From positions 1 to 40,850 of the IMG/VR virus record IMGVR_UViG_3300046328_000609: a DNA stretch of 40,850 nucleotides. One strand, 5' to 3'. The notes beneath the pieces were generated by a model, which was given only the letters and a program-made list of their open reading frames with translations, had not been told where the DNA came from and searched no databases. Positions 1 through 40,850 of this stretch are shown here, piece by piece. Position numbers and translations under genes: made by a program. Position 1 is the first letter of the stretch. The number at the start of each line of letters is the position of its first letter. Origin of the DNA: a virus.

Positions 1-10
1 CTGTAGGACA

Positions 11-66
11 CCCCCCCCTATACTTTTTATTTTATAAGTTTTGTTTCGTATAATAATGATTATACG
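11..66. repeat. Poly-C tract and palindrome in left intergenic end
   Basis: Positions 11-18 are a run of eight C, unusual in this AT-rich genome. Positions 47-54 (CGTATAAT) and 59-66 (ATTATACG) form a perfect 8-bp inverted repeat around a 4-nt loop. The stretch lies downstream of the leftward gene at 142-840. I see no coding potential in 1-141. The palindrome could be a protein-binding site or a weak hairpin; nothing decides its role. Confidence 0.5.
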
Positions 67-141
67 CACCGTACAAGATAGATACCTTTAAACGTGATTA
101 AATAGCCACGTATAGGTAGGCAGTAGAGTATATAATACTAC

Positions 142-840
142 TTAATTGTCTTTAGTTGATTGGTTGGTTGGCTCTGTTGTCTTGACCTCGAGTGTTTTCA
201 GCAATATCTGAGGTTGATATACGTTACCATTCTCTCCACCAAATCCAGCCTTTTTACTCTGATACTCCCTTAACGCTTCCATCAATTCTCCATCAATCTC
301 TTGACCTTCAAACTTTAAATTCATACTGGGTTTATAATCATCTCCCATGCTCTCAATGACTCTAGTTTCAGCTTTTTGTATAATTTCCCACAACAATTGC
401 AAATTAGGCACTTGCTTTAATGCCTCAATCGGATTAATCAAACCCTCCTGCATTCCAATGTCAAAATTATTAATTATGTTAAAATAATTATTAAATAGTT
501 TAAGAGTCGCTAAACTAGACTTTGCTAAAAAGCCTTTTTTGACCATATTTTCAACTTTTAAACTATATCCTTCTGGATTTTTTAACAGGCTTTTTATATC
601 TTTTTTTAACCCTTTATTTTTCTTAGCTTCGTCCACAATTCTAAACTTGCCTAGCTTCCGCCTAGTTTGTCCGCCATTTATTTGTTCGTCACTCATTCCA
701 ACTTTTTCTTTTAAATACAAGCTTATTGAGCTATAATCAGAATTATAATAGTCAATTTTAATCTTGTCATAATTCCATTTTTTAGTAAAATCTGGCATAA
801 ACGCCTCATAATTACGCCTAGCTTTAGGCGGTTTTGTCAA
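142..840 (-). CDS. Hypothetical protein, possible small terminase-like DNA-binding protein
   Basis: This is a 232-residue protein from a TTG start; the first in-frame ATG is at residue 15 (MPDF), so the start is uncertain. Residues about 20-70 (WNYDKIKIDYYNSDY...GGQTRRKLGKF) have the spacing of an N-terminal helix-turn-helix as in small terminase subunits. The middle is helical and the C terminus is charged and probably disordered. The TTG lies about 20 bp past a strong terminator, which leaves little room for a leader and slightly favours the downstream ATG. It is expressed alone on the minus strand. The terminase role is inference only. Confidence 0.55.
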   Translation of the reverse strand: MTKPPKARRNYEAFMPDFTKKWNYDKIKIDYYNSDYSSISLYLKEKVGMSDEQINGGQTRRKLGKFRIVDEAKKNKGLKKDIKSLLKNPEGYSLKVENMVKKGFLAKSSLATLKLFNNYFNIINNFDIGMQEGLINPIEALKQVPNLQLLWEIIQKAETRVIESMGDDYKPSMNLKFEGQEIDGELMEALREYQSKKAGFGGENGNVYQPQILLKTLEVKTTEPTNQSTKDN

Positions 841-845
841 ATATA

Positions 846-897
846 CGCCTAGCCACCCACGAAAAAACCCCTATTTAAAAGGGTTTTTGATTAGGCG
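846..897. terminator. Bidirectional intrinsic terminator with outer stem
   Basis: AAAAACCC (863-870) pairs with GGGTTTTT (881-888) around a 10-nt loop, with T-rich flanks on both strands. An outer pair CGCCTA (846-851) and TAGGCG (892-897) can extend the structure. It would stop leftward transcripts coming from 1058-1303. I see nothing coding in 898-1057. Confidence 0.75.
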
Positions 898-1057
898 GAT
901 TTGATTTTAAAAAGGTAAACTAGAATGATAGAACAAAATTTCATTAATTTGATTTATTTTGTTTTCTATTTTACTTTACTTACTCACCTTTCGCAACTTG
1001 CTAAATAACATCAAAAACTTCTTAAAAAGCTAATGCCAAAACAATTAAAATTAAAAA

Positions 1058-1303
1058 CTATAATTGATAAAATTGTTTTTTGCTAATTTTGTTAATTCTT
1101 AAAATCTCGCTTGCTAAAACTGCATACATTTGTTTATTTTTAAACAAATATGATAAAATTTGTTTATCATTCATAGATGTAAAACTTGCTCTCATTTCCT
1201 CAAAAATTAACTTAAAAAAGTCAAATTGTTCTTGTGTTTCTAAACGTTTATTAAGTAGTTTACTGATTTTAGTTCTAGCTTTTGCTTGAAAGGTTTTGGA
1301 CAT
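1058..1303 (-). CDS. Hypothetical small protein
   Basis: This 81-residue basic, helix-rich protein has no motif I recognise. Its ATG overlaps the end of the 26-codon ORF at 1305-1385 in a TAATATG junction, suggesting translational coupling. It is the last gene of the leftward operon that begins near 2058 and ends at the terminator at 846-897. Confidence 0.6.
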   Translation of the reverse strand: MSKTFQAKARTKISKLLNKRLETQEQFDFFKLIFEEMRASFTSMNDKQILSYLFKNKQMYAVLASEILRINKISKKQFYQL

Positions 1304-1304
1304 A

Positions 1305-1385
1305 TTATTTTTTAAATAAATTGGAATTTGAAAGATTGGAATTTTGGATCTGTTCGAGCTGTTGAATTAGTTGATTTTTAGACAT
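1305..1385 (-). CDS. Tiny ORF coupled to the next gene
   Basis: This is a 26-residue ORF (MSKNQLIQQLEQ... SNLFKK) rich in Gln and Asn. Its TAA is separated by a single base from the ATG of the 1058-1303 gene. The tight spacing and position within an operon support translation, but no function is evident. It could equally be a translated leader for the following gene. Confidence 0.4.
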   Translation of the reverse strand: MSKNQLIQQLEQIQNSNLSNSNLFKK

Positions 1386-1401
1386 AAAACACAAATAAAA
1401 T

Positions 1402-1749
1402 TTAATCAAAAATAGGTTTAGGTTTTCCATGTTTTAACGCATAACGACACCTTGCATCATAATTTTTTATTTTTCTTTTGTATTCTATATTATCTTGTTT
1501 TCTTTCTAACTCAACTTCTAACCTTTCATTTTCACTAAGTGAATGATACCATTTTCTAATTTCATCATTTATTTGACTTTCTTTTATACAAGTGCTTCTT
1601 TGCAAGATATAACGATCTTGATTTATTCTATAAAAGTAAAAGAATACGCTATTTTTATTATCTTGATACAATTTAAAAGTAAAATCTTGGTTATCTGCTA
1701 AAATAAGTTTAATTGATTTAACAAAAGTAAGGTTAAGAGCAGAAAGCAT
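1402..1749 (-). CDS. Hypothetical protein
   Basis: This is a 115-residue protein starting MLSALNLTFVKS. It has a beta-rich first half with alternating aromatic residues (FKLYQDNKNSVFFYFYRINQDRYILQ) and a basic helical C terminus with lysine and arginine clusters. The start is preceded by TTTTTATAT, the same AT block found before other genes here. It lies 27 bp after the secreted protein gene in the same operon. I do not recognise the family. Confidence 0.6.
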   Translation of the reverse strand: MLSALNLTFVKSIKLILADNQDFTFKLYQDNKNSVFFYFYRINQDRYILQRSTCIKESQINDEIRKWYHSLSENERLEVELERKQDNIEYKRKIKNYDARCRYALKHGKPKPIFD

Positions 1750-1776
1750 ATATAAAAAATAAAAATATTTAAAAAG

Positions 1777-2058
1777 TTATTGATTTAAACTTGCAAAAGC
1801 TTCAACTTCTGCTAATTCAAAGGGTGTCATACCGTCGACACAAATACTGAAATATTGAGCCGTGCAAATTGTGCCGTCATTGTTGAGCTGATTGTATTTC
1901 ATTAGCTCCCGATCATCTAAACAATGTTTCTTGTTAGCTGTTCTATACGAACACCCGTCAAGCTGAATTGATTGTTTAAATTCTGGGTCTGGTTGTGCAA
2001 AAGAAAGGAAAGAAAAAAGACTTGTGAAAATAAGGGCGGTAGTGATTATGCAATGCAT
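1777..2058 (-). CDS. Small secreted cysteine-containing protein
   Basis: This 93-residue protein has a convincing signal peptide: MHCIITTALIFTSLFSFLSFAQ, with likely cleavage after the Ala of SFA. The mature part is about 70 residues with four Cys (GCSYR, KHCLDD, TICTA, SICVDG), suggesting two disulfides after export. It is first in its operon, behind a near-consensus promoter at 2082-2110. A phage-encoded secreted protein may act on the envelope, for example in superinfection exclusion, but no sequence feature proves this. Confidence 0.65.
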   Translation of the reverse strand: MHCIITTALIFTSLFSFLSFAQPDPEFKQSIQLDGCSYRTANKKHCLDDRELMKYNQLNNDGTICTAQYFSICVDGMTPFELAEVEAFASLNQ

Positions 2059-2081
2059 ATAGTAATTTTTTAACTGCTTTT

Positions 2082-2110
2082 ATTATAAAACAAATATTTA
2101 GACTTGTTAA
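2082..2110 (-). promoter_or_regulatory. Sigma70-type promoter for leftward operon
   Basis: Read on the minus strand, TTAACA (2110-2105) is followed by a 17-bp spacer and a perfect TATAAT (2087-2082). The predicted start of transcription is near 2075, about 17 nt before the ATG at 2058. The region resembles the promoters at 2850-2878 and 3171-3199, sharing CTTRACAAGT around the -35 box. Confidence 0.75.
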
Positions 2111-2212
2111 GAAAAAAGTGACTAAATAGGATTATAAAGCTTATCAAATAAAGGTTTTAGTTGGTTATATTTTTATTATTTTTTCATTAAAAATGTACAT
2201 AAAAAAAATTAT

Positions 2213-2428
2213 TTAATATAATTCGCCAGTTATTGCGAAAAGTAAACCAGTCAAAAACGCTAAAAATACTTTAACGGTCATTCTATTAGTCAAATTCCTG
2301 CTACCTGATTTATTTGTGAGTCTGTAACCCCCATAAATTGAATTAAAGTCAATATCTGTATCTTGATACATTTGAGATGTTGTTTTAAGTTTTGCAAAAG
2401 TTGAATAAATTCCTTGACGTGTAGACAT
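2213..2428 (-). CDS. Small membrane protein
   Basis: I choose the ATG at 2428 (MSTRQGIYSTF), giving 71 residues, because it follows the same 20-bp block (reverse strand of 2421-2440) that precedes the gene at 2747. A longer reading from 2482 would overlap the upstream gene. The C-terminal 20 residues (VKVFLAFLTGLLFAI) form one membrane helix, with the polar N terminus probably cytoplasmic. Function unknown. Confidence 0.6.
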   Translation of the reverse strand: MSTRQGIYSTFAKLKTTSQMYQDTDIDFNSIYGGYRLTNKSGSRNLTNRMTVKVFLAFLTGLLFAITGELY

Positions 2429-2459
2429 ATATAAAAAGGTATATTTTAAATTAAAAGGT

Positions 2460-2747
2460 TTAGTTATTTGCAATAATTGCACGAATATTTTTTAAAGAAG
2501 TGTCAAAACTTGAATCGTACTGTTTTAAAAATTCTCGAATGTGAATCATTGTAGTTCTTGAATATTCTCCAGATATTTTTACTTCTCCGTTAATTATTTC
2601 AGCTACTATAGTCGTGTAGCTTTTTAAAGCTACATTGTTGCTGTCATCTCTTAAGACGTAAGCTTTTTTATAAAAAGACTGTTGTGTGCTGTATTTTGGA
2701 AGTAATTCCTTTATTTCCAAAAGTGTGAAACTTGATTGCGTAGACAT
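2460..2747 (-). CDS. Hypothetical protein
   Basis: This is a 95-residue protein starting MSTQSSFTLLEIKELLPKYS. It has a mixed alpha/beta pattern and a helical middle (TTMIHIREFLKQYDSS). It is the first gene of a two-gene leftward operon driven by the consensus promoter at 2850-2878, with a leader of about 96 nt. Its start block, TTTTATATATGTCTACGCAA, is also found at the 24247 gene, although the proteins differ after MSTQ. I do not recognise the family. Confidence 0.6.
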   Translation of the reverse strand: MSTQSSFTLLEIKELLPKYSTQQSFYKKAYVLRDDSNNVALKSYTTIVAEIINGEVKISGEYSRTTMIHIREFLKQYDSSFDTSLKNIRAIIANN

Positions 2748-2849
2748 ATATAAAAAGGTTTGCGGTTTGTATTAAATTTTTAAAACCTTTTGACGTTTCA
2801 GCTTATAGCTTACTGTCCGTTTTCAAAGTCTTTCAAATTCAATATACAA

Positions 2850-2878
2850 ATTATAAAACAAATAAATATACTTGTCAA
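2850..2878 (-). promoter_or_regulatory. Consensus sigma70 promoter
   Basis: On the minus strand TTGACA (2878-2873), a 17-bp spacer and TATAAT (2855-2850) match the sigma70 consensus at all twelve positions. Transcription should start near 2843 and run left into 2460-2747. The -35 flank, TTTCTCTTGACAAGTATATT, is almost identical to the opposite-facing promoter at 3171-3199, so the two promoters form an inverted pair. Confidence 0.85.
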
Positions 2879-3006
2879 GAGAAAAATAACAAGTAAACCC
2901 TAAAACCCTTATACAGTAAAGGTTTAAAGACATTATATTTTTTAAAAATAATGTAAAAAATATATATTTTTATTTTAAAATATACTAAAAACAGTATCTA
3001 AAATTT

Positions 3007-3154
3007 ACACCTAAAAACTGACAATATTGACCTTAAAAAATAGTCTTTTTAGGCGTTTTTATTAGCAAGTCAATGCTTTATATCACAAATAAACTAAAGT
3101 GGCTAATTTTGGAAATTAAAGGCATTATTTAAAATATTGTCAGTTTTTAGGTGT
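3007..3154. repeat. 22-bp perfect inverted repeat pair, 104 bp apart
   Basis: Positions 3007-3028 and 3133-3154 are exact reverse complements over 22 bp (core CCTAAAAACTGACAATATT). The spacer holds minor internal repeats (TTAGC/GCTAA and AATGC/GCATT), and I see no ORF. The pair lies between two outward-facing promoters, with the right arm 16 bp before the -35 at 3171. It could be a paired operator, an origin-like site, a recombination site or the ends of a miniature element. It is too far apart for a simple terminator. Confidence 0.8.
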
Positions 3155-3170
3155 TTTTGTGTATTTTCTC

Positions 3171-3199
3171 TTAACAAGTATATTTATTATTAGTATAAT
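3171..3199 (+). promoter_or_regulatory. Rightward sigma70 promoter with no gene behind it
   Basis: TTAACA (3171-3176), a 17-bp spacer and a perfect TATAAT (3194-3199) form a strong promoter. Predicted transcription start is near 3206. No rightward ORF of note follows before the terminator at 3387-3411, so the product would be an RNA of about 205 nt antisense to the weak leftward ORF at 3203-3364. Confidence 0.7.
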
Positions 3200-3202
3200 A
3201 TA

Positions 3203-3364
3203 TCAACAGCTGCTTTTTAGCTGGTTTTCCTGTGAGTTTGTAAGTCTAGATAATTTAACATCAATATCTTTTAACTTTCTGTTTTGACTTTCTTGTAAAT
3301 TGTCATACTGTTGCTTAGTAATACCATGCCCCTCAAGTTCTTGTTTTTTAAATGATACAAGCAA
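3203..3364 (-). CDS. Doubtful small ORF, antisense to predicted RNA
   Basis: From a TTG at 3364 this would encode 53 residues, polar and coiled-coil-like (ITKQQYDNLQESQNRKLKDI). A longer reading from 3439 would run through the terminator hairpin and is unlikely. No good promoter lies between that terminator and the TTG, and the stop codon sits just after the -10 box of the opposing promoter. It may be a decayed gene or a chance ORF. Confidence 0.25.
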   Translation of the reverse strand: MLVSFKKQELEGHGITKQQYDNLQESQNRKLKDIDVKLSRLTNSQENQLKSSC

Positions 3365-3415
3365 AATAAATGAATTTTGGCAACAAAAAACCACCTTTGT
3401 GAGGTGGTTTTGGTA
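3206..3415 (+). ncRNA. Candidate antisense or small RNA
   Basis: The transcript predicted from the promoter at 3171-3199 would end at the bidirectional terminator at 3387-3411, about 205 nt later. It begins with a short hairpin (CAGCT/AGCTG), and CTTGT/ACAAG near 3330-3360 can pair. There is no ORF longer than about ten codons from an ATG. The structure is modest, so the claim rests mainly on promoter plus terminator. Confidence 0.4.
3387..3411. terminator. Strong bidirectional terminator
   Basis: AAAACCACCT (3387-3396) pairs perfectly with AGGTGGTTTT (3402-3411) around a 5-nt loop, with T runs on both strands. It ends the leftward operon 4174-3486 and the rightward RNA that starts near 3206. 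Confidence 0.85.
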
Positions 3416-3485
3416 ATTACTTATTTTTTCGACAAGCAAAGTAAGTTATTAGAAGTTTAAAAGAATATTAGTTATTTGTCAATCA

Positions 3486-3872
3486 CTAAATTGAGATTAT
3501 ATTATTATAATCAAAAATTGGTAAATTACCAATTTCGCCGACTAATTTAATTACAATATTTTTCATGTCGATATACATTCCCGCAACTTCTACATCAATA
3601 TTTAAGTGTCTAGCTTTGCCAACTTTGCTGTTTTTAGAAACATTTTTGTAAGTTTTGAAGTGTAAATTTTGAGCTAATATGTTTTTAATTTGCGGTTTCA
3701 TTTGTTCAGGAATTTCGGTAAAGCCTTGACTTTTAAGTTCATCTTCAATAGCTTGTACAGTCACATTGAAAGAATGCAGATCGACTGCAACTAACTCATC
3801 CTTACTTTTTCGGAAAATACCGTATCCTTTTCTGTCAGATACGGTACTAAATAGTAATTTATGTTGTAACAT
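3486..3872 (-). CDS. Hypothetical protein
   Basis: This is a 128-residue protein starting MLQHKLLFSTVSDRKGYGIFRKSKDELVAV. Its alternating hydrophobic and polar segments suggest a compact alpha/beta domain. The second half contains a run of Lys residues (KTYKNVSKNSKVGKARHL) that could bind nucleic acid. It follows the 3884-4174 gene by 11 bp and ends just before the terminator at 3387-3411. Family not recognised. Confidence 0.6.
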   Translation of the reverse strand: MLQHKLLFSTVSDRKGYGIFRKSKDELVAVDLHSFNVTVQAIEDELKSQGFTEIPEQMKPQIKNILAQNLHFKTYKNVSKNSKVGKARHLNIDVEVAGMYIDMKNIVIKLVGEIGNLPIFDYNNIISI

Positions 3873-3883
3873 AAATTTTAGGA

Positions 3884-4174
3884 TTAAGCTTCAAAACCAT
3901 TTTCAATTCTTACTAATTTGTCTAGTTCGGCTGAATCAATATCTTTGTTTTTACTCCAAATTTTAAAGTAAGAGTCAACTACATCTGAATTTATATTCAT
4001 AGTTGAAATAAATCCATTTAAAGATTTGATTAGATTTTCGTACTGAAAATCAATCTCAATTTTAGTTTCAAAAGATGGGTCTGAAATTCCATCGATATCT
4101 GTTAAAACTTTAAAGTCTACATTTTGTGAAGAAAGAGAGCTTATTGTGTTGATTGTTGCGAATGTTATTGACAT
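3884..4174 (-). CDS. Hypothetical acidic protein
   Basis: This 96-residue acidic protein begins MSITFATINTISSL and has helical segments around ENLIKSLNGFISTMN and DSYFKIWSKNKD. It is the first gene of a two-gene leftward operon with the promoter at 4227-4255 and a leader of about 46 nt that can form a short TGAGA/TCTCA hairpin. The ATG follows CTTTTAT, as at other starts here. Function unknown. Confidence 0.6.
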   Translation of the reverse strand: MSITFATINTISSLSSQNVDFKVLTDIDGISDPSFETKIEIDFQYENLIKSLNGFISTMNINSDVVDSYFKIWSKNKDIDSAELDKLVRIENGFEA

Positions 4175-4226
4175 ATAAAAGTGTATTAAAAGTGAGATCT
4201 GAAAAGTGTCTCAACTTCTAATAAAG

Positions 4227-4255
4227 AGTATAAAATATTTATTTTGATTTGTCAA
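4227..4255 (-). promoter_or_regulatory. Sigma70 promoter for 4174-3486 operon
   Basis: On the minus strand TTGACA (4255-4250), 17 bp, then TATACT (4232-4227). The -35 box lies inside the 3' end of the gene at 4239-4445. Transcription should start near 4220. Confidence 0.7.
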
Positions 4256-4445
4256 CATATAAATCAAAATAAGATCTAATAACAATCTTTAAAGCCATAA
4301 TTTTAGTTACTTTTTGATCATTTGCAATTTTTTCAATAATATCAAAATCTGATAAATAAATTTGAGTTGATTTTTTACTTTCTGTTGTTTTTTTCCTGCC
4401 AGAATTTAGCCTTTTTCCGCCTCTGTTTTCAGTTTTTTTATTCAT
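4239..4445 (-). CDS. Small basic DNA-binding protein, ribbon-helix-helix type
   Basis: I place the start at the ATG at 4445 (MNKKTENRGGKRLNSGRKK), giving 68 residues; a longer frame from 4493 would begin upstream of the promoter and inside a terminator. The basic GGKRLNSGRKK tail followed by a strand (TQIYLSDFDI) and two helices fits a small ribbon-helix-helix regulator. Its promoter places the transcription start at or next to the ATG, so the mRNA is probably leaderless. Confidence 0.6.
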   Translation of the reverse strand: MNKKTENRGGKRLNSGRKKTTESKKSTQIYLSDFDIIEKIANDQKVTKIMALKIVIRSYFDLYVDKSK

Positions 4446-4452
4446 AGTTTGA

Positions 4453-4480
4453 TTTATAAGTATAATAATCAAAATGTCAA
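4453..4480 (-). promoter_or_regulatory. Promoter giving a leaderless mRNA
   Basis: On the minus strand TTGACA (4480-4475), a 16-bp spacer and TATAAA (4458-4453) are followed by seven bases and then the ATG at 4445. Transcription would begin at, or within a base of, the start codon. Confidence 0.65.
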
Positions 4481-4481
4481 C

Positions 4482-4503
4482 AAAAAGCCCCATACTGGGG
4501 CTT
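4482..4503 (-). terminator. Intrinsic terminator, leftward
   Basis: AAGCCCC (4485-4491) pairs with GGGGCTT (4497-4503) around a 5-nt loop, and the minus-strand transcript continues into a U tract. It ends the transcript carrying 4636-4965 and the tiny ORF at 4502-4609. Confidence 0.8.
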
Positions 4504-4609
4504 ACTCTTGGGTTGTAATTTTAGTTTTTTTCATTTTTTCTATTACAAAATTTAATCGATTTGATTTAAATTCTTGAGAATTCTGATAAGTTTGATATAA
4601 AATATTCAT
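4502..4609 (-). CDS. Tiny ORF before terminator
   Basis: This is a 35-residue ORF (MNILYQTYQNSQEFKSNRLN...) whose stop codon falls within the terminator hairpin. It lies 26 bp after the 4636-4965 gene on the same transcript. The C terminus is basic (EKMKKTKITTQE). Position suggests a real small gene but nothing identifies it. Confidence 0.4.
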   Translation of the reverse strand: MNILYQTYQNSQEFKSNRLNFVIEKMKKTKITTQE

Positions 4610-4635
4610 AGTAATTATATCATTAACAAATATTT

Positions 4636-4965
4636 CTACATATCTAATAAACCTCTCATTTTTAGCTTCCTAGGCTTCCGTGCCTTCCAAGCAATCTTTG
4701 GGGCAGTAGCCAAGGCACTGATTACCTTGGCTACTTCACGCTTTCTTAGTGTCAAGGTGTGTTCATATGTGTCATCTTCAAGCTGTGTTGTGGTGATGTT
4801 CTGCATGACTAGCTGTTCAAGCAGTTTTGAAAGTGTGTAGTTGGACTGCTCCGCTACACCTTTCACGATTTCAGCAATAAACTTACTAGCATAGATATAG
4901 CTGTAGCGTATCTTTTCCTCCTTAGATTTCTTAATCTTATTCTTAGCTCCTTTAGTTCTAGGCAT
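4636..4965 (-). CDS. Basic hypothetical protein, putative DNA-binding
   Basis: This 109-residue protein is highly basic at both ends (MPRTKGAKNKIKKSKEEKIR and KARKPRKLKMRG). Two helical segments in the middle (YASKFIAEIVKGVAE, SKLLEQLVMQ) are compatible with a ribbon-helix-helix or similar DNA-binding fold. The promoter at 4972-5000 puts the transcription start at the ATG, so the message should be leaderless. The gene is clearly richer in G+C than its neighbours and contains an 11-bp perfect palindrome at 4705-4735, which may reflect recent acquisition. Confidence 0.6.
   Translation of the reverse strand: MPRTKGAKNKIKKSKEEKIRYSYIYASKFIAEIVKGVAEQSNYTLSKLLEQLVMQNITTTQLEDDTYEHTLTLRKREVAKVISALATAPKIAWKARKPRKLKMRGLLDM
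4705..4735. repeat. 11-bp perfect inverted repeat inside a gene
   Basis: AGTAGCCAAGG (4705-4715) and CCTTGGCTACT (4725-4735) are exact reverse complements with a 9-nt spacer, inside the coding region at 4636-4965. A stem this stable within a reading frame suggests a role as RNA structure or operator, or a relic of inserted DNA. Confidence 0.75.
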
Positions 4966-4971
4966 AACAAC

Positions 4972-5000
4972 ACCATAAATAATAATATTTAATTTGTCAA
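4972..5000 (-). promoter_or_regulatory. Promoter giving a leaderless mRNA
   Basis: On the minus strand TTGACA (5000-4995), a 17-bp spacer and TATGGT (4977-4972) are followed by six bases and the ATG at 4965. The predicted +1 is the A of the start codon. Confidence 0.65.
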
Positions 5001-5035
5001 ACTTTATTAACTTTAATATATCATAACCCTTACGG

Positions 5036-5056
5036 TATACTGGTTTTCAGTATAGA
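5036..5056. promoter_or_regulatory. Palindromic operator candidate
   Basis: TATACTG and CAGTATA flank a GTTTT core near 5037-5055, a perfect 7-bp dyad. A related half sequence, GTTTTCAGTGTAT, recurs at 5208-5220 right at the start of the 5221 gene. The arrangement between divergent promoters suggests binding of a regulator such as one of the small DNA-binding proteins nearby. Confidence 0.45.
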
Positions 5057-5080
5057 TTGTAATCTAACTTTCAATAAACC

Positions 5081-5109
5081 TTGACAAACAGTATATTTTA
5101 ATTTATACA
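5081..5109 (+). promoter_or_regulatory. Rightward sigma70 promoter before the late module
   Basis: TTGACA (5081-5086), a 17-bp spacer and TATACA (5104-5109). Transcription would begin near 5116. A terminator follows at 5151-5181, so the promoter makes either a short RNA or an attenuated late transcript that continues into the terminase operon. Confidence 0.7.
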
Positions 5110-5115
5110 TAATAC

Positions 5116-5182
5116 AAGGTTGTTTTATGTAGTAATTTTTCAAGCCTCATAATCACTTACGTTCAACTGTAGGTGATTTTTG
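5116..5182 (+). ncRNA. Short RNA or attenuator upstream of terminase operon
   Basis: From the promoter at 5081-5109 a transcript of about 65 nt would end at an intrinsic terminator: AATCACTTAC (5151-5160) pairs with GTAGGTGATT (5169-5178) with one G-U pair, followed by five T. A second TTGACA (5183-5188) with a weak -10 lies directly after it, before the ATG at 5221. This is either a stable small RNA or a control point where antitermination would release late genes. Confidence 0.55.
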
Positions 5183-5220
5183 TTGACAATTTGCCGACCA
5201 TACCCTAGTTTTCAGTGTAT

Positions 5221-5508
5221 ATGGCGGTAACAATTAAACAATCATTCTTAAAATTATTTCCTGATACTTTAGATGAAAATCAATTCAGTGCTTTGTCTGC
5301 TTTAGTTGGGAGGATTAACAGCAAGCAAGATATAATCAAAGTAGAAGAATCACAACTTCCAGTCTTATTTGGTTATGGTAGAGACAGAACAGATCAAACT
5401 TTATCCGCTTTAGTAGAGAAAAAATACATAACCAGAGAGCAAAAACGAGATGAGAAAGGACAATTTACATCTAATGAAATTAGAATAATCACCAACTTAG
5501 TCAACTAA
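5221..5508 (+). CDS. Winged-helix protein upstream of TerL
   Basis: I choose the ATG at 5221 (MAVTIKQSFLKLFPD), giving 95 residues; an in-frame GTG lies two codons upstream. The C-terminal part, LSALVEKKYITREQKRDEKGQF...EIRII, has the recognition-helix and beta-wing pattern of winged helix-turn-helix domains. It sits 2 bp before the large terminase gene, so a small terminase or a late regulator are the two best guesses. It is short for a small terminase. Confidence 0.6.
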   Translation: MAVTIKQSFLKLFPDTLDENQFSALSALVGRINSKQDIIKVEESQLPVLFGYGRDRTDQTLSALVEKKYITREQKRDEKGQFTSNEIRIITNLVN

Positions 5509-5510
5509 TT

Positions 5511-7088
5511 ATGGATAGCTTAGACAAAGCCATAAACGATTTAAACCCTGAAGAATTACAGCAATATTTAAAAACTAATGAGATTTTTTCACCTGAAATA
5601 AATCCAGTTTTTGAGCCAACATTTAGGGCGTTTATTGAAAACACAATTTACAGGGCTTTTCATTTATATGGAGGTCGTGGAAGTTCTAAGTCCTATTTAA
5701 TGCGTAAGATGCAAGAATACTTATTTAGAGGTTATACAGGTCATAATTGCCGTATACTGCTTTTGCGTACTACTAAAGAGTCTGCTAAAAAATCTATTTT
5801 CCAAGGTTTGATTGATGTAGTTACTAAAGACATTGGTCAAAGCTACAAAGATATAGAAAAAGCAGACATGAACAGGGGAACAATGCAAATCAAATCCCCT
5901 AATCTTAGAGTTGGTTATGGTGAATTGTCTCACCAAGTTTATGTTGACTCTTTTAGCAACGATGAGTCCACAAAAGAAAAACTAAAAGGTTATAGTAATA
6001 TTACTCACGTTTTTATTGAAGAGCTGAAAGAGTTGCCGACTGCTGAGATGTACGATCAGTTACTTGTAACAATGGCTAGACCATTTAAAGACCCGTTGAC
6101 TGGTATTTTCGTACAACCTCAACTGATTTGTGCTTACAACACACCGCCAGCCGATCACTGGCTTGTTAATAAGTACTTTGATCTTGTGCCTAGTGAGTTT
6201 GAAGGTTTTAGTTTGTTAAAACCTAAGTCTGGCGAGATTGAAGGACAGGACGGAATGACTTTTGAAGAGCTTGGAAATCATTTTTGTTTCTCAACTATCT
6301 ATGATAACTTATTTTTTAAACAATCTATTGTAAATAATTTAGGAGAAAGAGCCTGGAAAGCTTTATTGTTTGAACAGTATGAAAGAACCAAACTATACGA
6401 CCCATACTCGTATTATACAGAAACTTTAGGCTTAGTTGGCAATGGTAGGGCTGGAAAGATATTCAAAGATTGGACAGAGATACCGCAGACTGAATATGAG
6501 GCAGTAAAATCTGATAAAGATTTGTTTTATGGGGTTGACTTTGGGTTTAGTGAAGATGTATCAAGTGTGGTTGAAATCAAAATTAAATACAAAAAAGATG
6601 GAGAGGCTAGGGATAAGTTGTTTATAAAACCGATTATTTATGATAGGGGTTTGCTTGCCTCAACCCTTGCAATTAAGATCAAGACAGATATTGGAGGGTT
6701 TGGATATTCCAAGTTTTATGCTGACCATAGACCAGAAGCCATAGCAGAGCTACAATTGGCTGGTATAACGAATATTGATAAAGCAAGTAAGGGTAAAGAC
6801 TCGAGAACTCCACAAATATCTTTTATGCTTAATTACGAAGTATTTTATGTGGAGATGGAAGTGCAAGATAATTTTGGTAAAACTAAAAAAGTTATTAAAT
6901 TCGAGCTTGATAGATACCATTGGATAGAAAATAAAAAGACTTCTAGTTTTGAAGCTAGTGACGGTAATGACCACTGTCTCGACTCTGCTCGTTATGCAGT
7001 CTTTAGTAATTTGCACCCAGACAACGAAGCTGTGCAATGGGAGGATTATTTTGACAACATCAACAAACAACCTTTAACATTTATTTAA
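5511..7088 (+). CDS. terL: Terminase large subunit
   Basis: This is the packaging motor and concatemer-cutting nuclease, 525 residues, the normal length. The Walker A motif is GGRGSSKS at residues 54-61, and a Walker B-like segment is THVFIEEL near residues 165-172. The C-terminal nuclease shows an RNase H-like start (YGVDFGFSED), an Asp in FYADHRPEAI and a final acidic cluster in DHCLDSARYA. The motif set fits the PBSX/Terminase_3 type. The gene begins 2 bp after the winged-helix gene and is followed by neck and tail genes. The portal is not adjacent but about 27 kb away on the other strand. Confidence 0.93.
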   Translation: MDSLDKAINDLNPEELQQYLKTNEIFSPEINPVFEPTFRAFIENTIYRAFHLYGGRGSSKSYLMRKMQEYLFRGYTGHNCRILLLRTTKESAKKSIFQGLIDVVTKDIGQSYKDIEKADMNRGTMQIKSPNLRVGYGELSHQVYVDSFSNDESTKEKLKGYSNITHVFIEELKELPTAEMYDQLLVTMARPFKDPLTGIFVQPQLICAYNTPPADHWLVNKYFDLVPSEFEGFSLLKPKSGEIEGQDGMTFEELGNHFCFSTIYDNLFFKQSIVNNLGERAWKALLFEQYERTKLYDPYSYYTETLGLVGNGRAGKIFKDWTEIPQTEYEAVKSDKDLFYGVDFGFSEDVSSVVEIKIKYKKDGEARDKLFIKPIIYDRGLLASTLAIKIKTDIGGFGYSKFYADHRPEAIAELQLAGITNIDKASKGKDSRTPQISFMLNYEVFYVEMEVQDNFGKTKKVIKFELDRYHWIENKKTSSFEASDGNDHCLDSARYAVFSNLHPDNEAVQWEDYFDNINKQPLTFI

Positions 7089-7090
7089 CT

Positions 7091-7255
7091 ATGGCTAAAA
7101 CTCAAGAAACACAATACACAATACTTAGAACAGATTTATATGAAGATCAGAAGGCTTTAGAGGCTGTTTTAGAAGATTATAAGGAAAAAGGCTTAAACGT
7201 AGAGGAAGAAGTTAAAAAACTTATTTCTTTAGGTTATATTAAAAAGAATAGCTAA
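7091..7255 (+). CDS. Small hypothetical protein in late operon
   Basis: This is a 54-residue ORF (MAKTQETQYTILRTDLYEDQ...) with a helical, acidic middle (ALEAVLEDYKEKGLNVEEEVKKLIS). It starts 2 bp after terL and its TAA overlaps the next ATG (TAATG), so it is almost certainly translated. It contains no motif I know. Its place between terL and the neck gene suggests a structural or assembly role. Confidence 0.6.
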   Translation: MAKTQETQYTILRTDLYEDQKALEAVLEDYKEKGLNVEEEVKKLISLGYIKKNS

Positions 7256-7608
7256 TGGCAAATTTAGGCTTTAGAGCTGGTTCAGAGGCAATAATTAAAA
7301 AAGGGCTGTTTGATAAAGTTAGACAGAAGCAAAGTTTTTGGACAGCTATCGCTAATGTTAATGTTCAAAAAGCTTTTACCTTATTTGCTAAAAGACCAAT
7401 TTTAACTGGTGGAACTAAAAAAGCTACAACAGCAGTTAGTTTTTGGAAAGGTGAAAAATTGATAATAAGATTTAAAACTCCAAATGATGTACCAAGAGGT
7501 TGGCGTGTTTTTCCTTTGCTTGGATTAAGTACGTCAAGAAAGTATGGGGAAAGAAACTGGCTTGTCAAAGGTGCTAAATTAACCTTAAATGATATTAAAA
7601 AGAAATAA
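7255..7608 (+). CDS. Putative neck protein (HK97 gp10-like)
   Basis: This is a 117-residue basic protein beginning MANLGFRAGSEAII. A helical N terminus is followed by a beta-rich half (VSFWKGEKLIIRFKTPND) and an exposed loop with FPLLGLSTSRKYG. Size, basicity and position between terL and the tail-completion gene fit a head-tail connector of the gp10 type. The assignment is from context; sequence similarity by eye is weak. Confidence 0.5.
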   Translation: MANLGFRAGSEAIIKKGLFDKVRQKQSFWTAIANVNVQKAFTLFAKRPILTGGTKKATTAVSFWKGEKLIIRFKTPNDVPRGWRVFPLLGLSTSRKYGERNWLVKGAKLTLNDIKKK

Positions 7609-7610
7609 TT

Positions 7611-8192
7611 ATGCCTTATACATTAGTTGGTTCATATAAATACAAACCCAACAATCCAAATAAACTTGAAGTATCTGACTGCGAAAAGTTTATGTATGCT
7701 TTGCTTAAAGATGTAGCTGGTAGTAGCTCAAATACTTTATTGAATACAGCTAAAGTCACAGACGGTAACGATGAAAATTCAAGCGATATAAATAAGCTTG
7801 ATCCAAATATTAAAGTTTTAATTGGGTTTTTATTAAACACATCAGATCTAAGGAATACAAATCTCAATGCTAAATTTAAAGATGATAGCAAACAAATACA
7901 AATTGTTTATAGTATCCAAGCTTTAGCTCAAAAGTCTGTAGTTAATGAATATTCATTTAGACAATTATTTGAAGAAATAATAAATGCAGTTTCAGATAAT
8001 TATAATAGCGAAACAAGCACAGCATTACCTTATACGGTTACACTAAGCAATGGTAAAGTATTAAGTACAAGTTTATCTAACAATTCTACAGATTCTTTAC
8101 AAGAGGGTTTTATTGATAGAGAAGACACAACTCAACCAAATTATTTGACAGCAAGTATAAATGTTGTCTTTACTATAATCAATAAAACTTAA
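7611..8192 (+). CDS. Putative tail completion/terminator protein
   Basis: This 193-residue protein (MPYTLVGSYKYKPN) is immediately upstream of the tail tube gene and is the expected position and approximate size for a tail terminator. It contains a helix (RQLFEEIINAVSDNYN) and a C-terminal strand set (YLTASINVVFTIINK) that resembles the beta-sheet edge of such proteins. It begins 2 bp after the neck gene. No decisive motif, so the role rests on gene order. Confidence 0.5.
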   Translation: MPYTLVGSYKYKPNNPNKLEVSDCEKFMYALLKDVAGSSSNTLLNTAKVTDGNDENSSDINKLDPNIKVLIGFLLNTSDLRNTNLNAKFKDDSKQIQIVYSIQALAQKSVVNEYSFRQLFEEIINAVSDNYNSETSTALPYTVTLSNGKVLSTSLSNNSTDSLQEGFIDREDTTQPNYLTASINVVFTIINKT

Positions 8193-8197
8193 AGTTT

Positions 8198-8226
8198 GGA
8201 GGGCATAGGTTATTTTAATCTATGTC
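8198..8226 (+). promoter_or_regulatory. Start-codon hairpin with distant Shine-Dalgarno
   Basis: GGAGGG (8198-8203) lies about 18 nt before the ATG at 8222, too far for ordinary use. The bases 8202-8211 can pair with 8217-8226 (core CATAG/CTATG plus G-U pairs), placing the AUG inside the stem. The tape measure gene has the same layout at 10594-10621 with a different stem sequence. The fold could bring the Shine-Dalgarno near the start or hide the start from ribosomes. Confidence 0.6.
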
Positions 8227-9535
8227 ACTTATAAACACTCCTACAGTTGTTACCTCAGCAGGAACAAAGTCAATTCTAAATGTCGCTTGGGATGCTTACC
8301 AAACTTCTGATAGAGATATTGATACTAAACTATACACAGATGGTTCTAGCTTATACACAGCTATTTCCACAGCAGTATCAGCTGGTACAGAAACTTTTAA
8401 AAGTGTTGATGGCCCAGTGGTTGGAGATGCTTACGATACAACTTATTACTACACAGACACAGAAGTACAAAGACCTTTAGTAGGACAACAGAGAAACACT
8501 GTAGTTATTACTGCTCCCGCTATTAACGCTGGTAGGTTATATGATACAAATTTTAATCTAGCTAATAAAAACCATTTTGTTTTAGTAGTAAAATCTTCTG
8601 GAACTTCTGTAGCTGGAAAAGTTAAAATTAGAAGTACAGCAAGTAATGAGTCTGTTTGTGCTTTTACAACTTCTGCAACTGCTAACACTTGGGAAAGAAA
8701 GATTTTTGATTTTAAAGTTTCAGGCTCAACTGGTGTCACATTCACAGGTACACCAAACTTTGCTGTAGTTTGTGATGTTGAAATCACTTTAGATGTTGCA
8801 AGTAATGTTGAAGTAGCTTTACTATATTTTGTAGATAGTTACGAACAAATAATTGGTAATGTTTTAAAAACAAGAATAAACTGTGTTTCTGAATATGGTA
8901 TTGAAAGATCAGTAGATCAAGCTGACTTGATATGCAGACAGCAAGTTGAAAGATCAACAATCTCAAAAAAGAGTTTGGAAATTAAAGTATCTACAAAGAA
9001 ACAAGACTTAGCCACAAAAGGCTTAGGTATGGGTACTCAAGTTATCAATAGAACAGCTTACATAATTGAGACTGTAAACAGTACAAATGTTGGAGCTAAA
9101 ACTATTTCTGCTGGGGCTATTACTTTAAATGTTGGTGCTGACTTAGATATTATTGACATGGTTCTTATAGACGGCAATAGATTGATTAGTTACGACTCAG
9201 CAACTAATGTACCTGTTAATGGTTATCATTATAATACTTCATCTGGTGTTTGGACATTCAATACTTTAAGAAATGGTAAAATCCCTACAATCACTGTCAA
9301 CAACGCACTCAGCTTGCCTTCTGTACAAGATAAAGAATTATACGATGGCTATACTGGCCCATTAAGACTTGAACTATCTGTTAATGATGTTAAAGTTAAA
9401 CAATACCTTGCTAAAAAAGCAAAACTTACTTTTAGTGATACTGCTATCAACGAGGACTTTGACCAAGAAAATTATTCTTTCAAAGTTTACAGAGATAATG
9501 ACGGAGTATACATGACAGAGTTCTTACAAGCTTAA
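8222..9535 (+). CDS. Major tail tube protein
   Basis: This is a 437-residue beta-rich protein with many Thr, Ser and Val, starting MSLINTPTVVTSAG. It lies directly before the frameshifted chaperone genes and the tape measure, the standard place for the tube protein. It is longer than usual (150-300 residues), and the middle (residues about 60-210) looks like an inserted jelly-roll or Ig-like decoration domain. The start-codon hairpin suggests special translational control of this highly expressed product. Confidence 0.65.
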   Translation: MSLINTPTVVTSAGTKSILNVAWDAYQTSDRDIDTKLYTDGSSLYTAISTAVSAGTETFKSVDGPVVGDAYDTTYYYTDTEVQRPLVGQQRNTVVITAPAINAGRLYDTNFNLANKNHFVLVVKSSGTSVAGKVKIRSTASNESVCAFTTSATANTWERKIFDFKVSGSTGVTFTGTPNFAVVCDVEITLDVASNVEVALLYFVDSYEQIIGNVLKTRINCVSEYGIERSVDQADLICRQQVERSTISKKSLEIKVSTKKQDLATKGLGMGTQVINRTAYIIETVNSTNVGAKTISAGAITLNVGADLDIIDMVLIDGNRLISYDSATNVPVNGYHYNTSSGVWTFNTLRNGKIPTITVNNALSLPSVQDKELYDGYTGPLRLELSVNDVKVKQYLAKKAKLTFSDTAINEDFDQENYSFKVYRDNDGVYMTEFLQA

Positions 9536-9560
9536 TTTAATAACTAAATAAAAAAACACT

Positions 9561-10319
9561 ATGGAAGGTAAAAAATCTCTTAAAGAGAAACTTAAAATAC
9601 AGGACTTCATTTGCAGAGGTTCTGCTACTATTGTAATTGATCTTGTTGAGTCTTATTACATGACCACTTACAGCTTACAAAATAAGCTTAAGTCTGGCAT
9701 TGCAGATAAGATGAAAAGTCAAGGAATTGACATTGAAGCTTTGAAAGAAATTCTTAATCAAGATGAAAACTTAATATCCGAAATATTTAACTCTAATAGT
9801 GAGGTATTTAAGGATATTGATGATGTACCAATGCCACAGGACTATTTAGATGCAAAAGCTCGGATAGAGGCTATTAAACAAAGCTTAATGGATAACCAAA
9901 CTTTATCTGTAGAAAATAGAACTGAACTTAAAAAAGAAATTAAGGACGGGGAAGAAGCTTTGGAAATTATCAAAACAAATCATATTCAAAAATCTTTACA
10001 AGCAAATCCTGAAAAGTTGGCACAAAATCCCAAAGCTTTAAAAGCAATGGTAAATTTAATTTCTACTAAAACAAATGTAGAAAAAATTGAGAATGACCCT
10101 GATAGAGTCTTATTTAAAATTCAAAAAGAGATAGAAAAAGAATTTATCTTTGGTAAAGAAGAGGAAGCTAAAATATTGAATTTAGAACTGCCATCTAAAA
10201 TATTATTTAGCAAATCGGACTTTGTTGAATTACTTGAAGAAATTTCAAAAGAGCAAGAGAATATGATGTCCAGTGATTGCATGGATTTTTTTTTGAACAT
10301 GAGGAGCTTAAAAGATTAG
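9561..10319 (+). CDS. Tail assembly chaperone (gpG-like)
   Basis: This 252-residue, charged, helical protein starts MEGKKSLKEKLKIQD. It sits between the tube protein and the tape measure and ends in overlap with a -1 frame ORF, the hallmark of lambda gpG/gpGT-type tail chaperones, which bind the tape measure during tail assembly and are absent from virions. The C terminus DCMDFFLNMRSLKD is encoded across a T9 tract at 10286-10294. It is longer than typical gpG proteins (about 140). Confidence 0.75.
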   Translation: MEGKKSLKEKLKIQDFICRGSATIVIDLVESYYMTTYSLQNKLKSGIADKMKSQGIDIEALKEILNQDENLISEIFNSNSEVFKDIDDVPMPQDYLDAKARIEAIKQSLMDNQTLSVENRTELKKEIKDGEEALEIIKTNHIQKSLQANPEKLAQNPKALKAMVNLISTKTNVEKIENDPDRVLFKIQKEIEKEFIFGKEEEAKILNLELPSKILFSKSDFVELLEEISKEQENMMSSDCMDFFLNMRSLKD

Positions 10320-10546
10320 CAAGTAAAAGCAAGATGTCTAAAAACTATTTTAGGCTACCGTTTCGTGTTGATACTCATAGAAGATTAGTAAAAATATATG
10401 GCTTAGAATATCTTAAAAGGAAAACAGCTTTAGAACAGTATCAGATATTTATTGCAGACTCAAATGATAACGGTTTTGAATATGAAGTCAATAAAGGGGA
10501 TAAGAAAGAATACAAACGAGACTACCCATATTTAACTAAAAGTTGA
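10277..10546 (+). CDS. Tail assembly chaperone extension (gpT-like), made by -1 frameshift
   Basis: The frame opens at 10277 and lacks a convincing start codon. Fusion at T_TTT_TTT (10286-10292) would join about 243 residues of the upstream protein to FEHEELKRLASKSKM... and end at TGA 10544-10546. The basic, Tyr-rich extension (LPFRVDTHRRLVKIYGLEYLKRKTALEQYQIF) corresponds to the T domain that recruits tail tube protein in lambda. Independent translation from TTG is the less likely option. Confidence 0.7.
   Translation: MHGFFFEHEELKRLASKSKMSKNYFRLPFRVDTHRRLVKIYGLEYLKRKTALEQYQIFIADSNDNGFEYEVNKGDKKEYKRDYPYLTKS
10286..10294 (+). other. -1 frameshift site in tail chaperone
   Basis: Nine T in a row contain T_TTT_TTT in phase with the upstream frame (GAT TTT TTT TTG), giving -1 slippage into the downstream frame. 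The overlap of the two frames is 10277-10319. I see no strong downstream hairpin. Confidence 0.7.
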
Positions 10547-10593
10547 CAACTGCATAATTTGCTTGTTTAGTTTAGCTAACAAAAACATTTCTT

Positions 10594-10623
10594 GGAGGGC
10601 AGATGTTTTATAAATAATCTGTG
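10594..10623 (+). promoter_or_regulatory. Start-codon hairpin with distant Shine-Dalgarno (tape measure)
   Basis: GGAGGG (10594-10599) precedes a stem CAGAT (10600-10604) and ATCTG (10617-10621), the last G being the first base of the GTG start. The upstream copy at 8198-8226 uses CATAG/CTATG, so the stem is kept while its sequence changes. These are the only clear GGAGG-type sites near gene starts that I found. Confidence 0.6.
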
Positions 10624-12957
10624 GCTAGCCAAGAATTAACTTTTGATCTTGTATTAGAAACCAACAAAGCTGTTGGTGAGATTAAGTCTATGCTTGCTAA
10701 AAGCAATGCTGAGGCTAGTAAAGCAGGGGCAAATAGTGGAAAAAACTTTGGCTCTACGTTTAAAAGTGCTTTAACTACTACCATATCTGGAATAAGTTTT
10801 AATTTTCTAACTAACCAGATTAAAGGATTGTTTGGTTTATTTTCAACTTTTTCAAATAGTAATATGCAACTTGAAGGAGCTATTAAGTCTGTTAATTCAG
10901 CAGAGCTTACCAGAACTTCAATTTTAAAAGATTCTACTAAGTCTATAGAGCAAAAAGCAATGGCAATTGGTCTTGATACAGCAGATATTTATGAGAATAG
11001 TAAAGCTACAAAATCCAATGAGGGAGCTATAAAATCACTAGAAGCACAGATAAAAAGAAAAGAGCGAGCTTTAAAAGATGAGACAAATGCTTTAGAACAA
11101 AATATATCTTCAATAGAATCAAAAAGAGATTTAGAAATACAAAGTTTAAAAAATCAAAAAGGATTTAATACTTTAAGTCAGGAAGATCAAGCTTTAGAAA
11201 AAGATATTACTCAATTAGAACTACAAAGACTACAGGCTATTAAAACTGGCAATGCAGTACAAGTAGCTCAATTAGATACAATTTTGTCAGCGAAGAAACT
11301 GGATCAAGATATTGCACAGAAAAAACTAGATTTAATTGACCAAGAGACAGGAAAAATTGAAGACTTGTACAAGGTTCAAATTATACAACTTAGAAGCCAA
11401 ATGGAGGCAAGTAAGAATAGATTTGATATTGATATTGAACCAGCTAAAAGAAAATTAGAAGACTTACAAGCTACAAGTGTTTCTGTAGGTGGTGGTCAAG
11501 TTTTAAAAAAAGGCATATTGGATCAAATAAACGCAGCGGCTAAAGAAGCCCCAAAAGCTTTGAAACAATCAGACTTTACAGCTTTACAAGATGAGTTATT
11601 TAAAAAATATAAAGGTATTATTCCAAAACAATCTTTAACCTCTGCTATAGCTGATCTGGTTAAAGGTGGGCTGACTGATGTTGGACAGGTTGGAAAAACT
11701 ATTGAAAGGTTTGTAGACATTTCAGCAGCGGGAAAAGTTGAAGCTATAAGCATGGGTTCTGCTGTAGAGCAATTAGGAGAGCAATTTAGAAGTGAAAGGG
11801 CAGCCCTAGGAGAAACTGCAGGTTTAACTGAGGAATATATCTCGCAACTCTTACCAAGAGGTTTAGCTTTATTACAATCAGAAGGGAAACTTAGGGGCAA
11901 AAATGTTGAAAACCTAAATAAAGAGGAAAGGGCTTTAGCTAAACAAATGGGCCTTTTAGACATGACTGCTGATAGGCAAGGTAGGTTTACAGATAAGCTT
12001 GAAAGTGGAATGTTAAGTGCTGATGAGACTAGGGCAGAATTTGAAAAGATGGCTTTAACTTTATCTTTAACCCTTGGGCCTATTCTGCTACAAGTAGCTA
12101 GAGATTTACTTCCAATACTAAAGAATATTACAGATTTTGTGGCTCAGAATCCTGAATTTGTTTCTAACATATTATTAGCAGTAACAGGCTTTGGAGGTTT
12201 GCTTACAGTAGTTTCAGGTTTAATGACAATCTGGACTGTATTTGCACCTTTAATTGCAATGTTAGCTCCTGTATTCACAGTTTTAGCTGGACCTATTGGT
12301 TGGGTAGTAGCAGGTGTGGCTTTACTTACAGCAGGTCTGATTTGGGCTTATGTGAATGTTGAAAGCTTTAGAAACATGGTTAATGATGCTTTTAAAAAGA
12401 TTGTGGGTTATGTCTTGTGGGCTAAAGACAATTGGTTACAAGCCCTTGGTCAGATAATCGGGTTCTTTACCACCTTACCTTTAAAATTAGGCTTATTTAT
12501 AGCACAAGCTGTTATGGGGGTTTATAACTATCTTAGAGACTTTGACTGGTCAAAAGCTTGGGAAGGTATAAAAGATGCAGCGGGTAAAGCTTGGGAAGGT
12601 ATAAAGGCATTCTTTTCAGGAGATAATTTAAAAAAAATGGGTAATGGATTTATGGATTTTATCAAAGGTCTTCTACAAGGTCTTGCAAGTGGAATACCAG
12701 GGGCAGATAAACTAGTAAACCCTTTAATTGATAAATTACCTAGATTTGCTACAGGCGGACAATTTATGGTTGGAGGACAAGGTGGTGTAGATAAGAACTT
12801 AGTTCAATTCATGGCAACTAAGGGCGAAAGAGTAACTATAGAAACACCCTCACAACAAACAGATAACAGACAAATCAATTCAGGTAATACAACTCAATAC
12901 ATTTATCAAGAACAATATAAACAGCCTAGTTTTTCAAACTTAGCTTATAATTATTAG
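10621..12957 (+). CDS. Tape measure protein
   Basis: This is a 778-residue protein from a GTG start (MASQELTFDLVLETNKAV), setting tail length. Residues about 120-290 form long coiled coils (KSLEAQIKRKERALKDETNALEQN...). Residues about 490-570 hold strongly hydrophobic segments (LLAVTGFGGLLTVVSGLMTIW, AGPIGWVVAGVALLTAGLIWAY) expected to enter the host membrane. The C terminus carries a conserved-looking FATGGQFMVGGQGGVD motif seen in many tape measures. Position after the frameshifted chaperones confirms the call. Confidence 0.92.
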   Translation: MASQELTFDLVLETNKAVGEIKSMLAKSNAEASKAGANSGKNFGSTFKSALTTTISGISFNFLTNQIKGLFGLFSTFSNSNMQLEGAIKSVNSAELTRTSILKDSTKSIEQKAMAIGLDTADIYENSKATKSNEGAIKSLEAQIKRKERALKDETNALEQNISSIESKRDLEIQSLKNQKGFNTLSQEDQALEKDITQLELQRLQAIKTGNAVQVAQLDTILSAKKLDQDIAQKKLDLIDQETGKIEDLYKVQIIQLRSQMEASKNRFDIDIEPAKRKLEDLQATSVSVGGGQVLKKGILDQINAAAKEAPKALKQSDFTALQDELFKKYKGIIPKQSLTSAIADLVKGGLTDVGQVGKTIERFVDISAAGKVEAISMGSAVEQLGEQFRSERAALGETAGLTEEYISQLLPRGLALLQSEGKLRGKNVENLNKEERALAKQMGLLDMTADRQGRFTDKLESGMLSADETRAEFEKMALTLSLTLGPILLQVARDLLPILKNITDFVAQNPEFVSNILLAVTGFGGLLTVVSGLMTIWTVFAPLIAMLAPVFTVLAGPIGWVVAGVALLTAGLIWAYVNVESFRNMVNDAFKKIVGYVLWAKDNWLQALGQIIGFFTTLPLKLGLFIAQAVMGVYNYLRDFDWSKAWEGIKDAAGKAWEGIKAFFSGDNLKKMGNGFMDFIKGLLQGLASGIPGADKLVNPLIDKLPRFATGGQFMVGGQGGVDKNLVQFMATKGERVTIETPSQQTDNRQINSGNTTQYIYQEQYKQPSFSNLAYNY

Positions 12958-12958
12958 T

Positions 12959-14080
12959 ATGCCAAGTACAGAGCAATTTTTAAAAAGACAAAAGATATTA
13001 TACCAGTTTGGTAATGGCTTGAGTAATTATTTTATTTTTCCTAAACCAGAATTAAATATTGGAGTGGGTAGTAGTCTAAAAACAAATTATGAGAACAACA
13101 GATTAACAGATGGACTGATAAACTTATCTGTAGATCAAAAATTTAAAAAAGGTGCATACATCTATACAGTCAGTTTTTTATTACAAAACAAAGATTACTT
13201 TGATATTGACTATATAAAATCTGTATTTTGGAATGGTTACAGACAGTTAAGTTTCTTTTATGATTTAGATATAGATTCTAATTTAACTTTTTATTATAAC
13301 TATTTAACCGTTACAGCCAGCTTTGTAGAAGAGTTTAAAAGTAAAGAAGATTTTAATCAATCTACAATTAAATTTAGTGTAGAGCTTACAGCCGAAAATC
13401 CTTTTGTTTTTGCATGTGATAGTAGTATTGCATATTTTAATAAAAGTGCTTTTGTTGTAAGCGAGAAAAAATGGGATGTTGGGTTGTGGGATGTTGGAGT
13501 TTGGGATGCTGGAATTACAGTTGCTACAATTGCAATATCTAGTTTAACCTTGCAACAAAAACTAGATTTATTTTACGACTGTCAAAACAATGATAATGCT
13601 TTAATTTATACAGATAGATTTTTCAATCCAACAACTTATTCTTTAGGTGGAAGCTTGATTATAGATCAAACATTAACAGTGGGTACGCCAGTGGACGTAC
13701 AAACAACAAGCTATTTAATTGATAGTAGTGCAGATAATAGAACTTTCTTAATACAGCTTAGTGCAATGGCTACAAATGATACTGTATCTATTACTAATAT
13801 AACTAATAACTCAGGATTATTATTTACTTGGAGATCAGCAACAAGCAGTCCAAGTACTTTTTATTATAACTCAGTCAAGAATAGATGTTACCAATCTGAC
13901 GGAACTATCATACTAACTTCTGATATACAGATTATACAACAATCAAACTCTTTTTTGTATTTTAACCCAAAGAGAACTTTAAATGGAGTTATTAGTACTT
14001 TTAATGATACAATCCGACTCCAAAAAAGTTCAACTTCAAATATTTCAGTTAAAATTGAAGCTTTAAAATCTTACCATTAA
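12959..14080 (+). CDS. Putative distal tail protein
   Basis: This 373-residue protein (MPSTEQFLKRQKILYQFGNGL) follows the tape measure by 1 bp. Distal tail proteins occupy this place and often begin with a tube-like N-terminal domain; here residues 40-150 are beta-rich with an SFLLQNKDYFDIDYIKSVFWNG segment. A repeated Trp motif (KWDVGLWDVGVWDAG) at about residues 170-185 is notable. The C-terminal half looks like a small beta-sandwich. Role assigned by order and size. Confidence 0.6.
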   Translation: MPSTEQFLKRQKILYQFGNGLSNYFIFPKPELNIGVGSSLKTNYENNRLTDGLINLSVDQKFKKGAYIYTVSFLLQNKDYFDIDYIKSVFWNGYRQLSFFYDLDIDSNLTFYYNYLTVTASFVEEFKSKEDFNQSTIKFSVELTAENPFVFACDSSIAYFNKSAFVVSEKKWDVGLWDVGVWDAGITVATIAISSLTLQQKLDLFYDCQNNDNALIYTDRFFNPTTYSLGGSLIIDQTLTVGTPVDVQTTSYLIDSSADNRTFLIQLSAMATNDTVSITNITNNSGLLFTWRSATSSPSTFYYNSVKNRCYQSDGTIILTSDIQIIQQSNSFLYFNPKRTLNGVISTFNDTIRLQKSSTSNISVKIEALKSYH

Positions 14081-14084
14081 ACAT

Positions 14085-14951
14085 ATGTTCGCACAATCTC
14101 TTAATACATACGCCACACCAGTTCCAACGGTTTATAACTCTACTTTATCAAGTAGCTTTGAAAACGCCAAATTAACTATTGCAAATGGCCCAAACGACCT
14201 TTTAACTTTATTAGGCAATAAAGCAACTATTACAGCAGATGCTAACGCTACTTTAGTACAAAACCGTGATTGTACTGTAGAAATGCCTAATACAGCAAAT
14301 AGAGTAGTTACTCTACCTAGTGCTACAGGTCAAAAGTTTCCAATTCTAATTCAAAAGACAAGTAATAACTATTTTACTATTACAGTTAATAGAGCCTCTG
14401 CACCTGATACTATTGATAATCCATTTGCTTCAACAACTACACCAGTTTTAACTTCATGGACAATATATCTGCCAGGTGAAGCTTATTTATTCATTCCTCA
14501 AGGCACTAATTGGAGGGTAGTTGTGTTTAATTTTCCAGTTGATAATTTAAGATTTCGGGCGACTAAATCTGTGCCTCAAACTATAGGTGCTGGAAATGTT
14601 AAAGTAACATTTAATTCTGACTCAGGTGGAAGCTTGTATGATTTAGGCTCAAACTTTGATACAACTAATAGTCGTTTTGTAGCTCCTTTTGATGGCATAT
14701 ATGCTTTTACTTCTGTTTTGACCATGGACGCTAAGGCAGTTGACACTGCTGGTTGGTTTGCTTTGAACGGTACTGAAGTGTTACGTTTTAGTGGAAGACA
14801 TAATGTAAATACACCAATTGATATAGGAGGTGCAATTGACCATATTCCAATGACAACAGGACAATATATGGAGGTATATGTACAAGCTAATACTAGAGCT
14901 ATAGTTGAGAATACTACTATGTTTACGGGCTACTGTGTATCAAGAACATAA
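14085..14951 (+). CDS. Tail tip protein with C1q-like C-terminal domain
   Basis: This is a 288-residue protein. The C-terminal 130 residues (from about FRATKSVPQTIGAG) show the C1q/TNF jelly-roll pattern: NSRFVAPFDGIYAFTSVL, then WFALNGTEVLRFSG, and a final strand ENTTMFTGYCVSRT. Such domains trimerise and mediate binding, so a receptor-binding role at the tail tip is likely. The N-terminal part is beta-rich with Thr and Asn, probably a tail attachment segment. It starts 4 bp after the distal tail gene. Confidence 0.65.
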   Translation: MFAQSLNTYATPVPTVYNSTLSSSFENAKLTIANGPNDLLTLLGNKATITADANATLVQNRDCTVEMPNTANRVVTLPSATGQKFPILIQKTSNNYFTITVNRASAPDTIDNPFASTTTPVLTSWTIYLPGEAYLFIPQGTNWRVVVFNFPVDNLRFRATKSVPQTIGAGNVKVTFNSDSGGSLYDLGSNFDTTNSRFVAPFDGIYAFTSVLTMDAKAVDTAGWFALNGTEVLRFSGRHNVNTPIDIGGAIDHIPMTTGQYMEVYVQANTRAIVENTTMFTGYCVSRT

Positions 14952-14956
14952 AAAGT

Positions 14957-16162
14957 ATGTTAAAATTATCTCTTATAAACCCATACGATCCATCTCTAAA
15001 CCATAGGGTTTTAGGAGATATTAACTTTGATACAAATAGTACTATTGATTTAACACTTAGCCAGCTAGCTTTAAATCAACCATATAAGCTAGATATTACC
15101 TTTAATTCGGATTTTCCTTATTACAATGACATTGTCTCCAATCCTAAGTTTAACAGCCTTAAAATTCAAACAGACTACGTTAATTTAGGTTTTATAATGG
15201 CAGACGGTAAAAGACGTGTTGGTTTGCAAAATAGCTATACTTTATTTTCTAGCAGTCAGAAGCTAGCTAGACTTATTAGTTATCCTGATCAAGCTTATAC
15301 AGGTAGCTTGTCTGGCTTTCTAGCAAATCTTAGTCAAGACTTTGTTTACACTTCTATTTCAACAGAACCAAATACTTTTACAATTGAAACGGCTTTTAAA
15401 AATGATTTAGAGCTATTAACAGAGGCAGTAACTAGAGTAGATTTCTTTGCGTGGCGTGAGAATGGTTTAATTGATGTTGGCGGTGGAGTTTTAAAGCCTC
15501 AAATACTTTATGGTAATTTTGGAGCAGATATTAACACTTATTACAATGCAAGCCCTGCAACTCGCAAAGAATGCCAGCCTTTAGAAGCTTATAAAACAAC
15601 TAGTGTAGATGATTCTTTTAATGCTAATGTTTTACAAATTGATGATATTGTAGAGAATTTTGCCTTCAATTATTATAATAGGTTGTTCATTTTTTCAGAT
15701 ACAGGGCAAGGAATGGCACTTAATTCAAGATTAAATGTAATTCCAAATACTGTAGATAGTGTGTTGGGAGTAACAGTAAATCCACAATTCCCATTATTCC
15801 CAATAGTTAAAAATGGTGTTACTTATTACTATTTGCAAGTTCCAGGTGTTTCTACAGAGCCAATTCAAGAGAAAGCCCTTATTTATTCAAGTTCTAGTAA
15901 TACAGAAAATAGCGGTGGTAGCTTACTTGTAACACCAGCTAGTTCAGCTCAGAGGGCTTATCAAGACGGAATTAACTATGCTAGAAGCCAAATCACGAAC
16001 AACTATTATTCTATTACTGAGGGTAGTTTAAAAAGAATCTGTTTACCTGGTAATACCGCAAATATTCGTTATAAAGAAGATGTGGAAGGTGGTATTGATT
16101 TACAGACAGATTTTCTACTCAACCCGATTAAAGACTTAGACTTAACTAACATACAGAACTAA
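14957..16162 (+). CDS. Putative tail hub/baseplate protein
   Basis: This 401-residue protein (MLKLSLINPYDPSLNHRVLGD) lies where siphoviruses encode the hub (Tal, gp27-like) after the distal tail protein. The N-terminal half is beta-rich, a helical segment (DLELLTEAVTRVDFFAWRENG) resembles the hub domain that interprets reduced coordinates, and the C terminus has a helix (SSAQRAYQDGINYARSQITN) followed by strands ending in YKEDVEGG. No enzymatic motif is seen. Assignment is mainly contextual. Confidence 0.5.
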   Translation: MLKLSLINPYDPSLNHRVLGDINFDTNSTIDLTLSQLALNQPYKLDITFNSDFPYYNDIVSNPKFNSLKIQTDYVNLGFIMADGKRRVGLQNSYTLFSSSQKLARLISYPDQAYTGSLSGFLANLSQDFVYTSISTEPNTFTIETAFKNDLELLTEAVTRVDFFAWRENGLIDVGGGVLKPQILYGNFGADINTYYNASPATRKECQPLEAYKTTSVDDSFNANVLQIDDIVENFAFNYYNRLFIFSDTGQGMALNSRLNVIPNTVDSVLGVTVNPQFPLFPIVKNGVTYYYLQVPGVSTEPIQEKALIYSSSSNTENSGGSLLVTPASSAQRAYQDGINYARSQITNNYYSITEGSLKRICLPGNTANIRYKEDVEGGIDLQTDFLLNPIKDLDLTNIQN

Positions 16163-16163
16163 T

Positions 16164-17021
16164 ATGAATGAAACTTTTTTAAAGCCACTGAATGACTATT
16201 TAATTGACTCAAGAAGTCCAGATCAAAAAATGGTTTCTGGCTTAGTGTCTGACATCAAAGATTTAAAAGGAAATCCAATAAATAGTCCCGTTAATCCAAC
16301 ACTGACTCTAGAACTTCAAAATCTAGTAAACGGTGTTCCACAAATTCCTTTATCAAGTAACGAAGGTTTTTATACTACAACATATTTTAAAAATAAATAT
16401 CATTTTCTACCTGCTGTATCACAATACAAAACGAATCTTGTAAATCAAATTCAATTAACTACAAATGTTGTAGCGTATGCTCAAGACATTAGTGGTTTTT
16501 CTTCTATTGGTGGTGTCACAGATTTTAGTTTGGATTTCTATGTTAGCCTTTGGTTATTTAGAGCTGACACAGGTAATGTATACACTCAATTTTCAAGTAG
16601 TTTATTAGCTGATGCAAGTGTTCGGCTTGTCACAATTAAATATACTTTTAATTTCTTTGCTAGTGACCAACTAAATTTTACCATAGATAATTCTGTGCAA
16701 CTATTGCGTTTAAATGATTTTATTGGCACAAGAACTTTAATTGGTGGTATTCCTGACTTTTCAACTAATCCAACTAAAATTACAAAAGTACAATATGACA
16801 GACTAGTAAATAATAATAATTTACTAGCAAATATGATTGGGTATGATAGTACACAATTTACAGCTTTATCCGCTAATAATCAAAATTTGATTTATGCTCT
16901 ATTTGGAAATTATTTAACTTATGACCCAAGTACAGGTGCAGGTCTTTCAATCTTTTCAATTTATGCAAATTCAGTTTTAACATATTTTGGTATTACCGCT
17001 TCTTACACGCCAGCTAATTGA
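16164..17021 (+). CDS. Hypothetical tail or baseplate protein
   Basis: This 285-residue protein (MNETFLKPLNDYLIDSRSPDQ) starts 1 bp after the hub-like gene. It is rich in Asn, Thr and aromatic residues, with alternating strands in residues 90-180 typical of virion surface proteins. The stop is TGA. A role in the tail tip complex is inferred from the operon alone. Confidence 0.5.
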   Translation: MNETFLKPLNDYLIDSRSPDQKMVSGLVSDIKDLKGNPINSPVNPTLTLELQNLVNGVPQIPLSSNEGFYTTTYFKNKYHFLPAVSQYKTNLVNQIQLTTNVVAYAQDISGFSSIGGVTDFSLDFYVSLWLFRADTGNVYTQFSSSLLADASVRLVTIKYTFNFFASDQLNFTIDNSVQLLRLNDFIGTRTLIGGIPDFSTNPTKITKVQYDRLVNNNNLLANMIGYDSTQFTALSANNQNLIYALFGNYLTYDPSTGAGLSIFSIYANSVLTYFGITASYTPAN

Positions 17022-17054
17022 CAACTAATTATTTAAAGCCATTATTACAACTAT

Positions 17055-17618
17055 ATGCCTATATTTAACACCTTTTACACTACACTTTTAAAACTATCTA
17101 AGATAGACGTACAGAAAGATATTTTAGATTTAGTTATTACACTTGATCCAGCTACAGAGCAATTTTTTAAAGGAATAAATTTTGATGGAGAAGTTCTACA
17201 AATTAGTTTGACTCTAGTGATTAAAAATTCTAAATTAGAAACTTTAGAATTAAATTCAGAGGTCATTGAAAGTTTGGAAAATAAAGCTAGTTATATCAAC
17301 CATGTTGTTGACGGTCAAAATAACCAAGTAATTTTTTCTTTTGTTTTTGGAAAAGATTTAGTTATGGTTAAAAAGCTATATCTTGTAACTTTACATTCTA
17401 CTGGTGAATTTAGTGATCCTTACTCTGAGGCAGACTTGCAACTTAAAAAAGATTTTATTGCTAATGAAAAACAAAATATAATCAATATTGAAAATGTTTT
17501 GGAAGAAAAGAAAAATCACTTAGCAGTTTTGAATAAAGAGCTACAAGATATGAAAGATGAGAATGATAAATCAGTAGAGTTTAAAAAGTTAGTTCAGGAT
17601 AAGTTAGCTAGTTTGTAG
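17055..17618 (+). CDS. Hypothetical protein with C-terminal coiled coil
   Basis: This 187-residue protein (MPIFNTFYTTLLKLSKIDVQKD) has a beta-rich first 120 residues and a long C-terminal coiled coil from about residue 135 (LKKDFIANEKQNIINIENVLEEKKNH...). It is the last gene of the rightward late operon and could be a tail fibre chaperone or a coiled-coil tail component. No family recognised. Confidence 0.5.
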   Translation: MPIFNTFYTTLLKLSKIDVQKDILDLVITLDPATEQFFKGINFDGEVLQISLTLVIKNSKLETLELNSEVIESLENKASYINHVVDGQNNQVIFSFVFGKDLVMVKKLYLVTLHSTGEFSDPYSEADLQLKKDFIANEKQNIINIENVLEEKKNHLAVLNKELQDMKDENDKSVEFKKLVQDKLASL

Positions 17619-17644
17619 TCCTGAATCTTAAAACCAATTGGGGG
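17619..17644. terminator. Weak terminator between convergent genes
   Basis: AACC and GGTT around 17632-17645 can form a short hairpin followed by ATTTTTT on the plus strand, between the rightward late operon and the leftward helicase gene. The stem is only 4-5 bp, so the call is tentative. Confidence 0.35.
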
Positions 17645-18883
17645 TTATTTTTTAAATTCCCCACTCTGAAAAAATCTTGCCCTTTTTGTATTCCATTCAA
17701 GTGTCACCTTTCCGCTTTGCATATGTCTACTAATAATCGTACAATAACGGTTTTCGTCTCTTTCTGAACTTGACTTGGCAAACATTAAAACAAGATCAGA
17801 TATTTCCTCAATTCTACCACAATCTTTTATGTCCGAAGTTTGTGGAAACTTACCGTCTCTCCTTTCAATATCACGATTAAGCTGATGAGCTAAAAATATC
17901 ATTGAATTAGTTTTTGCAGCTAAAGACTTAATCTCTTGCATGATGTAATCATATTCATTTATTTTTGAGTCAAACTTTTTACCCGACCGAATAAATTGTA
18001 GTTGGTCAATAAAAATTACAGGGTTGTCATGTTTTTTACAAAAATCTAGGACTTTACTTTTGAGTTCTGAAATGTAACACTCTGAACTTTTGTAAATTTC
18101 TAAAGGTTTGTTTTCTAATGCTTTAACAGCGTTAATTATAGCTTGTGTGTTATTCTCTGATTGATCTGATTGACCATACTTTTCAATTGCGATTGGATTT
18201 ACATTTGCTTGACAAGCTAAAAGCTTACTCCCTATTTCCAACTCATTAACCTCTAAGGAGCAAAATAAAACACTTTTATTTTTATTTAATACGTCTATAG
18301 CCACTTGGGTTAGAAAGCTTGTTTTACCGCTCTTTGTGCGTGCCACAACCGATACTAAATGACTTGGTTTTACCCCCATCTCCTCTAAACCTGAAATATT
18401 GAAGTTGTATTGATACCCCTCTTGTTGAATTTCTTGAAATAGATTTGGTAAGATTTCTGAAATGTGGAAAATATTTTCTTTGGGATCTTGCTCTTGATTG
18501 TAGTCTACAAGCAAAGACTGCATATAAGCAATAATCATCTTAGCCTCGTCTGAATTTTTGATGTAAGTTGCTAGTTTTAGCCCTAATTCTTGGGCTTGCC
18601 TCGCCATATAAGTATCTAAAATCAAGTAAAAACTAGACTCTACAGAGCCTAAACTAGCTTTAGAAATAGCTAAGAGCGTGTCATCTATTGCAGTTGATAG
18701 GTTAAGTGCGTCAATTGGTTTATCGTTTTCTAAACACTCTTTTAAGCTTTTGTATATTGATTTTGCTGGCTCGGTTGCAAAGTACTTTTCATCTAATTTG
18801 TGAAAAATATCCAATTTATCTTGGAAAATGATGAAATTTCCTAAGATTGAAAGTTCTGCGTCTGTGTTGATTATTTCGGACAT
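17645..18883 (-). CDS. DnaB-like replicative helicase
   Basis: This is a 412-residue replicative helicase. The N-terminal 110 residues match the DnaB primase-interacting domain (AELSILGNFIIFQDKLD...). The RecA-like domain has Walker A ARTKSGKTS near residue 180, Walker B NPVIFIDQLQFI, and the conserved IFLAHQLNRDIERR segment followed by SDIKDCGRIEEISDLVLMF. It would unwind DNA at the fork after loading by the initiator encoded just upstream (12-bp gap). ATG at 18883 is supported by the conserved N terminus. Confidence 0.93.
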   Translation of the reverse strand: MSEIINTDAELSILGNFIIFQDKLDIFHKLDEKYFATEPAKSIYKSLKECLENDKPIDALNLSTAIDDTLLAISKASLGSVESSFYLILDTYMARQAQELGLKLATYIKNSDEAKMIIAYMQSLLVDYNQEQDPKENIFHISEILPNLFQEIQQEGYQYNFNISGLEEMGVKPSHLVSVVARTKSGKTSFLTQVAIDVLNKNKSVLFCSLEVNELEIGSKLLACQANVNPIAIEKYGQSDQSENNTQAIINAVKALENKPLEIYKSSECYISELKSKVLDFCKKHDNPVIFIDQLQFIRSGKKFDSKINEYDYIMQEIKSLAAKTNSMIFLAHQLNRDIERRDGKFPQTSDIKDCGRIEEISDLVLMFAKSSSERDENRYCTIISRHMQSGKVTLEWNTKRARFFQSGEFKK

Positions 18884-18895
18884 AATGTATAAAAA

Positions 18896-19627
18896 TTAAG
18901 AGTTAGCTAATTCAGCTTGAGTTGCAATTTTTGGAAGGTCGGTTGAATTTGTTTCGGGTTTAATATTTTTCTTTTTTCTTTCATTTTCATTTCTTAGCCA
19001 AGTAAAAGCAGAACCAATTGAAAGATTATTGTTTTTTGATTTTGCATCTTCAAGAGCTACTAACAAACAATTATCAATTTCTTTTTCAGTTAAGTCATTA
19101 AAATTCTGATTTTGTTGTAAACAAAAAATTGGATTATTTTTAATTTCATTTAATTTTTCAAAATTTTCACCCATATAAAAAATATTCTCAGCACTCTTAA
19201 CAGTTTCCTCATTCTCTACACTCTTGTTATTGGTGTGTACTTTGAATGTACTTTGAATGTACTTTGAATGTACTTCGTTTGTACTATTGAATGTCATTTT
19301 TACTAACTCATCGTAGTTTAAGACCGTAACTATGAAACCAAACGGTTGACGAATGAATGTCATATTGAATGTACTTTTTTCATCAGATAGTAAATTAAAA
19401 CTGCGTTGAATTGTCTTTCTTGAAAACCCTAATTTCTTAAAAATAGCAGATACAAATAAAGACTGACCCCTTTTTAACTGGTAACCAATATTTTTATTTC
19501 CGTGTATAATAAATTCAGGATACAGCATATCCTCATTTCTTGCTTGTATCATTATTTCAAAAAAAATAAGACGTGTTGCAGTGTCCATAACTAGACACTC
19601 TGTAGTAATTGGTTGTTTCCAGTACAT
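18896..19627 (-). CDS. Replication initiator / helicase loader
   Basis: This 243-residue protein (MYWKQPITTECLVMDTATRL) begins with a winged-helix region, including LGFSRKTIQRSFNLLSDEK and a following beta-wing, like lambda O or DnaD-type replisome organisers. The C-terminal part has a helix set (TEKEIDNCLLVALEDAKS) that includes AFTWLRNENERKK, typical of loader domains. It is directly followed by dnaB. The middle of the gene carries 11-bp tandem repeats (19236-19291), as lambda O carries its iterons, so it probably binds its own coding sequence to start replication. Confidence 0.75.
   Translation of the reverse strand: MYWKQPITTECLVMDTATRLIFFEIMIQARNEDMLYPEFIIHGNKNIGYQLKRGQSLFVSAIFKKLGFSRKTIQRSFNLLSDEKSTFNMTFIRQPFGFIVTVLNYDELVKMTFNSTNEVHSKYIQSTFKVHTNNKSVENEETVKSAENIFYMGENFEKLNEIKNNPIFCLQQNQNFNDLTEKEIDNCLLVALEDAKSKNNNLSIGSAFTWLRNENERKKKNIKPETNSTDLPKIATQAELANS
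19236..19291. other. Iteron array, probable replication origin
   Basis: TGTACTTTGAA is repeated exactly three times in tandem (19236-19246, 19247-19257, 19258-19268), followed by two degenerate units at 19269-19279 and 19280-19291. A further partial copy lies near 19365-19375. The 11-bp period equals about one helical turn and is not a multiple of three although it lies in a gene, so selection acts on the DNA. This fits initiator binding sites. Confidence 0.7.
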
Positions 19628-19714
19628 AGCGTGTATTTAAGGTGTTAATTACCTTAAAGAAAGGTAGGCTACACGCTAATGCCACCTACATTTCTTTAAA
19701 ATAACTAAACTCTA
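19628..19714 (-). promoter_or_regulatory. Structured leader of the initiator gene, pseudoknot-capable
   Basis: The predicted 87-nt leader can form three stems. A: 19654-19668 with 19685-19699, 14 of 15 pairs. B: 19628-19635 (AGCGTGTA) with 19670-19677 (TACACGCT), 8 of 8, ending directly beside the AUG. C: 19636-19643 with 19651-19658, 8 of 8. One arm of B lies in the loop of A, so A and B form a pseudoknot, while A and C overlap by five bases and compete. This is expected of a translational switch. Confidence 0.6.
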
Positions 19715-19721
19715 CCCATCT

Positions 19722-19750
19722 ATAATCCTCTTTATTTTTGTTGTTGTCAA
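19722..19750 (-). promoter_or_regulatory. Promoter of the replication operon
   Basis: On the minus strand TTGACA (19750-19745), a 17-bp spacer and GATTAT (19727-19722). Transcription should start near 19715 and run through the structured leader into the initiator and helicase genes. Confidence 0.65.
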
Positions 19751-19761
19751 GATTAGTGAAT

Positions 19762-19791
19762 AAAAAACAATCCCCGATTGCTCAGGGGGAT
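19762..19791 (-). terminator. Leftward terminator-like hairpin
   Basis: ATCCCC (19770-19775) pairs with GGGGAT (19786-19791), and the minus-strand transcript would continue into a run of six U. No leftward gene lies to the right, so it may insulate the replication promoter from antisense transcription, or act in the leader of the rightward gene at 19806. Confidence 0.5.
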
Positions 19792-19805
19792 ATGTGCTAT
19801 TTGAA

Positions 19806-20117
19806 ATGTCCAGATTTAAATTTTACCTTGCTAAAAATCCATATACTTGTCAGCTTCCAAACATGGGCTACAAAAAGCTAAGAATACAGGCTAAGACTAA
19901 GAATGAGCTTTACTTGCATTATGAGGAATTATACGAGATTGCGGTTAGTGAGTTAAAGTTTGCAAATTTAAAAGAAGATGTTTTAAAACAAATACTAGAT
20001 GAGGTTAAAAGTTTGTTACTTCAAAATCAACCAAATATTTTAATAAAAAAGGTGATTGAAAACGGATTGGAAAGATACTATATAGACAAGTTAATTCATT
20101 ATAATTTAGTTAAATAA
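19806..20117 (+). CDS. Hypothetical protein in recombination operon
   Basis: I use the ATG at 19806 (MSRFKFYLAKNPYTC), giving 103 residues; an in-frame GTG lies four codons upstream. The first 40 residues form a beta-strand and helix pattern (KLRIQAKTKNELYLHYEELY) and the rest is helical. It overlaps the resolvase start by 1 bp (TAATG), so the two are probably co-translated. No family recognised. Confidence 0.55.
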   Translation: MSRFKFYLAKNPYTCQLPNMGYKKLRIQAKTKNELYLHYEELYEIAVSELKFANLKEDVLKQILDEVKSLLLQNQPNILIKKVIENGLERYYIDKLIHYNLVK

Positions 20118-20608
20118 TGCCCTACATTTTAGGAATTGACCCTGGAAATGTAGGAGCTTATGCCATACTTTTAGACAATAATCTAATAAAGTTTAATCCC
20201 TTACCAGTTATTGACTCAAAAATATCTGTTGGAGCTTTAAAAGAAATTTTAGGACACATTAAAGATTATACTGACACAAATTTAATTGTGTATATTGAAA
20301 GACCTTTTCTAGCCCGATCTAGTAATGATACGATGTATATCAACTATGGACGTATTCTAGCCTGCTTAGAGCTTCTTAAAATTGAATATAAGGAAGTAAG
20401 ACCTCAACAATGGCAAAAGGCTCTAGGACTTAAAAAAACAGGCAAAGGAGATAAACCTAGTATAAGATACATAGCTCAAAAATATCCAGCCAAGAATTTT
20501 GACCGCTCTGAATGGTTTAAAACCAATAAACCAAAAATTCACGATGGTGTAACTGACGCTGTTTGTATTGCAGAGTTTGGAGTGATTAGAGAAAATTTAA
20601 AAGATTAA
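20117..20608 (+). CDS. RuvC-like Holliday junction resolvase
   Basis: This 163-residue protein has the RNase H-fold layout of RuvC: the first strand with the catalytic Asp in ILGIDPGNVGAYAI (Asp8), a Glu in VYIERPF on the central strand, and the C-terminal HDGVTDAVCIAEF helix with the final acidic residues. A basic loop (KKTGKGDKP) precedes the last motif. The role would be cutting branched intermediates before packaging. Operon with a nuclease and recombination genes fits. Confidence 0.85.
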   Translation: MPYILGIDPGNVGAYAILLDNNLIKFNPLPVIDSKISVGALKEILGHIKDYTDTNLIVYIERPFLARSSNDTMYINYGRILACLELLKIEYKEVRPQQWQKALGLKKTGKGDKPSIRYIAQKYPAKNFDRSEWFKTNKPKIHDGVTDAVCIAEFGVIRENLKD

Positions 20609-20611
20609 ATT

Positions 20612-21079
20612 ATGGAACTAAACCTTGAAAGCAAATCACTACACGATCACTACTTACAAGGGCAAAGTCAAGCGGGACAAAAAATAATCAATATTTGGAA
20701 ACAATTAAACCCAGAATTAAGAAACAAAGAGAAGTTTAGTCAAGAAGTTATGTTTAACAACGTAAACAGAAAAAGAAATCCATATTCTGTAGATTGTTAC
20801 ATAAAAGAAGGACATATTTTTATTGAGATTGATGGTGTAGCTTTTCATACAGACAAAGAAAAAGAAACACTAAGAGATAATCACATACTTAGCCATGATG
20901 TACACGGCTCGGCTACAATGCTTAGAATACCTTTTGATATACCCCAAGAGCTAATATTTGGAAAATTGCAGGGTAAAAAAAGGCAAGAGATCAAAGCTAA
21001 ATACGAAGGTTGGTTGTTTGACTTTGCAAGATCTAGCTTGCAATTGATTAGATTAGAGATTTTAAGGAAAACAAGTTAA
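20612..21079 (+). CDS. Vsr/DUF559-like PD-(D/E)xK nuclease
   Basis: This is a 155-residue protein. The core NPYSVDCYIKEGHIFIEIDG has the Asp, strand, then E-x-D-G arrangement of the Vsr-like endonuclease superfamily, followed by VAFHTDKEKETLRDNHI, in which an Arg-Asp pair before the helix matches DUF559 proteins. It starts 3 bp after the resolvase gene. Likely roles are debranching, mismatch nicking or host DNA attack; the substrate cannot be read from sequence. Confidence 0.7.
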   Translation: MELNLESKSLHDHYLQGQSQAGQKIINIWKQLNPELRNKEKFSQEVMFNNVNRKRNPYSVDCYIKEGHIFIEIDGVAFHTDKEKETLRDNHILSHDVHGSATMLRIPFDIPQELIFGKLQGKKRQEIKAKYEGWLFDFARSSLQLIRLEILRKTS

Positions 21080-21134
21080 GTCCATAAAACTGTACTTTTC
21101 GCCAAAAACTGATTAAATGTCGGAGCATGAGTCA

Positions 21135-21240
21135 AACAAAAAACACTCCTAGCCAGAGTGTTAATTGCTTTGTATATATGCCAGCTAATTAAGGGTCTAT
21201 CCTTTCTTAGCTCACCTTGCTACACTGAACATAATTTACT
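21135..21240 (-). ncRNA. Candidate small RNA, leftward
   Basis: On the minus strand a weak promoter (TTGTCA 21264-21259, 17 bp, TAGTAA 21241-21236) precedes about 95 nt with no ORF of note. The transcript can form a hairpin at 21183-21212 (6 bp, 2x2 internal loop, 4 bp) and ends in a good terminator: AACACTC/GAGTGTT (21142-21148 with 21156-21162) followed by a U run. No leftward gene upstream needs this terminator, which is the main argument for an RNA gene. Confidence 0.45.
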
Positions 21241-21257
21241 ATTCTGTCAAGATAAAA

Positions 21258-21286
21258 TTGACAAAATTGGTAAAGATTGGTAATGG
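21258..21286 (+). promoter_or_regulatory. Promoter for a leaderless gene
   Basis: TTGACA (21258-21263), 17 bp, then TAATGG (21281-21286), six bases, and the ATG at 21293. The spacing equals that at 4965, so the predicted +1 is the A of that start codon. The -35 overlaps the antisense promoter elements. Confidence 0.5.
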
Positions 21287-21292
21287 ATGGGT

Positions 21293-21721
21293 ATGTACTC
21301 TTTCAGCGATTTAAACTACCCACATAATATCTTAACACCACACATACGAAACCAGATGTTTAAGTTAAACTTTGACCATGGTTTGAAAATCGTTAAAATA
21401 CCAACTAAAAACAAGATTGTGTATCAATTTATAGACAATAGCTTAGACGAGATACAAGAAACCGTAGAAGCCTTTAAAAAATGGCACAGAGAGAATAAAA
21501 CTACATATTCCATTCAAGAATTGCCAAAGCTTGGCATTGTGCCAGCTCAGAGACTTAGAAGTTTTGCTCGATCAGTAGAGTTTAAAAGCTTGGTAAAGTT
21601 TAAAAAGGTCGGAAAAAGATTGAAGATTGTATCAAGTAAAGAGCAATTGAAAGCTATTTATGATGAGTATGTAAACAATGCTGTATCTAAGATTAGAGGC
21701 TACCAACAAACTTTTATTTGA
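21293..21721 (+). CDS. Hypothetical protein
   Basis: The promoter spacing favours the second ATG (21293, MYSFSDLNYPHN) over that at 21287, giving 142 residues. It is basic in the second half (FKSLVKFKKVGKRLKIVSSKEQ), and helices at LDEIQETVEAFKKWHREN and QLKAIYDEYVNN are clear. The stop TGA overlaps the -35 box of the next promoter. The basic half may bind nucleic acid; the family is not recognised. Confidence 0.55.
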   Translation: MYSFSDLNYPHNILTPHIRNQMFKLNFDHGLKIVKIPTKNKIVYQFIDNSLDEIQETVEAFKKWHRENKTTYSIQELPKLGIVPAQRLRSFARSVEFKSLVKFKKVGKRLKIVSSKEQLKAIYDEYVNNAVSKIRGYQQTFI

Positions 21722-21746
21722 CAGACTTGTTCATTTGTGTTATTCT
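21718..21746 (+). promoter_or_regulatory. Sigma70 promoter of the structured RNA
   Basis: TTGACA (21718-21723), a 17-bp spacer and TATTCT (21741-21746). Transcription should start near 21753, exactly where the first long stem of the candidate RNA begins. Confidence 0.7.
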
Positions 21747-21752
21747 TTAGAT

Positions 21753-21987
21753 CAGAGCTAGAAAACGAAAAAATCAAAGGGCATACAGGAATTATCTTAA
21801 CCTTATTTTTTCAACTTCTAGGTGGGCTAACTAGACAAGGTCGGTTCATTACTCACAAGCAACTTTTTTACAGCTCAGCAGTTCGAGCTATGGAACTGCA
21901 CTATAATGAAGGCAAGCAGTGGCAACACTCGGTCGCTCCCTGTGTATTAAGTGCAAATCTTAACTTCGTTGACTTTAATCTTTTTTT
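21753..21987 (+). ncRNA. Candidate structured RNA of about 235 nt
   Basis: The stretch has a promoter, no convincing ORF, higher G+C than its surroundings and several stems in series. Stem 1: 21758-21763 with 21816-21821, a symmetrical AAC/AAC loop, 21767-21774 with 21805-21812, then AAGG/CCTT, 18 pairs in total. Stem 2: GTGGG/CTCAC enclosing AACT-GAC/GTC-GGTT near 21822-21855. Stem 3: GCAGTTC/GAACTGC near 21878-21899. Stem 4: TGCACT-TAAT with ATTAAGTGCA (near 21898-21955), enclosing AGTG-GCAA-CACT with a GNRA tetraloop. A short hairpin then leads to TTTTTTT (21981-21987). An 84-codon frame crosses it but does not look like protein. Confidence 0.65.
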
Positions 21988-22131
21988 ATGACCCCTAAAT
22001 ACTCACTACGTAAAGGCTTATTGACTTATTACTCACCAACAAACGGTGTAGTGATAGATCAGACATTTGCTAATCTTGCTTTCTTTTTTATTTCTACTTT
22101 GCTTTTAAGTTTATTAATTGTAATTTTGTAA
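21988..22131 (+). CDS. Small single-pass membrane protein
   Basis: This is a 47-residue ORF (MTPKYSLRKGLLTYYSPTNG...) with a C-terminal membrane helix of about 22 residues (FFFISTLLLSLLIVIL). The ATG follows directly after the T run that ends the structured RNA, so expression would need readthrough of that terminator. Positively charged N terminus suggests N-in orientation. No known family. Confidence 0.5.
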   Translation: MTPKYSLRKGLLTYYSPTNGVVIDQTFANLAFFFISTLLLSLLIVIL

Positions 22132-22340
22132 ATTTTGTCCGCAAATGACATTAAACTAAGTTTTTACAGTTGGTGGTTAAAAAGTGCAGTGGTAGAATTA
22201 AATACAAAAGGAAAGACAAAGGGTGTGGTAAACCTGGATTGTATGACTGTTTACATTGTTTACATAACAGATATAATCACTTTCCTTCCAAAATTTGCAA
22301 GTATCCAATCTTTTTAGCTACTAATTATCTAAGTATTTTT

Positions 22341-23171
22341 ATGCCCGCACACACAATGTCCGACAATTCGGAATCCGCACAGTACTTTAAACTTAAAAAA
22401 TTTGAATATTCTAAAACATCACAAAATGATAAAGCAATTGCAGTAAAAGAGTCTTGTTTTACAAAATATAATCAAACTTTAAAAAAAGACGAGTATGTCT
22501 CAAATTCTTTTGGAGGGGAGCTTTATAAAGTAACTTTAGCAAAACCTAAAACTTTAGTAAGTTCTAAAACTGGACAAGACTTTGTTGCTCAAGATGTATT
22601 TTTTGAATTTCATTCTTACGATAAAGATCAAAACCTTGTAAGAGAAGTTGTAACTATTTCCAGAAACTCAAGTCTGTTAGAAGGCATTATAGCTAGTTTA
22701 ATTTTTGAAACTAATTTTTCAAAGATAGATTTTAAAACAGGTTCATTTATTCCAAAAGGAAAAGCAAGCTATATTGACTTTATTACTGTATATTCAAATA
22801 CAGTAAAATTACCTAAAATGATTGGTACAGAAAGCGATGAATACCCAAAACCAAAAGGGGCAATTGTTTTACCAAAAAAAGTTTACAATAAGGTTTTAAA
22901 ATCATCTACTGATCCTGACACTGGTAAAAAAGTGCAAGTAGAAATCAATGAAATTGACTCCAATTGGGTATTTGAAAAAGATCAAGTTTTTGATACTGCA
23001 ATTGAAACAGTAATTAAAAATGTTGAAAAATATACAGCGGAAAATCCAAAAGATTATACGCCTAAAACTTATATAGAAGAAGCTGTTGATGAAACTCCAA
23101 TAAATAAAACTTTCGTAAATGATTTACCTGAAATTGATGTTGAGGAGATCGGTACACAGATGCCGTTCTAA
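22341..23171 (+). CDS. Putative single-strand DNA-binding protein
   Basis: I use the ATG at 22341 (MPAHTMSDNSESAQYFKLKKF), giving 276 residues. The body is beta-rich, and the C terminus is acidic and ends EIDVEEIGTQMPF, like the acidic tip with terminal Pro-Phe of SSB proteins that recruits partner enzymes. It precedes an exonuclease gene by 17 bp. The frame stays open upstream to 22155 and that part encodes several Cys (GCGKPGLYDCLHC), so a longer product from a TTG at 22170 is possible. An annealase is an alternative. Confidence 0.6.
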   Translation: MPAHTMSDNSESAQYFKLKKFEYSKTSQNDKAIAVKESCFTKYNQTLKKDEYVSNSFGGELYKVTLAKPKTLVSSKTGQDFVAQDVFFEFHSYDKDQNLVREVVTISRNSSLLEGIIASLIFETNFSKIDFKTGSFIPKGKASYIDFITVYSNTVKLPKMIGTESDEYPKPKGAIVLPKKVYNKVLKSSTDPDTGKKVQVEINEIDSNWVFEKDQVFDTAIETVIKNVEKYTAENPKDYTPKTYIEEAVDETPINKTFVNDLPEIDVEEIGTQMPF

Positions 23172-23188
23172 TTATATATAATACATTT

Positions 23189-24028
23189 ATGCCCATAAAT
23201 ACTTTAAATACAGAGCCTGTTTTTACACAGGCTCAAAACCTAACTGGTCACATTGTAAGCTTTAGCGATTATAAGTTTAGGTGTTCTAGCGTTGGTTATT
23301 TAATTAGTGAAGGAATAACTGAAAAGCAACTAGCTAAAATTGAAGAACTGGAAACTAAGAAAACTATAAAAGGTTTAACTGAAAAACAACAGATTGATCT
23401 TGATGACTTAATTGCTAAACGAGATGATGATAGTTTATCAGAGACAGCTAAAACCTACCTACAAGAGCTTTTTATTGAGGAGTTTTTTGGTAGGAGAAAA
23501 CTACTAGACACACCAGCGATGCAAAAAGGTACAAGTGAGGAACAGGCTAGTATTGATCTACTTAACCGTATATTTAATTCTAAGTATATTAAGAATGAAG
23601 AAAAGTTTGATAATGATTTTGTTTGTGGAACACCTGATATAATTGGAAAAGAAACTATACTTGATATTAAAACAAGTCGGGACATTTTCAGTTATTTTAA
23701 ATCTGGTGTAACTAAAGTTTATAAATACCAACTGATAAGCTATTGTTGGCTCGTTGGAAAAGAAAAGTCTAAATTGGCTTACTGCTTAGTTAACACGCCT
23801 GAAAATGAAATTGTGAGACAAATGGGTTGGTATTTAGATGATGACAAGAAACAAGAACAGGTTAGGATCAATAATCAATACGATGATATTGACGATAGAT
23901 ACAAAGTAACTTTATTTGATGTTAATTTTGATTTGGAAAAGGAAACGCAAAAGATTAAAAAAGCTGTAAGCCAATCTCGACTTTATTTGAATGCTATTTT
24001 GGAAAATACTGTAAAAAAAATTAAATAA
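23189..24028 (+). CDS. PD-(D/E)xK exonuclease, YqaJ/RecB-like
   Basis: This 279-residue protein has the viral recombinase nuclease layout: a helix with Glu in GTSEEQASIDLL, then FVCGTPDII (Asp) followed by ETILDIKTS (D-x-K), and a Gln-Tyr helix (KYQLISYCWLVG) that matches the YqaJ and RecB nuclease motif. A lambda Exo-like role with the SSB-like protein in single-strand annealing recombination is likely. An N-terminal segment (EKQLAKIEELETKKTIKGLTEKQQ) is helical and repeats the phrase LTEKQ. Confidence 0.8.
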   Translation: MPINTLNTEPVFTQAQNLTGHIVSFSDYKFRCSSVGYLISEGITEKQLAKIEELETKKTIKGLTEKQQIDLDDLIAKRDDDSLSETAKTYLQELFIEEFFGRRKLLDTPAMQKGTSEEQASIDLLNRIFNSKYIKNEEKFDNDFVCGTPDIIGKETILDIKTSRDIFSYFKSGVTKVYKYQLISYCWLVGKEKSKLAYCLVNTPENEIVRQMGWYLDDDKKQEQVRINNQYDDIDDRYKVTLFDVNFDLEKETQKIKKAVSQSRLYLNAILENTVKKIK

Positions 24029-24029
24029 T

Positions 24030-24110
24030 ATGATTATACTAAATCACGAATACTACATCACGCAAAGTGCAAAACAAAGCATTTTAGATAAAATTGATAG
24101 AATAAAATAG
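24030..24110 (+). CDS. Tiny ORF after exonuclease
   Basis: This is a 26-residue ORF (MIILNHEYYITQSAKQSILD...) starting 1 bp after the exonuclease stop, on the same transcript. Tight spacing is the only support. No function can be proposed. Confidence 0.3.
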   Translation: MIILNHEYYITQSAKQSILDKIDRIK

Positions 24111-24161
24111 GCTGTGAAAGTATATATAATATAGTCTTTAGACAATCTTCTCAATTTCTTC

Positions 24162-24234
24162 TTGACAACTTTGTTAATTAAAAATAGAATATATATATTG
24201 AGTTGTTAGAAACACTTTTTAGATTTCTAAACTC
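24162..24234 (+). promoter_or_regulatory. Promoter and leader hairpin of accessory operon
   Basis: TTGACA (24162-24167), a 17-bp spacer and TAGAAT (24185-24190) start transcription near 24197. The leader begins with a hairpin: GAGT (24200-24203) plus TTAGAAA (24206-24212) pair with TTTCTAA (24224-24230) and ACTC (24231-24234). It ends in the TTTTATATATGTCTAC start block of the next gene. A hairpin at the 5' end may stabilise the message. Confidence 0.65.
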
Positions 24235-24246
24235 AAACTTTTATAT

Positions 24247-24618
24247 ATGTCTACGCAAACGCTCACAAGTACAACTAATATTGCTACATTAGCAACTTCT
24301 AACGAAACTCTAGCTTACGATATTTATTTATTCAATGGTGAAGTTTTAAAGTTTCCAGTTCTTTTAGAACCAATACTTACAAAAATAAATCTATTCCAAC
24401 TTGCAACACTAGAACTTAATATTTCCAAATCACTTTATCTATACGAGCAAGCTAAAACTAACATGGAAGAGGCAGGTGAAGACATTAAGTCTGATGACTC
24501 TTATTATGTCGGAGGTAACATTGTTGTAGATCAAGAACTTACAGAGTCTTACGAGACTTTACTTGATAATATGCTAGAATTAGCAAGATTACAAACAGCT
24601 ATAAATGATATTTTGTAA
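24247..24618 (+). CDS. Hypothetical acidic protein
   Basis: This 123-residue acidic protein (MSTQTLTSTTNIATLATSNE) has two long helices (LFQLATLELNISKSLYLYEQAK and TESYETLLDNMLELARLQTAI) with a probable strand and turn between. It is the first gene after a strong promoter and shares its start block with the 2747 gene. No family recognised. Confidence 0.6.
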   Translation: MSTQTLTSTTNIATLATSNETLAYDIYLFNGEVLKFPVLLEPILTKINLFQLATLELNISKSLYLYEQAKTNMEEAGEDIKSDDSYYVGGNIVVDQELTESYETLLDNMLELARLQTAINDIL

Positions 24619-24643
24619 TTAAAAAACAGTTAAAAAATCTCTT

Positions 24644-24820
24644 ATGAACTCAATCCAAATCACATTTTTGTGTATTTTCTCAATAGGTTTAGCAATTTTA
24701 GTCTTTATGTTTTTAAAAACATTAAAAGCTGAAAAAACTTTTACAAAAGAGGAAATGCAAAAACTTCAAGCTGAATATGACAGACATGACAGCCCGTCAA
24801 GACTTTATAAACAACAATAA
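24644..24820 (+). CDS. Small single-pass membrane protein
   Basis: This is a 58-residue protein with an N-terminal membrane helix (ITFLCIFSIGLAILVFMFL) followed by a charged cytoplasmic or periplasmic tail (KAEKTFTKEEMQKLQAEYDRHD). It lies between the 24247 gene and the repeat protein gene in one operon. Layout resembles small phage membrane proteins; function unknown. Confidence 0.55.
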   Translation: MNSIQITFLCIFSIGLAILVFMFLKTLKAEKTFTKEEMQKLQAEYDRHDSPSRLYKQQ

Positions 24821-24832
24821 CTTTTATATATT

Positions 24833-26305
24833 GTGATCGATACATTAACACCTGAGCAAAAAGCACAAATTTCTGTGTGCAGAGAAAAATGGCTTAATTT
24901 AATTTTTGGAAAACAACCCAAAACTTTAAATTTAAAACAAGTTATTAAAGCAAATAACTCTCTTTATAAGTTTTGTAATTTAGCAAAACCGATAACTTTA
25001 ATAGCTAAAAACCCTTTAGAAGCTCAAATAATGGCTAATATAGTTCAGGCTCAAGTTGATGCTCAAGTTCGAGATCAAGTTCGAGATCAAGTTTGGGCTC
25101 AAGTTTGGGCTCAAGTTCAGGAACAAGTTGATGCTCAAGTTGGGGCTCAAGTTCAGGAACAAGTTGATGCTCAAGTTTGGGCTCAAGTTAGGAATCAAGT
25201 TGATGCTCAAGTTCGAGATCAAGTTCGAGATCAAGTTTGGGCTCAAGTTGGGAATCAAGTTGGGAATCAAGTTGGGGATCAAGTTTGGGCTCAAGTTGGG
25301 AATCAAGTTGGGAATCAAGTTTGGGCTCAAGTTGGGGATCAAGTTGGGGATCAAGTTCAGGCTCAAGTTGGGAATCAAGTTCGAGATCAAGTTCGAGATC
25401 AAGTTCGAGATCAAGTTCGAGATCAAGTTGGGGCTCAAGTTTGGGCTCAAGTTGGGGCTCAAGTTCTGGCTCAAGTTGGGGATCAAGTTGATGCTCAAGT
25501 TCGGGCTCAAGTTCAGAACATAAAATATTTCTTTTTTTCAAACTATGGCAGTTATTTAGATTTTGGTTGGGTCAGCTTTTATGATTTTTTTATTAAAAAT
25601 TTTGACTTTTTCTCTGAAAAATTAAAAAAGAAATTTGATTTAGTCAAAAATTACTTAAAGACAGGAATTTTCATGTCGATACAATTAAAAGGTTTTTGTA
25701 TTGTTGTTCCGATTCCAGATAAAATTAAGCGTAATTCTAATAACGATTTGCATTGCGAGGATGGACACGCCATACAATTCTCCGATGGTTATGGTCTATA
25801 CGCACTAGACGGTATCCGATTTGACCGAGCTGGCAATGAGGAATTGTATTGGAAAATAGTAAAACATGAACTTACTTTACCAGAAATATTAGCAATTGAA
25901 GATATTGACCAGAGAGCAATCGCACTTAAGTACTGTAATGCAGAGTCTATTATATCTGATTTAGTGGCAAATAATCAAGCCACTTTAATTGATGAAGCTA
26001 CGAAGCAAGCTAGCTATCTTGAGCATAACTCAGTAGAATTTATTGGTGGAATTGCTCAAATTAACTTTACAATTGAAAAACTAAAAATGGTGGAAAAAAC
26101 GCTTTTATACAAATTGTATAAAGTAAATATTCCTAAAATTTTAGAAGACGAATATATGCTTGTATATCCACACGCTTCAATTGATGAATTAAGTTATTGG
26201 AAAGGGGTAGACCCTACAATTGCGAATAAAGGTAGCTTAAATGCTATAGCACAATCACACAATATGACAGTTGACGAGTATTTACTTGCGACTTCACAAA
26301 GTTAA
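24833..26305 (+). CDS. DUF6745-like tetrapeptide-repeat protein
   Basis: This is a 490-residue protein from a GTG start (MIDTLTPEQKAQISVCREKW). Residues 72-227 are 39 consecutive units of the form x-x-Q-V, with first residue D, R, W, G, Q or L and second A, D, N or E. The C-terminal part has FDFGWVSFYDFF, a FCIVVPIPDKI strand, GHAIQFSDGYGLYALDGIRF and a helical tail. This layout, N-terminal TPEQ helix, xxQL/xxQV repeats and then an AIQFxDGYxLYxLxGVR block, is what I recall of DUF6745 proteins, common in cyanobacteria and scattered elsewhere. Function unknown. The next gene is its usual companion. Confidence 0.7.
   Translation: MIDTLTPEQKAQISVCREKWLNLIFGKQPKTLNLKQVIKANNSLYKFCNLAKPITLIAKNPLEAQIMANIVQAQVDAQVRDQVRDQVWAQVWAQVQEQVDAQVGAQVQEQVDAQVWAQVRNQVDAQVRDQVRDQVWAQVGNQVGNQVGDQVWAQVGNQVGNQVWAQVGDQVGDQVQAQVGNQVRDQVRDQVRDQVRDQVGAQVWAQVGAQVLAQVGDQVDAQVRAQVQNIKYFFFSNYGSYLDFGWVSFYDFFIKNFDFFSEKLKKKFDLVKNYLKTGIFMSIQLKGFCIVVPIPDKIKRNSNNDLHCEDGHAIQFSDGYGLYALDGIRFDRAGNEELYWKIVKHELTLPEILAIEDIDQRAIALKYCNAESIISDLVANNQATLIDEATKQASYLEHNSVEFIGGIAQINFTIEKLKMVEKTLLYKLYKVNIPKILEDEYMLVYPHASIDELSYWKGVDPTIANKGSLNAIAQSHNMTVDEYLLATSQS
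25046..25513 (+). repeat. 39 tandem 12-bp units inside the repeat protein gene
   Basis: Each unit reads NNN-RNN-CAA-GTT, with CAAGTT constant and six variable bases. Because the period is a multiple of three and lacks stops, several other frames are also open here; these are artefacts. The arrangement allows gain and loss of units by recombination or slippage, and unit types (for example CGAGAT, TGGGCT, GGGAAT) are shuffled rather than simply repeated. Confidence 0.9.
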
Positions 26306-26327
26306 AAATCTAATTATTACAATATAT

Positions 26328-26666
26328 ATGTCTAACATAATTCACGGAGATGTCAATTTAATTTCTTCAGAACTTCCAAAAACAGCTAAAAAAGTAAATT
26401 TAGCAAAAACTAATAAACACACAAGAGGTATTTGGATTGAGCTTGGCGAGCATTCAGGTAACGCTCATGTTATTGCTCCAACTCTTGGTGGTTATCTTGA
26501 ATTTTATCTTGACGGTGAAGATTTATATACCGCTGTAAGAGAAGCCCCAGCAGTTATCACGCACGAAGAACACGCCCCTCTAGTAATTCCCGTTGGAATT
26601 TACAAAAAAATGATTGAAACGGAATATGATCCGTTTCTAAAAACAATTAAGAGGGTTGTAGACTAA
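26328..26666 (+). CDS. GHAH-family partner of the repeat protein
   Basis: Start is the ATG at 26328 (MSNIIHGDVNLISSELP) after TATAT, giving 112 residues. It has the pattern GDV-L--LP near the N terminus, GEHSGNAHVI in the middle (the GHAH-type motif, here GNAH), HEEHAPLVIPVGIYK and a final EYDPFLKTIKRVVD. Small proteins with this pattern are widespread, and in my recollection are often adjacent to DUF6745 genes. Two or three His residues (NAH, HEEH) could bind metal. Biochemical role unknown. Confidence 0.65.
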   Translation: MSNIIHGDVNLISSELPKTAKKVNLAKTNKHTRGIWIELGEHSGNAHVIAPTLGGYLEFYLDGEDLYTAVREAPAVITHEEHAPLVIPVGIYKKMIETEYDPFLKTIKRVVD

Positions 26667-26686
26667 AAAATTAAAAATTAAACTAT

Positions 26687-26766
26687 GTCTCTTACATATC
26701 CAATTTATACACAATATCAGAGGTAAAAATATCTACTTAATACCTAAATTTGTGTATGTAAGAGAC
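26687..26766 (+). promoter_or_regulatory. Long hairpin before the frameshift gene
   Basis: GTCTCTTACATA (26687-26698) pairs perfectly with TATGTAAGAGAC (26755-26766). Inside, AGGTA and TACCT can pair again with partial CAATTT/AAATTTG stacking between. A 13-codon ORF starting at 26685 runs through the left arm. The element lies between the GHAH gene and the 26802 gene and could act as processing site, attenuator or leader switch; no T run follows the stem. Confidence 0.6.
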
Positions 26767-26801
26767 CTTAAATACCAAATAAAATAATTCATATTTTAAA
26801 T

Positions 26802-27089
26802 ATGTCCCAAAAAACAAACAACTTAACAAAAACAGTAACAATCATTGTAACCTTTCTTATCTTAATTTCAATGCTTTATCAATCTACACAGAAGCAACAA
26901 GGACAAATTGCAGAGGCTCACACATCTACACCAGCCGAACTTGCAGAACAAGCCAAAACTGCTAAAAATAAAGCTTTAAAGCAAGCTGAGGCAGAGGATA
27001 ATAAAGCAAAAGCTTATGAACTTTTGAATAAAGCTCAAGAAATTGAAACAAGTTTATCTAGTTCAGAAAGCCCAAAAGTCTCAAGGTAG
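26802..27089 (+). CDS. Membrane anchor, frame-0 product of a -1 frameshift gene
   Basis: This is a 95-residue product with one membrane helix near residues 10-28 (VTIIVTFLILISMLYQST) and an Ala/Lys/Glu-rich helical linker (AELAEQAKTAKNKALKQAEAEDN). The TAG at 27087-27089 lies inside a hairpin that follows a slippery heptamer. Slippage at 27071-27077 would extend it into the lysozyme-like frame, giving about 295 residues with an N-terminal anchor. Alone, it could be a small holin- or spanin-like membrane protein. Confidence 0.7.
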   Translation: MSQKTNNLTKTVTIIVTFLILISMLYQSTQKQQGQIAEAHTSTPAELAEQAKTAKNKALKQAEAEDNKAKAYELLNKAQEIETSLSSSESPKVSR

Positions 27090-27111
27090 ACACTATAGAG
27101 AGTGATCTACC
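27071..27111 (+). other. Programmed -1 ribosomal frameshift signal
   Basis: C_CCA_AAA (27071-27077) is in phase with the 26802 frame and matches X_XXY_YYZ. A 7-nt spacer (27078-27084) leads to a hairpin: GGTAGA-CACT (27085-27094) pairs with AGTG (27101-27104), a bulged A (27105) and TCTACC (27106-27111), ten pairs with a 6-nt loop. The -1 frame is open only from 27062, so the site falls in the 28-nt overlap window. All three parts are where a functional signal needs them. Confidence 0.8.
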
Positions 27112-27166
27112 TAAACCAGAGCAACTTAAACCTGTAATTATTCAACAAGTAAAAGCTCAAGTAAAT

Positions 27167-27688
27167 ATGCCAGAAAATAATATATCCACAAAACTTTTTA
27201 AATTAAACAGTGGAAAAAAAGTGACTGGCAAATACTTACTTGATATAGTTAAAAGTAACGCTAACGGTTTAAAACTTTGGCAAGCATTCTTTGATAAATA
27301 CGGTCAAGTTGTAGCAGACACCGCTGGCATTTCATTGTTTTACGAGAATGGAACTATGAAAGTTGATTCGGTTGGAGTCTGTAGCAAAAAGTATATGATA
27401 GGCGGAGACTACCGCAATTGTAATTATGCAGACCTTAATAGTGCTGGTTTTGACGCAGGATTAAAACAAATCAACACTTTCTATCAACGTAAACGAATCG
27501 AAAAACTATCTGGTATCAAATGTACAATTGGCAATTCAAGAGACCGAAAAGACCCTTGTACAGCTCAGTATATAGCTTGGCTAATCAACCCAGATAACAA
27601 TATTGCTATAGCTCTTGATATTTATTCAGAACAAGGCTTTTGTCCTTGGTACGGTGCTAGACGAAGTGGTATTGTTACTAAATGTTAA
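27167..27688 (+). CDS. Lysozyme/transglycosylase-like domain (frameshift-fused)
   Basis: This is 173 residues from the ATG at 27167; the same frame opens at 27062 and is reached by frameshift from 26802. The sequence GFDAGLKQINTFYQ and the later INPDNNIAIALDIYSEQGFCPWYGAR match the GLxQIN and DPxxNI...GFxPW signatures of lysozyme-like SLT domains. Six Cys suggest disulfides outside the cytoplasm, which fits delivery by the anchor. The catalytic Glu is not certain; Glu in YENGT is one candidate. Internal initiation could also give a soluble form. Confidence 0.65.
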   Translation: MPENNISTKLFKLNSGKKVTGKYLLDIVKSNANGLKLWQAFFDKYGQVVADTAGISLFYENGTMKVDSVGVCSKKYMIGGDYRNCNYADLNSAGFDAGLKQINTFYQRKRIEKLSGIKCTIGNSRDRKDPCTAQYIAWLINPDNNIAIALDIYSEQGFCPWYGARRSGIVTKC

Positions 27689-27698
27689 ACTTATAATT

Positions 27699-27833
27699 AT
27701 GAAAACTTATTTTCAAATAATTATCCACTCAAAAAAGTTTCCTAGCTTAGACGGAAAATATATTACTATTGAAGAGAAATGCTGGCAAGTAGTCACATTT
27801 GAATATATACAAACACAAGAGACTTTGAATTAG
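27699..27833 (+). CDS. Small hypothetical protein
   Basis: This 44-residue ORF (MKTYFQIIIHSKKFPSLDGK) begins 10 bp after the lysozyme-like gene. It has an N-terminal strand, a turn and a second strand (WQVVTFEYIQ), like a small beta-hairpin domain. It is followed closely by the acetyltransferase gene. No family recognised. Confidence 0.5.
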   Translation: MKTYFQIIIHSKKFPSLDGKYITIEEKCWQVVTFEYIQTQETLN

Positions 27834-27841
27834 ATTAAATT

Positions 27842-28369
27842 ATGATCATAGAAAACCCAACCGTAGACCTACCAACTCAAAAGCAAATTGTACTAATTCA
27901 ACACAACTACGAACTTGTAGAAGCTTTTGATATTTACACCAATTTTCTAGCAGAGCAAGGCTTAGAGCCAAGTTTGGAGGTACAAATGAATTATATAACA
28001 ATATTCTCAAGACCAAAAGAAAAACTTTTTGGTATGGAGATCAAAAACAAAATAGTTGGTACAATCTCAACTGAATATAAAGGAGAAGGGAAAACAATTA
28101 TTCGTAAATTCTTTGTAGATAAACGACATAGAGGCAAAGGCATAGGTTTTGACTTGTTTAACCAAGCGATTGGCCAAAGTATTGCAAATAATATTTGCAC
28201 AGCTAAAACTAGTATTTACTTAGCTACAGTTTCAGACTGGAAGAAAGCAGTTGAATTTTATGAAAAAGTTGGTATGACTTCTATTTCTAAAGAACAATTT
28301 GAGGCTGATCTCGCTCCTAAGATTAAAGCCAGACCAACAAACGATAAATTTTTTATGATGTATGTCTAA
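27842..28369 (+). CDS. GNAT-family N-acetyltransferase
   Basis: This 175-residue protein has GNAT motif A with the acetyl-CoA loop KRHRGKGIGFDLF near residues 95-107, and a later motif B with KKAVEFYEKVGMTSI. The N-terminal strands and helices (YELVEAFDIYTNFLAEQG) fit the fold. Substrate unknown; in phages such enzymes may modify host or phage proteins or small molecules. Its end overlaps the start of the next gene by 8 bp. Confidence 0.8.
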   Translation: MIIENPTVDLPTQKQIVLIQHNYELVEAFDIYTNFLAEQGLEPSLEVQMNYITIFSRPKEKLFGMEIKNKIVGTISTEYKGEGKTIIRKFFVDKRHRGKGIGFDLFNQAIGQSIANNICTAKTSIYLATVSDWKKAVEFYEKVGMTSISKEQFEADLAPKIKARPTNDKFFMMYV

Positions 28370-28916
28370 AGCCAAACTTAAAGAACGCCAACGAAAAAAC
28401 CAAATAAAAAATCTAATTGAGCTTGGGGATCAAGGAAAATTAAAAGATAATAAACTTGTTGGTGCAACCGCTCTTTTAAATGAAGCACAACAGGCTTTTT
28501 ATGACCAGATAATGCCATTAGTCAAAGCAGGTATTAAAACTTCTACAATCTATTATCTTGTCCCGCAAATGCAAGTGTTGGATATATACGAAAAAGACAG
28601 GCGTTGGATATTAAAAAGTAAACAACTTCGGGCGACAAAACAATTTAAAGAAGGACAGATCACTAATCAAAGTCTTAAATCTTTAATTGATGTTGATGGT
28701 GTAGCAATATTTGTGAACCAAGAGGGTAAAGTCTTTATGCCAGATGTAGAGCAAGTTGTGGTTGAAAAGGTTGTAACCAAGACTGAAAGTACTGGAATTA
28801 AAATGAGAGATATAGACAAAAACATTCAACATATCTTACATAAGTTTAAAGATAATGACCGAGAACATACTTTTTTAACTCAGATTTTTGAAAGTTTTAA
28901 AGAAGGCTTAAAATAA
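28362..28916 (+). CDS. Hypothetical basic protein
   Basis: This is a 184-residue protein (MSKAKLKERQRKNQIKNLIE) with a very basic N terminus, helical throughout the first 110 residues (QAFYDQIMPLVKAGIKTSTIYYLV). A mid segment VDGVAIFVNQEGKVFMP resembles a strand-turn-strand. It overlaps the GNAT gene by 8 bp, so it is probably translationally coupled. No family recognised; nucleic-acid binding is possible. Confidence 0.55.
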   Translation: MSKAKLKERQRKNQIKNLIELGDQGKLKDNKLVGATALLNEAQQAFYDQIMPLVKAGIKTSTIYYLVPQMQVLDIYEKDRRWILKSKQLRATKQFKEGQITNQSLKSLIDVDGVAIFVNQEGKVFMPDVEQVVVEKVVTKTESTGIKMRDIDKNIQHILHKFKDNDREHTFLTQIFESFKEGLK

Positions 28917-28917
28917 T

Positions 28918-29163
28918 ATGTCTGACATCTACAATCATTGTCTAGCAGAGTATAAAAAATCTTTTGGTAAAGATTTAGAAAATAATAAATTCACGCACAA
29001 AGGGATTATCTTTATTTTGGAGCTTGAGGGATATTTTCAAGCTCCAGGATACAGACTTGAGCCTAAGTTCTTTGGAAAATGGAAGTTGACTATACATGAT
29101 CTTGAGGACAAGACGTATACTAATTTACCTAGTATAAATGTGGCTTTATTGATGATTGATTAA
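28918..29163 (+). CDS. Hypothetical protein
   Basis: This 81-residue protein (MSDIYNHCLAEYKKSFGKD) has a helical N terminus and beta-rich middle (GIIFILELEGYFQAPGYRLEP, WKLTIHDL). It is the last gene of the rightward accessory operon; its stop overlaps that of the opposite gene (shared TTAA at 29160-29163). Function unknown. Confidence 0.55.
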   Translation: MSDIYNHCLAEYKKSFGKDLENNKFTHKGIIFILELEGYFQAPGYRLEPKFFGKWKLTIHDLEDKTYTNLPSINVALLMID

Positions 29164-29528
29164 GGTTTTTTCATTGATTGACTTAAAAGTTTTTCTTTCA
29201 ACCTTTGGTCTTTTGAAAGACCTGAGATAATACCTTTCAGCTCTCCGTTCTCTTCTCTTAATTGTATAATTTGATTTTGCAAACCCTTATTTTCAATTCT
29301 TAGTTCTTCAATCTCTTTTTTATTTTCTTCATGCTGAAACGTACTCTCTTTTTTATCATCTTCTCTCAATTTTTCTAGGCTTGTAACTTTATCGATTAAA
29401 CTCTTAATCTGCTCTGTTTTATCCTCTTTTTTAGAAGCAAAATACATATCACTAAGCTTGATTACTAATAATGCAAAGATACCAAAAGTACTTACTGTCC
29501 CTGAGCTTATAAGTGTTGTTAAGTCCAT
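29160..29528 (-). CDS. Membrane-anchored coiled-coil protein, spanin- or holin-like
   Basis: This 122-residue protein has an N-terminal membrane helix (GTVSTFGIFALLVIKLSDMY) and then about 85 residues of coiled coil (KSLIDKVTSLEKLREDDKKES...IEELRIENKGLQNQ). That layout matches inner-membrane spanins (i-spanin, Rz-like), and also some bacteriocin-like holins. It is the last gene of the leftward lysis cluster. Its length and the coiled coil favour an i-spanin. Confidence 0.6.
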   Translation of the reverse strand: MDLTTLISSGTVSTFGIFALLVIKLSDMYFASKKEDKTEQIKSLIDKVTSLEKLREDDKKESTFQHEENKKEIEELRIENKGLQNQIIQLREENGELKGIISGLSKDQRLKEKLLSQSMKKP

Positions 29529-29529
29529 A

Positions 29530-29730
29530 TTATTTTGATTTAAGTTCTTTTAAAATTTGATTGTTTGATTTGTTAATTTTATTCAGTTCTATAATTAAAT
29601 GTCTCAGACTTGGCTGTTCTGGAACTTTTACATATTTAACATGGAACAATAAAATACCTAAAAATACAAAATATAAAAATATTGGCACATCCAATTTATC
29701 AGTTATATTGTGAATGAAAAAGTTAGGCAT
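29530..29730 (-). CDS. Small membrane protein in lysis cluster
   Basis: This 66-residue protein has one membrane helix (VPIFLYFVFLGILLFHVKY) after a short polar N terminus and a basic, helical C-terminal tail (LIIELNKINKSNNQILKELK). It overlaps the preceding gene by 8 bp. Clustered between a holin candidate and a spanin candidate, it may be a holin partner or antiholin. Confidence 0.55.
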   Translation of the reverse strand: MPNFFIHNITDKLDVPIFLYFVFLGILLFHVKYVKVPEQPSLRHLIIELNKINKSNNQILKELKSK

Positions 29731-30022
29731 CTATATTTTTTTGAATTAAAGTTGATTCTGATTCGCTTTCTTTTTTTTGTCTATAAATTCCGACAAAGAT
29801 ATATAGAGTTAAAAAAATTGGGAAGTTTATCAAAAGTGTTTTAACAAAAGGTCTAGCCCCTGAATAGTAATATTCTGCTAATAATCCATTTACAATCCAT
29901 GCGATTGATAAATTAACATTCAAAGCCCTCCAAAGCCAATCTACAAAATATTTAAAGGTTGTTTTTGGCTCTCTTACCAATTCAACAACGTCTTTAATAA
30001 ATTCTTGTAGTTTCTCTTTCAT
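29723..30022 (-). CDS. Putative holin
   Basis: This 99-residue protein contains two candidate membrane segments, LSIAWIVNGLLAEYYYSG and FVKTLLINFPIFLTLYIFVG, and ends in a charged tail (RQKKESESES). It starts 1 bp after the M23 peptidase gene, the usual partner of a holin that releases it to the wall. Class II holin-like topology is plausible; direct similarity is not visible. Confidence 0.6.
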   Translation of the reverse strand: MKEKLQEFIKDVVELVREPKTTFKYFVDWLWRALNVNLSIAWIVNGLLAEYYYSGARPFVKTLLINFPIFLTLYIFVGIYRQKKESESESTLIQKNIDA

Positions 30023-30023
30023 A

Positions 30024-30725
30024 TTACTTGTTTTTAAGATTTTTTATCTCAGCTTTTAAATTAGTATTTTCTTTTTGTAATCTTTCAATATCATCAAGTC
30101 TATCGCAATAACACTGTGTGAAATAGTTGGTAATCAGATAAAACGAACTATCTGCACAATCTCGTATCGATTGAGGAAGTCTCATGTAACCAGGTTGTAG
30201 TTTTGCATTTCCAGCCTGTACTTGAAAAAGTGTCAAAGCTTGTTGACCAGCATTCTGACCAGCTTTATTTACGATTGTGGGAATATCTGAATTGTTGAAA
30301 GATTGCACTTGAGGCATATTGTTATTCCAATCGTTTATAATATCTTTATAGTCATAAAAGCCACTAGCATTTCCGTTTTTAGAGATCGCTAAGTGAAGAT
30401 GCGCACCTGTACTTTGACCAGCTCCCCACTCACCTTTTACCCCACCTGATAATCCAATTTGCTGTCCTTTTTCAACTCTTTGACCTTTTTTGACATCAAG
30501 TCTACTCAAGTGAATATATCGGGCTAAATAGTCGTTGTCAAGTTTAATGTCTATATATGCACCTCCGAACTGATCTAAGCCTGAGAATGTAACCTTACCA
30601 CCAAGGATAGCAAACAAAGGCGTACCTTTAGGGCAACCCCAGTCAATACCTGTATGATTTGGTCTGTTGGCAGGTTTAAAACCTGAGGTTATTTTGTAAT
30701 TGCCAGGGAAGGGTTTTGTGTACAT
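30024..30725 (-). CDS. M23-family peptidase, endolysin
   Basis: This is a 233-residue protein. The LytM/M23 domain fills residues 1-125 with metal ligands His24 and Asp28 (NHTGIDWG), catalytic His72 (YIHLSRL), and His109-x-His111 (GAHLHL). It should cut peptide cross-links in the cell wall. There is no signal peptide, so release needs the holin next door. The C terminus has a helical region and a short coiled coil (DIERLQKENTNLKAEIKNL) that may form oligomers or bind the wall. Confidence 0.85.
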   Translation of the reverse strand: MYTKPFPGNYKITSGFKPANRPNHTGIDWGCPKGTPLFAILGGKVTFSGLDQFGGAYIDIKLDNDYLARYIHLSRLDVKKGQRVEKGQQIGLSGGVKGEWGAGQSTGAHLHLAISKNGNASGFYDYKDIINDWNNNMPQVQSFNNSDIPTIVNKAGQNAGQQALTLFQVQAGNAKLQPGYMRLPQSIRDCADSSFYLITNYFTQCYCDRLDDIERLQKENTNLKAEIKNLKNK

Positions 30726-30730
30726 AATTT

Positions 30731-30874
30731 TTAATTTAAAGGTTCTAACATAAACATTACACCTGTAATTGTATTACTAAGAGAAGCAGTACCCCAAGCC
30801 ACTAAAAGGTCAATTACTAAACTTGTTGTTGTGTTTACTACCACATTACCACTAGCTGTAGACGCTCCTTGCAT
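30731..30874 (-). CDS. Small hypothetical protein
   Basis: This 47-residue ORF (MQGASTASGNVVVNTTTSLV) has a moderately hydrophobic middle (LVIDLLVAWGTASL) and lies between the appendage genes and the M23 gene. The ATG follows TATTATAA. It could be a small virion or membrane-associated protein. No further evidence. Confidence 0.45.
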   Translation of the reverse strand: MQGASTASGNVVVNTTTSLVIDLLVAWGTASLSNTITGVMFMLEPLN

Positions 30875-30923
30875 TTATAATAGAGAGATTGTTTAAAATC
30901 ACTCTGTCAAGTATCACATCAGC

Positions 30924-31412
30924 TTAAGTCATTGTAACCTTACCAGTTTTACGATCAAGAGTAATACTGGCGTTGCCAGCAGAGATGACTAAATCGTTAT
31001 TTGTAGTCAATGTTATTTTAGCTTGTGAAATGCCAGCTTCTCTGAGATCATATATAGCTTGCTGACCTGCTTTTTTATTGAAAACTTGATATTGATCTAT
31101 TGGTTTTGTAGCATTACCAAAAAATACATTATCAATAAATGTTTTTTGACCTTTTATATTTTGATTAGAATACAAATCTGTTATGCCTGATCTTGTATTT
31201 CCGCCAAACAAAATTTGATTTGTTGCAGGATTAAGCAAATCAGTATAATCAAAACTACCACTTGCTCTATTCCCAATTACTGTAATGTTTCTAGCGGATA
31301 AAACATTTTTTCTTTGTTCTCTAAACACTGGTATAGAATCATCACCGTTTACAATCTGACCATAAATTGCAATATCACTACATTGATTGAAAGGATCATC
31401 TTCGAGTTGCAT
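30924..31412 (-). CDS. C-terminal part of beta-helix appendage protein (after in-frame TGA)
   Basis: This frame is continuous with 31464-32168: after TGA 31464-31466 the reading continues CYKIYFSGEWNKITDCF into the ATG at 31412 without another stop. The first half carries further beta-helix rungs (CSDIAIYGQIV, ARNITVIGN). The C-terminal 90 residues (GQKTFIDNVFFGNATKPIDQYQVFNKKAG... NDLVISAGNASITLD) resemble a fibre-tip or trimerisation segment. If the TGA is not suppressed, this would need its own start at 31412. Confidence 0.55.
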   Translation of the reverse strand: MQLEDDPFNQCSDIAIYGQIVNGDDSIPVFREQRKNVLSARNITVIGNRASGSFDYTDLLNPATNQILFGGNTRSGITDLYSNQNIKGQKTFIDNVFFGNATKPIDQYQVFNKKAGQQAIYDLREAGISQAKITLTTNNDLVISAGNASITLDRKTGKVTMT

Positions 31413-31463
31413 GAAACAATCTGTAATTTTATTCCATTCACCAGAAAAATATATTTTGTAACA

Positions 31464-32168
31464 TCATTTAAGTCTCATGTGTCTAGAAGCTTTACCAGCC
31501 GACTCTGACCAAATATTGTGAAACCAACATTGTGTAAAATATTCTAAATCAATATCTGTACCACCTAAAATAGAACTAATTATACTATCACTAGCTCTAA
31601 TCCCACCAGGTAATTTATCGCCTGATGCTAATTCCAAGCCGTCTGACCCAATTCCATTATACCTACCTTTAATCCCTGTCAAAGCTCCTCTTATTGTGCA
31701 ATCTTCAAACTTTAAAGAATCAGAATTAAGTATATCTATACACGACAAAGCTCTACCACCATTTCCATCAATGGTGACATTTTGAAATCTACCAGCATCA
31801 ATTAAGAGGTCTTGACCTTGATTGACATAATCTTGACCCTTTGAAATAAAAATAGCCTGAATTGGATTTGTAGTAGTGACAGCTTCGTCTACTCTAAACA
31901 TTACCCCACCTTTATTTCCTACACCAGATTGTTTTGTATTTTTTTCCCCTTGTATAGTTACGTTAGCAGGCATGATTATAGGCTTTGTCATGCCATACAA
32001 TCCATTTTTGACAAAAACTACACCACCACCTTTTGCAGATGTCTCATCTAAAGCATCTTGAATTAAAGAGCTGTTGTCCCCAGCCCCAGCTAAATAATTG
32101 GAAGTTTGAACACTATCCCCAGATGTGGCTGTAGCTAAAACTGGAAATGTTGTTTTTTGAAAGTCCAT
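31464..32168 (-). CDS. Pectate lyase-like beta-helix protein, N-terminal part
   Basis: This is a 234-residue product (MDFQKTTFPVLATATSGDSVQ). From residue 30, SLIQDALDETSAKGGGVVFVKNG is the typical start of a phage pectate lyase/right-handed beta-helix domain, continued by GPxNVTIQG-type rungs (FQNVTIDGNGG, SLKFEDCTIRG). Such proteins are tail spikes with binding or polysaccharide-cutting activity. The frame stops at TGA within a rung, and the next ORF continues the fold in the same frame, so this is either a nonsense mutation or a readthrough site. Confidence 0.7.
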   Translation of the reverse strand: MDFQKTTFPVLATATSGDSVQTSNYLAGAGDNSSLIQDALDETSAKGGGVVFVKNGLYGMTKPIIMPANVTIQGEKNTKQSGVGNKGGVMFRVDEAVTTTNPIQAIFISKGQDYVNQGQDLLIDAGRFQNVTIDGNGGRALSCIDILNSDSLKFEDCTIRGALTGIKGRYNGIGSDGLELASGDKLPGGIRASDSIISSILGGTDIDLEYFTQCWFHNIWSESAGKASRHMRLK

Positions 32169-32180
32169 ATTGGGTTCAGT

Positions 32181-32900
32181 TCAGTAGATTTGCCATTTAT
32201 TATTCAAATATGCTTTTACTGACTCTACTTCACTTGCTGACAGCCTGCGATTATATACAAGTAATTCTGCCATATCACCAGTCCAGTAATTGATTGTTTC
32301 ATCTTTACCAATTTGACTAATAGTATTAGAACCACTTTGAGCTACCCCAGAGAATAGTTGAGCGTAACTACTATTATTAGATAACCATTCAACAATATTA
32401 CTAGAGTTTCTAGCTGAGGAAATCAAACCAAATGCGTTCTGTGCAATTGGATAGTTATTTATTGTGTCTACTGAGGTAACTACACGCAAAGCGTATTTAA
32501 TTGGTGTACCAGCTGTATAACCCTCTTTTTGATTAGCTGTATGTCCAAAATAAAATTTATTTCCTGCTGTCAGTGTATTCATCACAACTGCAAATCTTGT
32601 ATACTCACCAGTTAATACAATATTACTTGTTAAACTCATGAAATTAAGTACGCCATCAAATCTAAGGATAGAATTACCAGCTTTGACATTGGCAACAAGA
32701 AGAGGTCTAGCTGTAAGAGTTGCATTACTATGGTTACTAAGCCCGCTTTTGTCACGCCATTGGGAAATAACACCACCCCCATCATTGGTCATTGAAGAGG
32801 AGTCTGCACCATCTAACCATAACCTAAGACCAGAAAGATCAGTAGGTATAATATTAGAGTTATTATTTTGTAATGTACTAAAATATGGCTGTAGATACAT
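32181..32900 (-). CDS. LamG/concanavalin-like lectin domain protein
   Basis: This 239-residue protein has the start of a laminin-G-like carbohydrate-binding fold (LSGLRLWLDGADSSSMTND...ISQWRDKSG) and the typical ending GDMAELLVYNRRLSASEVESVKAYLNNKW. Proteins of this shape on phage tails or capsids bind host surface sugars. The TGA stop is in frame with the beta-helix gene 12 bp later. It follows the 32903 gene by 2 bp. Confidence 0.75.
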   Translation of the reverse strand: MYLQPYFSTLQNNNSNIIPTDLSGLRLWLDGADSSSMTNDGGGVISQWRDKSGLSNHSNATLTARPLLVANVKAGNSILRFDGVLNFMSLTSNIVLTGEYTRFAVVMNTLTAGNKFYFGHTANQKEGYTAGTPIKYALRVVTSVDTINNYPIAQNAFGLISSARNSSNIVEWLSNNSSYAQLFSGVAQSGSNTISQIGKDETINYWTGDMAELLVYNRRLSASEVESVKAYLNNKWQIY

Positions 32901-32902
32901 TT

Positions 32903-33184
32903 TTATTCTATGTTAGCATTTAAAGCCCAATCTACATCTCCTCCTGCTGTAATAAATACCCAAGCCTCGTCACCTGCTGCAATTGAAATCACTCTTTCTT
33001 TTCCTGATTTAATTAAATTAGCTGTAGCTGATGAAGCTGTAACAGTATTATCATAGCCAAAATATATATCAATAGCTGTTCTGGCTTGTAGATATAAATA
33101 CTTACAACCATAACCCAACGGTAAAGTAAGTTTAGTTGCAGTAGCGGCAGGTATTGTTTGTTTCCCAGTTGCGTAAGAAGCCAT
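32903..33184 (-). CDS. Small beta-rich virion-type protein
   Basis: I use the ATG at 33184 (MASYATGKQTIPAATATKL), giving 93 residues. The Ala/Thr/Gly-rich beta pattern (LGYGCKYLYLQARTAIDIYFGYDN) and the IAAGDEAWVFITAGGDVDW ending resemble small tail or head decoration proteins that sit next to fibre genes. It is the first gene of the leftward adhesin cluster, near the promoter region 33191-33260. Role inferred from context. Confidence 0.5.
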   Translation of the reverse strand: MASYATGKQTIPAATATKLTLPLGYGCKYLYLQARTAIDIYFGYDNTVTASSATANLIKSGKERVISIAAGDEAWVFITAGGDVDWALNANIE

Positions 33185-33190
33185 ATACAA

Positions 33191-33260
33191 TTATAATTTT
33201 AATTATATGGTTTATTGTCAATACTTTACAATAAAATCAATATATAAGTAATTTAAAAAT
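33191..33260. promoter_or_regulatory. Divergent promoter region
   Basis: Between the leftward adhesin cluster and the rightward gene at 33261, a minus-strand TTGACA (near 33219-33214) is followed at 17 bp by AATTAT. On the plus strand TTGTCA has ATATAT-rich -10 candidates downstream. The exact elements are ambiguous because the stretch is almost all A and T. Confidence 0.4.
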
Positions 33261-34439
33261 ATGCTTCCAAAAATTCAGTCGGCTGGAATAAATAAAGATT
33301 ATTTAATTAAAATCCATCAAGATAGATTAAGTAATTTAATTCAAAATAGGAATTTAGATATTTCAGATCATAAATTAAGAGAATTTACAGAATTTTCTAA
33401 ATTACATAGTCAAGTTTTACTATTTGGAACTTATGATTTAGCTGAATTAGATTCTAGCGTTAAATTATCCATTTCCAGGAACTTTGAACCTGATTATGGA
33501 GGATTAAATGAATTTATCCAGAAAGAGTCAAATACATGCAATTATGAAAGCCTTTCTGACTGGCTTTTAGAAAAACTTAAATTTGCTGACGCTTTTTTCA
33601 CTCGAGGTTTTGAAGATATACCAAGTGACGAAACTGAGGACAAATTTTTAGCTGTAATTTTATTACTAGAACAATTTTTACAAGGACAGTTTGCAAAAGT
33701 GCTTTTACCAGAGTTAATTAAAATAGAAAACGAAATTAGAGATGAGTTAGCTAATATTTACAACAACAATTCTTTATCAGAAGAGGAAGCGACAAAACAA
33801 GCTTTTGATTATTTGGAAATAAAAGAAAAAGAAGCTGTAAAATTATTTGAAGATAAAATACAAGCTGAATTAAATAATGAAGCAATTAAACAAGCTCTTG
33901 TAGCTGTGGCTATTTTCAATCTAGTAAAACTTAGTGAGGAAATTATTACTAAGCAAACTAAAATTGCTAAGTTTGGTTATTTATCAAATATTGGAGCTTT
34001 CTTTGCAAATAGTATTAGAAGAGTAAAAGAAATATTTTTTGAAAATATTAATCAAGGTTCAAATCAGAGAAGTTTAGCTACAGATCAATTAGAGCAAATT
34101 TCATTTAATAAGAATATTTTTAAGCTTTCTGTACTAGCTCACCCTAGAGCGTTATTTAGAGCTATTTTAGCAACATCTACAAACACACAATATTTCAAAG
34201 CTGTTGTACCAAAAAGTGTCTTGCCTAATTTAAAAGCTAGTGGTGAAACTGCTAAAATTTTATACATGATTAAAACCAAAGATGAGTGGTCAAAACTAGG
34301 TGGTGGTAACATCAATGTTGTTGATGGACTTGGATTACATCATGGAAGTCAAGAGTATTATGTACCTATTTTAAGTAATTTGGAAGAGGCTAATAAGCTG
34401 GCTAGCGAGCAGAGAAGAGTGTTTTTATCAAGCCTCTAA
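33261..34439 (+). CDS. Unknown protein, opposite to the head operon
   Basis: This is a 392-residue, mainly helical protein (MLPKIQSAGINKDYLIKIHQD) with acidic N-terminal two-thirds and a basic, beta-containing C-terminal domain (KILYMIKTKDEWSKL...HHGSQEYYVPILSNLEEA). It converges on the portal gene and overlaps its 3' end by 12 bp. A minor head (MuF-like) or ejected virion protein is one possibility from location; a host-takeover gene is another, given the separate strand. No motif I recognise. Confidence 0.5.
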   Translation: MLPKIQSAGINKDYLIKIHQDRLSNLIQNRNLDISDHKLREFTEFSKLHSQVLLFGTYDLAELDSSVKLSISRNFEPDYGGLNEFIQKESNTCNYESLSDWLLEKLKFADAFFTRGFEDIPSDETEDKFLAVILLLEQFLQGQFAKVLLPELIKIENEIRDELANIYNNNSLSEEEATKQAFDYLEIKEKEAVKLFEDKIQAELNNEAIKQALVAVAIFNLVKLSEEIITKQTKIAKFGYLSNIGAFFANSIRRVKEIFFENINQGSNQRSLATDQLEQISFNKNIFKLSVLAHPRALFRAILATSTNTQYFKAVVPKSVLPNLKASGETAKILYMIKTKDEWSKLGGGNINVVDGLGLHHGSQEYYVPILSNLEEANKLASEQRRVFLSSL

Positions 34440-36209
34440 AACCTGTTTAAAGCTTTTATCAATCCTAAGTTTTACAGTATTCCAAAAGTTATCACTTATA
34501 TTATTTGTAGGATTGTAAGCCCAATTTTTTAAGCTAATATCTCTTCTACTAGGGCAACTTTTGCCATCACTTGTTTTTGTAGGCTCACCTTGTTCAGCAC
34601 CTTTCATTCTTGATACAAAACTAATAGTTCTGTTTGCTTGAGTAACTTCATTTTGACCCCATTCTGATTTAGGTGTTCTTAGTAGTTTTAAATTCCTTTC
34701 AATAGGGCTTCTATCGAGGCTTGCATTTCTACTACACTCATTATTTGACCAAGCCTCAAGCTCGCTTGCACTCATGTTTACTGTGGATTGGTATTTGCTG
34801 TAAACATCGTCAATCTCTTGTTGGTCTAGCTGTCTATTCACACTTTCAGCATTAGTAATCTGAGTAAAACTATCAGCTATTTGATTGCTCTCAGAAGGTG
34901 TAATATTGATTTCCTCTTTACCCATAGTCTTAAACTCCATGCCTTGCTCTTGAAAGTATTTAAGCTTTTCAGAAGTAGGCAAGACTTTGACGTTAATATC
35001 TGATAATGACTCATTAGCATTTTTAAGATTGCTAAAGTAACTAGCTGTTTGCTCACTAATTGTCTTTTTAATTCTGATTTCTTCGTCACTAAATTGTCTT
35101 GGAATCCTAAAAATAAATTTAGAAGTATCATATTGAGGAATTAAGTTTGGTAAAAAGTAGTTCTCTACAAACTTTTCAATAGCCATTGTAAAAGGTCTTA
35201 CAGATTGGTAAAGCTGATCTTTAGCTTTTTCAGCATTATCATATTTGCTCTGAGAATTATTAAGAATAGCTGGATCAACGCCAAAAGCTCTAAAGATAAG
35301 TTCGTCAAGCATTGGTAGTAATTCTGGTACTCTCATTTCGCTATTATTCATCTGGATGTCGTAGCTCTTTATAGGGTGACTTAACATTACCATTCTATTT
35401 TTATTAGCTAACCCTTGAGCTTGCTTTAAATCTTCAATTAGCTTGTGCTGACTGGCTTGAATTGTAGCAGGTGCTACACCAGTTTTTAACATGGCATCCA
35501 TATCTAAACCAAAGAGCTTGCTGGCTTGCATTCCACCAGTAAAAATACTATCTTGAGCCATATTAATACAATACATGAGCCTAAGATGTTTGGCAGCGTG
35601 GACTATTGGGTTAGAACCAAAAGCAGGATTGCCAGTTAGGTTAGCAAATTGATAATGGTAAACATCTTTTTTATTAAATTCATAAACAGCTTGTCCCGTT
35701 CTATTTAGAATCTTATATTTAAGAATTTCTAAATTGTTTAAATTGTTTTCAGAGTAAACTTCAACTCTGTGAAATCCAGCGGTAATAAAAGGGTCAAATT
35801 TAACTTCAATTTTACCTTTATTTTTAATTTTGTAGCCTAAGCCATTTCCAAGTCCCGAACCGTATCCTGCTACAATAAAGTTTTGGATTACTTGGTCAAT
35901 CCCTCTGTCTCTTAAAAGGTTTTTAATTTCTGTTGACGAAGCTGTTTCAGCTACAGAGCCGTCTTTTTGTATTTTAAATACTTTATAGCCTGATTCATAA
36001 ATAATGTCACTAATCTTCTTAATAATACCAAAGACGGTTGGATTATTCATCATGTGTTGAGTTACTTCGTCTATCCCACCAACTCTATCGTCTTTAGTTC
36101 CTCCAAAATATGCTAAACTATCAAAGCTATTAGAAGTAAAAAAAGATTGACTATTAAAACTAATGTCCATTCCTTGTTTAAATAAATCTGAGTAGTTTCT
36201 TGATGACAT
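34428..36209 (-). CDS. Portal protein with C-terminal extension
   Basis: This 593-residue protein forms the DNA entry ring. The HK97-type portal body spans about residues 30-400: YHYQFANLTGNPAFGSNPI, an area around MQASKLFGLD, and LPMLDELIFRAFGVDPAILN, which is typical of the clip and crown region. The C-terminal 130 residues form an extra module (SASELEAWSNNECSRNASLDRSPIERNL, then ISFVSRMKGAEQG and a final DISLKNWAYNP) that I have seen in phage head proteins, function unknown. It is the last gene of the head operon; the TGA stop is followed at once by TAA. Confidence 0.8.
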   Translation of the reverse strand: MSSRNYSDLFKQGMDISFNSQSFFTSNSFDSLAYFGGTKDDRVGGIDEVTQHMMNNPTVFGIIKKISDIIYESGYKVFKIQKDGSVAETASSTEIKNLLRDRGIDQVIQNFIVAGYGSGLGNGLGYKIKNKGKIEVKFDPFITAGFHRVEVYSENNLNNLEILKYKILNRTGQAVYEFNKKDVYHYQFANLTGNPAFGSNPIVHAAKHLRLMYCINMAQDSIFTGGMQASKLFGLDMDAMLKTGVAPATIQASQHKLIEDLKQAQGLANKNRMVMLSHPIKSYDIQMNNSEMRVPELLPMLDELIFRAFGVDPAILNNSQSKYDNAEKAKDQLYQSVRPFTMAIEKFVENYFLPNLIPQYDTSKFIFRIPRQFSDEEIRIKKTISEQTASYFSNLKNANESLSDINVKVLPTSEKLKYFQEQGMEFKTMGKEEINITPSESNQIADSFTQITNAESVNRQLDQQEIDDVYSKYQSTVNMSASELEAWSNNECSRNASLDRSPIERNLKLLRTPKSEWGQNEVTQANRTISFVSRMKGAEQGEPTKTSDGKSCPSRRDISLKNWAYNPTNNISDNFWNTVKLRIDKSFKQVLEA

Positions 36210-36235
36210 AATTTTTTAGTTTTTAAGAATAAGCT

Positions 36236-36303
36236 ATTTTCTGGACTGGAACACGCTTGGAAGGCATAGTGAGTTTTTTAAACTGAAAACCAGCCCAGAA
36301 AAT
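36236..36303 (-). promoter_or_regulatory. Long-stem RNA element before the portal gene
   Basis: On the minus strand ATTTTCTGGGCTGG (36303-36290) pairs with CCAGTCCAGAAAAT (36249-36236), 14 pairs with one G-U. The 40-nt loop contains two smaller palindromes (AGTTT/AAACT and CTTCCAAG). No U run follows, so it is not a terminator. In the middle of the head operon, an RNase III-type processing site or a control element for portal dosage is plausible. Confidence 0.65.
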
Positions 36304-36306
36304 AAA

Positions 36307-36657
36307 TTACTCATTATCAGATATAATATAACATTCTTTATCATATCCTAAGTTTACAGCACCTTTTGATTTAGTAAATTTTACCTCACCTGAAAATTCT
36401 TTGCCTCTAAATGTCCATACAATTCGAGTAAGTTGTGGCAACCAAGGATCGATAGGAGTTAAATATATAAGATATTCAGCTTTTTCATTTGCTTGTTGTC
36501 CTGACCTTACTCTCATGTCTTTGTAGTTAGGCATTGATACAACTCTACGAGAGACATTATTTAGATAAACTGTTTCTATCTCTTGTGATTCAGCTACACC
36601 AGGTAAATCTATTTTGCTTGTTTTTGTAGCTGTAATCGAAGTCGCCAAATCAAACAT
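36307..36657 (-). CDS. Putative head closure protein
   Basis: This 116-residue protein (MFDLATSITATKTSKIDLPG) is beta-rich with a central TPIDPWLPQLTRIVWTFRGKEFSGEVKF segment. Size and position after a head-tail connector fit the head-closure (stopper) family, which is often a small barrel. Assigned from order, since the sequence has no firm motif. It starts 1 bp after the upstream stop. Confidence 0.5.
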   Translation of the reverse strand: MFDLATSITATKTSKIDLPGVAESQEIETVYLNNVSRRVVSMPNYKDMRVRSGQQANEKAEYLIYLTPIDPWLPQLTRIVWTFRGKEFSGEVKFTKSKGAVNLGYDKECYIISDNE

Positions 36658-36658
36658 A

Positions 36659-37339
36659 CTAAATAATAGTTACGGTTTGTTGAGTAGCGTTTAAGTATTT
36701 AGCTACAATATTACTAAAAGCTGGGTCGTTTAATAGAAGTCTAGCTTGATCTCTTAGTTTTTCAGCTAAAATATCACTAAACTCAATTTCTGTACTTAAA
36801 TCTTTGACTCTAGTTGCCCCTAACAAAGTATTATTATTTGCAAAGTTAGCTAAAGAAATAATTACATTAGATAGTGCTTGTTGAAGTTCTAGGGGATAGC
36901 CAACTTGCCAGCCATAAGTGCCATAAACTCTTAATATTTCACTATAACCAAGCCTACGATTAAGTAATTTAATAGCGGTTGCTGGAAGGGTTAATCCAGG
37001 TATCTTTTGACCTTTAAAACCATACCATAAAGTATAGTCTTCACCCAAAACTAAAGCTGTTTCTGTTAAACTAGCTAGATTCTGATTTTTCTCATCTGTT
37101 AGTTTAATAGTTAAACTGCCTGGTTGCCAAGCTGAAATTGAAATAAAGTTAGAACCGTTATAGTTTTGTGTTTTATAATTTATACAATTTGACTCAGTGA
37201 CAGTAGTAAGCGAATCTGCAAAGATATTATTCAATTGCAAATCCGCTTCTGCCTTTACCAAATTCAAATACTGAGTTAAAAGCCCATCACTAATTGTGGT
37301 AGGAATTAAAGCTTTAACTTCAGTAATTGTAAATGCCAT
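36659..37339 (-). CDS. Putative head-tail connector (adaptor) protein
   Basis: This 226-residue protein (MAFTITEVKALIPTTISDG) begins with the helical pattern of gp6/gp15-type adaptors (EVKALIPTTISDGLLTQYLNLVKAEADLQL). The middle is a beta-rich insertion, and the C terminus is again helical (LQQALSNVIISLANFANN... AEKLRDQARLLLND). It lies downstream of the capsid gene, the usual adaptor position. Its ATG overlaps the previous stop (TAATG). Confidence 0.6.
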   Translation of the reverse strand: MAFTITEVKALIPTTISDGLLTQYLNLVKAEADLQLNNIFADSLTTVTESNCINYKTQNYNGSNFISISAWQPGSLTIKLTDEKNQNLASLTETALVLGEDYTLWYGFKGQKIPGLTLPATAIKLLNRRLGYSEILRVYGTYGWQVGYPLELQQALSNVIISLANFANNNTLLGATRVKDLSTEIEFSDILAEKLRDQARLLLNDPAFSNIVAKYLNATQQTVTII

Positions 37340-37644
37340 TAAATAAAATTAAATGTAATGTCGGTAACTTTTGTATTTGTGGAAATTATTGTTGTAGCCC
37401 TGTAAAATTGATATACAAGATTTGTGCTTGATAAAGCGACTGCTCTATCTGTAGCTGTTACAGCAGAACCAATACTTGTGTAATTAGTCCCATCATTTGA
37501 ACCTGCAAATTGAATTGAGACTGTTCCTGAGCCAGCTCCTAAAACTACTTCAGCTGAAGCGTTTTGAACCCCGAAAGGTCTGCTTGCAACAAAAGCTGTA
37601 GTAGCAACTGCTGAAACTGTTGGTGCGATTATTTTTTTTATCAT
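37339..37644 (-). CDS. Small beta-sandwich protein, possible capsid decoration
   Basis: This is a 101-residue protein (MIKKIIAPTVSAVATTAFVAS). The phrase VSIQFAGSNDGTNYTSIGSAVTATD followed by LSSTNLVYQFYRATT resembles small Ig-like virion proteins with an SNDGTxW/Y motif. It is encoded between the capsid gene and the adaptor gene, so a decoration or head-neck role is likely. Confidence 0.5.
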   Translation of the reverse strand: MIKKIIAPTVSAVATTAFVASRPFGVQNASAEVVLGAGSGTVSIQFAGSNDGTNYTSIGSAVTATDRAVALSSTNLVYQFYRATTIISTNTKVTDITFNFI

Positions 37645-37650
37645 AATAAA

Positions 37651-37821
37651 TTATTTCTTAATTGTTTTTTCTTTGGTTTTCTTAGAGACAAAGCCGAGCG
37701 AGATATAACTATCAAGCTCGACATTCTCTATATTTGTCTCATAAACATCACCTTTGACAAACTGTCTATGCTGGTTATCAACATTGGCAGTAAAGTTACA
37801 AAGTGCTGTATATATAAACAT
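37651..37821 (-). CDS. Small hypothetical head-operon protein
   Basis: I use the ATG at 37821 (MFIYTALCNFTANVDNQHRQF), 1 bp after the capsid stop, giving 56 residues; a longer frame would overlap the capsid gene. It is beta-rich at first (HRQFVKGDVYETNIENV) and ends in a lysine-rich tail (SKKTKEKTIKK). Similar small proteins after capsid genes are often head fibre or connector accessories. Confidence 0.55.
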   Translation of the reverse strand: MFIYTALCNFTANVDNQHRQFVKGDVYETNIENVELDSYISLGFVSKKTKEKTIKK

Positions 37822-37822
37822 A

Positions 37823-39016
37823 TTAGTAAATATTAGGAAGTGTAGTTTTAGCGAATGAATCAGCAAAAGCTGGTTTACCTCCGTTGATACCCATTATTCT
37901 TACAGTTTGTAGACCTGTTTTGAAGTTCTGGTATTTATCAGTTTCAATAGTTGCAGGCAAGCCTTCTGCCCATTTGTACATACCTTTACTACCTAAGTAT
38001 AAAGCAGTTGTTACGGAAGGGGAGCTACCAGATGTTACTAAAGCATCGTCAATAATAATTGGAAGACCCATAACTGTACCAGCTAGACCTGGTGCACCAA
38101 GATTAATGTTTGCATTGAAAGCATCATTGTTTAACTTTTCAAAGGCTAACAAAGAAGCACCAGCAGTGTTTGTTAGTAAAAAGTAACCTTCACTACCTCT
38201 GTTTGCTGTTCCAACGGCGGCTAACATCTTCTGAATTGTTGTTGCAGCACTTGAAGTGTAAGTTACAGTTGTGGCGTTAGTGAACATTCCAGTGGAAGTA
38301 GCACCTGTCCCAGCCCCTAAATATAAATCTTGTTTTACACCTCTTAAGTATAATTTAGTCATTATATCAGTTAACTGAGAAGCAAAAGAAGCATTTAATT
38401 TAACAAAAGCCTCAGCTTCAAAATCCTTTGTAAAACCAATCTTTTGTGGAGTGATTTCAACTTTATCTAAGTCTTTTATACCACCAGTTGTGTCATCTGA
38501 AAAATCGTCAAAAGCAGCACTTACAGTTTTCTTAGTTGCAAAAACAGTAGAGCTAAAAATTGGGAATTTAACAGATTGATAGCCTAGAGTTGACTTTTTA
38601 TCAACAAAACTCATTATAGCTGAGTCCTGTTCAATTCTTGCAGTGATAGAATTAACTACTAATTGGTCTGATAGATCATTCTGTCCAGCCCCAGCATCGC
38701 TAGCTACAGGTTGTGCAGCACGAGTAAAACTGTCTTGTCCGTCAACTTTATCAGCTTCTAGCTTTTCAAATTGATTTTTAAAAGTATTGTCACCTTGTAA
38801 ACTTCTAACAAAAGAAAGTTCTCTAGCAAATTCTTTATCAACATGGAAATAAATAGATAAAGCTTTACCTAAATCTACATTTCCAGTTTTGTTTGTACTA
38901 GCGATTTCATCACAGATAGAACGAAATAGTCGCCCTCTTTGAACTTCTAAGTTTGCATATTCAAATTCATCAAAAGATTTTTTGATATGTGCTTTGATTT
39001 GAGAAGATAATTGCAT
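37823..39016 (-). CDS. Major capsid protein, HK97 fold
   Basis: This 397-residue protein builds the icosahedral shell. The N-terminal 110 residues are helical, like the delta/scaffold or N-arm region (MQLSSQIKAHIKKSFDEFEYANLEV). The rest shows typical HK97 landmarks: KFPIFSSTVFATKKTVSAAF (E-loop area), QKIGFTKDFEAEAF, and LPIIIDDALVTSGSSPSVTTALYLGSKG in the P-domain. Located directly downstream of the protease/scaffold gene. Confidence 0.88.
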   Translation of the reverse strand: MQLSSQIKAHIKKSFDEFEYANLEVQRGRLFRSICDEIASTNKTGNVDLGKALSIYFHVDKEFARELSFVRSLQGDNTFKNQFEKLEADKVDGQDSFTRAAQPVASDAGAGQNDLSDQLVVNSITARIEQDSAIMSFVDKKSTLGYQSVKFPIFSSTVFATKKTVSAAFDDFSDDTTGGIKDLDKVEITPQKIGFTKDFEAEAFVKLNASFASQLTDIMTKLYLRGVKQDLYLGAGTGATSTGMFTNATTVTYTSSAATTIQKMLAAVGTANRGSEGYFLLTNTAGASLLAFEKLNNDAFNANINLGAPGLAGTVMGLPIIIDDALVTSGSSPSVTTALYLGSKGMYKWAEGLPATIETDKYQNFKTGLQTVRIMGINGGKPAFADSFAKTTLPNIY

Positions 39017-39030
39017 ATAGTATATATAGT

Positions 39031-39579
39031 TTATAGTTTGTATCCTAGAGCTTTTTGATAAGCTCTAATTACGTTGTTTTGATCGTCTTCCTTGCCTTTA
39101 TTTTCATCTTCGTTGCCTAGCGAACGTTGACCGTCCCCAGCATTTTCAGAATTTTTTTCTGGTATAGTTATAAGATCAAGATTTAATGCTCTAATTTTCT
39201 GAGCTTCTATTTCATCTTCGTTTATATTTGTTTTTTCTTTGTCAGCAAGCATTGTATCCATACGTTGTTTCATTTCTCCACATATTCTTTCAATTTCTGC
39301 TACTTTTTCATTAACCATACTAGGATTAGCCCCAAAAGCACGTTTAACTTCTTTTATGTAACTTCTCATTTCTTGATCTGAGATTTCACCGTCTTGGTTA
39401 GTATCAGGAGTTGGTGTTTCTCCTTCAGGTGGAGTAGCTTCGTCTTCAAACTCAACAGTAATATCTCTATTACCTGTTAAAGTAGCTAACTCATCTAAAG
39501 TTACAGTTCCAGCTTCCAGGGCAGAACGGATACTTTCAAGGTTAATTGTTGTTGGGATTACTTGATTTTCTTCTGACAT
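39031..39579 (-). CDS. Possible nested scaffold protein by internal start
   Basis: The ATG at 39579 (MSEENQVIPTTINLES) follows AAAATAAT, the same context as many true starts here, and lies exactly between the protease domain and the scaffold region. Product would be 182 residues with the EF-hand loop. In lambda, scaffold Nu3 is made the same way from within the protease gene C. It cannot be proven from sequence alone. Confidence 0.45.
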   Translation of the reverse strand: MSEENQVIPTTINLESIRSALEAGTVTLDELATLTGNRDITVEFEDEATPPEGETPTPDTNQDGEISDQEMRSYIKEVKRAFGANPSMVNEKVAEIERICGEMKQRMDTMLADKEKTNINEDEIEAQKIRALNLDLITIPEKNSENAGDGQRSLGNEDENKGKEDDQNNVIRAYQKALGYKL

Positions 39580-40152
39580 ATTATTTTGATTAGAGATTAA
39601 AGAACGAGTTATTTTTATTCCTGAATAAGGTTGTCCAGGCGTTACATCTAAAAGAGATAGTCTTAATAAATCCCATTCATTAAATGTAGTTATACCTGTT
39701 TTTGTGTCTGTGATCTGTTTTCCCTGGTAAGGTCTAAACTCTACTGATACAGAACGAACTTGTCCTTTAGTTACAGCTTCAAAAAGATTTCCATTACTTC
39801 TTTTTTGACCTTCCTTATCCATGAAAAACATTTCAGAATCTTTTGGGATATGAATGTTGCCAACTAAAGCTTTTTCAAGGATTGTACCATCATCAAGTTT
39901 ATAATTTGACTCTACTCGTACATTTCTTAGATAAGCTCCTGTATTTACGCCTTTATGGTTATAATCTACAGTTACAATATTTGGATCAGTACGCATTCCT
40001 TCTGGACTTATAACCGTGTCAAAACGGTCAACACCATTATAAACTAAAACAACCTCCAAAACTCTTTCGTCAGTCCGAGTTTCTAAGTATCTCATAAAAG
40101 CCAAAGGAATTTCAGCTTGTACTTGATATTCTAATTGCTTTTCTATAGTCAT
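39031..40152 (-). CDS. Prohead protease fused to scaffold domain
   Basis: This is a 373-residue protein. The U35/HK97 protease domain covers residues 1-185, with likely catalytic His66 (DYNHKG) and Ser134 or Ser136 (QVRSVSVEFRPY). Residues 192-373 are an acidic, coiled scaffold-like region. Within it, DTNQDGEISDQE (residues 250-261) is a perfect EF-hand calcium loop followed by a helix, unusual for this family. An internal ATG at residue 192 with a typical local start context may produce scaffold alone. First gene of the leftward head operon. Confidence 0.85.
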   Translation of the reverse strand: MTIEKQLEYQVQAEIPLAFMRYLETRTDERVLEVVLVYNGVDRFDTVISPEGMRTDPNIVTVDYNHKGVNTGAYLRNVRVESNYKLDDGTILEKALVGNIHIPKDSEMFFMDKEGQKRSNGNLFEAVTKGQVRSVSVEFRPYQGKQITDTKTGITTFNEWDLLRLSLLDVTPGQPYSGIKITRSLISNQNNMSEENQVIPTTINLESIRSALEAGTVTLDELATLTGNRDITVEFEDEATPPEGETPTPDTNQDGEISDQEMRSYIKEVKRAFGANPSMVNEKVAEIERICGEMKQRMDTMLADKEKTNINEDEIEAQKIRALNLDLITIPEKNSENAGDGQRSLGNEDENKGKEDDQNNVIRAYQKALGYKL

Positions 40153-40176
40153 TTACTCTGTAAACAAGTAAATTAT

Positions 40177-40217
40177 TTGACAATCTGGCAAAATTTATAT
40201 ATATCTTGTATATAAAT
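40177..40217 (+). promoter_or_regulatory. Promoter with overlapping operator dyad
   Basis: TTGACA (40177-40182), 17 bp, then TATATC (40200-40205). A perfect 9-bp dyad, ATTTATATA (40193-40201) and TATATAAAT (40209-40217), overlaps the -10 box just before the ATG at 40221. This suits autorepression by the ribbon-helix-helix protein it drives. Confidence 0.6.
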
Positions 40218-40220
40218 TGT

Positions 40221-40376
40221 ATGCAAGAAAAAGAAAAGCTAGTAGAAAAAATAGTTGTCTATGTAACCCCAGAAGAAAAAGAAAGGCTTACAGAATTTAT
40301 GCTTAAAAAGAGTTATGAAGTTTCTTTGAGTACTTTTATAAGGAAATTTCTGATGGAAAATTTATTTAAGAAATAG
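40221..40376 (+). CDS. Ribbon-helix-helix regulator
   Basis: This 51-residue protein (MQEKEKLVEKIVVYVTPEEK) has the Arc/MetJ-like layout: a strand KIVVYVTPEE, helix KERLTEFMLKKSY, turn, and second helix SLSTFIRKFLMENLF. Such proteins bind palindromic operators as dimers with the strand in the major groove. The dyad overlapping its promoter is the obvious target. It leads a short rightward operon. Confidence 0.7.
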   Translation: MQEKEKLVEKIVVYVTPEEKERLTEFMLKKSYEVSLSTFIRKFLMENLFKK

Positions 40377-40380
40377 TATT

Positions 40381-40686
40381 ATGCCTAAAAAACTACCAGT
40401 ACTACAAGAAATCAACAAAGTTATCATTGATCTTGAGAAAAAACTAGAAAATACAGCCAAAACAGAGCCAAGTTTAGCATTGTTTGTCTATTTAGACCTC
40501 ATAAAAACCATGATAGAGCGTGTTTCGTTGGAAAACATGGAATTATATAGCTATTTAGACAAGAAAGTGGATAAAATGCTTAAAAATGACGTTAATTTGG
40601 CTAAAATTTATGATAAATTGGGTCTTTTAGTGGAGAAAAAGAGCTTTTTAGATAAAATTAAATCAATTTTTAAAAAAATAATATGA
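40381..40686 (+). CDS. Hypothetical coiled-coil protein
   Basis: This 101-residue helical protein (MPKKLPVLQEINKVIIDLEK) has heptad-like segments (KKLENTAKTEPSLALFVYLDLIKTMIER) and a basic C terminus (FLDKIKSIFKKII), possibly amphipathic and membrane-associating. It starts 4 bp after the regulator gene and its TGA overlaps the next ATG (ATGA). Function unknown. Confidence 0.55.
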   Translation: MPKKLPVLQEINKVIIDLEKKLENTAKTEPSLALFVYLDLIKTMIERVSLENMELYSYLDKKVDKMLKNDVNLAKIYDKLGLLVEKKSFLDKIKSIFKKII

Positions 40687-40844
40687 ATATATCAATTGTT
40701 CTAGGCTCAGACAGCGAATTTTAATATTGTGTTGATGGTAAAATAGTTAATAAGTTATCCGTAGAAGACTTAAAACTTTTAAATTATAAGCCAAGTAGTG
40801 GAGCTATAAGACTTAGCAACTATCCAAAAATGGAAATAGAATAA
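40683..40844 (+). pseudogene. Short gene interrupted by in-frame TAA
   Basis: From the ATG at 40683 the frame reads MNISIVLGSDSEF, TAA (40722-40724), then YCVDGKIVNKLSVEDLKLLNYK to a second TAA at 40842-40844. The part after the stop looks like coding sequence and has no usable start codon. A single base change (for example TAT to TAA) would explain it. It follows the previous gene in an ATGA overlap, so the intact gene belonged to this operon. Confidence 0.45.
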
Positions 40845-40850
40845 TAATAT

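Follow-up and report, generated by a model that had tools for sequence, protein, structure and literature searches.

Many divergent phages, mostly linked to Saccharibacteria, which have hardly been cultivated, were found to carry a muralytic enzyme that is separated from its own membrane anchor by a predicted −1 frameshift. The arrangement is conserved and unusual, with a known mechanism put to a new use. The finding is the family as a whole; the stretch of DNA analysed here (IMG/VR virus record IMGVR_UViG_3300046328_000609; 40,850 bases, 32% G+C; hereafter, the window) is one divergent member of it. Based on sequence comparison, −1 frameshifting in this gene very probably gives rise to two products: a short membrane protein in abundance and, as a minority, a transmembrane (TM)-anchored lysozyme that faces outward. 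This suggests that the amount of a dangerous enzyme is regulated through translation.

The features of the window locus are listed in Table 1. The heptamer is indeed in phase with the upstream open reading frame (ORF), as the original prediction had it, with its codons CCA and AAA at 27072 and 27075, and the overlap of the two frames has the 28 nt that were claimed for it. The −1 frame has a TAG at 27059–27061, is open from 27062 on, and ends with a TAA at 27686–27688. The stem described in the original prediction was also recovered, but not its dimensions: RNAfold gave 11 bp and a 6-nt spacer where 10 bp and 7 nt had been claimed, an outer A-U pair having been omitted. The 95-aa protein encoded upstream has a basic N-terminus, one strong TM segment at about residues 8–26 (hydropathy 1.97), and a helical tail rich in Gln, Ala and Lys, in agreement with the membrane helix and helical linker proposed for it. 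The junction of the putative fusion reads ...SSSESPK^SLKVDT..., and the linker that follows (27078–27166) contains no ATG, GTG or TTG in the −1 frame upstream of 27167.

Table 1 Features of the frameshift locus in the window
Feature	Position	Strand	Details
0-frame ORF, one-TM protein, 95 aa	26802..27089	+	ATG 26802, stop TAG 27087-27089
Overlap of the 0 frame with the −1 frame, 28 nt	27062..27089	+	
Slippery heptamer C_CCA_AAA	27071..27077	+	In phase with the 26802 ORF
Predicted stimulatory hairpin	27084..27112	+	11 bp with a single bulge; spaced 6 nt from the heptamer
Fusion linker, −1 frame, SLKVDTIESDLPKPEQ...	27077..27166	+	Without start codon; coding-type codon usage
Lysozyme-like domain (SLT/c-type lysozyme superfamily), −1 frame	27167..27688	+	
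Putative fusion gene	26802..27688	+	92 + 203 = 295 aa, signal-anchored lysozyme

We then asked how much of this could arise by chance. CCCAAAA conforms to the X_XXY_YYZ pattern of slippery heptamers, and the hairpin, at 6 nt, lies within the 5–9 nt downstream at which a stimulatory structure is looked for. In an overlap this short, an in-phase X_XXY_YYZ has a probability of about 9% by chance alone in the window genome. The hairpin had a z-score of −2.96, with 2 of 200 shuffles equally good, and an Rfam search gave no match. The heptamer alone is weak evidence, and it is the relatives that carry the case. Within the window, the linker gave a stronger signal. Between the 0-frame stop region and ATG 27167 lie 29 codons of the −1 frame that contain no stops and scored +6.97 log units under a codon model, which puts the linker (27078–27166) on par with real genes. 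When the phage’s own genes were read in each of the wrong frames, none of 9274 windows of this length scored as high; of 4430 intergenic windows, 64 (1.4%) did. Since the linker codes in the −1 frame, the frame change must lie near 27063–27087, the range in which the same model placed the best-fitting switch point.

Searching for relatives with the window itself was of little avail: no close kin by lysozyme, terminase or capsid was confirmed in IMG/VR, and tblastn with the window lysozyme in phage records gave no match. A degenerate DNA pattern for the C-terminal motif of the lysozyme yielded 54 loci from IMG/VR, most of which encode a signal or TM segment, a linker and a lysozyme within one ORF. 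Two near-identical contigs from separate metagenome assemblies (L023 and L049) carried an identical split, as in the window, and sequence searches from these led to L068, L069 and the TM7 phage MG269973 (L070), and then to L071–L088. A first scan of genome contigs with alignment A2 confirmed nothing. Saccharibacteria genomes were reached via a TM7 16S probe, and the 393 genomes of this class provided four more splits (L207, L208, L209 and L216), two of them in clear prophages. Overall, we obtained 18 distinct split loci including the window, the other 17 coming from 12 IMG/VR phages, MG269973 and the four Saccharibacteria genomes. Each has a one-TM ORF of ~50–100 aa and, after it, a linker that is charged or rich in Pro; the −1 frame encodes a lysozyme domain, with divergence among these domains down to 36% identity (alignment A3). 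A last viral scan for the window’s NPDNNIA motif recovered only L015, which is single-frame, and a search of 380 Patescibacteria genomes with the window lysozyme recovered one weak match, also single-frame.

Single-frame homologues were found in Saccharibacteria (L211–L221), in other Patescibacteria (L245–L259) and in phages (L067 and L082). As single-ORF TM-lysozyme relatives exist, the fusion is the enzyme; judging from these sequences, the uninterrupted TM-lysozyme is an architecture that really exists, with the split as a derived or alternative route to it. The fact that such single-ORF genes are common in relatives could also mean that a sequencing or assembly error, or gene decay, has split what was one TM-lysozyme ORF, and an uninterrupted frame in relatives had been named in advance as a sign of error. 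However, the single-ORF relatives turned out to be different genes, and 18 distinct loci retain the split, in the same direction and at the same place, which refutes error or decay for the relatives. Moreover, L023 and L049 are split identically in two assemblies, and the downstream structures are conserved. We thus give an artefact or a decayed gene hardly any credence. The split also explains how a lysozyme is missed by annotation in such phages, for example in MG269973. In this record (MG269973.1, L070, DolZOral124_53_65; locus at 3687–4333), the annotation “lysozyme-like domain protein” is attached to the TM ORF, CQ476_31; the actual lysozyme domain, in the −1 frame at 3911–4333, is without annotation.

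The slip sites of the 18 loci follow a common scheme. In 16 of them, NNA_AAA occurs in phase no more than 10 codons from the stop, compared with 13.7% of the ends of 278 other ORFs from these phages (p ~2e-12, a value that, like the other p-values given here, overstates independence, as the motif was set after the loci had been viewed and not all of them are unrelated). The A-site codon is the Lys codon AAA in 17 of the 18, and the P-site codon varies among TTA, TCA, CCA, GTA and AAA. L208 has T_TTA_AAT and T_TTA_AAC in place of NNA_AAA, and the sole NNA_AAA of L209 lies 39 nt upstream of the stop. A perfect X_XXY_YYZ is found in the window, L071, L077, L078, L087 and others. Loss of the heptamer and the hairpin in homologues that keep both ORFs had been put forward as a way to refute the original prediction. 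What the relatives retain is an in-phase slip site, in all loci, and a downstream structure at 4–8 nt, in 13 of the 18; the heptamer itself is not strictly kept.

The type of stimulator differs as well. The hairpin that had been proposed holds for the window, but many relatives have an H-type pseudoknot instead, located 5–6 nt 3′ of the slip site in nine of them (L071–L076, L080, L084 and L207). Its stem 1 comprises 6–8 bp, its stem 2 5–7 bp, and its third loop 10–13 nt. Both stems vary in sequence and retain their pairing, with compensatory changes at most pairs. In L077, L079 and L216, nested stems are found at 4–6 nt, and in five loci (L070, L078, L087, L208 and L209) there was no stem at the tested distance. 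The combined shuffle p-value for downstream structure over the 18 loci was 1.5e-12. No Shine–Dalgarno-like stimulator 5′ of the slip site was consistent across loci. Taken together, the split relatives offer a collection of natural candidate signals for frameshifting in bacteria. Twelve of the 17 split relatives further carry GxxG or GxxxG in or near the TM segment (among L071–L084, L087, L070 and L207–L209), which suggests that the short and long forms may pack together; the window has neither the pseudoknot nor either of these TM motifs.

Alternatively, without any frameshifting, the locus could encode a small TM protein and, separately, a lysozyme-like protein started at ATG 27167. This ATG does exist, and it opens a 173-aa ORF in the lysozyme frame; its product, however, would be an unexported lysozyme domain without an export signal, and the 29 codons 5′ of it code in the same frame. 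The relatives also speak against independent initiation. Most split loci lack an ATG in the stretch from the 0-frame stop to the catalytic domain, L079 being an exception. In six of them (L073, L074, L075, L084, L207 and L209), the lysozyme frame offers neither ATG nor GTG nor TTG ahead of that domain, which excludes independent initiation at a usual codon in these loci. Separate proteins would also leave slip sites and pseudoknots with no reason to persist, and we regard this alternative as very unlikely. The downstream frame codes from the slip site without a start of its own, according to both the codon model and the six startless relatives, and site and split are conserved across divergent homologues. 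The 18 conserved splits and the coding linker support the −1 frameshift of the original prediction, and with it a short membrane protein made alongside an anchored muralytic fusion.

The enzymatic domain was assigned through the relatives. All 15 aligned relatives (A3) matched Pfam SLT_3 and 14 of the 15 matched SLT, the first A3 member scoring 57.7 bits against SLT_3 (cut-off 27), and the relatives’ profile matched EtgA and solved c-type lysozymes in PDB. The window protein did not reach the curated cut-off of SLT_3 (PF18896) and had no Pfam match; its lysozyme domain fell under every Pfam and PHROG threshold, and a sequence search of PDB likewise returned no family. Its motifs are GLKQIN, NPDNNIAIALDIY, GFCPW and six Cys, so that the GLxQIN-like and GFxPW-like signatures and the cysteine count reported earlier are all found, and they stand in the motif order of the lysozyme superfamily (catalytic Glu, GLxQIN, PxxN..A..IY..G.xPW). 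Compared with profile A3, the domain obtained an hhalign probability of 76% (E 2.4e-5), and it shares 65% identity over 26 aa with the single-frame L015. Glu60 of the segment 27167–27688 (codon 27344–27346, within FYENG) is likely the catalytic residue, a pairing made by eye against the catalytic Glu of L015, with MAFFT placing Glu60 elsewhere. An insert lies between this probable catalytic residue and GLKQIN. An AlphaFold model of the domain had a pLDDT of 55.7, and the top Foldseek rows were SLT and lysozyme folds with E-values of 0.7 or worse; AlphaFold from the single sequence of the −1 frame gave a pLDDT of 39. The window domain thus appears to be a distant member of the relatives’ lysozyme family, with an assignment weaker than theirs.

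In the mechanism we propose, ribosomes would translate the 26802 ORF, and most would stop at TAG 27087 and release the 95-aa membrane protein. A minority, held by the stem at 27084–27112, would slip from CCA_AAA to CCC_AAA and read on to 27688. The slipped product of 295 aa would have its N-terminus inside, one TM segment, the linker, and the lysozyme domain outside. Frameshifting would thereby cap the enzyme dose and keep the two products in a fixed ratio, and the abundant short protein would act as a membrane partner or diluent. The slipping and its rate, as well as the membrane topology (from the positive-inside rule alone) and the use of the product, are what we infer from the locus and its relatives.

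In tailed phages, tail chaperones are the main known case of frameshifting. Like lambda G/GT, the present genes have a slippery site shortly before the first ORF ends, a short overlap, a C-terminal −1 extension and a shared N-terminus. Unlike G/GT, they have a predicted membrane-anchored muralytic product and lie far from the tape-measure gene, and many of the relatives have an H-type pseudoknot 5–6 nt downstream. In SAR (signal-anchor-release) endolysins, a TM signal anchor at the N-terminus precedes a lysozyme-type domain that is exported. The predicted fusion similarly has an N-terminal signal anchor before its muralytic domain (TM residues 8–26 of the fusion), but its anchor and enzyme are in different frames with a long linker between them. 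It shares the order of TM, linker and lysozyme with the single-ORF TM-SLT_3 lysozymes (L067, L082, L211–L221 and L245–L259), which have no frameshift and in which the full enzyme is always made.

As for published cases, the ratio of products is known to matter for the lambda G/GT tail chaperone (PMC5009743). The MS2 lysis gene is tied to frameshifting or termination in the coat gene (PMC10885494, PMC5009743). Its expression, like that proposed here, is coupled to a rare translational event, but MS2 is an RNA phage that uses termination-reinitiation and makes a separate protein, with no fusion and no enzyme. For Streptomyces cluster BI phages, GeneMarkS predicted frameshifts close to endolysin and holin genes (PMC9671017); the genes concerned are neighbours of lysis genes, and the description given of them is not that of an anchor-enzyme split. 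PRFect takes up tail chaperones as well as lysis in MS2, and endolysin, lysozyme and holin are unmentioned in the accessible part of a large recoding review. Outside subscription journals, the literature searched yielded no account of frameshifting that links a muralytic enzyme to its own anchor.

The most likely use of the product is as a membrane-tethered muralytic enzyme, either an endolysin or an auxiliary lysin, and the gene is a candidate lysis gene for Patescibacteria viruses. We put the chance that the enzyme serves lysis at even or slightly better, with the strongest case in the Saccharibacteria phages. No other muralytic Pfam domain was found among the 41 proteins (of at least 80 aa) of the complete circular TM7 phage MG269973, nor among the proteins of at least 80 aa in G397. 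As this is the sole recognisable muralytic gene in these two genomes, an endolysin role is likely in both.

The main rival concerns the use and not the frameshift: the frameshifted lysozyme would serve local wall opening or phage exclusion, in an early or lysogenic role, rather than lysis. In keeping with this, the gene adjoins replication and recombination genes, and an M23 peptidase (Pfam) is encoded by another gene of the window phage. In two Saccharibacteria prophages (L262 and L263), moreover, the split gene lies at the prophage end next to host genes, which by eye encode RNase HII-like and L19-like proteins in L262 and RecG-like and RpoC-like proteins in L263. Because host genes adjoin these prophages, the split gene, the phage replication genes and the terminase are inside Saccharibacteria chromosomes. 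Wall opening or exclusion fits less well with MG269973 and G397 and their lack of any other muralytic Pfam domain. It also fits less well with the position of the gene in G397 and L265, where, as in G402, it follows a NinG-type gene; lambda has its lysis genes near that position. We consider such a role plausible, though not the one to be expected. Given its own M23 peptidase, the window phage may achieve lysis independently of the 26802–27688 gene.

A more specific proposal, which we advance tentatively, is that a holin-like or partner TM protein, as the majority product, assembles with the minority TM-anchored lysozyme, so that translation would set the ratio of hole-former to enzyme and the timing of lysis in Patescibacteria phages. 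As part of this proposal, and with the same reserve, the split loci could represent a conserved class of lysis or wall-opening genes with pseudoknot-stimulated −1 frameshifting.

Several further observations were made around the locus. Homologues of two genes just 5′ of the window gene neighbour each other in G402 as well, in unchanged order and 5′ of the split gene. At 24833–26305, the window encodes a protein with a long (A/D/N)QV-type repeat, along which several frames are open on both strands; its homologue likewise lies 5′ of the split gene in G402. The M23 peptidase, on the minus strand at 29160–30725, is located beside three small TM ORFs and is probably part of a separate lysis cassette. 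Just 5′ of the TM ORF is a 20-nt inverted repeat (26687–26766; GTCTCTTACATA.../...TATGTAAGAGAC), with arms that are 85% complementary and 40 nt apart; it has no further copies and no Rfam match. Finally, a tail-chaperone (G/GT) reading of 26802–27688 was considered and rejected: the tape measure is encoded at 10621–12957, and the tail-chaperone position 5′ of it is taken by 9561–10319 and 10277–10546, the second of which is in the −1 frame. The overlap of these two ORFs contains a run of nine T (10286–10294, GAT_TTT_TTT_TTG), likely a second frameshift site of this phage.
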